A DNA stretch of 64,000 nucleotides from positions 1,925,262 through 1,989,261 of the forward strand of contig NZ_AP014821.1 in NCBI RefSeq assembly GCF_001548115.1, read 5' to 3'. Position 1 is the first letter of the stretch. Each line of letters begins with the position of its first letter. The notes beneath the pieces are model-generated. The model did no database searches. It saw only the letters and a list, made by a program, of their open reading frames with translations, and was not told the DNA's origin. Shown one piece after another: positions 1 through 64,000 of the stretch. The DNA comes from Geminocystis sp. NIES-3709 (GTDB taxonomy: Bacteria > Cyanobacteriota > Cyanobacteriia > Cyanobacteriales > Cyanobacteriaceae). Both the position numbers and the translations under genes were made by a program.

Positions 1-1912
1 CTAAATACACATCTCCCTCGTTAAGTTTACGAGTCATGGTTTGAATGATGCGTTTGGCTTGTTGGGCTCTTTCAGCTTGTACAGCACAAATAGTAACAGT
101 ACCATCGTCAGCAATATCGATTTTTGAACCAGTTTGTTCAGTAATACCTTTGATCGTCTTACCACCTGGTCCAATAACTAAACCAATCATATCAGGATCG
201 ATTTTCATGGTCATTAAACGAGGTGCATAGGGTGACAATTCTGTACGGGGAGTATTAATGGTTTTCATCATTTCTCCTAAGATATGTAAACGGGCTTCTC
301 TGGCTTGTTTTACTGCCTCAGAGATGGTTTCCATTCTTAAACCCGTAATTTTCATATCCATTTGTAAAGCAGTAATACCGCTATCAGTACCAGCTACTTT
401 AAAATCCATATCCCCTAAAAAGTCTTCGATACCCTGAATATCGGTTAAGATACGCACTTCATCCCCTTCTTTAATTAATCCCATAGCGGCACCACTCACA
501 GGCTTAGTAATGGGAACTCCAGCATCCATTAAGGCTAAGGTTGAACCGCATACCGAACCCATAGAAGTTGAACCGTTGGAAGACAATACTTCAGAAACTA
601 CTCTGATTACATAAGGAAAGTCTTCTTGAGGTGGTAAAACAGGAGTTATAGCTCTTTCAGCTAAAGCACCATGACCAATTTCTCGTCTTCCGGGGGGGCG
701 TAAGGGTTTAGTTTCCCCTACGGAATAAGGAGGAAAATTATAGTGATGAAGGTAACGTTTTTCAAAGTCAGGATGTAAGTCATCCGCTAAATCTTGAGCG
801 TCTCCTGATGTGCCTAGAGTTGCGATCGAAAGTACTTGAGTTAAACCCCGTTGAAATAAACCGCTACCGTGAACTCTGGCAGGTAATAAACCAACACGGG
901 AAGAAATAGGCCGTACCTGATCTAATTTCCGTCCATCAACCCTCACACCATCTTCAATAATTTGACGGCGCATCAGTTTTTTGGTTAACTGTTTAAATAG
1001 GTTCGGAAGAAGTTTAGAATTTTCAGCTATAGCGATTTTAATTTCATCTTCATCCCCCAAAGCGTTAATGGCTTCTTGTACACTAGCTTGAATAGTGTCT
1101 AAGGCTTCATCTCTAGCATTTTTATCGTAGTCAAAATGACATAGAATCTGTTTAATTTCCTCACTAGCTTTTTCGTGAATAAAATTAACTACAGCAGGGT
1201 TATCTTCTTCTTTATTTTCGATTTTGATTTCAATACCTAACTCTTGGATGAGATCTTTTTGAGCTTGAATTAATTCTAAAATTGCCTCATAGCCAAATTC
1301 GATCGCCTCAATAATATCTTGTTCTGGTAACTGATTCGCCCCAGCTTCCACCATGACAATACCATCAGGAGTTCCAGCAACAACTAAATCAAGATCGCCG
1401 TTTTCGATTTCTCGAAAAGTAGGGTTAATAATAAATTCATCATGAACTAATCCAACTCTTACGGCCGCCATGGGACCATAGAAGGGAATTTGAGCCACTA
1501 AAGTTGCGATCGAAGCTCCAGTAACAGCTAACACATCGGGGGGTACTTCCTCATCCATAGATAGAGTAGTAGCGACAATTTGTAGATCATCTCTCAACCA
1601 TGATGGAAAAAGAGGACGCAAAGGTCGATCGATTAAGCGACTTGTGAGAGTTGCTCGTTCTGGAGGTCTTCCTTCACGACGTAAAAATCCACCCGGAATA
1701 CGTCCGGCCGCATACAATCTTTCTTCATAATCCACAGTCAGAGGTAGAAAATCAATACCTTCTCTGCCTTTAGTACGAGTTGCCGTTACCAAAACTGCGG
1801 TTTCACCTGCTTGAATTAAAACCGTTCCTCCCGCTTGAGGTGCTAATAATCCGACTTTAATTTTTATATCTCTTCCTTCAAAAAAAGAAATTGACTTATT
1901 ATATTCTTCCAT
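1..1912 (-). CDS. pnp: Polyribonucleotide nucleotidyltransferase (PNPase), 3' end cut by window edge
   Basis: PNPase degrades RNA 3' to 5' by phosphorolysis and can add heteropolymeric tails; it is the main tailing enzyme in cyanobacteria (family knowledge). The reading frame starts at the ATG complementary to 1910-1912 (MEEYNKS...) and stays open to the left edge, giving about 637 codons of an expected 700-720. Two RNase PH-type domains are followed by a KH domain with a GPGGK loop (near 145-175), and the visible frame ends in NEGDVYL, the entry to the S1 domain, which lies outside the window. No partner gene is visible on this strand. Identification is firm; only the C-terminus is unseen. 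Confidence 0.96.
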
Positions 1913-2263
1913 TCAACTTTTTTCCTTATTCTTCGCTTTTCTCTATAGAGATAGATTTAGACTCAATAATTTATAGAATCTTCTACAAATATCTTGTGGT
2001 TAGGCACTATCAACCCACCTTCCCAATGTATAGAAAGGAATTTTCTGATTGTTTTCAATCAAGATTCTGCTGAACAATACTCCCGTAAGAGTTTTTCAGA
2101 TATTTAGGTAAACTCTAACATAAATTTGTACACTATTTTCTTAGTTTAAGATTCTTAAAATAGAGTTATTTCAGAAGTTTTTTAATAAAAGAAATAATAT
2201 AAACTTCGATCGTACCTATTGAGATTCAGATTTTCAATAACTCAAAAGAGCCATATAGTATAG
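1913..2263. other. Intergenic gap between pnp and der
   Basis: About 350 bases of AT-rich DNA. It should hold the pnp promoter and the end of the der transcript, both read leftward. I see no convincing gene, hairpin terminator or RNA here. A short open frame on the plus strand overlaps the pnp start and has low-complexity content, so it is not called. Confidence 0.5.
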
Positions 2264-3622
2264 TTACACTTTTGTCGCACGATTTGCTCCCAGATTCTCT
2301 CCTTCCCGCAGACGTTTGCCACGCCAAAGTAATTTTAATGGTGTGCCTTTAAAGCCTAATTGTTGACGGAATTGTTTTTCAATATAACGACGATAATTAT
2401 TATCTAATCGTTTGGGATCATTCACAAATAAAGCGATCGTCGGAGGTTTACTGGCGACTTGAGTACCATAGTAAATGCGCCCCTGTTTTCCCTGTCTGGT
2501 AGTGGGAGGAGAGTGCCATTTAGTTGCTTCTTCTAAAACTTCATTGATTACTGCGGTAGTAACTCGTTTTTTATGACCTTCGGCGGCGTTATCAACCAAA
2601 TCTAAAATAGTTTCTACTCGTTTACCTGTCATGGCGGACACAAAAACTCGTTCTGCCCATTCCATGAAAAATAGTCGATCGTCTAGCATTTTTTGATATT
2701 CATAGATGGTATGGGAGTCTTTTTCTACTGCATCCCATTTATTAGCGATAATAATGGCCGCCCTACCTTCTTCGATGATTCTTCCTGCTAATTTTAAATC
2801 TTGCTCCGTTACACCATCTAAGACATCGATAACGAATAATACCACATCAGCCCGTTTTATGGCTTTAAATGCCCTATTGATTCCGAAAAATTCCGCTCCA
2901 TAGTCAACATTTTTTTTGCGCCTAATACCTGCGGTATCAATTAATCGATAGGTTTTACCATTTCTTTCTACTACCATATCGATCGCATCACGAGTTGTAC
3001 CGGATACAGGACTAACAATAGCACGATTTTCCCCTGTTAAAGCATTTAAAAGACTCGATTTACCTACATTTGGTCTTCCAATAATAGCGACCCTGATTTC
3101 TTCTATTTCCTCTATTTCGTCTATGGTGGGAAGGTATTGAATTAAGTCATCTAATAGTTCTGCCGTACCATTCCCATGAATAGCAGAAAGGGCGTAAGGT
3201 TCACCTAAACCCAAATTCCAAAACTCTGCACTTTGAATTAATCCTTGTTTTTCAGATTCACACTTATTGACAGCTAAAACGATTGGAACATTTTGAGTAC
3301 GCAACCATGCCGCTATTTCTTCATCTCCGGCAGTTAATCCCATTTGTCCATCTACAACAAATATCGCTGCTACTGCTTCTGCTAATGCCGCTCTAGCTTG
3401 TTCACGAATGAAGGGTAAAAATTCTGTATCGTCGTCAAAAACTAGCCCACCTGTATCTACCACCTGAAATTCTCTGTCTCGCCAAAATGCCGGACGATAG
3501 GTACGATCTCGTGTTATACCTGGTTCATCATAAACGATTGCATCTTGTTCTCCAGACAAACGATTGACTAAGGCAGATTTACCAACATTGGGACGGCCGA
3601 TTATGGCAACGATAGGAAGCAT
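2264..3622 (-). CDS. der: Ribosome biogenesis GTPase Der (EngA)
   Basis: Der is a tandem GTPase needed for assembly of the 50S subunit. Two GTPase domains are seen: the first P-loop GRPNVGKS at residues 9-16 with DTGG near 56-59, and the second GRPNVGKS at 182-189, followed by the C-terminal KH-like domain that ends in a basic RGKRLREG stretch. The chosen start is the ATG at 3620-3622 (MLPIVAIIG), because the ten further in-frame codons upstream are not part of the family. Length from this start is 452 residues, normal for the family. It is transcribed in the same direction as pnp but 350 bases away, so probably separately. Confidence 0.96.
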
Positions 3623-3851
3623 GATTTTTAGAATTGAACATAGCCTTACCATTGTAGCGTATTTTAAGAGGCAATGAAAAATCAGAAATATTCAACACAA
3701 TGGACAATTGGCTAAAAAGAGAGGCTTTAAACCTTGAATGGATCAATTATCAATTGGTAAATTTAATTATCTCCATTACTCTCAGATCGCTATATTATTT
3801 AATTAAACACTTTGATTTAAACTTTAAACTTCTAGCTTCAAATATCCACTT

Positions 3852-4946
3852 ATGGTGAATCTTAATATTTTTTCTCCTTTTCACTTAGGAGATTATATCT
3901 TGCCTAATAGGATTATTATGGCACCTATGACTCGTTTAAGAGCAAATAGTGACGGAACTCCAACAGAGTTAATGGGAACTTATTATGCTCAAAGAGCAAC
4001 GGCAGGATTGATCATAACTGAAGCTACAATGATTTCCCCTTTATCTCATGGCTATATGAATTGTCCGGGTATTTATAATGATAAACAAACGGAAGGTTGG
4101 AAATTAGTTGTCGAAAAAGTACATCAACAACAAGGAAAAATTTTTCTGCAATTGTGGCATAGTGGTAGAATTTCTCATCCTGCTTTATTGAATGGTGAAT
4201 TACCGATCGCACCTAGTGAAATTTCCGCCGTTGGACATTTACACACCCCCATTGGTAAAGTATCTTTAGAAACTCCTCGTGCTTTAGATATTAAAGAAAT
4301 CCCTTTAATTGTTGAGCAGTTTTATCAGGCTTCAGTTAATGCATTGAATGCTGGTTTTGATGGTGTAGAGTTACATGGTGCATTCGGTTATTTAATTGAC
4401 CAATTTTTACAAGATAGCTCTAATAAACGTACTGATGAATATGGAGGATCGATCGCTAATCGTAGTCGTTTTTTGTTAGAAATAGTCGAAGCTGTTAGAG
4501 GTGTTTGGGGAGATAAAAAAGTAGGAATTAAACTTTCTCCTAGCAACACTTTTTACGGAATATCTGATTCTAATCCGGTGAATTTATTTAGCTATATTTT
4601 AAATGTTTTAAATGACTATAATTTAGCTTATATTCATCTAATGGAACCTAGTGATATAGACTTAGCAACTGGTAATGTTATTACGTCGGTATTAGATACT
4701 TTTAAAAATTTTTATAACGGCACAATTATTACTAATGGGGGTTATGATAAAAGCAAAGCTAATGATGTAATTTCTTCGGAAAAAGCTGATTTAGTGTCTT
4801 TTGGCCGGCCTTTTATTGCTAATCCCGATTTGGTAACACGTTTAGAAATTTCTGCATCATTGAATGAAACTGACGGAAAAACAATCTATGGTCAAGGTAC
4901 AAATAATGCTGAACACGGATACACAGATTATCCTTTTTTAACTTAA
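3852..4946 (+). CDS. Old yellow enzyme family ene-reductase (NemA-like)
   Basis: An FMN-dependent alkene reductase of the old yellow enzyme family, which uses NADPH to reduce activated C=C bonds or nitro groups of electrophilic compounds. The N-terminus carries the NRIIMAPMTR motif (19-28) and the barrel has LWHSGR (101-106) and the DEYGGS segment near 204. The substrate-binding motif, normally HxxN or HxxH followed by GY, reads HGAFGY at 175-180, so the usual second ligand residue is replaced by Phe178. Length 364 residues is typical. It sits 123 bases before a glutathione-dependent reductase on the same strand, which suggests shared use in quinone or electrophile detoxification (inference). 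No strong ribosome binding site is seen before the ATG. Confidence 0.9.
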   Translation: MVNLNIFSPFHLGDYILPNRIIMAPMTRLRANSDGTPTELMGTYYAQRATAGLIITEATMISPLSHGYMNCPGIYNDKQTEGWKLVVEKVHQQQGKIFLQLWHSGRISHPALLNGELPIAPSEISAVGHLHTPIGKVSLETPRALDIKEIPLIVEQFYQASVNALNAGFDGVELHGAFGYLIDQFLQDSSNKRTDEYGGSIANRSRFLLEIVEAVRGVWGDKKVGIKLSPSNTFYGISDSNPVNLFSYILNVLNDYNLAYIHLMEPSDIDLATGNVITSVLDTFKNFYNGTIITNGGYDKSKANDVISSEKADLVSFGRPFIANPDLVTRLEISASLNETDGKTIYGQGTNNAEHGYTDYPFLT

Positions 4947-5069
4947 TCAAAACAAGCTACATCATGGGGATATAATTTCTATTTTATATGGAAAAATTTA
5001 AAGAATTATATTCTCATCAATTCTTTTAAATCCGGTCATAAAAATAATCACTAATTAACAATAAAATTT

Positions 5070-6041
5070 ATGGGACTTCTAGTTAATGGTGTTTGGTCTA
5101 ATCAATTGTATGATGCAGTTACAGATCAGGGCAAATTTATTCGTCAAGCATCCCAGTTTCGTAACTGGATTACCTCTAATGGCAGTGCAGGAATCACGGG
5201 CAAAGGCGGTTTTAAGGCAGAATCAGGACGTTACCATCTCTATATATCATTAGCTTGTCCTTGGGCTCATCGTACTTTGATTTTTCGCACTTTAAAAAGA
5301 CTAGAAAATATGATAACCATATCGATCGTCAATTGGTTTATGGGGGAAAATGGTTGGACATTTGCCGAAGATGAAGGGGTAATCAGTGATCCTTTATTTA
5401 ATGCTGAATACTTATATCAAATTTATACGGAAGGTGATGCTAATTATACGGGTAAAGTAACAGTTCCTGTCCTTTGGGATAAAGAAACTCACACTATTGT
5501 TAATAATGAATCGGCAGAAATTATCCGAATGTTTAATAGTGCTTTCAATCGTATCGGTGGGAAAGAAAATGACTATTATCCTAAAGATTTAAGACAAGAA
5601 ATTGATAGTTTAAACGATCGTATATATCATAATATCAATAATGGGGTTTATAAATGTGGTTTTGCCACTACTCAACAAGCCTATGAGGAAGAATTAATTC
5701 CTCTATTTGAAACCCTTGACTGGTTAGAAGAAAAACTCTCTCGTCAACGGTATCTTACAGGCGATCGTATTACAGAAGCAGACTGGCGATTATTTCCTAC
5801 TTTAGTCCGTTTTGATGCGGTTTATGTTGGGCATTTTAAATGCAATATTCGTCGAATTGTTGACTATCCAAATATTTGGGGTTATCTACGAGAACTTTAC
5901 CAAATAGAAGGTATTGCACAAACTGTGAATTTTAGACATATCAAAAGACATTATTATCAAAGTCATAAAACGATTAATCCTACAGGAATTGTACCATTCG
6001 GTCCAGAAATTGATTTTTTATTACCAGTTGATCGATTTTAA
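5070..6041 (+). CDS. Glutathionyl-hydroquinone reductase (omega-class GST-like, YqjG/ECM4 family)
   Basis: This family reduces glutathionyl-hydroquinones with glutathione. The diagnostic active-site motif CPWAHR lies at residues 63-68, with Cys63 as the expected catalytic thiol. The thioredoxin-like N-terminal domain is followed by VPVLWDKE and NNESAEIIRMFN (about 137-157), where the glutathione-binding Glu-Ser pair lies, and then by an all-helical C-terminal domain with GDRITEADWRLFPTLVRFD. Length 323 residues fits the family. It follows the ene-reductase and precedes an MscS-type channel on the same strand, with short AT-rich gaps, so co-transcription is possible. Confidence 0.93.
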   Translation: MGLLVNGVWSNQLYDAVTDQGKFIRQASQFRNWITSNGSAGITGKGGFKAESGRYHLYISLACPWAHRTLIFRTLKRLENMITISIVNWFMGENGWTFAEDEGVISDPLFNAEYLYQIYTEGDANYTGKVTVPVLWDKETHTIVNNESAEIIRMFNSAFNRIGGKENDYYPKDLRQEIDSLNDRIYHNINNGVYKCGFATTQQAYEEELIPLFETLDWLEEKLSRQRYLTGDRITEADWRLFPTLVRFDAVYVGHFKCNIRRIVDYPNIWGYLRELYQIEGIAQTVNFRHIKRHYYQSHKTINPTGIVPFGPEIDFLLPVDRF

Positions 6042-6088
6042 TTAATAATTAATTACCAATAAATTTAATATTTTAAACAGTAAAATTG

Positions 6089-7492
6089 ATGATTAAATGG
6101 TTGAATAATATTTTTACAAATCCCTTATTTTCTTTAAAAGGAAATAGTATTTCTTTAGGATGGATTTTGCAAGTTCTAGGATTACTAATTTTAGTTACTC
6201 TTTTTGCTAGATTTACTAAAAAATTTTTAAAAAATAGAATTCTTTTAACTTTTAAAATTAGTGATAGTAATAGAGAAGTCATTTCCACTTTTATAGCTTT
6301 TAGTATCGCCAGTATTGGTTATATAATAGCTATTCAAACTATGGGAATTAATTTAACATCTTTAGCTGTAATAATTGGAGGTTTAGGAGTTGGTATCGGC
6401 TTTGGTTTTCAGGATTTAACTCGTAACTTAATCAGTGGAGTTACCTTGTTAGCAGAAGGAAAATTAAAAGTCGGAAATCTAATTCAATTTCAAGAAAAGT
6501 TAGGATATATCAGAGAAATATCGATTCGTTGTACCGTTGTTAAAACTATTGAAGGTTCAGAATTAATTATTCCCAATACAGAGTTAACAAATAGTACTGT
6601 TATCAATTGGAATTATGATAATTGTCAGGGTAGAATTGAAATTAAAATAGGTATAGCTTACGGTAGTGATTTATTACTTGTGACGGATGTTTTATTAAAG
6701 TCTGCTTCTCTGATAAAAGAGGTTTTACATAATCCACCACCAAAGGTTATATTTCTTGGTTTCGGAGATAATGCGTTAGATTTTGCTTTATGGATATGGG
6801 TTAACAAAATTAATCTTACTCCTTTTATTAAAAGTTCTTTACTCTATGTTATTGAACATAATCTAAGAAAAAATAATATTAAAATTCCTTTTCCTCAAAG
6901 AGATATTTGGTTACAAAATGTTGATTCTTTTGAGGATATTCAAAACATCCCAAAACAAGTATTAACCCCCCATGAGTCTTTAAAAGAATTGTTATTCAAA
7001 TTTAACTTATTTCATGATTTTGATGATTTACAATTAATCCGTTTAATAGAAATGAGTAGTCAGCGTTATTTATATCCAGAAGAAATTCTTATTAAACAGG
7101 GAGAATACGGGGATTTTTTCGCTCTGATTTTAGAAGGAGAAATTGAGGCAATTTTAGAGACAAATATAACTAAAAATTCTTTATTTTTCTTTACTCAAGG
7201 GCAATATTTTGGAGAATTACCACTACTTTTAAATACTCCTTATCCGACTACAATGAAGGCTACAAAACTAACAAGGTTATTCTTAATCAATGGAGAAAAT
7301 TTCCATAATTTAATTAAAGAATATCCTTTTTTAGCGGAACAAATTATTCAAGAATTAAGCGATCGACAAAATATAATTCAACTTTGTCAAAAACAATTAC
7401 AAGAAATGGGATTACTCCAACAAGAAGAAATTAAAAACCCTCTCCTTTGGCTTCGTAAATATTTCAAACAAATTTTTACTTGTGAAACATAG
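6089..7492 (+). CDS. MscS-family mechanosensitive channel with C-terminal cyclic-nucleotide-binding-type domain
   Basis: The protein has about three transmembrane segments near residues 15-40, 60-85 and 90-110. The last is the Gly/Ala-rich MscS pore helix GGLGVGIGFGFQDLTRN, followed by the beta domain (PNTELTNSTVINW). From about residue 305 to 425 there is a cyclic-nucleotide-binding-like domain (ILIKQGEYGDFFALILEGEIEAI, then GQYFGELPLLLNTPYPTTM). MscS channels release solutes on osmotic downshock; the added domain suggests ligand-controlled gating (inference). The start is the ATG at 6089; a TTG directly before it is in frame but less likely. The Arg that usually contacts the cyclic nucleotide phosphate is replaced by Tyr-Pro in PYPTT, so ligand binding is uncertain. 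Confidence 0.9.
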   Translation: MIKWLNNIFTNPLFSLKGNSISLGWILQVLGLLILVTLFARFTKKFLKNRILLTFKISDSNREVISTFIAFSIASIGYIIAIQTMGINLTSLAVIIGGLGVGIGFGFQDLTRNLISGVTLLAEGKLKVGNLIQFQEKLGYIREISIRCTVVKTIEGSELIIPNTELTNSTVINWNYDNCQGRIEIKIGIAYGSDLLLVTDVLLKSASLIKEVLHNPPPKVIFLGFGDNALDFALWIWVNKINLTPFIKSSLLYVIEHNLRKNNIKIPFPQRDIWLQNVDSFEDIQNIPKQVLTPHESLKELLFKFNLFHDFDDLQLIRLIEMSSQRYLYPEEILIKQGEYGDFFALILEGEIEAILETNITKNSLFFFTQGQYFGELPLLLNTPYPTTMKATKLTRLFLINGENFHNLIKEYPFLAEQIIQELSDRQNIIQLCQKQLQEMGLLQQEEIKNPLLWLRKYFKQIFTCET

Positions 7493-7498
7493 ATTATT

Positions 7499-8176
7499 CT
7501 AACTTTTATAAATAGAAATAATCTCTTGACATTCTGTTATTGATTTGCGTTGTTTCATTGCTTCTACTAAAGCTAAATAAGATTCTTTATTTTCTTTTAT
7601 AATAGTAGTTGCCTGTAAAATAGCTAATCTTTTTTTAATTTGAAAATTAGAAGAAGTAAGAGTTAAATTGCTATAAATTTTTTGAAATTGCTGTACATCA
7701 TCTTCTCCTCCTTGACTATTATTATATATAAATTGTTCTCCTGCTATTCCTGCCATTAAAACAACTCCAAAACGTTCGATCGATCGATTAAATTCTTTTA
7801 CATCTTGATATTTTTCTTTGAGAAAATTGGTATCAAATATAACTCCTCCTAAACCAACACTACTATTTTTAATTGCTTCCCAAGGGCTTAAATTGTAACC
7901 AGTTATCGGAATTTGATACAGATAAGCTGTTAAAAAGTGTCCTGCTTCATGATAAATAATACGTTGTTTTTGCTCTTGAGATGCGAAAATATTTAATAAT
8001 AAATTAACTCCCTGATTTTTCCATGATAAAGTATCAAAAGTTACCAAACCTAATAATAAAAATGTTACCCCAGCCGGAATATAAGGTGAAAGATTAAAAA
8101 GAGGCCCCAATAAAACGGATAAAGTAATGGTAAAAATAGTAATAGCGAGAATGTTTAAACCAGTTTCTTCTTGCAT
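7499..8176 (-). CDS. M41-like (FtsH-type) zinc metalloprotease domain protein without an AAA module
   Basis: A 225-residue protein with two hydrophobic segments (about 8-28 and 33-50) and then a zinc protease motif HEAGH at 76-80, in the context YHEAGHFLTAYLY that is typical of FtsH peptidases. A downstream GEDDVQQ (about 155-161) may supply the third ligand, as the equivalent Asp does in FtsH. There is no ATPase domain. Related AAA-less proteins are common in cyanobacteria and plastids as FtsH-like proteins of unclear substrate. Its stop lies 7 bases from the stop of the convergent channel gene. Function beyond a membrane-bound protease or pseudoprotease is not known. Confidence 0.85.
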   Translation of the reverse strand: MQEETGLNILAITIFTITLSVLLGPLFNLSPYIPAGVTFLLLGLVTFDTLSWKNQGVNLLLNIFASQEQKQRIIYHEAGHFLTAYLYQIPITGYNLSPWEAIKNSSVGLGGVIFDTNFLKEKYQDVKEFNRSIERFGVVLMAGIAGEQFIYNNSQGGEDDVQQFQKIYSNLTLTSSNFQIKKRLAILQATTIIKENKESYLALVEAMKQRKSITECQEIISIYKS

Positions 8177-8296
8177 TAATTTGTTTTTCCTAGTAATAAC
8201 AATAACATCTATTTTTATTCAGGGTTTATCTTTAGTTCTAATGGCAAAGTTTCTTAAAATAGTCGATCGTTAATAGTTAATCTTTTCTTTTTTATT

Positions 8297-8320
8297 GTCA
8301 ATTATCAATTATCAATTGTT
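8297..8320. repeat. Short tandem CAATTAT repeat at the sufB 3' end
   Basis: Three overlapping units of TCAATTA end in CAATTG and run into the sufB stop codon. Related copies occur at 3743-3760 and 44785-44807, all at or between gene ends. These look like the short simple repeats common in AT-rich cyanobacterial spacers; a role is not evident. Confidence 0.6.
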
Positions 8321-9758
8321 AGCCAACACTGCCTTCTAATTTTAGACTGAGAAGTTTATCAGCTTCTGCGGCAAATTCCATCGGCAACTCGTTTAACACG
8401 TCTTTGCAAAATCCACTTACTAACATTGATACCGCATTTTCTTCAGAAATACCCCGTTGAGCAAAATAGAACAATTGATCTTCTCCAATTTTTGAAGTAG
8501 AGGCTTCATGTTCAACTTTAGCACCACTGTTATCCACTTGAATATAAGGAAAAGTATTTGCTTGTGCATTATCACCAATTAACATAGAGTCGCATTGAGA
8601 GTAATTTCTTGCACCAGTTGCTTTATTACCCATTTTTACTAATCCACGATAGCTATTTTTCGAGTTTCCTGCGGATATTCCTTTAGAAATAATAGTACTG
8701 CGAGTATTTTTGCCAATATGGATCATCTTAGTTCCAGTATCCGCTTGTTGCATATTATTTGTCAAAGCGATCGAGTAAAATTCCCCAATAGAATTATCTC
8801 CGATTAACACACAACTGGGATATTTCCATGTTATAGCAGATCCCGTTTCCACTTGAGTCCAAGAAATTTTCGAGTTAACCCCTTTACATAAACCTCGTTT
8901 GGTGACGAAATTATAAATACCGCCTTTCCCCTTTTCGTCTCCTGCATACCAATTTTGTACAGTAGAATATTTTATCTCAGCATTATCTAAAGCTATCAAT
9001 TCTACTACTGCCGCATGAAGTTGATTACTGTCGTACATAGGAGCAGTACAACCTTCCAAATAACTTACTGATGCACCTTCCTCGGCTACAATTAAAGTAC
9101 GCTCAAATTGCCCTGTATCCCCATTATTGATGCGGAAATAAGTAGATAATTCCATAGGACATTTTACACCTTTAGGAATAAATACAAATGATCCATCGCT
9201 GAATACTGCACCATTAAGTGCGGCAAAATAGTTATCAGCAGAAGGCACAACACTTCCTAAATATTTTTGTACTAAATCAGGATGTTCTTGTAAGGCTTCA
9301 GAAATTGAGCAAAAAATAACTCCATCCTTTGCTAGTTTATCTTTAAAGGTTGTGGCGATCGAAACACTATCAAAAATTGCATCAACAGCTACATTACCCA
9401 AACGTTTTTGTTCAGATAAAGGAATACCGAGCTTTTCAAAAGTTTCTAAAAGAGTGGGATCAACTTCATCTAAACTATCTAATTTTTTCTTTTGCTGTTT
9501 CGGTGCAGAGTAATAGATAATATCTTGATAATTAATACTAGGATAACCAACGTGCGCCCATTTAGGTTCAGTCATTTTCAACCATTGACGATAAGCCTTG
9601 AGACGAAATTCCAACATAAATTCTGGCTCATTTTTTTTCATGGAAATTAATCTGACAACATCCTCACTTAAACCTTTGGGGATGGTATCCGACTCAATAT
9701 CTGTAATAAATCCGTATTTATAAGGCTGATTGACTAAAGTTTTAACGGAAGCACTCAT
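8319..9758 (-). CDS. sufB: Fe-S cluster scaffold protein SufB
   Basis: SufB is the scaffold subunit of the SufBCD complex, which builds iron-sulfur clusters for photosystem I, ferredoxins and other proteins. The 479-residue length and the conserved blocks [34 protein letters not shown] and [11 protein letters not shown] are those of cyanobacterial and plastid SufB. The beta-helical core fills the second half, where Cys and His residues that hold the nascent cluster lie. No sufC, sufD or sufS follows on this strand; the next gene is the M41-like protein, and no sufR is found beside it. This differs from the sufBCDS operon of many cyanobacteria. Identification itself is firm. Confidence 0.97.
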
Positions 9759-10238
9759 ATTAATTTTAAAATATAGTAATTATTAATAGTTTAACAACAT
9801 TTTTGTTGCTAAAGTCAATTTTATAACTGATAATTCACAATTGACAATGAAAAATTCATACTCCTTCAGTTTAGGATATTAATAGTAATAAAAAAATAAA
9901 CTCCCGAAGATGTAAGACTTGCTAAAAATGTCAATAGAGCAGTCATAAATAGATTGTCTGAAAAAGGTTATCGGTGTTAGGTTTTAAAAGAGTTTTAATA
10001 CTTTTGTTAATAATTGATTTTTCACATCCTGATATATTAAAGATATAGAAACATAGCTAGACTTTATATACCCCAAATGGATTTATTTATAGATAAAAAT
10101 CTCTTTATTTGTGGAGTGTGCCAATTTTTGTATCTACTGAAATTATTTGACTATCATTCAAGATTTTATAATAGTATGGTCAATCTGAGCATTTTTAATG
10201 TAGAATTGTATATTTGGGTGTTAAAAGAAACCAAAAAA
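9759..10238. other. Divergent spacer between sufB and rpsD
   Basis: About 480 AT-rich bases that should contain the promoters of sufB (leftward) and rpsD (rightward). I see no coding region. I did not find a convincing SufR-type operator by eye. Confidence 0.4.
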
Positions 10239-10313
10239 AACAATTCCGAAAGCTAATGGCTATGGAATAGAAGGGACAAGAGTAATCCCGTTTAGGTTTA
10301 TACCTAAAAAAGT
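10239..10313 (+). promoter_or_regulatory. Structured leader upstream of rpsD (three consecutive hairpins)
   Basis: Three potential RNA hairpins lie in a row within 150 bases of the rpsD start. The first pairs ATTCC (10243-10247) with GGAAT (10264-10268), with an inner AGC/GCT pairing. The second pairs GGGA (10273-10276) with TCCC (10286-10289). The third is a perfect 7-bp stem TTTAGGT (10291-10297) with ACCTAAA (10302-10308) and a TTAT loop. S4 is a known autogenous repressor in other bacteria, acting on structured leaders, so this could be an S4-binding site (inference). It has no recognised family. Confidence 0.45.
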
Positions 10314-10383
10314 AACTTTGTAGATTTATCTGTGAAATTACAAACTCTAAATATAAAAAATATATAAGGAGAAAATAGTAAAC

Positions 10384-10992
10384 ATGGCTCGATATACAGG
10401 TCCTCGTTTGAGGGTAGTACGCCGTTTAGGAGATTTACCCGGTTTAACCCGTAAAAACGCCCGTCGTCAATATCCCCCCGGACAACATGGACAAAATCGC
10501 CGTAAACGCTCGGAATACGCCATTCGTCTCGAAGAAAAACAAAAACTTCGTTATAACTATGGTGTCAGTGAAACTCAATTAGTTCGTTATGTTAAAAAAG
10601 CTCGTAGAGTTACTGGATCTACTGGTCAAGTATTATTACAATTATTAGAAATGCGTCTCGATAATACCGTTTTTCGTCTTGGCATGGCACCTACCATTCC
10701 CGGATCTCGTCAATTGGTGAATCACGGTCATATTATGGTTAATGGTAAAGTAGTTGATATTGCTAGTTATCAGTGTCGCCCCGGTGATGTCATCAGCGTT
10801 AGAAAAAGAGATCGTTCTGTTAATATTGTCAAAAATAATCTACTTAACCCCGGTTTAGCTAACCTCCCCAGTCATTTAGAATTTGATAAAGATAACCTCA
10901 CTGGTAAAGTTAATGGTGTTATTGAAAGAGAATGGGTAGCTCTAAACATCAATGAACTACTCGTTATTGAGTACTACTCTCGTAAAGCATAG
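10384..10992 (+). CDS. rpsD: 30S ribosomal protein S4
   Basis: S4 binds 16S rRNA early in small-subunit assembly. The sequence starts [16 protein letters not shown] and contains the family segment with [17 protein letters not shown] (about 20-36) and the S4 RNA-binding domain ([39 protein letters not shown], about 85-124). Length 202 residues matches cyanobacterial S4. A good ribosome binding site, AAGGAGA, lies about 10 bases before the ATG. The gene stands alone, as is usual in cyanobacteria, behind a structured leader and before a strong hairpin. Confidence 0.98.
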
Positions 10993-11004
10993 TTTTATTA
11001 TCTT

Positions 11005-11037
11005 TTCCAGATCAAAATTTTTACGGTGGATCTGGAA
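11005..11037 (+). terminator. Hairpin downstream of rpsD without a clear T-run
   Basis: A perfect 9-bp stem TTCCAGATC (11005-11013) / GATCTGGAA (11029-11037) with a 15-base loop starts 12 bases after the rpsD stop. There is no T-tract after it, so it may be a 3'-end stabiliser or processing site rather than a classical intrinsic terminator. Confidence 0.5.
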
Positions 11038-11698
11038 TAGAAAATAAATTACCAATTATCAACTAAGATTAAATTGACAGTTACTCTTCACTCTGTTTTT
11101 ATTTAACTTCGGCTTTATGTAAGAATATTTATTTATCAAAGGTTTTATTTCATAGTCTAAGCTTTCTTGCGATCGTCAAATTTTCATACTACAATAAAAA
11201 ATCTTGTTGAATAATTGTTATTCACTAATGTGTTCGCGAAATTTTTATTACCCAATAATAAATTTTAATTAAATTCTCTCTTTTAAAAAAAATTATTATC
11301 TCTAAAATATTACAAACTATTTATATATAGCAATTCTTATATTTATGAGGTACACAGAGCAGACTCGAACCCCATTTTTATTAAGAAATAGGTGTACCTT
11401 ACTATTTAGATAAACGCTATATATCTATCATAGTTAATTAGCTCATTTTCATCAAAATTATCATGAATTCAGAATATTTATACAATTAAGTTCCAATTGA
11501 TGACTATTTACTATTTTCATAAAGAAAAGTAACAAAATCTTGACTAAAATGAGAAAACATTAAAATAAAAAACTCTGTCTGAGGGAATATTAAGCAAATT
11601 TTAAATATTGTTAAGCAATCCCCACATCGGTGACAAAATACCATTATCATCTTGGTTAATGTAGTAGTTTAAGTATTTTGTCGAGAGAGGAGTTCCTC
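11038..11698. other. Long psaA upstream region
   Basis: About 660 bases without a gene. It should contain the psaA promoter and a long 5' leader. A possible -35 TTGACT (11540-11545) and -10 TAAAAT (11561-11566) with a short 15-base spacer lie 130-160 bases before the start. An inverted repeat AGGTACAC/GTGTACCT is at 11348-11399. I could not confirm RpaB (HLR1) boxes by eye, though psaAB is a known RpaB target. Confidence 0.4.
11348..11399. repeat. 8-bp perfect inverted repeat with a tRNA T-arm-like interior
   Basis: AGGTACAC at 11348-11355 is the exact reverse complement of GTGTACCT at 11392-11399. On the minus strand the interior reads GGGGTTCGAGTC, which resembles a tRNA T-arm, with the repeat arms where an acceptor stem would be. 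The span is 52 bases, too short for a tRNA, and the T-stem does not pair well. It may be a decayed tRNA piece or chance. Confidence 0.4.
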
Positions 11699-13951
11699 AT
11701 GACAGTAAGCCCTCAAAAAGAGGCGAAAGCTAAAGTTATTGTAGATAAAGATCCCGTTCCCACCTCCTTTGAAAAATGGGGTAAGCCAGGACACTTTGAT
11801 CGCACTTTAGCTAGAGGTCCCAAAACCACCACTTGGATTTGGAATCTTCACGCCGATGCACATGATTTCGATAGTCAAACCAGTGATTTAGAAGATATTT
11901 CTCGGAAAATCTTCAGCGCTCACTTTGGTCATTTAGCAGTAGTATTCGTTTGGTTGAGTGGAATGTACTTCCACGGAGCTAAATTTTCTAACTACTCTGC
12001 ATGGTTAGCCGATCCTTTAAACGTTAAACCAAGCGCTCAAGTTGTTTGGTCTGTTGTCGGTCAAGACATCCTCAACGGTGACGTTGGCGGTGGCTTCCAC
12101 GGTATTCAAATTACCTCTGGCTTATTCCAATTATGGAGAGCCTCTGGAATCACCAACGAGTTTCAGCTTTACTGTACTGCCATCGGTGGTTTAGTAATGG
12201 CTGGTTTAATGCTCTTTGCTGGTTGGTTTCATTACCACAAAGCCGCTCCCAAGTTGGAATGGTTCCAAAATGCGGAATCCATGCTCAATCACCACTTAGC
12301 TGGTTTATTGGGATTAGGTTCATTAGGATGGGCAGGTCACCAAATTCATGTATCTTTACCTATTAATAAGTTATTAGATGCGGGTGTTGCTCCACAGGAT
12401 ATTCCCTTACCTCATGAATTTATCCTAGATCCAAGCAAGATGGCTGAGTTATATCCCAGCTTTGCTCAAGGTTTAACACCATTCTTTACCTTAAATTGGG
12501 GAGTTTATTCTGACTTCTTAACTTTTAAAGGTGGTTTAAATCCTGTTACTGGTGGCTTATGGTTGTCGGATACTGCTCATCATCACTTAGCGATCGCAGT
12601 ATTATTTATCATTGCAGGTCATATGTACCGCACCAACTGGGGTATAGGTCATAGCATTAAAGAAATCTTAGAAGGACATAAAGGCCCCTTTACTGGAGAA
12701 GGTCATAAAGGACTCTATGAAATCTTAACCACATCTTGGCACGCACAATTAGCCATTAACCTCGCTTTATTAGGTTCTTTGACTATTATTGTTGCGCAGC
12801 ATATGTACGCAATGCCTCCTTATCCTTACTTAGCTACGGATTATGGTACTCAGTTATCTATCTTCACTCACCACATGTGGATCGGTGCATTCTTAATTGT
12901 CGGTGCTGGAGCTCATGCTTCTATCTTCATGGTTCGTGACTACGATCCTGCTAAGAACGTTAATAACCTCTTAGACAGAGTACTCCGTCACCGTGACGCA
13001 ATTATTTCTCACCTCAACTGGGTCTGTATCTGGTTAGGCTTCCACAGCTTCGGGTTGTACATTCATAACGACACCATGAGAGCTTTAGGTCGTCCTCAAG
13101 ATATGTTCTCTGACTCCGCAATCCAATTACAGCCTATCTTTGCTCAATGGATTCAAGGTCTTCATACTGCTGCGGCTGGTGCAACTGCTCCTTTTGCTGG
13201 TGCAACTGCTAGTTATGCCTTCGGTGGAGATGTTGTGGCAGTGGGTGGAAAAGTAGCAATGATGCCTATTACTCTAGGTACTGCGGATTTCATGGTTCAC
13301 CATATTCACGCTTTCACTATTCACGTTACCGTATTAATCCTCCTCAAAGGTGTGCTTTATGCTCGTAGCTCCAGACTTGTCCCTGACAAAGCTGAGTTAG
13401 GATTCCGCTTCCCTTGTGATGGACCCGGTCGTGGTGGTACTTGTCAAGTCTCTGGATGGGATCATGTCTTCTTAGGTTTATTCTGGATGTACAACTCCAT
13501 CTCTGTTGTTATCTTCCACTTTAGTTGGAAAATGCAATCTGATGTTTGGGGAACTGTCTTACCTGATGGTACTGTTTCTCATATCACCGGTGGTAATTTT
13601 GCCCAAAGTGCTATTACTATCAACGGCTGGTTAAGAGATTTCTTATGGGCCCAGGCTGCTAACGTAATTAACTCTTATGGTTCAGCTTTATCTGCTTATG
13701 GCATCATGTTTTTAGCAGGTCACTTTATCTTTGCTTTTAGCTTAATGTTCTTATTTAGCGGACGTGGCTACTGGCAAGAATTAATCGAGTCGATCGTTTG
13801 GGCTCATAATAAACTCAAATTAGCCCCCGCAATCCAACCCCGTGCTTTGAGTATTGTTCAAGGTCGTGCGGTAGGTGTCGCTCACTATCTATTAGGTGGT
13901 ATTGTGACTACATGGGCATTTTTCCTCTGCCGTATCCTATCGGTAGGTTAA
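11699..13951 (+). CDS. psaA: Photosystem I P700 apoprotein A1
   Basis: PsaA is one of the two large membrane subunits of photosystem I; it binds P700, most antenna chlorophylls and, with PsaB, the Fx iron-sulfur cluster. The Fx loop [12 protein letters not shown] is present, with its two cysteines, near residues 568-579. Eleven membrane helices with many His ligands are expected and visible. The start is the ATG at 11699 ([13 protein letters not shown]) behind AGAGAGGAG; an in-frame TTG at 11678 would only translate the ribosome binding site. From this start the protein has 750 residues. psaB follows 273 bases downstream on the same strand, forming the usual psaAB operon. Confidence 0.98.
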
Positions 13952-13957
13952 GAATGT

Positions 13958-13983
13958 AAACTTTCACTAACGAGTGAGAGTTT
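13958..13983 (+). promoter_or_regulatory. Hairpin directly after the psaA stop codon
   Basis: An 11-bp stem AAACTTTCACT / AGTGAGAGTTT with one U-G pair and an AACG tetraloop begins 7 bases after the psaA stop. No T-run follows. In a dicistronic psaAB message such a structure may shield or define the psaA 3' end, or reduce read-through (inference). Confidence 0.5.
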
Positions 13984-14015
13984 AGTCGGCAAAATAAGTT
14001 ATAAAATAACCAATA

Positions 14016-14039
14016 AAGCCGTTTTCAAAACAAAGGCTT
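14016..14039 (+). promoter_or_regulatory. Second psaA-psaB spacer hairpin
   Basis: AAGCC (14016-14020) can pair with GGCTT (14035-14039), with an inner GTTTT/AAAAC pairing. It is weaker than its two neighbours. Confidence 0.35.
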
Positions 14040-14108
14040 AATAGATTGAAGTCTATAGTTCATCTAAAAACGAAGCTATTAACCCCTTAAAAAACAACTT
14101 TAAAATTA

Positions 14109-14148
14109 CTTGCCTAGAGAATTTAACCTTTTAATATCTCTGGGCAAG
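14109..14148 (+). promoter_or_regulatory. Third psaA-psaB spacer hairpin (12-bp stem)
   Basis: CTTGCCTAGAGA (14109-14120) pairs with TCTCTGGGCAAG (14137-14148), 12 bp with one U-G pair and a 16-base loop. It lies about 77 bases before the psaB start and has no T-run after it, so it is not a classical terminator. It could stabilise the psaB 5' end or be a processing site (inference). Confidence 0.5.
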
Positions 14149-14224
14149 AGCAAAAAACAAAATAGAGCAGCGTATTTTAATCGTTGACCCTCATTGTGTA
14201 ACAGGAGAATTCCTAAAAAAAGCT

Positions 14225-16453
14225 ATGGCAACTAAATTTCCCAAATTTAGCCAAGATTTAGCCCAAGATCCAACTACACGCCGGATATGGTACGGAATTG
14301 CTACCGCTCATGATTTTGAAACTCATGACGGTATGACCGAAGAGAATCTCTACCAAAAGATTTTTGCTTCTCATTTCGGTCACTTGGCAATCATCTTCTT
14401 ATGGACTTCCGGAACTGTATTTCATGTAGCTTGGCAAGGCAATTTTGAGCAATGGATCAAAGATCCTTTAAACGTCCGTCCCATCGCCCATGCAATTTGG
14501 GATCCCCATTTCGGTCAAGGTGCGATCGATGCGTTCACCCAAGCGGGGGCATCTAGTCCCGTAAACGTGGCTTATTCTGGTGTTTACCACTGGTTTTATA
14601 CCATTGGGATGACCAATAATCAAGATTTGTACACTGGGGCAGTATTTTTATTAATTCTATCCTCATTATTCTTGTTTGCTGGTTGGTTACACTTACAGCC
14701 TAAGTTTCGTCCTAGCCTTTCTTGGTTTAAAAATGCCGAGTCTCGCATGAACCACCACTTAGCTGGTTTATTTGGTGTTAGCTCTTTAGCATGGGCTGGT
14801 CACTTAATACACGTTGCTATTCCTGAATCTCGTGGCGTTCACGTTGGTTGGGATAACTTCTTAAGTGTTAAACCTCACCCTGCTGGACTCGCTCCTTTCT
14901 TTACTGGTAACTGGGGCGTTTATGCTCAAAACCCTGATACAGCTAGTCAGGTTTTCGGAACTTCAGATGGTGCAGGAACTGCGATTTTAACTTTCTTAGG
15001 TGGTTTTCATCCTCAAACCGAATCTCTCTGGTTGACTGACATTGCTCATCACCACTTGGCGATCGCTGTTATCTTCATTATTGCTGGTCATATGTACCGC
15101 ACTAATTGGGGAATTGGTCATAGTATGAAGGACATCTTAGCCGCTCATAATCCACCACAAGGTACTCCTTTTGGCGGCATGATTGGTGCTGGTCATAAGG
15201 GAATCTATGATACCTATAACAATTCTTTGCACTTCCAACTTGGATGGCACTTGGCTTGTTTAGGAGTGGTTACCTCTTTGGTAGCTCAACATATGTACTC
15301 AATGCCTTCTTACGCCTTCATTGCCAGAGATTACACTACTCAAGCTGCACTTTATACTCATCACCAGTATATTGCTGGATTCTTGATGGTAGGTGCTTTT
15401 GCCCACGGTGCTATCTTCTTGGTTCGTGACTATGATCCTGAAGGTAACAAAGATAACGTTTTAGCAAGAGTCTTAGAACACAAAGAGGCGATTATTTCTC
15501 ACTTAAGCTGGGTATCTCTTTTCTTAGGTTTCCACACTTTAGGACTTTATGTTCACAATGATGTTGTGGTTGCTTTTGGTACTCCTGAGAAACAAATCTT
15601 AATCGAACCTGTATTTGCTCAATGGATTCAAGCGGCTCATGGTAAAGCCCTCTACGGTTTCGATACTTTGTTATCTAATCCTGATAGTGTTGCTTCCACA
15701 GCTTATCCTAATTATGGCAATGTTTGGTTACCCGGTTGGTTAGATGCTATTAATAGCGGTACTAACTCCTTATTTCTCACCATTGGACCTGGCGACTTTT
15801 TAGTTCACCATGCCATCGCATTAGGGTTACACACTACTACCTTAATTCTGGTTAAAGGTGCTTTAGATGCTCGTGGTTCTAAATTAATGCCTGATAAAAA
15901 AGACTTTGGTTTCTCCTTCCCTTGTGATGGACCTGGTCGTGGTGGTACTTGTGACATCTCTGCATGGGATTCCTTCTACCTTGCTATGTTCTGGATGCTC
16001 AACACTCTAGGTTGGTTAACCTTCTACTGGCATTGGAAACACCTTGGTATCTGGACTGGTAATGTTGCTCAGTTCAACGAAAACTCAACTTATTTAATGG
16101 GTTGGTTCAGAGATTACTTATGGGCGAACTCTGCTCAGTTAATTAATGGTTATAATCCTTACGGTGTAAATAACCTCTCCGTCTGGGCTTGGATGTTCTT
16201 ATTCGGACACCTTGTTTGGGCAACTGGTTTCATGTTCTTAATCTCTTGGCGTGGATATTGGCAAGAATTAATCGAAACCATCGTTTGGGCTCACGAACGT
16301 ACTCCTCTAGCTAACTTAGTTCGCTGGAAAGATAAACCCGTTGCTCTTTCGATCGTTCAAGCTCGTTTGGTTGGTTTAGCTCACTTCACTGTTGGCTATA
16401 TTCTTACCTATGCAGCTTTCTTAATTGCTTCTACTGCTGGTAAGTTCGGTTAA
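14225..16453 (+). CDS. psaB: Photosystem I P700 apoprotein A2
   Basis: PsaB pairs with PsaA to form the photosystem I core. The start [32 protein letters not shown] is canonical and the Fx loop [12 protein letters not shown] recurs near residue 560. Length is 742 residues, slightly longer than the 730-740 of many cyanobacteria; the extra residues seem to lie in lumenal loops. A ribosome binding site ACAGGAGA sits 15-20 bases before the ATG. It is second in the psaAB operon and is followed by a clear terminator. Confidence 0.98.
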
Positions 16454-16488
16454 AGGATCTTATTAGTATTAAGTAATTAAAAATAAAG

Positions 16489-16517
16489 CCCTCTGCCTTT
16501 TTGGTAGGGGGTTTTTT
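16489..16517 (+). terminator. Intrinsic terminator of psaAB
   Basis: CCCTCTGCC (16489-16497) pairs with GGTAGGGGG (16503-16511) using two wobble pairs and a five-T loop, and six T residues follow. It begins 36 bases after the psaB stop. This is the clearest intrinsic terminator in the photosystem region. Confidence 0.85.
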
Positions 16518-16668
16518 ATTAATCTATTCAATCAAAAAGTAAAATTAATCAAAGTCTTATGAGATAATAATTATCTTCTAAAAATTTTCTCTAGTTCTAT
16601 TGTTTCGAAAAATCATGAATTGCTTTATTTTGTCTCAATAACTTCTAATAATAATTAATAATTAAAAA

Positions 16669-17532
16669 ATGACGATGGATCAACAAGGAAAAATCAATAT
16701 TAGAGGGGTGAATCATTATTACGAATGGATTAGACAACCCTCACAAAATAATTATCCCAAGCCAGTTATGGTTTTTATTCACGGTTGGGGAGGCTCTTGT
16801 CGTTATTGGCGTAGCACGGCAAAAGCAATTATTGATGATTATGACTGTTTACTTTATGATATGCGCGGTTTTGGTCAATCTACAGAAGAAAAAGGCATAA
16901 ATATTGGTTATGAATTAGAAGATTATGCTCAAGATTTATTGATTTTATTAGACACATTAAACCTAGATAAAATTTATTTTAATGCTCATTCTATGGGTGC
17001 ATCGATCGGGACGGTTTTTATTAATTTAGCACCGGAAAGAATCCACAAAGCGATCTTAACTTGTAATGGAGTTTTTACTTATAATGCTCTTGCTTTTTCT
17101 GCTTTTCATAAAGTAGGTGGTTATGTGGTTAAATTCCGTTATAATTGGTTTTTAAAAGTTCCTTTTGCAGATAAAATGTTTATGGCAAGATTCTTACATC
17201 AATCTATTCCTAAAGATATGAGTATTGCCTTTTTAGAAGACTTTTTATTGGCAGATTATAACGCCGCTTTAAATACAATTTACTCGTCAGTAAGTAAAAA
17301 AGCAGTAGAAATTATGCCCCAAGAATTTGCCAAAATAAAAGTACCAACTTTACTCATTTCTGGTGAAAAAGATCAGATAATTCCAGCAGATATGGGTAAA
17401 GCGGCCGCTCTTTTAAATACTGAAAATATTTATTATGTCGAAATTCCCAAAACAGGACATTTTCCCATGCTAGAAGATACTCCAACTTATTTAACTACCC
17501 TTAAAAACTTTCTTAGGAATCAATATACTTAA
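16669..17532 (+). CDS. Alpha/beta hydrolase
   Basis: A 287-residue serine hydrolase of the alpha/beta fold. The oxyanion-hole region is IHGWGG (about 38-43), the nucleophile elbow is AHSMGAS with Ser near 109, the acid is in GEKDQIIP (about 230) and the catalytic His is in KTGHFPM (about 264). A cap region lies between the elbow and the acid. Substrate is not predictable; related proteins include esterases, haloperoxidase-like and C-C hydrolases. The start is the first of two nearby ATG codons and cannot be settled. It stands alone after the psaB terminator. Confidence 0.85.
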   Translation: MTMDQQGKINIRGVNHYYEWIRQPSQNNYPKPVMVFIHGWGGSCRYWRSTAKAIIDDYDCLLYDMRGFGQSTEEKGINIGYELEDYAQDLLILLDTLNLDKIYFNAHSMGASIGTVFINLAPERIHKAILTCNGVFTYNALAFSAFHKVGGYVVKFRYNWFLKVPFADKMFMARFLHQSIPKDMSIAFLEDFLLADYNAALNTIYSSVSKKAVEIMPQEFAKIKVPTLLISGEKDQIIPADMGKAAALLNTENIYYVEIPKTGHFPMLEDTPTYLTTLKNFLRNQYT

Positions 17533-18010
17533 CTTAACTGTGTCTATTGAAACCATCTACCAAAAACGTTAGGAAGTAGAAGTCTTTGATAAAATCTTAA
17601 AATCAAATACAAGTTTGGCAAATTCACCAACAAGATGTATTCGGACTCAATAGACCTCTACAAAATATAATAAAAAGAAATACTTTTCAATTTTGCCTTG
17701 TAGTGGAAGAATGTGAACTCTCAAAAGTTGTCTAGGAAAGATAACAATTAGTCAAAAACAAGCACAGTGTTTAGGATCATTGTAAGAAGTATTTAAGAAA
17801 ATATCGTCATCGAATCGTAAACTATAAATATTGTCAAAAAAAAAAATGTGTTCCGTGTAAAGTGGAACGGTAGAATCGGGAGTAAAACAAATTAGGGAAA
17901 GAATAAAAATCAGAGGGGCACAATGGAAAAAAGAGTCTGTGAATAAAATATTACAGTTACGCTGTGCTTATCTCAATGGAGACTTAGGACTATTTACTCA
18001 AACAGGTTAA
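17533..18010 (+). pseudogene. Degraded transposase remnant (ISKra4-like C-terminus)
   Basis: Translating 17867-18010 gives TVESGVKQIRERIKIRG, continuing to AQWKKESVNKILQLRCAYLNGD and a stop. That pattern (GTVES, then GAQW, then LRCAYLNG) is like the C-terminus of ISKra4-family transposases of cyanobacteria. In another frame 17790-17837 reads YLRKYRHRIVNYKYCQ, and an 11-A run at 17836-17846 lies between the two frames. The upstream part has several stops and only short recognisable stretches. There is no intact open frame and no clear terminal repeat, so this is a decayed insertion element. The family name is from memory of the motif and is moderately certain. Confidence 0.6.
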
Positions 18011-18175
18011 TTTAATTCTTGTTGTCACTTCCTATATGGTTTTCTCTTCTTATAAGAATGGGATACTCTTCTTTTTCTCTATTATAATTTGTAATTCGAG
18101 GTTCAGTTCACAAGTTAGTATTTAGTGAACTTTTATGATTGTTAACAATAATTAAATTTTAAGTTATTTAAAAAA

Positions 18176-18949
18176 ATGAATTTTATTCGCATTTTAGCGA
18201 TCGCAACTAATGGTTTTCGAGAAGTAATTAGAGATCGTATTTTATATGTACTGGGTTTCTTTGTATTATTACTTGTGTTAGCATCTCGCATTTTGCCACC
18301 TATTGCAGTCAGTGCAGACGGAAAAATTTTTTTAGATTTAGGTATTGGTGCTATAAGTTTATTAGGTGCGATCGTAGCAATTTTTGTAGGTACAGGATTA
18401 ATTAATAAAGAGATTGAAAAACGAACTGTGTTAATTCTTGTACCAAAGCCTCTGACTACCACAGAGTTTATTTTGGGAAAACACTTAGGTTTATCCGGTG
18501 TACTTTTCGTATTGGTAGGAACTATGACTACCTTTTATTTTATATTAATGAATTTATTGGGTATAACTTATCCCTTTCAAAGCTTGCTAATTGCGATCAC
18601 ATATATTTTATTAGAATTAATGCTATTGATAGCTATAGCCATGACTTTCGGAGTATTTACCAGTTCTATTTTAGCCACACTTTTGAGCTTTGGTGTGTAT
18701 ATAATGGGGCATTTAAGTAAAGATCTGTTAGAATTAGGTAAAATCACGGAAAATGTTGGAATAGAGAGAATAACAAAAACTCTTTTCTTAATTCTGCCAG
18801 ATTTGGAAAGATTAAACTTAAAAAATGAAGCAGTTTACAATATCTTACCAAATACAGGGGAATTAATTAACAGTTTAATTTATGGGGTTCTGTACATAAT
18901 TCTTTTATTAACTATTACAATTACTATATTTTCTCGTCGTCAATTCTAA
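18176..18949 (+). CDS. ABC-2 type transporter permease
   Basis: A 257-residue membrane protein with about six hydrophobic segments. The N-terminal LAIATNGFREVIRDRILYVLGF and the KEIEKRTVLILVPKPLTTTEFILGKHLG segment (about 82-104) are typical of ABC-2 permeases of the multi-copper enzyme maturation (NosY-like) group. Such permeases work with a separate ATPase, which is not next to it. Substrate is unknown. It may share a message with the histidine kinase gene 47 bases downstream. Confidence 0.82.
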   Translation: MNFIRILAIATNGFREVIRDRILYVLGFFVLLLVLASRILPPIAVSADGKIFLDLGIGAISLLGAIVAIFVGTGLINKEIEKRTVLILVPKPLTTTEFILGKHLGLSGVLFVLVGTMTTFYFILMNLLGITYPFQSLLIAITYILLELMLLIAIAMTFGVFTSSILATLLSFGVYIMGHLSKDLLELGKITENVGIERITKTLFLILPDLERLNLKNEAVYNILPNTGELINSLIYGVLYIILLLTITITIFSRRQF

Positions 18950-18996
18950 AAGTTGTTGACTACCTTCCATTTTTAGCTAAAATAAATTTAAAAAAT

Positions 18997-20253
18997 ATGG
19001 AAAACAACCTAATTTTAGACAGAGTTGATTCCAACGAAATTCATGATTATTTGCTTTTTTTGTTGGAAACTTCAGATGAAATTAACTTTTTTTGTGAATC
19101 TAGTTATCAGATACTTTCTAATTATTTAAAGTTGAATAGTTTCATTGTAACCAGTTTCTCTGAAAATACTGATCAATGTGAGATTGTTTATCAAAATTTT
19201 AACACAACATCTTCTGAAGAATATTTATCCACTGTTTTTTCTCTAGTAAATAAATCTTTAGAAGATAAATTAAAAAGAAAAATTTATTTCAATTTTCATA
19301 ATAATATCAATAATTATTTTGAGGGTTTTTGTCATTTAACTAATCATAACAATAATAGCTATTTTTATTTATTATCTCTACAATTTAAAGGAAAATATAT
19401 TGGAAATTTATTAATAGATTTTGAAAAGTTTTATAAAACAGAAAATGAAGCAAAAAAAGTTATTATTTTACTTGGTAAATATCTAGCTATTTATCTTTAT
19501 GAAAAACTATTAGAATTTAAACAACAAGATTTAGAAAAACAGAAACAAAAGTTAAATCAAAGTAAAGAAAATCAAAGTGAATATTTGTCAAAAATGAATC
19601 ACGAGTTAAGAACTCCAATTTCTGCGGTTATAGGTTTTGCAAAAATGTTACAGCAACAGCTATACGGTGAATTAAATGCAAAACAAGCTCAATATGTAGA
19701 TGCAATTTATCAATCAGGAAAGTATTTGTTAGATTTAATTAGTGATTTATTGGATATATCAAAAATTGAAGCCAATAAAGAGGATTTATATATTGAAAAA
19801 ATTTTAGTAAATGAGTTGTGTGAATCTTCCTTAGCTTTAATAAAAACTAATGCTGAACAACGAGGACTAAAATTAATTCTCACCATTGAAGATAGTATAA
19901 AGTATTGTTATATCGATCGACGTCGCATTCAACAAGTATTAGTGAATTTGTTGTCTAACGCCGTAAAATTTACTGAAACTGGTTTTATTACTCTTGATGT
20001 AAAAGAGGAGAATAATTGTATATTTTTTAGAGTGATTGATACAGGTATTGGAATTAGTCAAGAATCACAAAAAAAATTATTTCTTCCCTTTTCTCAATTA
20101 AATACTCATCTTCATAGACAATCGAAAGGTAGTGGTTTAGGACTCGTTATTTCTCGTGAATTAGCTAAACTTCATGGAGGAGATATTACCTTAATTTCAG
20201 AAGAAAATAAGGGTAGTTGTTTCACTTTATATCTTCCCCAAGTTCATAAATAA
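18997..20253 (+). CDS. Sensor histidine kinase, soluble, N-terminal GAF-like region
   Basis: A 418-residue kinase without membrane segments. Residues 1-170 look like a degenerate GAF-type sensory domain, followed by a coiled-coil (about 172-195). The HisKA motif MNHELRTP has the phospho-acceptor at His202. The ATPase domain shows the N box VLVNLLSNAVKFTE, G1 DTGIGIS, and G2 GSGLGLVIS. No response regulator gene is adjacent, so it is an orphan kinase. The signal is unknown. Confidence 0.9.
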   Translation: MENNLILDRVDSNEIHDYLLFLLETSDEINFFCESSYQILSNYLKLNSFIVTSFSENTDQCEIVYQNFNTTSSEEYLSTVFSLVNKSLEDKLKRKIYFNFHNNINNYFEGFCHLTNHNNNSYFYLLSLQFKGKYIGNLLIDFEKFYKTENEAKKVIILLGKYLAIYLYEKLLEFKQQDLEKQKQKLNQSKENQSEYLSKMNHELRTPISAVIGFAKMLQQQLYGELNAKQAQYVDAIYQSGKYLLDLISDLLDISKIEANKEDLYIEKILVNELCESSLALIKTNAEQRGLKLILTIEDSIKYCYIDRRRIQQVLVNLLSNAVKFTETGFITLDVKEENNCIFFRVIDTGIGISQESQKKLFLPFSQLNTHLHRQSKGSGLGLVISRELAKLHGGDITLISEENKGSCFTLYLPQVHK

Positions 20254-20259
20254 ATAGTT

Positions 20260-21354
20260 TTATTCGGGAAAAAATTGTTGTACAAATGCTAAATTAGCGG
20301 TGTCTCTTAGAATAAGAAATATTCCTAAACCTAGTAATAAAACTAATCCTGTTTGCATGATCCCCTCTTGTAATTTGTTAGGCAGAGGTTTTCCCATAAT
20401 TCCTTCTACAGCTAAAAATGCCAATTGTCCGCCGTCAAGGGCCGGTAAAGGTAAAATGTTGATAATAGCTAAGTTAATACTAATTAAAGCTCCAAACTGA
20501 AATAAGTTACCTAAATCATTCTTGGCTAATTCTGCTCCCACCGCTACGATCGCAATTGGCCCCGCTACTTGTTTTACATTTTCCTGAAAATTACTAATTA
20601 ATTGAGCAAAACCTTGTATAGTCAGTTTTGTATAACGTTCAAATTGTTCCGCTCCCACGGTAAATGCTTCTACAATATCATGAGGACGACGTTTGATAAA
20701 TGCCCCATTAGGTGCTAACATCACCCCTATTTTTCCTTTTCCATTATCCGATAATTCTGGTGTTACAGGTAAAATAAAAGTCTCATTACCTCTTTTCACC
20801 GTGAATTTTAAACTTTCATTGGGAGATTCTTGAATAGTTTTTCTTAAAGTCTCTAAAGCAGTTTCTTCGGCCGGTAATATTTGATTATTGATACCCAGAA
20901 TAATATCTCCTTTTTGCAATCCTGCACTTAAAGCAGGGGAATTCACCTCTGTGATAATTTCGGGAATCAAAACACCGGGTTGATAGTTTATATCTTGTAT
21001 GCCAACAGTTATAGCTTGACTTACTAATAAAAAATAAGCAAAAATTAGATTGGCAATGACTCCGGCACTAATTACGATCGCACGATCGAAGACTGGACGA
21101 TTACGGAGTAGATTAGGATCATCTAAAGAAATGTTACTATCAGGATCATCATCAGGAAAACCCACATAACCACCTAAGGGGAAAGCTCTTAATGCGTATT
21201 CTGTTTCCTTTCCATCATACTTAGCCAACACAGGCCCAAAGCCGATGGAAAATTTACTTACACGAATACCCTGTAATCTTGCCGCTCCAAAATGTCCTAA
21301 TTCATGAACTACGATTAATAAACCTAAAACTGCGATCGCCGCCAATACTGACAT
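20260..21354 (-). CDS. rseP: Site-2 protease, RseP/RIP family zinc metalloprotease
   Basis: An intramembrane protease that cleaves membrane-bound regulators. The zinc motif HELGH lies at residues 17-21 within the first membrane helix, a PDZ domain is seen near 125-205 (GVLIPEIITEVNSPALSAGLQKGD), and the third zinc ligand is in LPLPALDGGQL (about 302-312). Four membrane segments are visible and the length of 364 residues is normal. It overlaps nothing and runs convergent to the histidine kinase, with 6 bases between stops. Confidence 0.92.
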   Translation of the reverse strand: MSVLAAIAVLGLLIVVHELGHFGAARLQGIRVSKFSIGFGPVLAKYDGKETEYALRAFPLGGYVGFPDDDPDSNISLDDPNLLRNRPVFDRAIVISAGVIANLIFAYFLLVSQAITVGIQDINYQPGVLIPEIITEVNSPALSAGLQKGDIILGINNQILPAEETALETLRKTIQESPNESLKFTVKRGNETFILPVTPELSDNGKGKIGVMLAPNGAFIKRRPHDIVEAFTVGAEQFERYTKLTIQGFAQLISNFQENVKQVAGPIAIVAVGAELAKNDLGNLFQFGALISINLAIINILPLPALDGGQLAFLAVEGIMGKPLPNKLQEGIMQTGLVLLLGLGIFLILRDTANLAFVQQFFPE

Positions 21355-21800
21355 AGTATCTAATTTTACTTACAAAATTCTTTAGAGTCTATTATAACCT
21401 CAGTTACTATGAACAATCATTGAGACTTGAAATGAAACCTAAAAAAATTAGTTTTTTCCGATATTACCTGAGTTCGAGGTATTAAACTTTAACTAATATC
21501 TAATTCGGATCATCAGTTATAACAATACTTTGCGTCATGAGCGGTCTTTGCGAGAAATTCTACTATTATTATTCAATAGTTTTGAATCAATTATTCTCAT
21601 ATTTCCCTATTCTCTATTCCTTTTTTCCTCTCTTTACCGATAATTTTATAGTTCACCCTTGGTAATATTGATAGGGCAATTAGATTAACAATTGACAAAC
21701 ATTCAAAAAATAAGATAAGATCATAGATTGTCACTGGTACGATATACTAGAGGCAAATTATATTTATATATACAGAAATGGTGTATAAAAAGCATATCTT
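21355..21800. promoter_or_regulatory. Promoter region of the str operon
   Basis: A 446-base divergent spacer between rseP and rpsL. A good sigma-70-type promoter, TTGACA (21692-21697), 18 bases, TAAGAT (21716-21721), lies about 80 bases before rpsL. Another TATACT is at 21744-21749 without a good -35. A copy of the ACCTnAGTTCGA repeat lies at 21464-21484. No gene is seen. Confidence 0.5.
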
Positions 21801-22175
21801 ATGCCAACTATTCAACAATTAATTCGTAGCGAACGCGCCTTAATTCAAAAGAAAACTAAATCTCCAGCCCTTAAAGAATGTCCTCAGCGTCGTGGGGTTT
21901 GTACAAGAGTTTATACTACAACTCCCAAAAAACCTAACTCAGCATTGAGAAAAGTAGCAAGGGTTCGTTTAACTTCTGGTTTTGAAGTAACTGCATATAT
22001 TCCCGGTATTGGTCATAACCTTCAGGAACACTCCGTAGTGTTAATTAGAGGTGGCAGGGTGAAAGATTTACCCGGTGTAAGATACCACATAGTTAGAGGA
22101 ACTCTTGATGCAACAGGAGTAAAAGACAGAAAGCAAGGACGCTCTAAATATGGAGCAAAACGTCCGAAAGCCTAG
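21801..22175 (+). CDS. rpsL: 30S ribosomal protein S12
   Basis: S12 sits at the decoding centre of the small subunit. The protein starts [12 protein letters not shown] and has the conserved [29 protein letters not shown] block (about 27-56), holding the Lys43 region where streptomycin resistance mutations fall, and [10 protein letters not shown] near 90-99. Length 124 residues is typical. First gene of the str operon, followed by rpsG. Confidence 0.98.
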
Positions 22176-22307
22176 AATAAGAAAACATAATTAAAAATAA
22201 AAGAGATTTAATTTTCGGTGTAGAAATTTAAAACTCTCCTTTTTGTTGTGTTATCCATCACTAGATTAAATAATTAATTCCATAGTAATTTTTTAAGGAT
22301 AAATATA

Positions 22308-22778
22308 ATGTCTCGTAGAAGTAAAGCTAAAGTGGTGGAAGTTCCACCAGATCCCCTTTATAACAGTCGCTTGGTTAACATGACCATCCGTAGAATCATG
22401 AAAGATGGGAAAAAATCTCTCGCCGCTAGAATTTTATATGATGCTTTAAGTATCATTGCTGAAAGAACTGGCACTGAAGCGATGGAAACTTTTGAAAAAG
22501 CTATCAAAAACCTTACCCCTTTAGTAGAAGTAAAAGCCAGACGGGTTGGTGGTGCAACTTATCAAGTACCTATGGAAGTTCGTACTTCTCGTGGTAGTAG
22601 TCTAGCTTTGCGTTGGTTGATCCAATTTTCTCGTAAAAGAAGCGGTAAAACTATGTCTATGAAATTGGCTAACGAAATCATGGACGCCGCTAATGAAACT
22701 GGTGGAGCAATCAAAAAAAGAGAAGAAACCCATAAAATGGCTGAAGCTAACAAGGCTTTTGCTCATTATCGTTACTAA
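22308..22778 (+). CDS. rpsG: 30S ribosomal protein S7
   Basis: S7 starts assembly of the 30S head and contacts the exit site. The sequence [23 protein letters not shown] and the [23 protein letters not shown] segment (26-48) are typical, as is the C-terminal [15 protein letters not shown]. Length is 156 residues. It follows rpsL by 132 bases. The spacer carries an imperfect hairpin followed by CCTTTTTG (near 22206-22247), which may attenuate transcription between the two genes (inference). A weak AAGGAT lies before the ATG. Confidence 0.98.
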
Positions 22779-22997
22779 GACTTTTATAAGAAGTTAGGCA
22801 ACAACCCAAGCAAATTAATTAATAATTAAAATATCTCAATTGATTTTTTTTATTTTGCGACACATTTAATCTACATTTTTTCAATTTACTTTCCTAAGAG
22901 TGGTAAGTTTTGTAAAGAACAGTGTAGAATAGTAAACGGTGTCAATTTTTAGCAGAAATAACCTGAAAAGTATTGCTCTAAGTAAAAGGAGGTAACT

Positions 22998-25073
22998 GTG
23001 GCTCGTACAATTCCCCTAGAAAAAGTCCGTAACATTGGTATTGCGGCTCATATAGATGCGGGTAAAACCACAACAACAGAAAGAATACTTTTTTACTCTG
23101 GTATTGTTCACAAGATCGGGGAAGTTCATGATGGAAATGCTGTGACTGACTGGATGGAACAGGAAAGAGAGCGGGGTATAACCATTACTGCCGCTGCTAT
23201 TAGTACTGATTGGAGAGGTCATCACATTAACATTATCGATACCCCCGGCCACGTTGATTTTACCATTGAAGTAGAACGATCGATGCGCGTCTTAGACGGA
23301 GTTATCGCAGTATTTTGTTCTGTGGGAGGAGTTCAGCCTCAGTCGGAAACGGTTTGGCGACAAGCCGATCGATATAAAGTACCTCGTATTGCTTTTGTCA
23401 ATAAAATGGATCGTACAGGAGCAAATTTCTTAAAGGTATATAAACAGGTAAAAGAGCGTTTAAGAGCTCCTGCTGTTGCTATTCAAATTCCCATCGGTAG
23501 TGAAGAAAAATTCCAAGGCATCGTGGATTTAATTACCATGAAAGCCCACATCTATTTAGATGATTTAGGAGAACAAATCAAAATTGCTGATATTCCCACA
23601 GATATATTGGAATTAGCCCAAGAATATCGAGGCTATCTGGTGGAAGCCGTCGCAGAATCAGACGAAAATCTGTTGGAGAAATATTTGGGAGAAGAAGAAA
23701 TTACCGAACAAGAAATTAAATTAGCCCTGCGTCATGGTACTTTAACAGGTGCTTTAATTCCCATGTTGTGCGGTTCAGCTTTTAAAAATAAAGGTGTACA
23801 ACTGCTTTTAGATGCGGTGGTGGATTATTTGCCAGCACCAACGGAAGTACCAGCCATTAAAGGGATTTTGCCCGATGGTGAAGAAGGAGTAAGACACTCT
23901 AGCGATGATGAACCTTTCTCCGCTTTAGCCTTTAAAATTGCATCAGATCCCTATGGTCGTTTAACATTCATTAGGGTTTATTCTGGGGTGTTGACTAAAG
24001 GTACTTATGTATATAATGCTACCAAAAACAAAAAAGAACGCATCTCCCGTTTAATTATCCTCAAGGCAAACGATCGCATCGAGGTGGATGAATTAAGGGC
24101 AGGAGATTTAGGGGCGATTATCGGGTTAAAATTAACCACCACAGGTGACACTTTATGTGATGATCAAAATCCCATCATTTTAGAGTCGTTATATGTACCT
24201 GAACCAGTTATTTCTGTGGCAGTGGAACCAAAAACTACCCAAGATATGGATAAGTTATCCAAAGCCTTACAATCTCTTTCTGACGAAGATCCAACCTTTA
24301 AAGTGAGCGTTGATCCTGAAACTAATCAAACGGTGATCGCTGGTATGGGAGAATTACATTTAGAGATTCTAGTCGATCGAATGTTGCGAGAGTTTAAAGT
24401 AGAAGCCCATGTAGGACAACCTCAAGTAGCTTATCGTGAGACTATTCGTAAGGCAGTAAGAGCCGAAGGCAAATTTATTCGTCAAAGTGGCGGAAAAGGG
24501 CAATATGGTCATGTGGTAATCGAAATCGAGCCTCAAGAAGAAGGTAAAGGCTTTGAATTTGTATCGAAAATCGTAGGTGGTACAATTCCCAAAGAATATA
24601 TCCCCTCCATCGGTCAAGGCATCAAAGAAGCCTGTGAATCTGGTATAATGGCAGGTTATCCCGTAATAGATCTCAAAGTTACTCTCATTGATGGTTCATT
24701 CCACGATGTGGACTCATCGGAAATGGCGTTTAAAATTGCCGGTTCAATGGCAATTCGGGATGGTGTTGAAAAAGCAGCACCTGTATTGTTAGAACCAATG
24801 ATGAAAGTTGAGGTAGAAGTACCAGACAATTTCTTAGGAGATGTCATGGGAGATCTTAACTCTCGTCGTGGCACGATCGAAGGCATGAACTCAGAAGATA
24901 GTATTGCTAAAGTTACAGCCAAAGTTCCTTTAGGGGCGATGTTCGGATATGCGACTGATATTCGCTCTAAGACCCAAGGACGTGGTATATTTAGCATGGA
25001 GTTCAGTAATTATGCCGAAGTTCCTAGCAATGTGGCAAATACCATTATTGCTAAAAATAGAGGTTATCTATAG
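22998..25073 (+). CDS. fusA: Elongation factor G
   Basis: EF-G drives translocation on the ribosome using GTP. The P-loop AHIDAGKTT is at 17-25, the G3 DTPGHVD at 81-87 and G4 NKMD at 135-138. Domains II to V follow. Length 691 residues is standard for the main EF-G. The start is GTG at 22998 behind a strong AGGAGG, reading [24 protein letters not shown]; no better ATG exists. Third gene of the str operon. Confidence 0.98.
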
Positions 25074-25164
25074 CAGAAGGCAAAAGTTAAAATCTGATGT
25101 CTCCGATAATGTACTCTGTAATATTAATTAATTTAATTCATTAAATAAAGGAAAAACAAAGAAA

Positions 25165-26394
25165 ATGGCACGGGAAAAATTTGAAAGAACGAAACCCCAC
25201 GTTAATATTGGTACGATCGGTCACGTTGACCACGGTAAAACTACTCTTACCGCAGCTATTACCTTAACTTTATCTGCACTCGGTCAAGCAAAAGCTCGTA
25301 AATACGATGAAATCGACGCAGCTCCCGAAGAAAAAGCTCGTGGTATTACCATCAACACCGCTCACGTTGAATACGAATCTCCCGATCGTCACTATGCTCA
25401 CGTTGACTGTCCCGGCCACGCTGACTATGTTAAAAACATGATCACTGGTGCGGCTCAAATGGATGGAGCTATTTTAGTAGTATCTGCTGCGGATGGTCCT
25501 ATGCCTCAAACCCGTGAACACATTCTCTTAGCTAGACAGGTTGGCGTACCTAGTCTCGTTGTATTCTTAAACAAAGAAGATCAAGTGGATGACGCTGAAT
25601 TATTAGAACTCGTTGAATTAGAAGTTCGTGAATTATTAACTGAGTATGGTTTCCCTGGAGATGATATTCCTATCGTTGCTGGTTCTGCTTTAAGAGCTGT
25701 TGAGCAAATGACTGCTAATCCCAAAACCCAAAAAGGTGAAAACGAGTGGACTGATAAAATTCATGCTCTCATGGAAGCAGTAGATAACTATATCCCTACC
25801 CCTGAGCGTGACATTGACAAGCCTTTCTTAATGGCTGTGGAAGATGTATTCTCCATCACTGGTCGTGGTACTGTTGCTACTGGTCGTATTGAACGTGGAA
25901 AAGTTAAAGTTCAAGAAACCGTAGAATTAGTTGGTATTCGTGACACCCGTAGCACCACTGTTACCGGGGTTGAAATGTTCCAAAAAACCTTAGACGAAGG
26001 TATGGCCGGAGACAACGTAGGTGTTCTTCTTCGTGGTGTACAAAAAGAAGATATTGAACGTGGTATGGTATTAGCTAAACCCGGTTCTATTACTCCTCAC
26101 ACCAAGTTTGAAGCGGAAGTTTACGTTCTCAAAAAAGAAGAAGGTGGTCGTCATACTCCTTTCTTCCCCGGATACCGTCCTCAGTTTTATGTGCGTACCA
26201 CTGACGTAACTGGAACTATCAGTGACTTTACTGCTGATGATGGTAGCGCTGCTGAAATGGTTATGCCAGGCGATCGTATCAAAATGACCGTTGAATTAAT
26301 CAACCCCATTGCGATCGAGCAAGGTATGCGTTTTGCTATTCGTGAAGGTGGCCGTACCATTGGTGCGGGTGCTGTAGCTAAAATCTTAAAATAA
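25165..26394 (+). CDS. tuf: Elongation factor Tu
   Basis: EF-Tu delivers aminoacyl-tRNA to the ribosome. The start [27 protein letters not shown] is canonical, with the P-loop GHVDHGKT at 19-26, DCPGHADYV near 81-89 and NKED (in place of the usual NKxD, with Glu before Asp) near 136-139. Domains 2 and 3 complete the 409 residues, the usual length for cyanobacteria and plastids. Codon use is strongly biased, as expected for a highly expressed gene. It is followed by a terminator, so rpsJ downstream may depend on read-through or its own promoter. Confidence 0.98.
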
Positions 26395-26405
26395 GCTGAC
26401 ATGAT

Positions 26406-26439
26406 AGGGGGTACAGATAGTTTTGTGCGCCCCCTTTTT
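26406..26439 (+). terminator. Intrinsic terminator after tuf
   Basis: AGGGGG (26406-26411) pairs with CCCCCT (26430-26435), and the T run continues to 26439. It starts 12 bases after the tuf stop, separating tuf from rpsJ. Confidence 0.75.
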
Positions 26440-26592
26440 GTCGCTATTTAAGCCCTTTTACCAAGACAAAAGATAAAACAAAATTACCCTTATTATTCCC
26501 AAGTATTAGTAGTAATAAGTGTTCATTGTTCCTTGTTAACTGTTCATTGTCTTCCGTACCTTGAAAATTTACACACATACAAAATATTAATC

Positions 26593-26910
26593 ATGGCCAC
26601 ATTACAACAACAAAAAATTCGTATTCGTCTTAAAGCATTTGATCGTCGTTTACTCGATACATCTTGTACCAAAATTGTTGAAACAGCTAATCGTACCAAT
26701 GCGCAACCAGTAGGCCCTATTCCTCTCCCTACAAAACGTAAAATTTATTGTGTGCTGAGATCTCCCCACGTTGATAAGGATTCGAGAGAACATTTTGAAA
26801 CCCGTACTCATCGGCGTGTTATAGATATATATCAACCTTCTTCTAAAACGATCGATGCTTTGATGAAATTAGATTTACCTGCAGGGGTAGATATTGAAGT
26901 AAAACTCTAA
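26593..26910 (+). CDS. rpsJ: 30S ribosomal protein S10
   Basis: S10 is part of the 30S head and also the NusE transcription factor. The start is the ATG at 26593 ([17 protein letters not shown]), giving 105 residues as usual; an upstream in-frame ATG at 26533 would add 20 residues that match no family member. Conserved blocks are [24 protein letters not shown] and [13 protein letters not shown]. In cyanobacteria rpsJ ends the str operon behind tuf, as it does here. Confidence 0.97.
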
Positions 26911-27007
26911 ATATTTGTTGTTTAAAATAACTAACCATCAATGGTTATTTTCGGATCATTAAACCCTAAATGCTATAATAGTAAATTGTGCCAATTTAGA
27001 TAAAACC

Positions 27008-27211
27008 ATGCCAAAATTAAAAACCAAAAAATCTGCGGCTAAACGTTTTCGTATTACTGGAAGTGGGAAAAAAATTGTCCGCCGTAAAGCAAATAAAAAT
27101 CACCTATTAGAACATAAAAGTAAAGAACAAAAACGTCGTCGTTTAAGTAATCTTGCTTTAGTGCATGAGAATGACGAAAAAGAAGTTCGTTTAATGTTAC
27201 CTTACGCCTAA
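27008..27211 (+). CDS. rpmI: 50S ribosomal protein L35
   Basis: A 67-residue basic protein with [21 protein letters not shown] and a central [15 protein letters not shown]-like block, which is the L35 signature. It is followed 50 bases later by rplT, the conserved pair. infC, often first in this operon in other bacteria, is not present here. Confidence 0.97.
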
Positions 27212-27261
27212 AAAATTAAGTTTATTTAATTTATTCCTCATCAAATTTAATTGTAAAAAAA

Positions 27262-27612
27262 ATGACCAGAGTAAAAAGAGGTAACGTCGCCCGTAAAAGA
27301 CGTAATAAAATTTTAAAGTTAGCTAAAGGCTTTCGTGGTTCACATTCTAAGCTATTTCGTACCGCTAACCAGCAGGTGATGAAAGCCCTTCGTAATGCTT
27401 ACCGAGATCGTCGTAAGAAGAAAAGAGATTTTCGTCGTCTTTGGATTGCTCGTATCAATGCAGCAGCTAGACTTCAAGGTATTAGCTACAGTCAGTTAAT
27501 TAACAAGTTGGATAAGGCTAATATTGTATTAAATCGTAAAATTTTGGCGCAGTTAGCTATTCAAGATGCTGATGCCTTTCAAAAAGTTGTTGAATTAGCT
27601 GTTAACAGTTGA
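27262..27612 (+). CDS. rplT: 50S ribosomal protein L20
   Basis: L20 binds 23S rRNA early in 50S assembly. [26 protein letters not shown] and the [18 protein letters not shown] block (about 53-70) identify it, with length 116 residues. It lies behind rpmI and is followed by a terminator. Confidence 0.98.
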
Positions 27613-27642
27613 AATCTCGATCGAATTACATATTAATAAAAG

Positions 27643-27684
27643 AGTGTTCAAAAGCAGTTCTTAACGCTTAAGGACACTTTTTTT
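27643..27684 (+). terminator. Intrinsic terminator of rpmI-rplT
   Basis: AGTGTTC (27643-27649) pairs with GGACACT (27672-27678), with inner AAGC/GCTT pairing, and a run of T residues follows to 27684. It begins about 30 bases after the rplT stop. Confidence 0.8.
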
Positions 27685-27806
27685 GTTTTCATAAATTTTG
27701 TCTTGTATGTTTTGTTATTACAGAATAAAGTCTTTTATTCGTCAGTTAAATCTAATTTTCTGTTAACTTATAGTAATAACTTTGAGTTTTAAGAGAAAAT
27801 ATAGTT

Positions 27807-28154
27807 ATGTCACAATTTATTGTCACTTTGATTGTTACTGCTATCTCTATGATAGTAACAGCTAAAGTTATCCCCGGTATCGTGATTAATAGTGTTCAAG
27901 CCTCTTTAATTGGTGCCTTTGTGTTTGGTCTTGTTAATGCTATTGTGAAACCACTTTTAATTTTATTCACCCTTCCAGCTACAATTCTGAGTCTTGGTTT
28001 ATTTTTGTTTGTTGTGAATGCACTTTGTTTTTGGCTGGTAGCTTATTTTACTCCCGGATTTGAAGTTAAAGGTTTTTTTGATGCCCTTTTCGGTTCAGTT
28101 TTGTTATCTCTTGTGGCTGGTTTCTTAAATCAATTTTTCGATAAATCAGCTTAA
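27807..28154 (+). CDS. YvlD/phage-holin-4-type membrane protein
   Basis: A 115-residue protein with four hydrophobic segments and the pattern [54 protein letters not shown], which is split here by function: VNAIVKPLL and [11 protein letters not shown] are hallmarks of the YvlD group. Homologs are annotated as phage holin family proteins, but they occur as ordinary chromosomal genes and their role is not established. Gene is alone, between the rplT terminator and an ABC exporter. Confidence 0.85.
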
Positions 28155-28177
28155 ATTTTTTTACTAATTTTGAAAAT

Positions 28178-28194
28178 AGTGGGCATTGCCCACT
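28178..28194. repeat. Perfect GTGGGCATTGCCCAC-type hairpin
   Basis: AGTGGGCATTGCCCACT is a near-perfect palindrome that forms a 7-bp GC-rich stem with a three-base loop. It sits between the holin-like gene and the ABC exporter gene. Similar sequences are common dispersed spacer elements in cyanobacteria; it may end the upstream transcript. Confidence 0.6.
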
Positions 28195-28222
28195 CCATAA
28201 ATCAAAAAAATACTACTTTTTC

Positions 28223-30007
28223 ATGATTTCTAAATCTGTTCATCCGTTATCTCGTTTAGTCAAATATTCCCACAAATATCAGACTTCTATTTATCAAGCG
28301 GTAACTTGTTCTATTCTAAATAAGTTATTTGATTTAGCTCCTCCTGTATTAATTGGTGCGGCAGTAGATGTGGTGGTAAATCGTCAAGATTCTGTTATTG
28401 CTAAGTTTGGGGGAGTTGACACTGTTTTTGGACAATTATTAGTTTTAACGGCTTATTCAGGGGTTATTTGGGGTTTAGAATCAATTTTTGAGTACGCATA
28501 CCAACGTTTATGGCGTAATCTTGCCCAAAATATACAGCATGATTTACGCCTGGATGCTTATCGTCATATTCAAGATTTAGAGTTAGAGTATTTTGAAAAT
28601 AGAAGCACTGGAAGACTTTTAGCCATTCTTAATGATGATATTAACCAATTAGAACGGTTTTTGGATGTTGGTGCTAATGATATTTTACAGATTGTTACCA
28701 CTGTAATTGTTATTAGTGCCACTTTTTTCGTCTTAACTCCTAACACTGCATGGATGACTATTATTCCTATTCCTATTATTATCTGGGGTGCGATCGCATT
28801 TCAAAAATTTCTTGCTCCTCGTTATATGGATGTTAGGGAAAAAGTAAGTGTGCTTAATAGTCGTCTAGCGAATAATTTGACTGGTATTACTACCATAAAA
28901 AGTTTTACCACAGAACACTATGAAATAGATCGAATCCGTAAAGATAGTGAAGCCTACTTAAGGAGTAATCAAAAAGCAATTACCTTAAGTGCGGCATTTA
29001 TTCCCTTAATTCGAGTGGTAATTTTAGCCGGATTCGTGGGAATTTTACTCTATGGTGGTTTGGAAGTTGAAAAAGGTAACTTAGCGGTGGGTACTTATAG
29101 CGTATTAGTATTCATGACTCAAAGACTACTTTGGCCTTTAACGGGATTAGGACAAACCCTTGATTTATATCAACGGGCAATGGCTTCCACTTCAAGAGTG
29201 ATGGATGTTTTAGATACTCCTATGACGATTCATTCAGGAGATTTACCTTTACCTCTAAACGGTGTCAAAGGTGAAATTCAATTTAATAATATTACGTTTG
29301 CTTACAACGAAAGAGACCCCGTCTTAGAAAATTTTAACTTGATGATTCCTGCCACTTCAACAATTGCTATCGTCGGCTCGACAGGTTCAGGAAAAAGTAC
29401 TATAGTTAAGTTATTGTTGCGGTTTTACGAAATTCAATCAGGTAATATAACTCTTGATGGCATCAATCTTAAAGATATTGTATTGTATGATTTACGTCGT
29501 GCCATTGGTTTAGTCAGTCAAGATGTGTTTTTGTTTCATGGCAGTGTGAGAGAGAATATTGCTTATGGTAGCCCGAATGCCACAGAAGAAGATATTATTA
29601 AAGCGGCACAAATAGCAGAAGCTCACGAATTTATTATTGAATTGCCTCAAGATTATGATACGATCGTGGGTGAAAGAGGACAGAAATTATCAGGAGGACA
29701 AAGACAAAGATTATCTATTGCAAGGGCAATTTTGAAAAATCCCCCTATCCTAATTCTTGACGAGGCAACTTCAGCAGTAGATAATGAGACGGAAGCTGCG
29801 ATCGCAAAATCTTTAGAACATATTACACAGAATCGTACTACGATAATGATAGCCCATCGACTTTCCACCATTCGTCATGCAGACTGTATTTATGTGCTGG
29901 AAAAAGGAAAAATTGTTGAGCAAGGAAAACATGAGGAGTTGATAGAAAAACAGGGAATTTATGAAAGTTTATGGAGAGTACAAACAGGAAATATTCATTT
30001 AAAATAA
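28223..30007 (+). CDS. ABC exporter, fused permease and ATPase (MsbA/MDR-like)
   Basis: A half-transporter of 594 residues with six membrane helices (about 20-320) and a C-terminal ATPase. The ATPase has Walker [10 protein letters not shown] (about 387-395), signature LSGGQRQR (about 490-497) and Walker [11 protein letters not shown] (about 510-519), and the switch His in IAHRLST. Such proteins act as homodimers exporting lipids, peptides or drugs; the substrate is not predictable. The ATG follows an AT-rich spacer with no strong ribosome binding site. Confidence 0.92.
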
Positions 30008-30321
30008 AAATTTGTAATATTTAGATCTTGCACCTCTATTACCTCAGTTCGACATAAAAGTTTTGATTAAGGTAGGAGACAGGAGATAAGAAATAGTAGT
30101 AATAATTGATTGTAAAACTACTAAAATTGATTTTTCTAGTTTTGTTTCATTAGTATTGTCCCATTATTGTAAACCTGACAAATATGCACATCCCCTTGTA
30201 TTTAATTATTATTAACTTTAATTTATGTATTTTTTATGAATAATCAGAGGGATTTTTTTCTTTAAAAATGCTTTAATAGTTAACTTTTGATACATAGAAA
30301 ATATTAAATATTTCCTCTATT
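30008..30321. other. Gap with repeat sequences between the ABC exporter and priA
   Basis: A convergent spacer of 314 bases. It contains one arm of a dispersed 18-bp repeat (30019-30036) and a copy of the ACCTnAGTTCGA repeat (about 30041-30057), then AT-rich DNA. No gene is seen. Confidence 0.5.
30019..30036 (-). repeat. 18-bp dispersed repeat, copy 1 (inverted)
   Basis: The minus strand reads GAGGTGCAAGATCTAAAT, identical over 18 bases to 36727-36744 on the plus strand. Both copies are intergenic. Longer similarity on either side is not evident. Confidence 0.65.
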
Positions 30322-32895
30322 TTACTCAATTATTAACGGATCTGCATCAATTACTAAAGATACAGAATTATGACAATATTGTTTTAGAGTTAATAATTTT
30401 TGCTTTATTTCTGTTGTAAAATTATCCGCAGATTTAAGTAATATTTGCCAACGATAACGATTTGCTACCCTCATGACATTTGCTGGTGCGGGGCCTAATA
30501 TTTCGATATTATCTGATAATAAATTAGCACAAATATCAGCGATCGAGTCGGCTGAATCTCGCACTTTATCTCCGTCAACACCACTAAAACGGAGTAAAAT
30601 TAAATTGCCGTAAGGAGGATAGTTTAAACTCTTTCTTTCTGATAATTCTCTCTCACAAAAAGCTAAATAATCATGATTTTGCACTGCTTGAATTACAGGA
30701 TGTTCTGCTGAGTAAGTTTGAATAATTACTTTTCCGGCATCATCACCTCTACCAGCGCGCCCTGCTACTTGGGTCAAAGTTTGAAAAGCTCTCTCGGAAG
30801 CTCTATAATCAGAATGGAATAGCAAACCATCCGCAGAAACCACTCCCACAAGAGTAACTTGTGCCAAATCGATACCTTTAGTTAACATTTGAGTACCTAT
30901 TAATATATCTGCTTTTCCTTGGGCAAAATCTTCTAAAATGCGACGATGAGCATTTTTTGTGCTGGTGGTATCACTGTCAAACCTTAATATTTTTAATTCA
31001 GGAAACTCCTTTTCTAATTCTAATAAAACTTTTTGTGTACCCGTACCGAAAAACTTGAGATAGGGAGAGAAACATTGAGGACATTTTTTTGGGTGCAATT
31101 CTGTATGGTTGCAATAATGACATCTTAATAACTCCGTTGCTCCCTCATGGGTATAGTGATAGGATAAGGATACATCACAATGAGGGCATTCCATCACATA
31201 ACCACAGCTACGACAAGAGACGAAGGTGCTATGTCCTCGTCGAGAAATAAATAAAATACCTTGTTTACCTTCTATTTTCAGTTTATTTAAAGCATCTTGA
31301 AGGCTATAACTAAAGATACTGCGGTTGCCTTTTCGCAATTCTTGACGCATATCGACGATTTCGACAGGGGGTAAAGGGCGATTTTGAATACGATTTGGAA
31401 GGGTGACGTAGTAGTTATTTCCTTTTATATTTGATTGTAGGGGAAAATGATCTTCTTCAACCTCTCGTAATAAGGAGGGAGTTTTGGAAGTATCGTTTAA
31501 TGAAGAAAAAATTAAATAGTGATTGTTTTCGGTAGCAAGTCGCCAAGATTCAAGGGAAGGAGTCGCAGAGCCTAAAATTAGTGGACAATTGACTAATTCT
31601 GCTCGATAATTTGCTATTTTAACCGCATGATAGGTGGGAATGGGTTGATGTTGTTTGAAACTGGTATCATGTTCTTCATCTAAGATGATCATACCAATAT
31701 TCGGTAGGGGAGCAAAAACTGCACTGCGAGTGCCGATAATAACTTGAGATTCTCCTGTTAGCATTTGTCGCCATGTATCATATCTTTCACCATCGCTCAA
31801 GGCACTATGATATACACAGACTTTATCACCAAATCTTGCCCTAAATCTATCGGTAAGTTGGGGAGTTAAGCCTATTTCTGGTACTAATACTAAAGCTGAC
31901 TTTTTTTGTTGTAGAATAGGTGCGATCAACTGTAGATACACTTCTGTTTTACCTGATCCTGTTACTCCATGCAATAATACTGTAGAGTAAGATTCTAAAC
32001 TGTTGATAATTTCTAACGCACGATGTTGATCTTTTGTCAAGATTTTAGGTTCATCTTTTGGGGGAGAAGAATCTTGTAATAGGCGCAAGGTTTCTCTTTC
32101 TTGAATAACAACACAACCTTTTTTTACCAAGGTATTAACCACAGAATGACTATTTAATTCACAGAGTTTAACTAAGGTGGGAAGGGGTAATTCTCCATGA
32201 TGATTTTTTAAAATAGTTAAGACATCTCTTTGTTTTTGAGTGAGTTGACTATCCTCATTTTCTCCGAGAAAAGTCACAACTTTTGTATATTTGGGAGTTG
32301 CTTTAGAAGGGGGTTGTAAATAAATTTCTAACCATTGCTTTTTCAGTAATCCTTTAATTGCCTGTCTCGCATTTTTGACTTTTTGGGTTACAAAGCTATA
32401 ACTATAATCTCTTGTCTTACTTTGTTTTAATAGTTTAATAACTTCCCATTGATTAACCGTACAATTATCATGTCCATCGTCGGGGATGTTATCGGTTAAA
32501 AGTTTTACCCTTCTTTGAGATTTGCCTAGTAATTTGGGAGGTAAGGCAACTCTAACAACATTAATTAAATCCGTGAGATAGTATTCTGCTGTTAATTGTA
32601 ATAATGCCCAATAATGCTCAGGAAAAAACCCTGTGGTAATAATATCATCTATTTCTTTAATTTGATCGATCGACAAATCTTCAGAAGGTTGAGAAAGTAA
32701 TGTTAACACAATTCCACCGACAATGGTGTTACCAAAAGGCACACTAACAATATCGCCGACTTTAATGGTAGTGTCAGGCTTTATTTTGTAGGTATATAAG
32801 CCTTCTGCATACACACAATCTACTAAAACTTCTACCCATTGAGGAGATGTTATCTTTTCAATATCATAAGCGGATATGGGTTCTGCTACTTTCAT
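30322..32895 (-). CDS. priA: Primosomal protein N' (replication restart helicase PriA)
   Basis: PriA reloads the replisome at stalled forks. The protein has the N-terminal DNA-binding domains, Walker A GVTGSGKT at 310-317, DEEH in the Walker B position, and a block of paired cysteines typical of the zinc site (CRSCGYVMECPHC, then CHYC and CPQC) near 560-610. Helicase motifs V and VI are in GTQMLTKGID and QVAGRAGRG. Length 857 residues is longer than the 730 of E. coli, as is common in cyanobacteria, which carry an extended middle region. The gene is divergent from the GTPase gene at 32975. Confidence 0.95.
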   Translation of the reverse strand: MKVAEPISAYDIEKITSPQWVEVLVDCVYAEGLYTYKIKPDTTIKVGDIVSVPFGNTIVGGIVLTLLSQPSEDLSIDQIKEIDDIITTGFFPEHYWALLQLTAEYYLTDLINVVRVALPPKLLGKSQRRVKLLTDNIPDDGHDNCTVNQWEVIKLLKQSKTRDYSYSFVTQKVKNARQAIKGLLKKQWLEIYLQPPSKATPKYTKVVTFLGENEDSQLTQKQRDVLTILKNHHGELPLPTLVKLCELNSHSVVNTLVKKGCVVIQERETLRLLQDSSPPKDEPKILTKDQHRALEIINSLESYSTVLLHGVTGSGKTEVYLQLIAPILQQKKSALVLVPEIGLTPQLTDRFRARFGDKVCVYHSALSDGERYDTWRQMLTGESQVIIGTRSAVFAPLPNIGMIILDEEHDTSFKQHQPIPTYHAVKIANYRAELVNCPLILGSATPSLESWRLATENNHYLIFSSLNDTSKTPSLLREVEEDHFPLQSNIKGNNYYVTLPNRIQNRPLPPVEIVDMRQELRKGNRSIFSYSLQDALNKLKIEGKQGILFISRRGHSTFVSCRSCGYVMECPHCDVSLSYHYTHEGATELLRCHYCNHTELHPKKCPQCFSPYLKFFGTGTQKVLLELEKEFPELKILRFDSDTTSTKNAHRRILEDFAQGKADILIGTQMLTKGIDLAQVTLVGVVSADGLLFHSDYRASERAFQTLTQVAGRAGRGDDAGKVIIQTYSAEHPVIQAVQNHDYLAFCERELSERKSLNYPPYGNLILLRFSGVDGDKVRDSADSIADICANLLSDNIEILGPAPANVMRVANRYRWQILLKSADNFTTEIKQKLLTLKQYCHNSVSLVIDADPLIIE

Positions 32896-32974
32896 TCTGT
32901 TAAGCTAAGGTGCATTTGGTGTTGTATATAATTTTATCAGTAATAATTAAATCAATCTCCGTATTTATATTTTT

Positions 32975-34891
32975 ATGATTCGTTTAAAATCTTGGCAATG
33001 GGTTATTTTAGCTACTCCGATTATCGGTTTAATTACTTTTTTTGCAATCGCAACAGGTTTACAAATTCACGCTTGGGGTATTAACTGGATATGGGCAATA
33101 TTTGTCGCTATATTTGTTGGTTGGCGTTGGTTGTTGGTGAAATGGACAAAACCTCTATTTCCCAATGTAGAAAATATCATAACAGAAGTAAAACAAGACT
33201 TAAAAAATACAACTTTCAATAACAATAATTCCGAGACAATTCCTAAGTTAGAAGAAGCATTACAAGTTATTATCACAAAAACCAGAGATGATGTCCCTAT
33301 TTGGGAAGATTTGCAGTTATTTTTTCAACGTTGCCAAGATTTAGTCACCTCCATCGCCAAAATATATCACCCCGAAGTAGAATACCCGTTATTGAATATT
33401 TACATTCCGCAAGCCTATGGATTAATTAGAGGTACAGTGGATGATATGGATAAGTGGATGAAGCAGTTGTCTCCTGCTTTAAATCAAGTTACGATCGCAC
33501 AGGGGTATCAAAGCTATCAAATATACCGCAAACTGGAACCCTCTGCTAGAAAGTTATTACAAGTATGGAATTGGGCACAATGGGTGATAAATCCTGCGGT
33601 GGCGGCGGCTAAATTAGCTAGTCAGGAAAGTAATAAACAAGCTAATCAAGAATTATTAATCAATCTGAGTCAAATATTGAGAGAAGTTGCCTTGCGCAAT
33701 CTTGCCCGTCAAACTGCTTTATTGTATGGTGGTGATACCCTTCCACTAGATAAATTTCCGTCTTCTAATAATATATTACCTGCCGTCAAAACCAACACTT
33801 TACAGGAAATTCTTACTCAAGCTGAAAAACCTGAACAAATAGAACAAAAACCCGTTAATATTTTATTAGTCGGTAGAACAAGTGCAGGAAAAAGTAGCCT
33901 TATTAATACTTTGTTTAATGCTCAAACTGCGGAAGTGGATGTTTTGCCTAGCACTACGGATATAAAAAGTTATCAATGGGAAACCAATACAGGAGATACT
34001 TTAAATCTATTAGACACCCCCGGCTATGAGCAAATCAATCGTCCAGAATATCAAGAAATGGTGTTAGATTATGCCCATAATGCTGATATTATCTTACTTT
34101 TAAACCCTGCTCTTGATCCAGCGTTACAAATGGATAAAGATTTTTTGCAAAAACTCAACACAGATTTGCAGGAGATTCCCATTTTTACTATTATCACCCA
34201 AGTCGATCGACTGCGTCCCCTTCGGGAATGGCAACCCCCTTATAATTGGCAAACGGGAAATTTACCTAAAGAAATCTCAATCCGAGAAGCCGTTAAGTAT
34301 CGTCAAGAAACCCTAGGAGAATTTTGCACTCAAATATTACCTATAGTTACTGCCGACTATCTTACTTCTCGACAATCATGGCATGATGACATTTTAGCTA
34401 TCAATATCTTAGACTCGATCGTTCCTGCCAAACAAATTCGATTAGCCCGTTTTTTCCGCAATTTGGAAGCGAAAACCATTGCCGCCGCAAAAATTATTGA
34501 TAAATATTCTTTTCAAATGGCAACCTCTCAAGGATTAACTGCTTTACTTAAAAGTCCCGTCTTACAATTTATTTCAACTCTTAGCACAGGCTCACCCCGT
34601 TTAGCTTTACTTTTAGCAGAAAAAATTCCTATTGAGCAGTTACCTGTTGTTATTGGAAAACTGCAATTAGCCTTTGATTTATTCTCTTTGTTAAGCACTA
34701 ATAATGAAAATAAAATGCAATTTGATTTACTATCTTTATGGACTTTTTTAATTGAAAACAACGGTAATCCACAGGATGATGCTTGGGCTTTAGGGCATAG
34801 TTTAGTAGAATATTGGAGTAAAAATCTTACTTTTAATCAACTAGAAAATAGATATAAATTTTACTTGAAACAACGTAAATCATTAAATTAA
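32975..34891 (+). CDS. Membrane-associated Era-like GTPase
   Basis: A 638-residue protein with two hydrophobic segments at the N-terminus (about 7-28 and 33-50), a helical region, and a GTPase domain in the middle: G1 GRTSAGKSS (about 301-309), G2 around STTD, G3 DTPGYE (about 346-351) and G4 TQVD (about 406-409). The C-terminal 200 residues are helical. Similar proteins in cyanobacteria are annotated as GTPases of the Era/YeeP type or with a DUF697 domain; the role is unknown. Divergent from priA with 79 bases between starts. Confidence 0.8.
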   Translation: MIRLKSWQWVILATPIIGLITFFAIATGLQIHAWGINWIWAIFVAIFVGWRWLLVKWTKPLFPNVENIITEVKQDLKNTTFNNNNSETIPKLEEALQVIITKTRDDVPIWEDLQLFFQRCQDLVTSIAKIYHPEVEYPLLNIYIPQAYGLIRGTVDDMDKWMKQLSPALNQVTIAQGYQSYQIYRKLEPSARKLLQVWNWAQWVINPAVAAAKLASQESNKQANQELLINLSQILREVALRNLARQTALLYGGDTLPLDKFPSSNNILPAVKTNTLQEILTQAEKPEQIEQKPVNILLVGRTSAGKSSLINTLFNAQTAEVDVLPSTTDIKSYQWETNTGDTLNLLDTPGYEQINRPEYQEMVLDYAHNADIILLLNPALDPALQMDKDFLQKLNTDLQEIPIFTIITQVDRLRPLREWQPPYNWQTGNLPKEISIREAVKYRQETLGEFCTQILPIVTADYLTSRQSWHDDILAINILDSIVPAKQIRLARFFRNLEAKTIAAAKIIDKYSFQMATSQGLTALLKSPVLQFISTLSTGSPRLALLLAEKIPIEQLPVVIGKLQLAFDLFSLLSTNNENKMQFDLLSLWTFLIENNGNPQDDAWALGHSLVEYWSKNLTFNQLENRYKFYLKQRKSLN

Positions 34892-35139
34892 TTATACCTG
34901 AATAAAACATACAAAAATTAACCTAATACCTAACGGTACTTTGAAAAACTTTGGGGCAAAAATAGCTTCAAATACAGTCAGAGTAAGAGATTTAGGTAAA
35001 AGCCATAAAAACGGCTGAAACTCTTGGTATAAAAGGAAAAGTTATTGATCGATGTAAAATCTTTGATTTATAACGATTTGAGACTCATAGTTTAATATTT
35101 TTAGTTTAAGTACCGCTAACACCTTTTGTAAATTAATTA
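34892..35139. other. Convergent spacer
   Basis: About 250 bases between the GTPase and the glycosyltransferase gene, both ending here. It begins with CCTAATACCTAA-type simple repeats, seen also at 53837-53855. I see no gene or clear terminator. Confidence 0.4.
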
Positions 35140-36321
35140 CTATATTTTTGTTTCTGTACTTCGCCAACTTAATTTTAAATTTAACCAAAAATTCCAAATT
35201 GTTACAAGAGCGATCGCTAATAAATTAGCAAGATAGGGATTTAAGTCAAACACATTAAAGAAAAAATTTAATAGTAAAACATTAATAATTAATCCTCCTA
35301 AACAAACTATATTAAACTTAATTAATCGCTTAATTTTTTTTCTCTTTCCGGGTTGTTTTTGAGAAATATCTTTAAAAGTCCAAGCATCATTCCAAAGAAA
35401 ATTATTAATAATAGCTAATTCTGCGGCTATAATTTTACTACGAGTTAAAGGTAAAGCTAAAGTGGTAGAATCACTGAGAAGATATAAAAATATCATATCG
35501 ATAAATACTCCGCTTAAACCTACTACTCCAAAACGAATAAAACGGTTAATTTGCCATAAAGATAACCTTAAACGAATTAAGTGGCGAATATAGTCAATAT
35601 ACTGTTTTTTTGTTACCTTACTTTCCCCTTCTTGACGTTCTTGAAATACATAACCTACTTCTCCAATCCATGCTATTTTACCTCTCCCTAATACTTCCAC
35701 TAAAATTTTATAACCTAAGGGGCTAAGATTACACCCAAATAAACATCGGCGACGTACTAAAAAATAACCACTCATGGGATCAGAAATTCTCCCAATTACT
35801 TCAGGTAATATAAATAATCCTAAAGTTTGTGCACCACGAGATAAAAAACGGCGTAGGATACTCCAATCACTTACTCCTCCTCCTTCGACATTTCGACTAG
35901 CTACGGCTAAATCTGCACCTTTTTGTATTTCTTCCCATAAATTTAATAATGTTTGTGGTGGATGTTGTAAATCTGCATCAATTACTCCTAATATTTCACC
36001 TCTGGCGACTTGCCAACCTCTAATTACGGCAGTAGATAATCCTTTTTCTTTTTCTCTACGCATGACTTTAAGAGAAGGATATTTTTCACTTAATTCTAAC
36101 CCTACTTTCCATGTTCGATCGAGACTATCATCATCCACTATAATTAACTCATATTCTTGAGGAATAACTTGATCTAATAATTCAGTAAGTTGTGTGACTA
36201 AACTGGGAATATTTTTACTTTCGTTATAGGTGGGAATAATCAGAGAAAATAAAATTGGATCACTATGAGGAAGAATAGTTAAATTATTTATAGGTGTAGG
36301 AATTAAGCCGTTTGAAGTCAT
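35140..36321 (-). CDS. Glycosyltransferase family 2 (polyprenyl-phosphate mannose synthase-like) fused to GtrA
   Basis: The N-terminal half (about 25-250) is a GT2 domain like dolichol-phosphate mannose synthase, with DDDS (about 62-65), DADLQHPP (about 114-121) and a DPMSGYFLVRR block. The C-terminal part (about 255-385) is a GtrA-type domain with four membrane helices (RFGVVGLSGVFIDMIFLYLL and following). Such fused proteins transfer a sugar to a polyprenyl phosphate and help flip it. It is likely to work in cell-surface glycan synthesis. The gene is alone. Confidence 0.9.
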   Translation of the reverse strand: MTSNGLIPTPINNLTILPHSDPILFSLIIPTYNESKNIPSLVTQLTELLDQVIPQEYELIIVDDDSLDRTWKVGLELSEKYPSLKVMRREKEKGLSTAVIRGWQVARGEILGVIDADLQHPPQTLLNLWEEIQKGADLAVASRNVEGGGVSDWSILRRFLSRGAQTLGLFILPEVIGRISDPMSGYFLVRRRCLFGCNLSPLGYKILVEVLGRGKIAWIGEVGYVFQERQEGESKVTKKQYIDYIRHLIRLRLSLWQINRFIRFGVVGLSGVFIDMIFLYLLSDSTTLALPLTRSKIIAAELAIINNFLWNDAWTFKDISQKQPGKRKKIKRLIKFNIVCLGGLIINVLLLNFFFNVFDLNPYLANLLAIALVTIWNFWLNLKLSWRSTETKI

Positions 36322-36764
36322 GTATTTGAATGGAAAATTATACGCTGTTGATAAAGGTAATTTTGACAGTTAAAACATTTCTTGTAAAAATATACTAGAT
36401 ATTAAAACCTCTAATGGCGATCGTAATTAAAATATTACCAGTAATATAGTAATCCTAAATAGGTTGTGTCTCAAAACAGAAAGATTTTGTAATTTATCAT
36501 TGCTAAAAAGGATTTGGGCTAATTTTTGAGAATCTTTGACTGTTTACAACTCCTAAACAGATTGCCATAATAATATTTTGTTAAGATTAAATAAAAAATT
36601 TAGGTTTATCTCAGATTTTGTACCAGTATAATAAATAGTACTTAGACTAAACGGAAAAAATCAATTTTAGCAATTTTAAAATCAATTCTTGTCACTTTTC
36701 CCTCTTGTCACTGAGAATTTATGATTGAGGTGCAAGATCTAAATTTATTGTTGATTATAAAATA
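36322..36764. other. Divergent spacer before the first GUN4 gene
   Basis: A 443-base AT-rich spacer. It holds copy 2 of the 18-bp repeat at 36727-36744, about 20 bases before the GUN4 start, so the element may lie in that gene's leader. No gene or recognisable RNA was seen. Confidence 0.45.
36727..36744 (+). repeat. 18-bp dispersed repeat, copy 2
   Basis: GAGGTGCAAGATCTAAAT, inverted copy of 30019-30036. It lies just before the start of the GUN4-domain gene at 36765. Confidence 0.65.
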
Positions 36765-37250
36765 ATGAAGGAAAAAACTAAGTTAAATTATCTTAAGTTA
36801 AAAGATTATCTAATAAAAAATCAATGGAAATTAGCAGATTTACAAACAAGAAAATTAATGTTAAATATTACAGGTGCTGATAAACGTCAAGATATTTTAT
36901 TAACACAAAATGACTTAAATAATTTTCCTTGTGAACATTTAATACTTATCAATAATCTCTGGCAAAAACAGAGTCATAATCATTTTGGATTTACTATTAT
37001 TAATCAAATTTATTTAGACTGTAATCAAGACTATAAATTGTTAGCTAAAAAAGTTGGTTGGTATCACAATAATGAATGGATAAAACAAGAAAAAATAAAT
37101 TTTAGTTTAGAAGCACCTCAAGGACATTTACCACTTTCATGGTTAATTCCTAAAACTTTTTCTGTTTATTGGTGTTCTCGTTTTGCCAGTGCAGGATGGG
37201 GATTACTTTTAAATAGAATAAACCAATGTGATATAAAAAATTATGAATAA
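36765..37250 (+). CDS. GUN4-domain protein, cytosolic
   Basis: A 161-residue protein with a GUN4 domain over most of its length: LKDYLIKNQWKLADLQTRKLML (12-33), FPCEHLILINNLWQKQSHNHFGF (about 55-77), and VGWYHNNEW (about 100-108). GUN4 of chlorophyll synthesis binds porphyrins and activates magnesium chelatase. This protein lacks the helical N-terminal extension of true Gun4 and is a standalone domain, so it may bind a tetrapyrrole in another role (inference). No signal peptide. A second GUN4 protein lies at 38518. Confidence 0.85.
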   Translation: MKEKTKLNYLKLKDYLIKNQWKLADLQTRKLMLNITGADKRQDILLTQNDLNNFPCEHLILINNLWQKQSHNHFGFTIINQIYLDCNQDYKLLAKKVGWYHNNEWIKQEKINFSLEAPQGHLPLSWLIPKTFSVYWCSRFASAGWGLLLNRINQCDIKNYE

Positions 37251-37288
37251 ATGCAAACTTATTTATCTTAATTTTAAATAATAAATTT

Positions 37289-37795
37289 TTACTGTTGATA
37301 AGTTTCCATACTTTCCAATTGAAAACCTCTTAAAATATTTTTCCCTTTATTAACAATAAATTCATCTCCTTGAATAATAAGTAAATATTTTCCCGCATTA
37401 ACACGATTAAGAAATGGTACAGTGTCTCCACTATTTTCTAAAAAACCACTACCACCTACAAAAAAACTACCCATAGCACCACCGATCGCCCCTAAAATAC
37501 CACCTATGATATGATTAAAAGGCTCACCAGCCCAACCAAAAGTATCAATAGTAGTAATAGCATCAAAGGTAAAACCCCCAAAAAAACCGAAGGGAATTAA
37601 CCAATAAGCCATTCTCATAGCATTTTTGCGTCCTTCTGCACTACGATCGAGAAAAGTAAAATCAGAAACACTTTTATAACCTTTACCAATAATAGATAAT
37701 TGATTGAGAGAAACGCCCCCTTTTTCTAAAATAGTGTAAGCGGATTCTGCCTGAATACGATCAGATAATACTGCAATTAAATAATTCATCTTCAA
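37289..37795 (-). CDS. Glycine-rich membrane protein of unknown function
   Basis: A 168-residue protein with a soluble N-terminal region that resembles a small stress-protein-like fold (LIAVLSDRIQAESAYTILEKGG) and two hydrophobic segments (about 57-77 and 87-110), the second glycine-rich (IIGGILGAIGGAMGSFFVGGSG). Related proteins are conserved in cyanobacteria without a known role. The start may be the Met at residue 3. It is convergent to the GUN4 gene. Confidence 0.7.
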   Translation of the reverse strand: MKMNYLIAVLSDRIQAESAYTILEKGGVSLNQLSIIGKGYKSVSDFTFLDRSAEGRKNAMRMAYWLIPFGFFGGFTFDAITTIDTFGWAGEPFNHIIGGILGAIGGAMGSFFVGGSGFLENSGDTVPFLNRVNAGKYLLIIQGDEFIVNKGKNILRGFQLESMETYQQ

Positions 37796-37931
37796 AAATT
37801 TAATATAAAAGTTATTTTTTTAAGTAAGTACATCTCAAAAGTTGGTCAAGTCTTTAAAGAATTGAACCGAATAAAAAAGACTACTTAAAGAGTAGCCTAA
37901 AAATAGTTATAATTTTAACAATGGAAAAAGA

Positions 37932-38216
37932 TTAATTACGGAAATTTTTACGACGATTATCTCCATTACCTTCTTCTCTAGGTTTCGCTTTATTTACCTT
38001 CATTTGTCTGCCCATCCATTGAGCACCATCCAAAGTTTCAATAGCCTTGTCTTCTTCATTATCATTAGACATTTCCACAAAACCAAAGCCACGCATTCTT
38101 TTCGTTTCACGATCGACAGGTAAATATACACGCTTAACTTCACCGTAATCAGCAAAGACTGCTTGTAAATCTTCTTCTGTTACATCATAGGATAAATTCC
38201 CTACATATATGGACAT
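37932..38216 (-). CDS. RNA-binding protein, RRM family (cyanobacterial Rbp)
   Basis: A 94-residue single-RRM protein. RNP2 is IYVGNLSY (3-10) and RNP1 is RGFGFVEM (about 42-49). The tail REEGNGDNRRKNFRN is short and contains Asn, Arg and Gly, shorter than the Gly-rich tails of the RbpA types. Cyanobacterial Rbp proteins rise in the cold and in some species guide photosynthetic mRNAs to thylakoids (family knowledge). Its upstream region of about 300 bases on the minus strand is probably a leader. Confidence 0.9.
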   Translation of the reverse strand: MSIYVGNLSYDVTEEDLQAVFADYGEVKRVYLPVDRETKRMRGFGFVEMSNDNEEDKAIETLDGAQWMGRQMKVNKAKPREEGNGDNRRKNFRN

Positions 38217-38517
38217 AAACTTGCTCCAAAATCTTAATTTACACTGAGATAATTGAGACGACGGACATGAATCTTTCCATATTGCACGAGGAATAACCTT
38301 TCAAGACTGGAATCAAACACTGTTACCGAACCGAACCTCAAATTAACACTACTTTCAATTTATCATATTCAGGAAAAGATTGTCTTTAATTTAGTGCTAA
38401 AAAACAGAAAGAACATAAGAACACTTTAATAAAAATATTTTAGGTTTAAGATAAAATTTTTTGCGGATCAGTACCATAGGTTAAACTATAACTAAAAACT
38501 CAATTAATCCTAATAAT
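38217..38517. promoter_or_regulatory. Spacer with the probable rbp 5' leader
   Basis: About 300 bases between two divergent genes. The 80-100 bases nearest rbp are less AT-rich than most spacers here, which fits a structured leader on the minus strand, as found for cold-induced rbp genes (inference). No other gene is seen. Confidence 0.35.
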
Positions 38518-39114
38518 ATGAAACTCAAATCATTGTTTTTCGGTTTTATCCTTACCTTTAGCAGTGGCAATTTTTTTAATTCCCTTCAAGCACAAACGCC
38601 ATCAAATTCTCAAAACACTCCTGTTTCTAATGATGTAAAAATAGATTTTACTAATCTTACTCAATTATTAACAGATCAAAATTGGCGTAGGGCAAATGAT
38701 GAAACCAGACGTATTATTCTCCAAGCGACAGGTAGGACATCTGTGGGTTGGATTCCTCCCTCAGATTTACAAAATCTTTCTTGTTCCAATTTGAAAACGA
38801 TCGATACACTATGGAAAGAAAATTCTAATGGTAGGTTTGGTTTTAGTGTGCAATTTCCTATCTATGTAGAAACAGGTAATCGCCCAGGGCGACTGGTTAG
38901 TGATGATGCCTTTAATCGTTTTGGTAATCGTGTCGGTTGGCGTAAAAATGAGGATTGGATTATTTTCATTGAGAATCTTAACTATACCGATAATGCACCT
39001 ATTGGTCATTTTCCTAATCCTCGTCCAGAATATTCTATTACTGGGGGTAGATTGCTTTACTCTACATTAGCCCAAAGAATGGTGGAATGTAATTTAGTTA
39101 CTTATGAGAAATAG
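38518..39114 (+). CDS. GUN4-domain protein with N-terminal signal peptide
   Basis: A 198-residue protein. Residues 1-26 (MKLKSLFFGFILTFSSGNFF, then NSLQAQ) look like a Sec signal peptide with a cleavage site near AQA, so the protein should act in the periplasm or thylakoid lumen. Residues about 50-195 form a GUN4 domain: LLTDQNWRRANDETRRIIL, LSCSNLKTIDTLWKENSNGRFGF and RVGWRKNEDW. An exported GUN4 domain cannot act on stromal or cytosolic magnesium chelatase, so its job is likely different. Confidence 0.87.
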   Translation: MKLKSLFFGFILTFSSGNFFNSLQAQTPSNSQNTPVSNDVKIDFTNLTQLLTDQNWRRANDETRRIILQATGRTSVGWIPPSDLQNLSCSNLKTIDTLWKENSNGRFGFSVQFPIYVETGNRPGRLVSDDAFNRFGNRVGWRKNEDWIIFIENLNYTDNAPIGHFPNPRPEYSITGGRLLYSTLAQRMVECNLVTYEK

Positions 39115-39336
39115 GTACTTGTCGAGATAAATTGAAAATTATTGACAGTGAATGTCTGACTTTAACTTAATTTGATACACAAAACGTAAAATATCAATCA
39201 TAAAAGTATCGGTTACAATCACATTAATAAGCAATACTCCAAAATTAATTTAATATTCGATCGATGATTTGATTTATAGTTCTAAGAGGTTTTAACTTCT
39301 TGCTTATGCCATTATCAATAATCATTCGTTACTCCT

Positions 39337-40752
39337 ATGAAGAAAAAACTATTTATCTCCAGAAATATTGTTACTACTATGTCTATTTTTGCGATCGCAA
39401 TATCTGGATGTAGTGAAAAAAAAACCGAAACTCCAGCCCCTCAACCGATTCCCGTTAGTTTAACAACCCTCGAAACAGGAAAACTAATTGATAGTACAGA
39501 ATATGTTGGGACTTTAGAAGCCGTTAGTCGAGTCAATTTAGCTCCTGAAATTAACGGTAGAATCATGACAATAGCAGTGAGAGAAGGTGATTTTGTAACA
39601 CAAGGGCAATTAATTGCAGAATTAGAGCCTACTCAACAACAAGAAGATGTATTTGCTGCATCTGCCAATGTACAAAGTCAAATTGCTGCCTATAATCAAT
39701 CACAATCGGAATTAAAACAAAGAGAAGGAGAAAGAGATAGTTCTTCATCTCAAGTAGCAGGACTGAAAGCTGATGTAAGTAGAGCGGAGGCTAACCTCAA
39801 ATCCGCTCTTGCCGATTTACAAAGAGCCACTGCCGATTTAGAATTAGCCCAGATAAACTTCGATCGATCCAAATTTTTAGTAAATTCTGGAGTATTACCC
39901 ACTCAGGATTTAGATGATAAAACTAGAGACTTGAATAGTGCTAAAGCTACTGTAACCGCCAGAGAAGAAGCCGCCCAAGCGGCACGATCGCAAGTTCAAA
40001 CTACCAAAGAATCTCTTAATTCAGCCCTTAGTAATTTAAAAGTGGCACAAGAAAGAATACAAGGGGCAAAATCTAATATGGATAGAGCAAAAGCCAATAT
40101 TGATGAATCAAGAGGCAATAAAGGTAGTATTGAGCAAAACTTGATTTTTAATAGAATTGTTGCTCCTGTCGATGGTATTGTGGGGGATTTTAATAAGAAA
40201 AAAGTAGGAGACTATCTCAATCCCGGGGAAACATTTACGACGATTACTAATAACGATAATTTCCTTCTCAATGTTAACGTACCCATAGAAAATTTACCTC
40301 GTTTAAAAATTGGTCTTCCCGTAGAAATTCTTGGAGATAACAATACCCCAGTTGTATCAGGTAGTATTAGTTTTATTTCACCTTTGACAGATCAGAATAA
40401 TCAGTCTATCACTGTTAAAATTAGCTTTGTCAATGATGGTAGTTTTAAAGACGAAAAATATGTTCGCGCTCGTCTGATTTGGGATACCAAACCCGGTGTT
40501 TTAATTCCCACCAACATAGTTAGTAGTTTGGGAGGACAAAAATTTGTCTTTGTAGCGAAACCAGGAGAGTCAGACACTTCCCTTACCGCTAAACAAGTTC
40601 CTATTACTATTGGTGATATTCAAGGACAAGAGTATCAAGTACTTTCAGGAGTTCAACCCGGCGATCGAGTTGTTACATCCCGTATTTTAGACTTGAGAGA
40701 TAATACCCCTATTACAGAGGCACAATTAACCTCTAGCAATAAGAGGGAATAA
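39337..40752 (+). CDS. Efflux periplasmic adaptor (HlyD/RND membrane fusion protein), lipoprotein
   Basis: A 471-residue adaptor. The N-terminus has a lipobox ending in Cys (AIAISGCSEKK, Cys at about 26). A lipoyl-like half motif (LAPEINGRIMTIAVREGDFVTQGQLIAELE, split in the middle by a long helical hairpin) covers about 65-100 and 270-300, with a coiled coil of about 150 residues between. The rest is the beta-barrel domain. It should bridge an RND or ABC pump to an outer membrane channel, but no pump gene follows; the next gene is on the other strand. Substrate is unknown. Confidence 0.9.
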   Translation: MKKKLFISRNIVTTMSIFAIAISGCSEKKTETPAPQPIPVSLTTLETGKLIDSTEYVGTLEAVSRVNLAPEINGRIMTIAVREGDFVTQGQLIAELEPTQQQEDVFAASANVQSQIAAYNQSQSELKQREGERDSSSSQVAGLKADVSRAEANLKSALADLQRATADLELAQINFDRSKFLVNSGVLPTQDLDDKTRDLNSAKATVTAREEAAQAARSQVQTTKESLNSALSNLKVAQERIQGAKSNMDRAKANIDESRGNKGSIEQNLIFNRIVAPVDGIVGDFNKKKVGDYLNPGETFTTITNNDNFLLNVNVPIENLPRLKIGLPVEILGDNNTPVVSGSISFISPLTDQNNQSITVKISFVNDGSFKDEKYVRARLIWDTKPGVLIPTNIVSSLGGQKFVFVAKPGESDTSLTAKQVPITIGDIQGQEYQVLSGVQPGDRVVTSRILDLRDNTPITEAQLTSSNKRE

Positions 40753-40865
40753 ATCATTTTTATTAGCCTACTTTTAGTCGTTTAATCAAGATATTACTAT
40801 AAACTTCGATTTTTAGACTTGTTGCTGAATGTACAGTGTTAAGCAAATCAAAAGATTTTTTCACC

Positions 40866-41447
40866 CTAACTAACAAGGGAATATTTCTGTGCCATTTTTT
40901 TTAACATCTGATTAGAAACACAACGACGCTCAGAACAGTAACCCATAAGGTTAACACCATTCATCATTTTTACAGTGCTAACACGCACCCGAAAATCATC
41001 CGTAATAAACCAACATCTTTCCATACCCTGATTTTTTTCATATTCAGTGATGATAGTTAAGACACCATCGGGAGAAAAATTATATTGACAAACGACTGGA
41101 ATCCCTTCCACATAACCTTTATTACGAAGAAATCTACCACGGGTTTTATCTTCTTTATCAGGAATATCCACTAAAATGGCCGCCCAATTCGGGTTCGGAT
41201 TAGGATCGTCTAAATTATCCTGCCATAAAAAACTAGCACCACCAACGGGTAAATCTCGATCGATATTTTGTTCTTCACATACTTTGATGATGCGAGTATC
41301 ATTTTTATCTAAAACTTCAATAATAATATTAGAATCTCCAGATTGTTCAGCAGTAGTATCAAAATGATGTACAGTTCTTTGAGAAAACCAAGTTCCTTCA
41401 CTTTTACGAAAGAAATCCATCATTGTCATGGGTGGTTTTAGTTGCAT
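40866..41447 (-). CDS. Phycobiliprotein chromophore lyase, CpcS/CpeS family
   Basis: CpcS/CpeS lyases attach phycocyanobilin to cysteines of allophycocyanin or phycocyanin beta subunits. The pattern MDFFRKSEGTWFSQRTVHHF near the start and the C-terminal STVKMMNGVNLMGYCSERRC are typical of this lipocalin-like fold. Length is 193 residues. Several Met codons lie near the start (residues 1, 7, 9, 10), so the true start may be a few codons later. It resembles the CpcS-like proteins of phycocyanin-only cyanobacteria; which bilin site it serves cannot be told. Confidence 0.85.
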   Translation of the reverse strand: MQLKPPMTMMDFFRKSEGTWFSQRTVHHFDTTAEQSGDSNIIIEVLDKNDTRIIKVCEEQNIDRDLPVGGASFLWQDNLDDPNPNPNWAAILVDIPDKEDKTRGRFLRNKGYVEGIPVVCQYNFSPDGVLTIITEYEKNQGMERCWFITDDFRVRVSTVKMMNGVNLMGYCSERRCVSNQMLKKMAQKYSLVS

Positions 41448-41648
41448 AGACTTTTAGAGTTTTTTGTTAAACTTGTTGATAAAATAGGCTTGATTGCTTT
41501 CTTTAGTAATGTTAAGAAAATGAGAGAAAATCTTGTTTATTACTAATAAAACCTTATTATAGATTCAAAATACATCCTTTAAATTCTTAAACTTCTTCAT
41601 AATTAGATACAGTTGTTAACTTTCCTAACATTGAATTTTTAATTAAAT

Positions 41649-42458
41649 ATGTCATTATCTCAAACTCATTCCTTATCGGAAATTTTAACTATTATCAAAC
41701 AAGATAAAAATTTATCTCAAGCAAATCTCCAAAATATGGATTTATCTGGATTAGACTTGTCGGGAGTAAATTTTACGAAAGCTAATCTTATCGGTGTTGA
41801 TTTTTGTAAAGCAAATCTCAGTGGTGCTAATTTTCAGTATGCAGATTTAAGAGGCGTAAATTTAAAAAATGCGAATCTTAACAACTCCAATCTGGAAAAT
41901 GTATTGTTACATCGAGGATTACTTCAAGGTTGTAATCTAACAAATGCTAATTTAGATGGTGCAAAATTAATTCTTGCTTACTATGATAGTGAAACAAAAT
42001 GGCCGGATAATTTTGATTATAAAAAATCTGGTGCCGTAGGGCCACAAGCGAGTTTAAGTGGAGTTTTTCTCAATACTGCTAATTTGCGAAATGTTGATTT
42101 AACAGGAGCGAATTTACGAGGTGCTTATCTTAGTGGTGCAGACTTGACGGAAGCAAATTTAACTCGTGTTGCTTTCAGTGGTGCAAATTTGAAATATGCG
42201 TTTTTGACAGGGGCAAATTTACAAGATGCCATCTTTGTGGGTGCAGAATTGGAGGGGGCAGATTTACGAGGTTGTAATTTAAAAGGAACTAATTTTGAAA
42301 ATCTTAATAGTATTGCCGGTGCAGATTTTTCCTTTGCCCAAGGATTAGACGAAAAAACCCTAGCTATTCTTTCAAGTTTTCCACCTCAAGAGTTGAATAC
42401 TTGGAATGCTTTTACTCGCAATAATACGAAAACCAGTCTTTCTCTTAATGATCAATAA
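41649..42458 (+). CDS. Pentapeptide-repeat protein
   Basis: A 269-residue protein with about 30 tandem A(D/N)Lxx pentapeptides in two blocks (about 22-110 and 130-235), broken by a stretch with CYYDSETKWPDNFDY-like residues near 113-126. Such proteins form right-handed quadrilateral beta helices. Functions differ widely; this one has no signal peptide or other domain. It is 46 bases before an HEAT-repeat gene on the same strand and may be co-transcribed. Confidence 0.92.
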   Translation: MSLSQTHSLSEILTIIKQDKNLSQANLQNMDLSGLDLSGVNFTKANLIGVDFCKANLSGANFQYADLRGVNLKNANLNNSNLENVLLHRGLLQGCNLTNANLDGAKLILAYYDSETKWPDNFDYKKSGAVGPQASLSGVFLNTANLRNVDLTGANLRGAYLSGADLTEANLTRVAFSGANLKYAFLTGANLQDAIFVGAELEGADLRGCNLKGTNFENLNSIAGADFSFAQGLDEKTLAILSSFPPQELNTWNAFTRNNTKTSLSLNDQ

Positions 42459-42504
42459 TTGGACAAAGAAGAGCTGAAAATAAAAATTTATAGTAATTAT
42501 TAAT

Positions 42505-43398
42505 ATGTCTAAAACAGAAGTTAAATACACTGCTAATTTTATTCAATTATCGGAAACTGAAACCGATGAGTTACTTCAAAAAGTAGAAGAAAAATTATTT
42601 ACCCATAGTTTTGATTTTGAAGATCATGATACGATCGCCAGAATGGTAGAAAGCATGGGAGATAAGCGAGGTATGACTCGTTTAAAATTTGCAGAAAGAT
42701 TGGGCATAATTGGTAAACCAGCCGTGCCATTTTTATTAGAGGCTTTAGCTAATCATCCTAATCCCGTAGTGCGTAGAGCAAGTGCGAAAACATTAACCCT
42801 TATTGCCGATCCTACTGCTGTTCCCTATTTAGTATATGCTCTTTTACATGATGAAGATACAGTGGTGCAAGGCTCTTGCATAGGTGCTTTAGCTAGAACG
42901 GGAGAAGCATCAGTGCCAGAATTATTAAAAATCATAGCTGATTCTGAACAAAATGAAACAATTAAAGGTCATGCGAGTTGGGCTTTAGCTTTTATTGGTT
43001 CACAGGCTTCAGAATATTTATATCAAGCAATGAATTCTGATTCTGTGGATGTTCGTTGTGCTGTGATTGGTGCTTTAGGTAGTTTAGTTCAAGAGAAAGA
43101 AGATGATGAGGCATTAAAAATTTTAGTGGATTGTTTAAAAGACTCTGAAACAATTATTCGCAGTGAAGCGGCGGCGATTTTGAGTAAAGTAAATAAGCCT
43201 TCTCTAATTTCAGATTTAGTTCCCTGTTTACAAGATTCTGAACCAGAAGTGAGAAAAGCAGTGGCTTTGGCTTTGATGAAAATAGGCGATCGAACGACCT
43301 TAGAACCTTTAGAAAATGCCTTAAATCAGGAAAAAGAGGAATCCATTAAACCGATATTTAATCTTGCTATTAATCAAATAAAAAGAAACTGGGAATAA
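42505..43398 (+). CDS. HEAT-repeat protein, NblB/CpcE-like
   Basis: A 297-residue protein made of HEAT repeats from about residue 60 on, after an N-terminal region with SFDFEDHDTIARMVESMGDKRGMTRLKFAERLG. That opening resembles NblB, the phycobilisome degradation protein, and its relatives among the CpcE/F-type lyases. NblB assists removal of phycobilisomes and chromophores under nutrient stress (family knowledge). It does not lie in an operon with a lyase partner. An IS element is inserted about 50 bases past the stop. Membership in NblB itself versus other HEAT proteins is moderately certain. Confidence 0.8.
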   Translation: MSKTEVKYTANFIQLSETETDELLQKVEEKLFTHSFDFEDHDTIARMVESMGDKRGMTRLKFAERLGIIGKPAVPFLLEALANHPNPVVRRASAKTLTLIADPTAVPYLVYALLHDEDTVVQGSCIGALARTGEASVPELLKIIADSEQNETIKGHASWALAFIGSQASEYLYQAMNSDSVDVRCAVIGALGSLVQEKEDDEALKILVDCLKDSETIIRSEAAAILSKVNKPSLISDLVPCLQDSEPEVRKAVALALMKIGDRTTLEPLENALNQEKEESIKPIFNLAINQIKRNWE

Positions 43399-43445
43399 TC
43401 TATCGAACCTATTTTAGATCTCAATAATAAGCAATAAGTATTTCT

Positions 43446-44729
43446 CCTGAGGGGGCGACAATGAAGCTAAAAAGACTATGCTGTAAGGGATTGAACATGG
43501 TAATCTGGATAAAGATGAGATATTTTCAGTTTGTATATTAATAATAATAGAAAAAGATGTTTCAACTTCCCCAAGATTATCAAGATAATTTTAAAAAGCA
43601 GTTTAATTTACCTCAATATTTAACTCTTTGTCTTTTAGTTAACTTACTCCAAAATCTTAAAACTGTTAGGTTAGAAGAAATGGCAAAACTTTTTCCTTAT
43701 CCGATTAAATTAAGAAGTAGAATTAAAAAGTTACAAAGATTTCTAAGTCTGGAAAATTGGAAAATTGAAACTATCTGGTTTCCTATTTTAAAATCATGGA
43801 TTATTAATAATTGGGAATCGAAAAAAGTTATCTATTTAGTAATTGATAGAACACAGTGGCAAAATATTAATATATTGATGGTAAGTTTAGTTTATAATCA
43901 AAGAGCTATTCCCATTTATTTTACATTACTAGATAAAAAAGGAAGCAGTAATTTATTAGAACAAAAACAAGTATTAGAACCGAGTATTAATTTATTAATT
44001 GAATATAAAATAATCGTTTTAGGAGATAGAGAATTTTGCTCTGTAGATTTAGCAAAGTGGTTATCACTAGAGAAACAGGTTTATTTATCTCTACGTTTAA
44101 AAAAGAGCGAATATGTCGAATTAGAATCTGATATATGGTTTCGATTAAGTGAATTAGGTTTATGTCCTGGATTCTCTGTATATTATCGAGGAATAAAAGT
44201 TACAAAAACGAAGGGATTTTCAGGAATTAATTTAGCAGCAAAGTGGAAAAAAAATTATCGAAATAAATCTAGCAAAGAGCCATGGTTTATTCTCACAAAT
44301 TTAGCAAGTATGTCGGAAACAATCTCCGCTTATTCCAAAAGAATGGGCATCGAAGAAATGTTTAGAGATTTGAAATTAGGCGGTTATAATTTAGAGAGTA
44401 CAAAAGTCAATAATGAACGACTAATTTCTTTAATTATACTAATAACGTTATCCTATAGTTATTCAACATTTATAGGAGAAGAAATTAAAAGAAAAGGAAT
44501 AAGTGAATATCTAGTTCGTCCGACTGAAAAAGGTAGAAAATATAAAAGAAATAGTGATTTTTCTATTGGTTTAAATGCCATAAAATGGCTAAGTGAAATC
44601 TGCTTTTTCCAAGAACAATTAGAGGAGTTAACCTCTTTATTTCCTCAGAAACACTCCTATTATCGTCAAGGTATGAGGGCTATTTCCCTTATCCAATCTG
44701 CATTATGAGTGCTTTGTCGTCCCCTCAGG
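43446..44729 (+). mobile_element. Intact IS4-family insertion sequence with terminal repeats and target duplication
   Basis: The element is 1284 bases. The left end CCTGAGGGGGCGACAA (43446-43461) and the right end (TTGTCGTCCCCTCAGG, 44714-44729) are inverted repeats matching at 15 of 16 positions. Just outside, TATTTCT at 43439-43445 and at 44730-44736 is a 7-bp direct target duplication. The single open frame for a DDE transposase lies inside. The target lies between the HEAT gene and a convergent glycosyltransferase gene, so no gene is broken. Confidence 0.9.
43557..44708 (+). CDS. IS4-family DDE transposase
   Basis: A 383-residue transposase. The three catalytic residues appear as Asp97 (VIDRTQW), Asp157 (GDREF) and Glu266. 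The IS4 signature Y-2-R-3-E-6-K is Tyr259, Arg262, Glu266 and Lys273. It has a helical N-terminus and a long insertion of beta strands between the second Asp and the Glu, as in the family. The open frame is intact. It covers most of the element at 43446-44729. The start is the ATG at 43557; the region before it is short and holds the left end. Confidence 0.92.
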   Translation: MFQLPQDYQDNFKKQFNLPQYLTLCLLVNLLQNLKTVRLEEMAKLFPYPIKLRSRIKKLQRFLSLENWKIETIWFPILKSWIINNWESKKVIYLVIDRTQWQNINILMVSLVYNQRAIPIYFTLLDKKGSSNLLEQKQVLEPSINLLIEYKIIVLGDREFCSVDLAKWLSLEKQVYLSLRLKKSEYVELESDIWFRLSELGLCPGFSVYYRGIKVTKTKGFSGINLAAKWKKNYRNKSSKEPWFILTNLASMSETISAYSKRMGIEEMFRDLKLGGYNLESTKVNNERLISLIILITLSYSYSTFIGEEIKRKGISEYLVRPTEKGRKYKRNSDFSIGLNAIKWLSEICFFQEQLEELTSLFPQKHSYYRQGMRAISLIQSAL

Positions 44730-44784
44730 TATTTCTCCTATCTCCTAACCCCACCAAAAAACTTTTTCACCCTTTGCCTATTTA

Positions 44785-44807
44785 CCAATTGATAATTGAC
44801 AATTAAT
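44785..44807. repeat. CAATTGATAATTGACAATT-type spacer repeat
   Basis: CCAATTGATAATTGACAATTAAT, a relative of 3743-3760 and 8297-8320, lies in the convergent spacer right of the IS element. No function is known. Confidence 0.5.
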
Positions 44808-44930
44808 CCATTAAATGTTTAATTAAAGCCTTCTCTTTTTAAGGGAAAAAAGATAAAAGGTTGACTTTTTCTAATTCAATCCTCTTCTCTTTTAGCTAGA
44901 GGTAACTGTCAATTGTACATTGTTGAAATT

Positions 44931-46058
44931 TTATTTCCACTTATCCACTTGTCCACCCCTATAGAGTTCCTCTAATTTTTGGAGATTGTCATTGAGGGTA
45001 TATTTTTCTAAGACTCGATTTCGAGCTTTTTTTCCTAACAAAGTTATCATTTCTGGATGGTGGACAAATAAAGGTAGAATCGTTTTTAATTGGCTTGTAA
45101 CTTCATGGGTGCTTAAGACAATACCAGCATGAGCTAAAACTTCTCCATCGGCACCAGCATCAGTAGCGACACAGGCTAAACCACAAGACATTGCTTCGAG
45201 TAAAGATAGAGATAAGCCTTCGACTAGAGAAGGTAAAATAAAGACATCTGCACCTCTTAAAATGTCGATGCGTTTTTGATCATCGAGAATCGCACCCAAC
45301 CAAATAACGCCATCTACTTCGTTATATAGAGGTTTTAATGTTGGTGTTAAATTACCATCCCCAATAATAATTAATTTCCCGCTAACATTCATTTCAGCTT
45401 GTTTCCATGCCTTTAGTAAGGATTCTACATTTTTTTCTGTGGCTATTCTTCCTTGATAAACATATATTTGTTCTTGAGGATATTGTTCTTTAAAATAAGA
45501 TTTACCCGGAGAATATTTTTGACTATCGACTCCATTGGGTATAATAACTAATTTTTCAGCCGGTACTCCTAATTTTATGAGTAAATCTCGTTGCAGTTCC
45601 GAAAACACGATCGTGCAATCATATTTAGCTAAACAGGGTGCATAAAGTTGATAAGTTAAATATTGAGTGCCAGATTTTATATTGCGCCAACGACTATCAA
45701 AGGGAGGATGAAAAGTTGCCACTAGGGGGATTTTTAATTTTTGACAAACTTCCGGGAGGGTAAAATCGAGGGGAGAAAGAGTTAAGGAAGCATGGACTAA
45801 GTCTGGTTTTAATTCTTGTAGCGATCGTAATAAAATTTTACTAGATTTAGGAGCATGAATAGTATAAATTTGAGATTTGTAGAGAAAAGGAAGATTAACT
45901 TCTGCTAAATAGTTTTCTGGGCTAGATTCTTCATTTTCTTGGCTAAAGTGAAGAAAACTAACTTGATAGCCTCTATCTAACAGAGCGTTAGTAATTTCTC
46001 TGCTATAGGTAACGTTTCCGCAAAAAGGAGATTTTTTTCCTAGCCAAGCAATGTGCAT
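44931..46058 (-). CDS. Glycosyltransferase family 4
   Basis: A 375-residue GT-B glycosyltransferase. The N-terminal MHIAWLGKKSPFCGNVTYSREI suits a GT4 donor-side fold, and the C-terminal half has the GRIATEKNVESLLKAW block (about 200-215) and the EX7E-type motif in PSLVEGLSLSLLEAMSCGLACVAT (about 276-299). It probably transfers a sugar from a nucleotide sugar to a lipid or polysaccharide acceptor, which is unknown. The gene is divergent from proB. Confidence 0.88.
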   Translation of the reverse strand: MHIAWLGKKSPFCGNVTYSREITNALLDRGYQVSFLHFSQENEESSPENYLAEVNLPFLYKSQIYTIHAPKSSKILLRSLQELKPDLVHASLTLSPLDFTLPEVCQKLKIPLVATFHPPFDSRWRNIKSGTQYLTYQLYAPCLAKYDCTIVFSELQRDLLIKLGVPAEKLVIIPNGVDSQKYSPGKSYFKEQYPQEQIYVYQGRIATEKNVESLLKAWKQAEMNVSGKLIIIGDGNLTPTLKPLYNEVDGVIWLGAILDDQKRIDILRGADVFILPSLVEGLSLSLLEAMSCGLACVATDAGADGEVLAHAGIVLSTHEVTSQLKTILPLFVHHPEMITLLGKKARNRVLEKYTLNDNLQKLEELYRGGQVDKWK

Positions 46059-46195
46059 TCAATTGATCTTTTTTTGATAAATGTTAACTTAAATAAAATT
46101 TTATGAAAGTTAGTTAATAATTATGACTTTAATTCTTTCATTGGTCAAATCTTGATACTGAATAACTTTAATTCTCTATTTCTAATTCCTCATTT

Positions 46196-47305
46196 ATGTC
46201 AGAAATCATCGTTATCAAAATTGGTACATCTAGCTTAACTCGTGCAGATTCAGGCAATTTAGCTCTATCTACTATCGCTTCTCTAGTGGAAACTTTAACT
46301 AGCTTACGTCAAAAAGGCTATCAAGTTATTTTAGTTTCTTCTGGTGCTGTAGGAGTAGGTTGTGCTAGATTGAATATTATCGATCGACCAAAAAACATTA
46401 ATCTCAAACAAGCTATCGCTGCGGTAGGGCAAGGCAGATTAATCCGAGTATATGATGACTTATTCAATAATTTAGGACAACCGATCGCTCAAATTCTCCT
46501 CACTCGCAGAGATTTAATGGACAGAAGTTGTTATGTTAATGCCAACAATACCTTTAATGCGTTACTAGATTTAGGGGTAATTCCCATCGTCAACGAAAAT
46601 GATACCGTAGCGACAGAGGAATTAAAATTTGGAGATAATGACACTTTATCAGCTTTAGTGGCTAGTTTGGTGAAAGCAGACTGGTTATTTTTACTCACTG
46701 ATGTAGATAAACTTTATTCTGCTGATCCTCGTATTGTACCCTCTGCTGTTCCCATTGATTTAGTTAACAGTCAAGAATTTTCACAATTACAAGTTGAGGT
46801 AACTAATAGTGGTAGTGGTTGGGGTACTGGGGGAATGGTAACAAAATTAAGAGCGGCGAGGATTGCCTCTAGTGCTGGAGTGACAACAGTAATTACTAAT
46901 GGTAAAAATCCTGATAATATACCTAGAATTTTAGCAGGAGAGTCGATCGGGACAAAATTTACCGCTCAACCCAAAACGGAAAATGCCCGTAAGCGTTGGA
47001 TAGCTAACGGATTAGTCACGATGGGGAAAATATATTTAGATGATGGAGCAGTTAAAGCTTTATGTACTAAAGGGAAGTCTTTATTAGCGGCAGGAATTAC
47101 CAAAATTGAAGGAGAATTTAGTGCTTCCGAAGCGGTAGATTTAGTTAATCAAGAAGGGCAAGAAATTGGTAAAGGTATAGCAAATTATAGTCACGATGAA
47201 CTAGAAAAAATTAAAGGACAAAAATCCTTCGATATTTCCACAATTCTGGGCTATTATGGTGTAGAAACTGTTATTCATCGAGATAACTTAGTGATTTTTG
47301 AATAA
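46196..47305 (+). CDS. proB: Glutamate 5-kinase
   Basis: ProB phosphorylates glutamate in the first step of proline synthesis. The amino acid kinase domain covers 1-255 ([23 protein letters not shown], and [18 protein letters not shown] near 140-157), and a C-terminal PUA domain follows (about 275-360, ending near [10 protein letters not shown]). Length 369 residues is the usual two-domain form. The start is ATG at 46196. No proA is adjacent. Confidence 0.95.
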
Positions 47306-47388
47306 AAATTCTCTATAAATTAACTTGCAGGTTTCTTGTATTATGTGTTTTTTTGAAATAAAAGCGTAACAAATGTTACTAAGTCAAA

Positions 47389-48021
47389 TTAAATTCTTTG
47401 GGCAAACATTTGTCTTAACACATCTGCTGGATCGATGTAATTACCATTGTACATCAAACCCCAGTGTAAATGAGGGCCTGTAGTTCTTCCCGTCATTCCT
47501 ACCCTTCCAATTCTTGCCCCTGCAGGAATATTTTGTCCTAGCGATAACATAATACCACCACTTCGATCGATTAAAACTAATCCCCTTGAGGTATTTTCGA
47601 CTGAACCCATTAAATGACAATAAACATGAGTCCAATTACCTGATTGAACTTTAATCATTGTGCCACAAGCTGTGTTGTCAGATAGACCAACTACTTGTCC
47701 ACTCCACCAATTGCGGACATAACTGCCTAATGGTGCCGCTAAATCTAATCCCTGATGAAATTGTCTTTGTCTGGTAACTGGATGAGTTCTATACCCAAAA
47801 CCAGAAGTATAGGCTTGAAAATTCTCTACGGGAAATGATGCTTGTCGCCAAGAAGCAGTAACAGAAATAGTTTGAGCTTGAGCTTGACTGGTTTCTGATT
47901 TTGTAGTGGCAAAGTTATAACCAATAATTAAAGTTAATGTCGTTATTAATAAACTCAATGAAATTTTAGACTTCAATAATTTTGAAATCGATCGATTTAT
48001 TTTTACTATCAGATTCAACAT
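47389..48021 (-). CDS. M23-family peptidase (LytM-like), membrane-anchored
   Basis: A 210-residue protein with an N-terminal hydrophobic segment (about 20-40) that would anchor or export it. The M23 domain has the first zinc motif HQGLDLAAP (about 88-96) and the second HLHWG (about 185-189). These enzymes cut peptide cross-links in peptidoglycan or regulate amidases. A clear ribosome binding site, GAGGAGT, lies just before the start. It is convergent to proB. Confidence 0.92.
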   Translation of the reverse strand: MLNLIVKINRSISKLLKSKISLSLLITTLTLIIGYNFATTKSETSQAQAQTISVTASWRQASFPVENFQAYTSGFGYRTHPVTRQRQFHQGLDLAAPLGSYVRNWWSGQVVGLSDNTACGTMIKVQSGNWTHVYCHLMGSVENTSRGLVLIDRSGGIMLSLGQNIPAGARIGRVGMTGRTTGPHLHWGLMYNGNYIDPADVLRQMFAQRI

Positions 48022-48280
48022 TACTCCTCACGCAATTTTTATTATGGCAATTAATTATAATAAGCTGAAACCAATTATGCAATTACTGATTAAGTAGATT
48101 AATTCTCAAAATCCTTTTAGAAGAGATAAGCTAAGACCTATTTAATACTCCTTTTTTTAGCTCTAAATCTTTTGCTGTAAAAGGTTCAGAATTGCAAACT
48201 AGGTGCGTATTAGCTTAGAGATTGCTCATCAATCAAATTTTTCAGTATAATTAGCGACTATCCTCAAATTCTCATTATCT

Positions 48281-49426
48281 ATGTCAACTCCCCAACCAAT
48301 AACGATCACAATTGTAGCCTCTCGTAATTTTATTGATTGGTTACAATCTCAACAAATAAGTCTCAGTTTTACTACTTATCAAAGTTCTCGTCTCATGTTT
48401 TTAGGAGTGAATAATGAAGGTGGTATCTCTGGTTTTGAAAGGGTTTTCGATCGAGCCATGGGACTCTATAGCACTTGTGAGCGTATCTATCTTAGTTCTA
48501 GGTATCAAATTTGGCAGTTAGATAATGTTTTAGAATCAGGACAATTATACCAAGGATACGATCGATTATATATTCCTCGTATTGCTTACACAACGGGAGA
48601 CATTGACATTCATGATTTAGTTATTGATACCTCAGCAAATTCCTCAAAAATTATTTTTATAAGTAGCACTTTAAATTGTATCGCTACTGTCAGCGATCGT
48701 CATAGTTGTTTGCCTTTGTGGAAACCCTCTTTTATTTCTAGTCTTACCAATGAAGATCGTTGTCATCTCAACGGATTAGCCTTAGTAGATGGAAAACCTC
48801 GTTACGTCACTGCCTGTAGTCGCTCAGATGTAGTGGATGGATGGCGTGATCGAAGGGATAATGGGGGTTGTGTGATTGATATAACAACGAATGAAATTAT
48901 TGCCACAGGGTTATCGATGCCTCACTCTCCTCGTTGGTATCAGGGTAAATTATGGGTTTTAAACTCAGGAACAGGGTATTTTGGTTATATTGATCAAAAA
49001 CAAGGTATTTTTCAACCTGTAACTTTTTGTCCTGGGTTTTTGCGAGGATTAGCTTTTATTGATAATTATGCCATAGTGGGATTATCCAAACCAAGAGGAG
49101 GAGATAAAACCTTTTCAGGGTTAACTTTAGAAACTAATTTAACAGGTAAAGATGCAGAGCCTCGCTGTGGTTTAATGGTTATAGATTTACAAAAAGGCGA
49201 AATTACGGATTGGGTGAGGTTAGAAGGAGAAGTCACCGAACTTTATGATATACAAATTTTACCAAATGTTAAACATCCTTATGCTTTGGGATTCTATACT
49301 GATGAAATCAGCAGAATTATAACTCTTGATCCTAATTCTCCCCTACTAAGAAAAAAAGATGTGATTACATCATCTCAAAATGACACCCAATCTATACTCG
49401 ATCAAATTTATGAACAAAGCTCTTAG
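48281..49426 (+). CDS. TIGR03032-family protein
   Basis: A 381-residue protein of the TIGR03032 family, which seems to be a beta-propeller-like fold, judged from the spread of Trp, Gly and Asp-rich segments. Blocks are FDRAMGLYSTCERIYLSSRYQIWQL (about 55-80), GLALVDGKPRYVTACSRSDVVDGWR (about 165-190) and GFLRGLAFIDNYAIVGLSKPR. The family occurs in cyanobacteria and proteobacteria, sometimes in polysaccharide or TPR gene clusters. Its function is unknown. The gene is alone, 15 bases from the convergent transferase. Confidence 0.8.
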   Translation: MSTPQPITITIVASRNFIDWLQSQQISLSFTTYQSSRLMFLGVNNEGGISGFERVFDRAMGLYSTCERIYLSSRYQIWQLDNVLESGQLYQGYDRLYIPRIAYTTGDIDIHDLVIDTSANSSKIIFISSTLNCIATVSDRHSCLPLWKPSFISSLTNEDRCHLNGLALVDGKPRYVTACSRSDVVDGWRDRRDNGGCVIDITTNEIIATGLSMPHSPRWYQGKLWVLNSGTGYFGYIDQKQGIFQPVTFCPGFLRGLAFIDNYAIVGLSKPRGGDKTFSGLTLETNLTGKDAEPRCGLMVIDLQKGEITDWVRLEGEVTELYDIQILPNVKHPYALGFYTDEISRIITLDPNSPLLRKKDVITSSQNDTQSILDQIYEQSS

Positions 49427-49441
49427 ATATGATCGAGTTAC

Positions 49442-50419
49442 TTATTGATAATTTACTTTTAATTTGAGATAATTTTCACTTAAAGCTATCAAAATTATTG
49501 TTAATAATAAGCTCAATAAACTACCATAAATATCGAAAGAATAGATTAGTCCAGCTATGACGATCGTGGTTAATATATAAGTTGATGCTACAGCTTGATG
49601 AGACCATCCCGATTGTTGTAGTCGTTGATATATATGCGTACGATGGGCTTCAAAAATATTTTCTTTCCTAATTAAACGACAAAAAATAGTATAAATTGCA
49701 TCTCCCACTAAGGGTAAAGTGATAAAAATTGCTGACCAAGATAAATTAATATTATCAGTATTTTGAAGTAGCACGATCGCGATCGCTCCACCTAAAAAAG
49801 TACTCCCGACATCTCCCATAAATATTTTAGCTGGAGACCAATTCCAGTACAAAAAACCTAATAAAGTAGAGACAAGAATCAACCATTGGTATTGTTGTAA
49901 ATAAATTGCTAAAAAAGAAAATTGTACAACACAAACTCCTGCCACAATACCATCTAAACCATCCATAAAATTGTAAAAGTTTATCAGTGCAGTGAATCCG
50001 ATTACCGTTAAAATCGTAGCAATAATAATACCAGCCAAGCCTAAGTTATTAAAAGGTAGGGGAAAAATACCATAACGAATGACAGCAAAAACAGCAACGG
50101 CTAATTGTACTCCATAACGAAGACGAGAAGGAAGATTATATCGATCGTCCAAAAAGCCTATTATAGTTAAAGGTAGAAGGATTAAAGGTAAAAATATATC
50201 AGATTTTATTGGTAAAACAGGTAATAAGGCGATAACAATTATCCCGATAGTAAAAGCAATAACGAATCCTAAACCTCCTCCTCTGGGAGTTGGATTTACA
50301 TGAGAACTACGATCGTTAGGAATATCTAACAGTTGTTTACTAAAATTTTGGATAATGAGAAAAACCAATAGTAAACTCAATAAGAAACTAGCAATTAAAA
50401 GAGATATAGTAGGAATCAT
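49442..50419 (-). CDS. WecA/MraY-like polyprenyl-phosphate glycosyl-1-phosphate transferase
   Basis: A 325-residue membrane protein with ten or so hydrophobic segments. It has the family motifs GFLDDRYNLPSRLRYG (about 88-103), NFYNFMDGLDGI (about 147-158) and FMGDVGSTFLGG (about 200-211), with the catalytic Asp residues. These enzymes start lipid-linked glycan synthesis by moving a sugar phosphate to undecaprenyl phosphate. The sequence is of the WecA type, not MraY of peptidoglycan. It lies near two glycosyltransferase genes but not in one operon. Confidence 0.9.
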   Translation of the reverse strand: MIPTISLLIASFLLSLLLVFLIIQNFSKQLLDIPNDRSSHVNPTPRGGGLGFVIAFTIGIIVIALLPVLPIKSDIFLPLILLPLTIIGFLDDRYNLPSRLRYGVQLAVAVFAVIRYGIFPLPFNNLGLAGIIIATILTVIGFTALINFYNFMDGLDGIVAGVCVVQFSFLAIYLQQYQWLILVSTLLGFLYWNWSPAKIFMGDVGSTFLGGAIAIVLLQNTDNINLSWSAIFITLPLVGDAIYTIFCRLIRKENIFEAHRTHIYQRLQQSGWSHQAVASTYILTTIVIAGLIYSFDIYGSLLSLLLTIILIALSENYLKLKVNYQ

Positions 50420-50536
50420 ATTTATAGGTTTACCTTCTCACAAAAACCATTAATTATCATCACTAAGAATAGCATAACTAACGTCAGTGCCTAATATTTT
50501 ATATAATGTACTATTAGTTTTTTTGTATATTTTTAA

Positions 50537-50570
50537 GAAAAATTAAGGCAAAGACTTTAAATCCTCGCCT
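50537..50570 (-). terminator. Terminator of the small membrane-protein gene
   Basis: On the minus strand AGGCGAGGATTTAAAGTC pairs back to TTTGCCT (50546-50570, several wobble pairs), and a TTTTTCTT tract follows. It lies about 46 bases beyond the stop of the 38-residue gene read leftward. Confidence 0.6.
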
Positions 50571-50616
50571 ATTACCTTACCTGTTATTTATTCTCATTAA
50601 TAAACTTATCTACAAG

Positions 50617-50733
50617 TTAGCTTAATCTGGTATTTTCCGTAGAATTAGGAGGAAGTTTTTTTCTTTTTTCTACCATGATTAAGAAGATATAAACTACTAC
50701 TAAATAAAGCAACACCAAAAAGGGAATCAGCAT
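50617..50733 (-). CDS. Small membrane protein (38 residues), unknown
   Basis: Starting at the ATG at 50731-50733, the product is 38 residues: a hydrophobic span (IPFLVLLYLVVVYIFLIMV, residues 3-21) and a polar, basic tail (EKRKKLPPNSTENTRLS). The start is set by GGAGG at 50744-50748, ten bases before the ATG; a longer frame with 24 more residues would lie through this ribosome binding site. A -10 TATAAT is at 50759-50764 on the minus strand, and a hairpin terminator follows. It matches none of the small photosystem or cytochrome subunits I know. The set of signals makes a real gene likely. Confidence 0.6.
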   Translation of the reverse strand: MLIPFLVLLYLVVVYIFLIMVEKRKKLPPNSTENTRLS

Positions 50734-50758
50734 AATAATAAATCCTCCATTAATTAAT

Positions 50759-50764
50759 ATTATA
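50759..50764 (-). promoter_or_regulatory. -10 box of the small membrane-protein gene
   Basis: TATAAT on the minus strand, about 26 bases before the start codon and 11 bases before GGAGG. It overlaps a perfect 16-bp palindrome ATATTTTTAAAAATAT at 50762-50777. No good -35 was seen. Confidence 0.45.
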
Positions 50765-50805
50765 TTTTTAAAAATATGCCCGATCGAACCTAAAAAATAG
50801 AGCAA

Positions 50806-51631
50806 TATGATTAGTTAAGAATAAAAAGTTTAATCATATTTTGAGCAGGATTTTATGCCTACACAGAAAAACCTAATGTAGTTATGCAAGTCACCTAAAC
50901 TATTCTATATGAAAAGGTTAGAATTAATAAATGACATAACTGTTAAACGGTTTTTGATAGAAATGATAAAAAAGAAAAAACCTAAATTATCATAATAATT
51001 CCCTAAAAAAATACTGTAAAAAAAGGAAACTTTTATTCAAAAAATAGAATAAAATAATATCAATCCTTTCTGTTATATTCAATCCAAAACCAAAAATATT
51101 AATGGAATAAATAAAATTTCCAAAATAATTTGGCAATGAAATATACTTATTTACAGATTTATTACCGTCGAGATAAATCATTTTCTATTACTGACAAGTG
51201 TTGGAAAATGTATTATCCCAAAATTTTTGTCCCTAAGAATCCACAATCGAAAGTTCATGATAATAAACGATCAAGTATATCTTACTTAGTAACTTTTAAG
51301 TATATGGATTTTTCCTTATTTTAGATAAAAGAGTTTTCTCTTTATCTACTACAGAAGATGTATTAAGGACATTTACACTCTGATATTTTTGCTATGACAG
51401 AGATTGTCATCTACATTTCTACCATAACATAAATTGACATAAAATTATTAAGATAAAAAACTTTTTTTCTTTTTCCATAAACCCTGATAAATAAGCATTT
51501 TTACTGTATATTAACAATGACTTATAGGAAAAAAAATCCTAAGACGATCTCAGGAAGGGAAACGATAGCTTAAAATAACAATAAGATATGTGAACTTTCG
51601 TAAACTATTTTTATAAAAAAACTACTCATCA
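50806..51631. other. Long gap without a clear gene
   Basis: An 826-base AT-rich region between the small membrane gene and the prenyltransferase gene. It holds an inverted repeat AATATGATTA/TAATCATATT (50804-50813 and 50831-50840) and a hairpin GATAAAAGAG/CTCTTTATC (about 51325-51347). Two short open frames, 50990-51181 (minus) and 51130-51324 (plus), overlap each other, have low-complexity AT-rich codons and no ribosome binding site, and are not called. Confidence 0.4.
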
Positions 51632-52603
51632 ATGACAACTGCAACCTCTCTATTTGACCCGGTAGAAAACGATTTATTATTACTAATAGATAACCTAACC
51701 AGTTTAGTACAGGCGCAACATCCCATTTTAGGTGCGGCAGCAGAACATTTATTTAGTGCGGGAGGTAAAAGAATCCGTCCTGCGATCGTGCTGTTAGTCT
51801 CTCGTGCTACTATGATAGGATTAGAAATTACTCCAAGACATAGACGATTAGCAGAAATAACTGAAATGATACATACTGCTAGTTTAGTCCATGATGACGT
51901 AGTAGATGATGCAGAGTTAAGAAGACAAGTACCAACCGTTAACACTTTATTTGGTAATCGCATCGCTGTATTAGCAGGAGACTTTCTTTTTGCACAATCT
52001 TCATGGTATTTAGCAAATTTAGATAATCTACAAGTAGTAAAATTATTATCTGAGGTGATTAGAGATTTTGCAGAAGGAGAGATTCAACAGGGATTAAGTT
52101 GTTTTGATACAGATGTAACACTAGAAAAGTATTTACAAAAAAGTTATTTTAAAACCGCTTCTTTAATAGCAAATAGTGGCAAAGCTGCGGCTATTTTAAG
52201 TGATGTGGGAGAAGAAACTGCAAACAAAATCTATAGTTATGGACGTAATTTAGGATTAGCGTTTCAAATAGTAGATGATATATTTGATTTTACCGCTTCT
52301 GCGGAGGTTTTAGGCAAACCTGTAGGTTCAGATTTAGCTAGTGGTAATCTCACAATTCCCATATTATTTGCAATGGAAGAAAAACCCTCTTTAAAAATTT
52401 TGATAGAGAGAGAATTTAGTGAGGAGGGCGACTTACAACAAGCCTTAGATTTAGTTAATAATAGTAATGGTATCGAAAAATCAAGAGCATTAGCTTATCA
52501 ATATAGTCAATTAGCCTTAGAAGATTTAAAATGTTTACCTAAGTCTCCTGCGAAAGAATCTTTAATTGATTTAACAGATTATGTTTTGAGTCGTATTAAA
52601 TAA
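51632..52603 (+). CDS. sds: Solanesyl (all-trans polyprenyl) diphosphate synthase
   Basis: Makes long all-trans prenyl diphosphates for the side chain of plastoquinone. The first Asp-rich motif is in HDDVVDDAELRR (about 91-102) and the second in QIVDDIFDFT (about 215-224), with GGKRIRP near 48-54. Length 323 residues fits the cyanobacterial plastoquinone side-chain synthases. Chain length is set by residues before the first motif and is not certain from sequence. It is alone on its strand. Confidence 0.9.
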   Translation: MTTATSLFDPVENDLLLLIDNLTSLVQAQHPILGAAAEHLFSAGGKRIRPAIVLLVSRATMIGLEITPRHRRLAEITEMIHTASLVHDDVVDDAELRRQVPTVNTLFGNRIAVLAGDFLFAQSSWYLANLDNLQVVKLLSEVIRDFAEGEIQQGLSCFDTDVTLEKYLQKSYFKTASLIANSGKAAAILSDVGEETANKIYSYGRNLGLAFQIVDDIFDFTASAEVLGKPVGSDLASGNLTIPILFAMEEKPSLKILIEREFSEEGDLQQALDLVNNSNGIEKSRALAYQYSQLALEDLKCLPKSPAKESLIDLTDYVLSRIK

Positions 52604-52804
52604 CCATTTAATAATTTTACAATAAAAATAATTTGAGAATTATTAACTATTATTTAAAAATTGACCAACTATAAAAAAATTGATATAGGAGCAAATAATT
52701 TTGTCTTGTCTAAACAGTATATGTATTTATAGCTATTGAATCAAAAGAAGGTATTTATAAATGGAATTGATTGTTAATTGTTAATTACTAAATTTAACCA
52801 TTAA

Positions 52805-53719
52805 TTAAACATCAATAACAGTAATCCAATCTCTATATTCAGGCTCTCTATTTTCTGTAATAGCAGTTAATTTTTCTTTAATTTTTAGAGTAATATTTTT
52901 CTCTTGAGGAAGGTAATAATTTTCTACTCTTTTAACGGGGGTAACTTTTGCCGCAGTACCACATAAAAAAACTTCATCAGCTATAAATAATTCTGTTTTA
53001 TCTATGTCTCTCTGTTCAATTTCTATCTCTAAATTTTTTGCTATAGTCAAAATACTATCTCTAGTAATTCCTTCTAAAATATCTTGATCAAAACTAGGAG
53101 TAATTAATTTATTATTTCTTACCATAAAAATATTCATTCCAGTAGCTTCACATACTTTACCTTTAGAGTTCATCAAAATTGCCTCATCAAAACCACTGTC
53201 AACGGCTTCAGTTTTAGCTAAGGCGGAGGTAATATATGCTCCACTAATTTTACCTCTTAAGGGCAAACTACGATCTTCTTGACGATACCATGAACTAATA
53301 CGACAACTAATACCATCGGGAGAAAGATAATCTCCCATTTCTAAACCATAGACAAAAAAGTTTTTTTCAATATTATGAAGCCTTGGTGCAATACCTAAAT
53401 CTGAGGTATAAACAAAAGGACGAATATAAAAAGGTTTTGTTGGTTTATTTTTGCCGACGAAATCTTTTATTACTTCTTCAATCTTATTAGGTAATACTTC
53501 GTAGTGTAAGTATTTTGCACTATTACTTAATCTTTGACAATGACGATCTAAACGAAATAATAACACTTGTTGAGGATTGCTAGGATTAATTGTACCTCTT
53601 AATCCTCCAAATGCTCCTGTACCATAGTGTAACGCATGGGTGGCGATCGAGATATTAGCTTCTTTAAAGGGGATAAATTTGCCTTCAAAATAGGCGATGG
53701 GTAAAAAATCTGACATCAT
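52805..53719 (-). CDS. ilvE: Branched-chain amino acid aminotransferase
   Basis: A fold-type IV PLP enzyme that makes leucine, isoleucine and valine from the 2-oxo acids. The N-terminal IAYFEGKFIPFKEANISIATHALHYGTGAFGGLRG block and the PLP lysine in GKISGAYITSALAKTEA (about 155-171) are typical, and SKGKVCEATGMNIF (about 182-195) is the PLP-binding region. Length 304 residues is normal. Two ATG codons are adjacent; either start is possible. Confidence 0.92.
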   Translation of the reverse strand: MMSDFLPIAYFEGKFIPFKEANISIATHALHYGTGAFGGLRGTINPSNPQQVLLFRLDRHCQRLSNSAKYLHYEVLPNKIEEVIKDFVGKNKPTKPFYIRPFVYTSDLGIAPRLHNIEKNFFVYGLEMGDYLSPDGISCRISSWYRQEDRSLPLRGKISGAYITSALAKTEAVDSGFDEAILMNSKGKVCEATGMNIFMVRNNKLITPSFDQDILEGITRDSILTIAKNLEIEIEQRDIDKTELFIADEVFLCGTAAKVTPVKRVENYYLPQEKNITLKIKEKLTAITENREPEYRDWITVIDV

Positions 53720-53853
53720 TTGTGATTTAACAGTCTTTTGATAGATCCTTTAATCATATCATCAAAGGAGATACTATATAGGAGACAGGATGACTGAATG
53801 ACAGGGTGACGAGGAGAATACGAAAAAATTTATTAATACCTAATACCTAATGC

Positions 53854-55818
53854 CTAATTAATTGATAGCCAATAAAAGCGGAATGGAGATAATACTAATT
53901 GATCTTTAAACATGGTAGGAGATTCTCCAGAATATAGATCAATAATAATATTATTATTCATATCATTTAATCGAAATAAATTATGGTGCATTTCTGCTAA
54001 GTTTAGATATTGATAACTAGCATCAAAATTTCCAATCACTAATATGTGATTTTTTCCGTGAATATCTAATCTTAAAAAAGCAAATAAATGAGGGTTGCTA
54101 AGATTAATTAATTCTCGATTATTAAAATCTCCAAAAGCAGATATTTCTTTTCTTACCTTAATCATTCTTTGTAAAGCCGTAAAAATAGTATATTCGATCG
54201 AGCCTTCAATTTTTCTTTTTTGTGCTTTTTGCCAATCAATTTTCGGACGATGCGCCCATCGAGTATCATTAGCTTTACTGAGGTTTCCCATAAAAGAATA
54301 ATCATTAAGAGTGCCGATTTCATCACCGTAGTAGATAAGAGGAATACCACCAAAGGAAAAAATCATGGCGTGGAGTAATACTATATGTTGAATGCTAAGA
54401 TCAATCTTATGTTGATTATTTTCTTCTAAGGCACTTTCTAAGCCTATTAAAGAGGTTAATGTGCCAGATATACGCGCATCATTATTTTTCGGATTTTGCC
54501 CAAATAATAAGCCTCTAGCGGCGGTATCCTCGAATTTTCCGGAGAAGTAGTTAAGCAAAAATTGACGATGCGATCGAGGCTCGTATCCTACTTGAAGTAT
54601 ATCATCATCAGTAAATCCTAAACCTATATCATCATGACACCTAATATAATTTAACCATGTGGCTCGTTCTAATTTATCTGGTAAATTTCGTACCCCTTGA
54701 CGAATCAATTTAGCATTTTTCGTGGCTACTGCATCCCATAACAAAGCCATGAAGGTGGCATTATAAGCAATTTCACATTCTTTAGCGTTAATGGCATCTT
54801 CCCCAAAATATTTAACAATTTCTAAAGGTGCAACAATGGCTTCTGCGATAAATAATGTGCCGGGTGCGGTAACTTGACAACAGTCTTTAAATAGTTGTAA
54901 CAGTATATGAGCTTCTTCTTCATTTTGACTACTACCGCCAATTTTTTTCCACAAGAAGGCAACCGCATCGAGACGCAGAATATCTACTCCTTGATTTGCC
55001 CAAAATAGTAAAATATCCAGCATTTCGATAAAAACAGCAGGGTTTTGATAGTTTAAATCCCATTGATAGTTATTAAATATTGTCATCACCCATTTACCCA
55101 TTTCTTTATCATAGGTGAAGTTACCCGGTGCAGTTTGAGGAAATACTTCAGGCAAGGTTTTTTCAAACATATCAGGAATTTCTCGATTATTAAATATATA
55201 GTAATAATCCTGATACTTTCGATCGCCTTGTCGTGCTTTTTCTGCCCATTCATGTTCATTGGAGGTATGATTTACTACGATGTCTAAAACGAGTAAAATA
55301 TCCCTTTCTTTCATCAAATTAGCAATAATTGAAATATCTTGTAAATCTCCTACTCTTTCATCAATTTTGTGATAGTTACTGACAGCATAACCCCCATCAC
55401 TCGCATTTTTAGGACATTCTAAGATAGGCATAATATGAACTAAATTAACCCCCAACTCTGTGAAATAGTCAATTTTTTTGGCTAAATCGGGCAAGTCTTC
55501 AGCGAATCCATCCGCATAGAGTGTCATGCCTACCCATTTTTGATGGAGAAACCAGTTAAAATCTTTTTCCCTTGCTAAATCTTGTTGTTTAAGTAAGCTC
55601 GATCGCATGATATACTGACGTGCCATAACTTCTACTAGCTTTAGTAACTGATACTTGAAATCGTGACGTTTGCCGTAGAGTTTTTGAAAAAGAGAGAAAA
55701 GACTATAAAAATTAGCACCTAATCGAGTATAAAAGTGATTAAGTTCTTTATCAGTAATTTCTGGTTTAAGTTGATCTAAAATTTCGTTTAAGATTGAGTG
55801 AGATAGTTGTTCATACAT
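53854..55818 (-). CDS. Amylosucrase (GH13 family)
   Basis: Amylosucrase makes alpha-1,4-glucan from sucrose, releasing fructose. The protein has an N-terminal helical domain of about 90 residues, then WVGMTLYADGFAEDLPDLAKKIDYFTELGVNLVHIMP, which is diagnostic. Catalytic residues sit in RLDAVAF (nucleophile Asp), FIAEAIVAP (acid Glu) and CHDDIGL (transition-state Asp). Length of 654 residues is the family norm. It would link sucrose, a cyanobacterial osmolyte, to glucan storage. A small gene of unknown function lies 95 bases upstream. Confidence 0.92.
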   Translation of the reverse strand: MYEQLSHSILNEILDQLKPEITDKELNHFYTRLGANFYSLFSLFQKLYGKRHDFKYQLLKLVEVMARQYIMRSSLLKQQDLAREKDFNWFLHQKWVGMTLYADGFAEDLPDLAKKIDYFTELGVNLVHIMPILECPKNASDGGYAVSNYHKIDERVGDLQDISIIANLMKERDILLVLDIVVNHTSNEHEWAEKARQGDRKYQDYYYIFNNREIPDMFEKTLPEVFPQTAPGNFTYDKEMGKWVMTIFNNYQWDLNYQNPAVFIEMLDILLFWANQGVDILRLDAVAFLWKKIGGSSQNEEEAHILLQLFKDCCQVTAPGTLFIAEAIVAPLEIVKYFGEDAINAKECEIAYNATFMALLWDAVATKNAKLIRQGVRNLPDKLERATWLNYIRCHDDIGLGFTDDDILQVGYEPRSHRQFLLNYFSGKFEDTAARGLLFGQNPKNNDARISGTLTSLIGLESALEENNQHKIDLSIQHIVLLHAMIFSFGGIPLIYYGDEIGTLNDYSFMGNLSKANDTRWAHRPKIDWQKAQKRKIEGSIEYTIFTALQRMIKVRKEISAFGDFNNRELINLSNPHLFAFLRLDIHGKNHILVIGNFDASYQYLNLAEMHHNLFRLNDMNNNIIIDLYSGESPTMFKDQLVLSPFRFYWLSIN

Positions 55819-55913
55819 GAGAATAATTTTATTTAACCAGTCTAATTACTATTTTTGAGGATACGTCTATTATTAAATTTAAGTCAAATATTCTACATCT
55901 ATTTCTAGAATAA

Positions 55914-56165
55914 TTACATCTCGATCTTTTGTTCATTATCATCATAAGTCATCGGGCTAATAATATTAATAGTTTGAACTCTAAGGGTTGTTATTCTTAT
56001 CAATAAATCAATTACTGTCTTTTTATAATCAGCAAATCGATAATTATTAAACTTTTCTTCGATCGTTTTATCCTTATATTGTTTTAAAATATGCTCTAAA
56101 GCCCTAAGATTTCTTAATACTAAAGGCAGAATTTCTGTTAAATTTGTTAACCCATCAAGGATCAT
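55914..56165 (-). CDS. Small hypothetical protein
   Basis: An 83-residue frame, mostly helical by composition (LTEILPLVLRNLRALEHILKQYKDKT). No ribosome binding site is seen before its ATG. It is on the same strand as the amylosucrase gene, 95 bases upstream of it. I do not recognise a family. It could be a real small gene or a chance open frame. Confidence 0.35.
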   Translation of the reverse strand: MILDGLTNLTEILPLVLRNLRALEHILKQYKDKTIEEKFNNYRFADYKKTVIDLLIRITTLRVQTINIISPMTYDDNEQKIEM

Positions 56166-56519
56166 TGTATGATTAACTTTATCAGCTTTTAATTTAACTT
56201 TTATTTCCCCTCTCCCATCGCCGACAGATTAGGAAGAATAAGATCAATTTTCTTTAATTAATAAGGCTTAATATTTTAATATTTGAGGGATAAATTTATT
56301 AATTATTTCCCCAATTTGTTCACTCCCAAAAATTATCATAAAAAGGTATTTTTGGGAACTCTATCTTTAAATTTAGCTCATATTTGTCTATATTCTGGAT
56401 TATGTTAAAAATTTATAAACATAATAAAAAATATCAATAGTCTGTTGAAGTCTATATCACCTAAGTTCGATATAATAATGAGTATGAAAACAATGATTTA
56501 GGGTAATAATGCTCAAAAA
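56166..56519. other. Spacer with an inverted repeat and a dispersed motif
   Basis: A 354-base spacer. TCCCAAAAAT (56324-56333) and ATTTTTGGGA (56348-56357) form a perfect 10-bp stem with a 14-base loop. A copy of the ACCTnAGTTCGA motif is at 56458-56475. No gene is seen. Confidence 0.45.
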
Positions 56520-56882
56520 CTATTGAAAGTTGCCGTAATTTTTTGTTAAATTTATAACCTCATTAAGACGCTGTTTGATGATCAAAAAACGACTTTGTTT
56601 TGTGCTAATTTGTTTAGCCGATTGATAGAAGGAAAAATCAGTTTGTAAAAGTCTTATATAACGATAAGTTTCCCTTTGCCAAGATTGAAACAATGATCGA
56701 TTATTGACGGTTAAATCTTCACTGTTAAAAATCATAATTCTAGTATGTAAATAGTCTTGAATTTTTTGCCAAGATTGTTGAACTTCCAGAGAATTATTAC
56801 TATTTTCAAAAAATAATAGATCAAAACTTTTAAGTAACTCTAACCAAATTGACAATTCTTGTTGATGTGATTTTGGTAACAT
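56520..56882 (-). CDS. PatD-like protein
   Basis: A 120-residue helical protein. MLPKSHQQELSIWLELLKSFDLLFF opens it and RETYRYIRLLQTDFSFYQSAKQISTKQSRF (about 71-100) looks like the conserved core of the PatD family, known for limiting heterocyst frequency and binding FtsZ in filamentous cyanobacteria. In a unicellular host it may affect cell division (inference). The assignment is from pattern memory and is moderate. It precedes relA/spoT on the opposite strand. Confidence 0.55.
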   Translation of the reverse strand: MLPKSHQQELSIWLELLKSFDLLFFENSNNSLEVQQSWQKIQDYLHTRIMIFNSEDLTVNNRSLFQSWQRETYRYIRLLQTDFSFYQSAKQISTKQSRFLIIKQRLNEVINLTKNYGNFQ

Positions 56883-57111
56883 TTACACTAAATTGAGTTA
56901 AAATTTAAGAAATTAATTAATACTAATATCAACCCCCTAACTGTCAAAGTAAATGGAAGAATAACAGTAGGGGTTAATGTCTTATCAATGAAAATAAAAT
57001 ATTAAATTTTCTTGAAAGAATGATTTTAGTTTCTGAAATTTTTTTTACTTGATCATCGCAGTTCAAGATTATAACTCATAATACTGAAATTTATCTTTTT
57101 TTCCAAATTAT

Positions 57112-59370
57112 ATGAATACAACAGTCCTAATTCCTGACACTAAACCTGTCAAAAAATTACATATTCCTAATTGGTTAAATAATTGTTTGATCGGCGACCA
57201 AAACGATCCCCATAATAGCCTAATATGTAAATCATTTCAATTTGCTCACAACTTACATGAAGGACAATATCGAAAATCTGGAGAACCTTATATAGCACAT
57301 CCTATCGCTGTCGCTGAATTATTGAGAGATTTAGGGGGAGATAGCGAAATGATTGCGGCTGGATTTTTACATGATGTAGTTGAAGATACTGATGTTACTC
57401 CTGATCAAATAGAAGAACTTTTTGGGGCTAATGTGCGTAAATTAGTAGAAGCTGTGACGAAATTATCAAAATTTAATTTTTCTAGCAAAACTGAAAGACA
57501 AGCAGAGAATTTTCGGCGAATGTTTGTGGCAATGGCACAAGATATTAGGGTGATAGTGGTAAAATTAGCCGATCGATTGCATAATATGCGTACCCTTGAT
57601 TTTTTATCCCCTGAAAAACAACGATTAATAGCCCAAGAAACTAAAGAAATTTTTGCACCCTTAGCCAATCGTCTCGGTATGTGGCATTTCAAATGGGAAT
57701 TAGAAGATTTATCTTTTAAATATCTTAATCCGATAGAATACAATAACATTAAAGAATTAATCTCCGAAAGAAGAAAAGATAGAGAAGCAAGAATCAAAAA
57801 AATAACCGATATTATTAATGAACGTTTAGCAAATTTAGGTATTCATCCCGTAGAAGTCAAAGGCAGACCTAAACACTTATACGGAATATATCATAAAATG
57901 GAGACGCAAAATAAAGGATTTGACCAAATTTACGACGTTGCAGGTATCAGAATTATTGTCAATACTAATTACGAATGTTATCTTGCTTTAGCTGTAGTTC
58001 ATGATGCTTTTCGCCCCATTTCAAATAGATTTAAAGACTATATTGGTTTACCAAAACCTAACCTATATCAATCTATCCATACTACTGTAGTTAATTCTAA
58101 TGGCAACCCTTTAGAAATACAAATTCGTACTCAGGAAATGCACCATATAGCCGAATATGGTATTGCGGCGCATTGGAAATATAAGGAAACAGGAAATTCT
58201 CATAATACTAATTTATCTACTGATGAACAAAAATTTACATGGTTGCGTCAGTTATTAGATTGGCAACAAGATTTAAAAGACGCACAGGAATATGTAGATA
58301 ATCTCAAGGAAAATTTATTTGATGATGATGTTTATGCTTTTACTCCTAAAGGGGAAGTTATTCCTTTGACAAGAGGTGCAACGGTGGTAGATTTTGCCTA
58401 TCGTATTCATAGTCAGATAGGAAACCACATGAAAGGTGCGAGAATTAATGGAAGATGGTGTCCTTTGGATCAATCAATACAGAATGGAGATATAGTAGAA
58501 GTTGTTACTAGCAATAATAGTCATCCTAGTCTGGATTGGTTAAATTTTGTGGTGACACCTAGTGCTAAAAACCGTATTCGCCAATGGTACAAACGATCGC
58601 ATCGGGAAGAAAACATTGCCAGAGGTAGGGAATTATTAGAGAAGGAATTAGGCAAAAATGGTTTAGAATCTCTACTAAAATCAGAGACAATGCAAAAAGT
58701 TGCTCAAAAATGTAATTTTCTCAAGGTAGATGATTTATTAGCCTCCCTTGGCTATGGAGAAGTAACTTGTATGCAGATTATTAATCGTTTGCGAGAGGAA
58801 AACAAGTTACAAAACCCCGAAAAACCAGAAGAAAAACCTTTAGGAGAAACTCCTTTATTAGCTACTCCCACAAAAATTAATAAAGAAATTAATGGGAATA
58901 AATATCCCATTTGCGGTATTGAAGGATTAATGTACCATATTGCAGGATGTTGTCGTCCTTTACCCGGAGAAAATATTATCGGAGTTGTTACCAATGTGCG
59001 AGGTATTTCCATTCATCATCAGGATTGCCCTAATTTAAGTACTATACCGGGGGAGCGTTTAATTCCAGTAAAATGGAATGGTTGTGATAAAAAAAGTCGT
59101 ATTGCTACCTATCCTATTGATATAGTAATCGAAACGATCGATCGAGTGGGTATTTTAAAAGACATTTTAGGTAGATTAACAGATCAAAATATTAACGTTA
59201 GTAACGCAGGAGTCAAAACTGATTTTGGCAAACCGGCTTTAATTTCTTTAACTATTGATGTAAAAGATTCTACCCAATTTCAGTATGTTATTAATCAAAT
59301 TAAAAACATGAGTGATGTCTTAAATATTCGTCGAATTAGTGAAGTTTCCGGTATCAATGCTAGGACATAA
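57112..59370 (+). CDS. Bifunctional (p)ppGpp synthetase/hydrolase (Rel/SpoT)
   Basis: Makes and breaks (p)ppGpp in the stringent response. The HD hydrolase domain has FLHDVVEDT (about 85-93); the synthetase domain has DVAGIRIIV (about 280-288); TGS lies near 405-465 (VYAFTPKGEVIPLTRGATVVDFAYRIHSQIG); an ACT domain ends the protein (near 680-745). Length 752 residues is typical. The usual single Rel of cyanobacteria combines both activities. It is convergent to gmk. Confidence 0.95.
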   Translation: MNTTVLIPDTKPVKKLHIPNWLNNCLIGDQNDPHNSLICKSFQFAHNLHEGQYRKSGEPYIAHPIAVAELLRDLGGDSEMIAAGFLHDVVEDTDVTPDQIEELFGANVRKLVEAVTKLSKFNFSSKTERQAENFRRMFVAMAQDIRVIVVKLADRLHNMRTLDFLSPEKQRLIAQETKEIFAPLANRLGMWHFKWELEDLSFKYLNPIEYNNIKELISERRKDREARIKKITDIINERLANLGIHPVEVKGRPKHLYGIYHKMETQNKGFDQIYDVAGIRIIVNTNYECYLALAVVHDAFRPISNRFKDYIGLPKPNLYQSIHTTVVNSNGNPLEIQIRTQEMHHIAEYGIAAHWKYKETGNSHNTNLSTDEQKFTWLRQLLDWQQDLKDAQEYVDNLKENLFDDDVYAFTPKGEVIPLTRGATVVDFAYRIHSQIGNHMKGARINGRWCPLDQSIQNGDIVEVVTSNNSHPSLDWLNFVVTPSAKNRIRQWYKRSHREENIARGRELLEKELGKNGLESLLKSETMQKVAQKCNFLKVDDLLASLGYGEVTCMQIINRLREENKLQNPEKPEEKPLGETPLLATPTKINKEINGNKYPICGIEGLMYHIAGCCRPLPGENIIGVVTNVRGISIHHQDCPNLSTIPGERLIPVKWNGCDKKSRIATYPIDIVIETIDRVGILKDILGRLTDQNINVSNAGVKTDFGKPALISLTIDVKDSTQFQYVINQIKNMSDVLNIRRISEVSGINART

Positions 59371-59468
59371 TGAACAATTAAAAATGAAAGGAAAAGTAAA
59401 AAAAATAGTGAGGAGTTATTTACTGATTATTAATCTTAAAACATTCAAGTTAAATATGGTTTAGCTAA

Positions 59469-59519
59469 ATCTCTCTTGGTATTACTTATGCAATAAAAAA
59501 CAACTCCTTCAAGAGAGAT
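59469..59519. repeat. 10-bp inverted repeat in the rel-gmk convergent spacer
   Basis: ATCTCTCTTG (59469-59478) and CAAGAGAGAT (59510-59519) are exact reverse complements with a 31-base loop, between convergent genes. Without T-runs at either side it is not a clear terminator. Confidence 0.45.
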
Positions 59520-59543
59520 CAAACCCGACACCTCTAAATTCTT

Positions 59544-60101
59544 TTACTCAACCTTAATAATACTTTCTACATAATCGATCGTAGTTTCTAAGGTATCATT
59601 AATAACTTGATAATCGAATTGATCTGTAACGGCTAATTCTTCTTTGGCTTTGGTTAAACGTTTAATAATAACTTCCTCAGAATCTGTACCTCTACCTCTT
59701 AACCGTTGTTCTAAAATCTCGATCGAAGGGGGTAAAATAAATATTGTGGTGGCTGAGGGGAAACTTTTCTTAACTTGTTTTGCACCTAATACTTCAATTT
59801 CCAGAATAACAACTTTACCTTTGTTGATTTCTTTTAATACGGGTTGTCGAGGAGTCCCATAATAATTTTCTGTATATTCTGCCCATTCCAATAATTTATC
59901 GTTAGTAATCATTTCTTGAAACTGAACACGAGACAAAAAATAATAATCTTTTCCATCAACTTCTCCCTGACGAGGATAACGAGTTGTTGCAGAAATAGAT
60001 AGAAAAAAGTCAGGATATTTTGCTCGTAAAGCCTTAACTATTGTACCTTTGCCTACACCACTTGGCCCTGTAATAACAACTAACTTTCCCTTTTGAGTCA
60101 T
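59544..60101 (-). CDS. gmk: Guanylate kinase
   Basis: Converts GMP to GDP. The P-loop GPSGVGKGT is at 12-20, and SISATTRYPRQGEVDGKDYYFLSR (about 36-59) is the GMP-binding region. Length 185 residues is normal. It follows remA on the same strand by 29 bases, and the remA-gmk order is conserved in many bacteria. Confidence 0.95.
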   Translation of the reverse strand: MTQKGKLVVITGPSGVGKGTIVKALRAKYPDFFLSISATTRYPRQGEVDGKDYYFLSRVQFQEMITNDKLLEWAEYTENYYGTPRQPVLKEINKGKVVILEIEVLGAKQVKKSFPSATTIFILPPSIEILEQRLRGRGTDSEEVIIKRLTKAKEELAVTDQFDYQVINDTLETTIDYVESIIKVE

Positions 60102-60130
60102 GGTAAAATTACAAATTATGAACCTATTAA

Positions 60131-60385
60131 CTATGATTTATCAATATTAGTAATGAAACGATTAGCGACAGTTTCTGGTTGAATAGCTGACAATACAATA
60201 TGACTGGAATCAGTTATAATTACAGCTCTAGTTCTTCTACCGTAAGTTGCATCAATTAACTGTCCTTTATCTTTAGCATCCCCTATTAAACGTTTAATAG
60301 GAGCAGATTCTGGACTGACAATAGCGATAACTCGATTAGCCGCCACAATATTACCAAAACCGATGTTAATTAATTTAGTATCCAT
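60131..60385 (-). CDS. RemA-like DNA-binding protein (DUF370)
   Basis: An 84-residue protein with the pattern [68 protein letters not shown], in which the [13 protein letters not shown] segment is typical of the DUF370/RemA family. RemA of Bacillus activates extracellular matrix genes; cyanobacterial homologs are uncharacterised. It lies in a pair with gmk. Confidence 0.9.
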
Positions 60386-60748
60386 AAATTTTGATGACAG
60401 TTAATATTTTTATTTCTTCAACCATCATATCTTTAAATATTGAGATTTACAATGATTTTTAGTCAATATTGCACAAAAATTGACATTTATTGCCATTTTT
60501 ACCCTTAAACTTCGACTTTTAATAAACATTGTTTTGCCTGTTTTGCTAATTGCATCTTGTAACTCATTATCAAGGATTAATCTAATCAGATACTGTAGTT
60601 TTTACGTTATTAGAAGAAATTTCATGAGTTGAATTGCTAAAAAAGTCGATTCAATTAAAGAGAAAAGAGATATTAGAAATATGTGAAAGTCAATTATCAA
60701 CATTTGAAAAAACCCCTATAATTTACTCATCAAAGTAGATTAAGTTTT
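60386..60748. promoter_or_regulatory. Divergent spacer with a promoter candidate for the acyltransferase gene
   Basis: A 363-base spacer between remA and the acyltransferase gene. A -10 TATAAT is at 60717-60722 and a partial -35, TTATCA, at 60694-60699, with 17 bases between, read rightward. It lies about 25 bases before the ATG, so the leader would be short. No gene seen. Confidence 0.45.
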
Positions 60749-61954
60749 ATGATTGAGCAACTTTTTGGCAAAAAAACTGATTATCCTTATACCATCCGTT
60801 GGCATGAAAAAATCGCAGAAATTCCTCAATCTGCATGGGATTTTATGGCTTTACCTCTTGCAACTCCCTTTTTAGAGTGGGAATGGTTACACAATCTCGA
60901 AACTTCTGGTAGTGTTAAGCCTCGTACTGGTTGGCAACCTTGTCATTTAACTGTCTGGCGTGAAAATAATTTAATTGCCGCCGCACCACTGTATATTAAA
61001 GGTCATAGTTATGGTGAGTTTGTATTTGATCATCAATGGGCAGATTTAGCTTATCGTTTAGGTATTGAATATTATCCCAAACTTTTGGGTATGACTCCCT
61101 TTACTCCTGCTGTGGGTTATCGTTTCTTAATTGCCGAAGGAGAAGACGAGTTGAAAATTACTGAAATGATGGTTAATACGATCGATCATTTTTGCATAAA
61201 AAATAAACTATCTGGTTGTAATTTTCTTTTTGTTGATCCTCAATGGCAACCTATTATTGCTCAATTTGGCTTTACTGCTTGGATGCACCACAGCTATATT
61301 TGGTGCGATCGAGATTTTAGTAATTTTGATGATTATTTAAAAATATTTAACTCAGATCAAAGAAAGAATATTAAACGAGAAAGAAAGGCAGTTGATAAGG
61401 CTGGATTAGTAATAAAAAATCTAGTAGGAGATGAGATTAATCATTATTTATACCCTTATATTTACAAATTTTATAGTAATACTTGTGATAAATTTTATTG
61501 GGGTAGTAAGTACTTAAATAAACAATTTTTTGACCAACTTTATCCTAATTATAGTCATAGATTAATGCTAGTAGTTGCTTATCGAGAAAATGACGATCAT
61601 ATTCCTGTGGGAATGTCTTTTTGTATCAGAAAAGCAGAAAATTTATATGGTAGATATTGGGGTAGTTTAGCTGAATATGACTGTCTGCATTTCGAGGCTT
61701 GTTACTATAAACCGATCGAATGGGGAATCTCTGAAGGTATTAAAATGTATGATCCTGGAGCAGGTGGTTCTCACAAAAGGAGGCGAGGTTTTCCGGCAAC
61801 TCCTAATCATAGTATGCACCGTTTTTACAATCGTAGAATGAGCAGTATTTTAAAACATTATATTGATGAAATTAATTTTGGCACAGGAGAAGAAATTAAG
61901 GCAATTAATGATGATTTACCCTTTACAAAAAAAGAAATAAAATTAGATTTATAA
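60749..61954 (+). CDS. FemAB-like/GNAT acyltransferase (DUF482 group)
   Basis: A 401-residue protein of the group annotated as GNAT N-acetyltransferase or peptidogalycan biosynthesis protein. Blocks are ATPFLEWEWLHNLETSG (about 38-54), the FDHQWADLAYRLGIEYYPKLLGMTPFTPA segment (about 93-121) and PGAGGSHKRRRGF (about 334-346). FemAB-type folds transfer aminoacyl or acyl groups; the substrate is unknown here. Alone on its strand behind a TATAAT promoter candidate. Confidence 0.85.
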   Translation: MIEQLFGKKTDYPYTIRWHEKIAEIPQSAWDFMALPLATPFLEWEWLHNLETSGSVKPRTGWQPCHLTVWRENNLIAAAPLYIKGHSYGEFVFDHQWADLAYRLGIEYYPKLLGMTPFTPAVGYRFLIAEGEDELKITEMMVNTIDHFCIKNKLSGCNFLFVDPQWQPIIAQFGFTAWMHHSYIWCDRDFSNFDDYLKIFNSDQRKNIKRERKAVDKAGLVIKNLVGDEINHYLYPYIYKFYSNTCDKFYWGSKYLNKQFFDQLYPNYSHRLMLVVAYRENDDHIPVGMSFCIRKAENLYGRYWGSLAEYDCLHFEACYYKPIEWGISEGIKMYDPGAGGSHKRRRGFPATPNHSMHRFYNRRMSSILKHYIDEINFGTGEEIKAINDDLPFTKKEIKLDL

Positions 61955-62395
61955 TTTTAAAAATCTTCAAAATTTAATTTCTAATTAATAAATTACTAAA
62001 AAATAGTATTTAAGTCTAATTTATTATTTTAAAAAATGATTAATTTTTGAATAAACTTAAATAAATAGATAGATACTAACCATAAATCATTTATGATGAT
62101 TTTGATTGTCTTCTCTAACCCTCTTTAAAATGATAAGAATGAACCTTTTATTCTCTTATAACTTCTATAGAAATACTATAATTTAAAATGTTATACTATT
62201 AATTTGTTATCTTAAATTTATCTAGTTTAAATAGATCTTATTTCTAACCTAAAATCTATTTAACAGGCATATTCAGCATCATTCATGATAGGGTTTTAGA
62301 TTTAAAATTTTTGATAAGTATTCTATGTAACAGTATCTTGACAATTCATTCGTTATGCTTAGGTATTAAAGATTCATAACATTGGTATTCTTAAA
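61955..62395. other. AT-rich gap before the response regulator
   Basis: About 440 bases of very AT-rich sequence. It may hold the promoter and leader of the response regulator gene. I see no gene and no clear operator. Confidence 0.4.
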
Positions 62396-63199
62396 GTGAT
62401 TTATATTTCTATCATCGAAGGTAATCCCCATTTACGATCGCTGTTAGGTTGGCATTTACAACAGGTGGGATATATTACCCATCAGTACGGTACTATTCAA
62501 CAAGCTAGAAATAGTTTAGTGAATCAAATCCCGACTCTAGTAATATTAGACTCAGACTTACCTGACGGTGACGGTATCGATTTTTGTCAATGGTTATATC
62601 AATCTCATCAGACATTAATTTTAATGTTGTCAGCAAAAATAAACGAGAAAGATGTGGTAAAGGGATTAAAAGCTGGAGCCGATGATTACTTAAAAAAACC
62701 CTTTGGAATGCAAGAATTTTTGGCAAGAGTTGAATCTTTATTGAGACGTTTTCGAGTGAATAATGCCCCTTTAATTTTGGATTTTGGAGATTTAAAAATA
62801 GATTTAGTTCAAAGGCGGGTAGAATTTCGACAGGAATTGATCGATCTCACCCCTCAAGAGTTTAGTTTATTATATGTCTTAAGTCAGGCTCAAGGTTCTC
62901 CGTTAAGTCGTTCTGAATTATTGCGTAGAGCATGGCCTGAAGCGATCGAAAATCAAAGAACGATCGATACCCATGTGCTATCATTAAGAAAAAAAATTGA
63001 ACTTGATCCCCGTCAACCGAATCTAATCCAAACAGTGCGTAATGTCGGTTATCGTTTTAACTTAGAACTTTTACAACAAAAAAGTATTGAGTGTGATAAT
63101 AATTTTACTCAGAAAAATAATTTTTCCCAAAACGGCGATCACAATGGACAATATTTATCTAATAATAGAATAATCAAAGAAAAAATCAATGCATTTTAG
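62396..63199 (+). CDS. OmpR-type response regulator with an atypical receiver (possibly NblR-like)
   Basis: A 267-residue regulator. The receiver has the phospho-acceptor Asp52 (ILDSDLPDGDG), a Ser in LMLSAK and Lys in KKPFG. At the acidic pair near the N-terminus only Glu8 is present; the next position is Gly9 (IIEGN), where another acidic residue is usual. A winged-helix DNA-binding domain (about 125-225) follows, with a low-complexity tail. The start is a GTG; no ATG lies upstream before an in-frame stop. NblR is another atypical OmpR-type regulator in cyanobacteria, but identity is not proven. No kinase gene is adjacent. Confidence 0.85.
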   Translation: MIYISIIEGNPHLRSLLGWHLQQVGYITHQYGTIQQARNSLVNQIPTLVILDSDLPDGDGIDFCQWLYQSHQTLILMLSAKINEKDVVKGLKAGADDYLKKPFGMQEFLARVESLLRRFRVNNAPLILDFGDLKIDLVQRRVEFRQELIDLTPQEFSLLYVLSQAQGSPLSRSELLRRAWPEAIENQRTIDTHVLSLRKKIELDPRQPNLIQTVRNVGYRFNLELLQQKSIECDNNFTQKNNFSQNGDHNGQYLSNNRIIKEKINAF

Positions 63200-63361
63200 C
63201 TTATTAACTGACGTTACCCAAAGCAAAATATTTGACATTAAAGGTTTTAGGTTAATTTCTGACTGTTGTAATTCATTGATTTAATCTTGGTAAAATCCAT
63301 TTAGATTTTTTTAATCAATTCTTTTACCTAATTCCTTCTCAAGTATAATTAGTGACTATAA

Positions 63362-63979
63362 ATGTTCATTTTTAATAGTCCAATGAGTATAGGCGATCGT
63401 TTTAATCAATTTGTGGGTAAAACTAGATATGTAGTTTCGAGAATTTTTATCCATTTACAGGGTAATCAAATCGCACCCCTATTAGGAGTATTAAACCAAA
63501 ATGCCAGAATGGCGGTGGATGCCGATGGTGATATGGAAGTAATGGGAGAATGCCTAGTCAATACTTGTGAAGGAATATTACAGTATCGAACCTATTGGCA
63601 AAGTGCCTCTAATGAAGGGGATGTATTTTGGGATGAAGCTGATGCTGGAGATTTTGTTACAGATTTATTTACCGACTCCGCACAACGGTATCTTAGTCAA
63701 CCAGATTTAGAAGAAGTAGAGGAAAACGCACCTTTATCCTTACCCGTTACAGATAATATAATTGTTATGATCACAGTAGCCTTTGAAGGTGAAGTTCCGG
63801 AAATTGAAACCGATTTAGCTGATATGGAAGCCTTAACTGATGGACTGAAAGCTCTTATTAATCTTAACTACAAGAATAAATACAGAGCGATCGCCCTTCA
63901 TTTTTCCCCTGCTAGATTAGGAGAAAAACTTACATCTGATCAAATACTAATCAATTTTCCTGAATTAATTCCGCTATAA
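63362..63979 (+). CDS. DUF1517-like protein
   Basis: A 205-residue protein, acidic in the second half, with NIIVMITVAFEGEVPEIETDLADMEALTDGLKALINL (about 129-167) and a C-terminus EKLTSDQILINFPELIPL that resembles the DUF1517 family of cyanobacteria and plants. No membrane segment or signal peptide is evident, although other members have one. The start could be the Met at residue 8. The function is unknown. It follows the response regulator by 162 bases. Confidence 0.65.
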   Translation: MFIFNSPMSIGDRFNQFVGKTRYVVSRIFIHLQGNQIAPLLGVLNQNARMAVDADGDMEVMGECLVNTCEGILQYRTYWQSASNEGDVFWDEADAGDFVTDLFTDSAQRYLSQPDLEEVEENAPLSLPVTDNIIVMITVAFEGEVPEIETDLADMEALTDGLKALINLNYKNKYRAIALHFSPARLGEKLTSDQILINFPELIPL

Positions 63980-64000
63980 CAGTAACAAATTTAAAAAATA

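Follow-up and report, generated by a model that had tools for sequence, protein, structure and literature searches.

A conserved family of single-pass membrane microproteins encoded divergently from the solanesyl diphosphate synthase gene of cyanobacteria

Introduction

Small membrane proteins often prove to be missing subunits or regulators. In a 64,000-nucleotide stretch of the genome of Geminocystis sp. NIES-3709 (hereafter the window), an initial annotation singled out a minus-strand reading frame of 38 codons, described as a self-contained gene with its own promoter, ribosome binding site and terminator. This locus raises the question of whether so short a frame is a gene and, if so, where its transcription starts and what its product does.

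Results

A short reading frame conserved in relatives

The sequences described for the immediate surroundings of the frame are the following:

50617..50733, minus strand: ORF of the small microprotein (38 residues, single span, ATG start, stop included)
50744..50748, minus strand: GGAGG ribosome binding site, ten bases before the ATG
50759..50764, minus strand: TATAAT of the initial annotation, present, not conserved
50546..50570, minus strand: terminator-like hairpin of 11 pairs (4 G-C), then the T tract TAATTTTTCT

The GGAGG, the ATG (at 50733), the 38-codon frame with its stop ending at 50617, the membrane span, the basic tail, the hairpin and the T tract were all found where they had been placed. 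The protein has one hydrophobic stretch, with a 19-residue mean hydropathy of up to 2.99, ahead of the basic tail. AlphaFold2, supplied with a 34-row alignment, modelled a single helix from residue 3 to residue 25 (mean pLDDT 79.1). A longer, TTG-started frame is not needed, since all 14 relatives from the genus and family start with ATG, and with the residues ML, at the same point.

A tblastn search had been suggested as a check of the gene. At E≤1 the peptide was matched in 14 of 14 genus and family relatives (nine at 5.3e-4 or better, three at 0.015-0.062 and two at 0.15-0.16), and conservation in relatives is thus established. With the same threshold, 45 of the 100 nearest genomes (own genome counted) gave a match, the weaker ones further out including chance matches. 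Alignment A1, made from 30 tblastn loci, left out L008, L017, L019 and L024, which are close to rows already in, and L018, L020, L026, L027 and L029 as doubtful; the gene of L029 was later recovered as L108. Alignment A3 consists of 34 hand-picked members. A 21-member profile matched 172 of 388 genomes of the class at E≤0.01, and a 34-member profile 109 of 386 genomes of the phylum; the genome sets overlap, so that these counts are not fully independent, and a genome "without the gene" is one where the profiles used detected none. The 34-member matches comprised 95 of the 104 genomes of the window's order (own included), 11 in other orders of the class, and three weak ones outside it (E 1.1e-4 to 3.7e-3, one of them within a frame of 336 codons), which were taken as chance. 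In the small-genome family f34, the 34-member profile found no match among the genomes listed and the 21-member profile a single weak one (G243, E 0.0045).

The gene nearly always occurs once per genome, the exceptions being G000, G325 and G404 with the 21-member profile and G000 and G673 with the 34-member profile. G000 is the genome of the window itself; its second, weak match lies within a 43-codon frame (C1:3107421-3107489, minus strand, E 0.001) and is probably due to chance.

Codon comparisons indicate that the small peptide is under purifying selection: pN/pS fell below 0.37 in six of six groups, with values of 0.366 (13 Nostoc-like loci), 0.364 (5 loci of the window's genus), 0.284 (7 loci), 0.190 (4 loci), 0.085 (3 loci) and 0.068 (2 loci). 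Family members are about 30 to 77 residues long, with a single hydrophobic helix and, in most, a basic tail. All 34 aligned members have Y10 and Y15, both within the helix. Conservation between residues 5 and 24 is periodic in the alpha-helix band, at a level reached by 29 of 5000 permutations. One face of the helix thus appears constrained, which suits packing against a partner. In the window protein, the family's I-P-x-L-A-like core and the tyrosines Y10 and Y15 share one span, and its gene diverges from sds; at position 7 the protein has V where A is usual.

Linkage to sds

The gene that diverges from the small ORF was identified as follows:

51632..52603, plus strand: sds, solanesyl diphosphate synthase (522.1 bits to TIGR02749, cut-off 383.2)

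The enzyme builds the plastoquinone tail. This linkage had no part in the initial annotation. It was assessed in 41 loci, namely the window and 40 relatives picked from tblastn and profile matches, long contigs being favoured. The sds gene lay upstream of the small gene, in divergent orientation and within 2 kb, in 39 of the 41 (distance 405-1962 nt); in one locus, L064, another ORF separates the two. The exceptions were L074 and L080 (family f56), where the small gene stays with murI.

The reciprocal analysis started from sds. The best 80 of 576 confirmed sds stretches were kept and the sample therefore leans to sds genes close to the query (64-89% identity, the closest, at 89%, being that of Geminocystis sp. 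GBBB08). The small gene was found in 59 of these 80, always upstream and on the opposite strand; four stretches were cut too short, and 17 had no detectable copy. Elsewhere in the 3.5-kb flanks of the same 80 loci, there was no match to the small gene at E<0.01. Loci carrying the gene include those of Geminocystis, Crocosphaera, Nostoc, Calothrix, Microcoleus, Moorena, Leptolyngbya, Nodosilinea and Oscillatoria; Microcystis, Prochloron, Waterburya, Chamaesiphon and a Thermosynechococcus MAG are among those without it. Of 25 genomes with a weak profile match or none, 24 yielded an sds locus; the small gene was present in seven of the 24, again always upstream and on the opposite strand, and went undetected in 17. 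Weak matches can thus be genuine, since synteny places those of G021, G104, G115, G118 and G147 beside sds, in divergent orientation; G049 and G089 had no profile match, yet each has a diverged copy divergent from sds. The sds linkage may stem from protection of a divergent region and not from function.

Taken together, conservation, synteny and codon-level selection support a gene for a small membrane protein. We consider it almost certain that the ORF is a genuine, single-copy cyanobacterial microprotein gene. To this extent the initial reading of a gene for a small membrane protein is supported; its claim of a promoter at the TATAAT is not (see below).

Relationship to known proteins

With the window protein, Pfam and NCBIfam returned no family at E≤1, and phmmer found no related chain in the PDB. 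The 21 and 34 members gave only isolated weak matches in Pfam and NCBIfam (best E 0.003); against the PDB, the 21-member profile produced two chance-like matches (E 1.1-1.2) and the 34-member profile none. These empty searches of all three databases bear out, for the window protein, the initial remark that it matched no known small subunit. The solved cyanobacterial complexes, including the NdhP and NdhQ chains, are presumably represented in the PDB, and the known small subunits of the photosystems, cytochrome b6f and NDH-1 (NdhP and NdhQ among them) were rejected as identities because no related PDB chain was found. NdhP and NdhQ are likewise single-span cyanobacterial peptides, of less than 5 kDa (PMC4131877), but the family profile finds no related PDB chain.

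Also rejected as identities, by location and N-terminus, were Norf4 and the protein named SliP4 or HliR1 (we take the two names to denote one protein). SliP4 and HliR1 of Synechocystis 6803 are described as having 37 residues, HliR1 with one predicted membrane span (PMC5126843, PMC12850537). HliR1 is encoded upstream of sodB, whereas the window gene adjoins sds; no homologue of HliR1 is reported outside Synechocystis, and the start given by the published primer differs from that of the family (PMC5126843). Norf4 of Synechocystis resembles the window protein in having one span and in being conserved in cyanobacteria; it has 31 residues and lies opposite gap1, and its N-terminus, judged by the published primer, is different (PMC5126843).

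In Nostocales-family loci the gene order is small gene (minus strand), sds (plus strand), a gene on the opposite strand and hetZ (plus strand), HetZ having been identified. In Anabaena sp. PCC 7120, alr0096 is presumably sds. From gene order and strand, asl0095 of this strain is probably the orthologue of the small gene: given the Nostocales order and the position of asl0097, which lies upstream of and antisense to the hetZ leader (PMC3610870), asl0095 would fall just before sds. Within the literature searched, the asl0095 tag turned up in one paper; there it is annotated as a "hypothetical protein", and a FurC site is predicted 7 bases from its start (PMC10406281). In our loci the published FurC site was matched at best with 3 mismatches, in L076 and L081, which is only suggestive. 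No study of the small gene was found among the literature matches listed, a coverage that leaves subscription journals mostly outside; as far as the literature was searched, the gene is uncharacterised. The sds-linked microproteins constitute a new family of a known kind, that of single-pass membrane microproteins.

Transcription signals

The GGAGG has counterparts in the window's family, where, counted by eye, GGAG occurs at this place in 11 of 15 loci and G-runs in the other four. The TATAAT is present at 50764-50759 as annotated, but it is missing from that place in all four other members of the genus, and a consensus promoter scan scored no promoter there. It was rejected as the main promoter, which, from its absence in the other four genus members, it probably is not. 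The hairpin and its T tract exist, but by eye the hairpin is not common to the five genus members. A terminator scan of 50300-51700 returned two terminator-like sites against a mean of 0.3 in shuffled sequences. When the sequence within 200 nt downstream of the gene was folded, 9 of the 41 loci gave terminator-like structures, as did one of 41 shuffles, which keep only single-base or per-column composition; this folding scan missed the window's own hairpin.

Comparison of the intergenic regions uncovered two conserved blocks, one of which is the sds promoter. The other reads toward the small gene and consists of TG-N-TANNNT followed by a conserved TAAGGATTTCAAAA-like stretch. The features assigned to the intergenic region are:

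51421..51429, minus strand: extended -10 promoter-like element TGTTATGGT (alignment TGYTATNNT), proposed promoter of the small gene
50734..51414, minus strand: putative 5' leader of about 680 nt, assuming that transcription starts some 7 nt past the -10
51587..51604, minus strand: HLR1-like direct repeat TTTACGAAAGTTCACATA within the promoter of sds, departing from the HLR1 consensus at 2 positions

TGYTATNNT is present in nine of nine aligned loci of the window's family. Based on the alignments, TGTTATGGT at 51429-51421 is a likelier promoter than the TATAAT, in which case the mRNA would have a leader of about 680 nt. The window element is about 690 nt upstream of the ORF; in 38 loci the distance ranges from 248 to 1040 nt. 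Another terminator-like hairpin, which has a run of eight T, is found at 51555-51537 on the minus strand, just upstream of sds and on the strand opposite to it. It precedes the proposed small-gene promoter and would halt transcripts that run out antisense to sds.

A wider profile of the far TGNTANNNT element did not detect the window copy. Among the 41 loci it scored E<1e-3 in 20, mostly training loci, and found nothing in 14, including the window and most of its family. Applied to sds loci, the profile, whose 17 training loci have relatives in the test set, reached E<1e-3 in 40 of the 66 that carry the small gene (13 weak, 13 none), whereas none of the 34 loci without the small gene produced a match even at E≤1 in the 1,500 nt searched. 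Moreover, L074 and L080 (family f56) retain the element, some 430 nt before the ORF, with no sds within about 6.7 kb. The 40/66 versus 0/34 split and the persistence of the element without sds suggest that it belongs to the small gene and not to sds.

In the sds promoter block, an HLR1-like repeat occurs mostly about 40 bases before the sds start codon. Among the loci L098-L201, a copy with no more than 1 mismatch stood upstream of sds in 67 of 102 (shuffles: 1 of 306), and one with no more than 2 mismatches in 90 of 102 (shuffles: 9 of 306), the shuffles keeping only single-base or per-column composition. By the HLR1 consensus, we take the repeat to be an RpaB site. Its presence suggests that plastoquinone tail synthesis may be under redox or high-light control; among the literature matches listed, no report of HLR1 control of sds stood out.

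A structured leader in Nostocales

The leader was further analyzed in 15 Nostocales, where a covarying structured element was delimited:

L118:2570-2660, minus strand: covarying structured RNA element, with counterparts at this place in 14 further Nostocales loci
L076:6250-6343 and L081:6251-6344: further copies found by the covariance model

The structure comprises 12 pairs, with 94.4% of cells paired and double changes in 5 pairs. As it came from a fold of the same alignment, the test favours structure; none of 500 shuffles had as high a covariation score, and related sequences can outscore shuffles of this kind even when unstructured. In 13 of the 15, two tandem 5' strands can each pair with one 3' strand (90.4% and 97.1% of cells). 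The two 5' strands are near-copies, so that the covariation of the two helices is not independent. From these alignments, the competing 5' strands look like a switch. In 83 sources outside the training set, the covariance model R1 identified L081 and L076 and, weakly, L082 (E 0.009) and L126 (E 0.1); L086, L091 and L161, Nostocales-type loci with the gene, gave no match. The structure was rejected for the window, where R1 finds nothing. At gathering scores, Rfam had no match in the window and, in 10 relative loci, reported two tRNAs and nothing at the L076 leader element.

Discussion

We propose that the product of the small gene is an accessory single-pass membrane microprotein, one face of whose helix docks on a larger membrane protein. 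Judging from sequence comparisons and the helix model, we give this reading a probability of roughly 0.55. The positive-inside rule orients membrane spans, and by this rule the protein would sit in the thylakoid or plasma membrane with its N-terminus out and its C-terminus in. The conserved face, around residues 3, 7, 10-11, 14 and 18 and with Y15, would pack against the larger protein, and the small protein would then have an accessory or tuning role and not that of an enzyme. The initial annotation had surmised that it modulates a larger membrane complex, an idea in keeping with conservation on one side of the helix. Many genomes seem to lack the gene, so that a modulator is likelier than an essential step.

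The partner could belong to isoprenoid-quinone supply, being either Sds or the membrane prenyltransferase acting after it, since sds is the neighbour kept most often. A link to plastoquinone, for which genomic linkage is the basis, is a tentative suggestion, with the odds against it. The gene went undetected near sds in 17 loci of the best 80 of 576 and in 17 of the 24 loci from weak- or no-match genomes; plastoquinone synthesis thus seems not to need it there.

The nearest competitor, which we consider somewhat less probable still, is that the protein serves a photosynthetic or respiratory complex, as a small subunit or a regulator, and is linked to sds only through a shared light-responsive control region. 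Such a role would agree with the occurrence of the gene in genomes of the window's class, with only three weak, chance-like matches elsewhere in the phylum, with the conserved HLR1-like repeat of the sds promoter, and with a size and topology that resemble those of known small subunits. Against it, neither the 21- nor the 34-member profile has a relative in the PDB, and the patchy absence of the gene speaks against a core subunit.

An envelope role, the gene being part of an amidase-murI block and modulating a peptidoglycan or lipid-carrier protein, is improbable. It draws on the presence of murI in 46, and of the amidase in 33, of the best 80 of 576 sds loci (one example of each was identified) and on L074 and L080, which keep murI and not sds beside the gene. 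But murI (glutamate racemase), although the next commonest neighbour, accompanies the small gene in only 16 of the 41 loci (one example exceeds the TIGR00067 cut-off) against 39 of 41 for sds, and in the window neither murI nor the amidase is among the neighbours compared.

We regard as still less plausible that the locus makes an RNA of dual or mainly regulatory function, in which the long leader outweighs the peptide. The element-to-ORF distances of 248-1040 nt and the covarying structure of Nostocales would suit such an RNA, but the peptide is under purifying selection, and the structure model reaches, beyond its training set, only L076, L081 and, weakly, L082 and L126, and not the window. 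Finally, a chromosomal type I toxin of the TisB or Hok sort, a small hydrophobic peptide under a long leader, is very improbable: length, single span, basic tail and long leader are reminiscent of such toxins, but the gene is nearly always in one copy per genome, has a fixed synteny and specifies invariant tyrosines.

To return to the docking microprotein, its most elaborate version is a long shot: a control unit for quinone supply, made of the far promoter, the long leader (with two exclusive covarying helices in Nostocales) and a microprotein whose conserved helix face would tune the membrane step of plastoquinone synthesis encoded beside it. The small gene is found in many cyanobacteria, nearly always in single copy, under purifying selection and linked to sds, and it belongs to no Pfam or NCBIfam family. 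Its position poses the concrete question of whether a microprotein governs how the quinone carrier of photosynthetic electrons is supplied.
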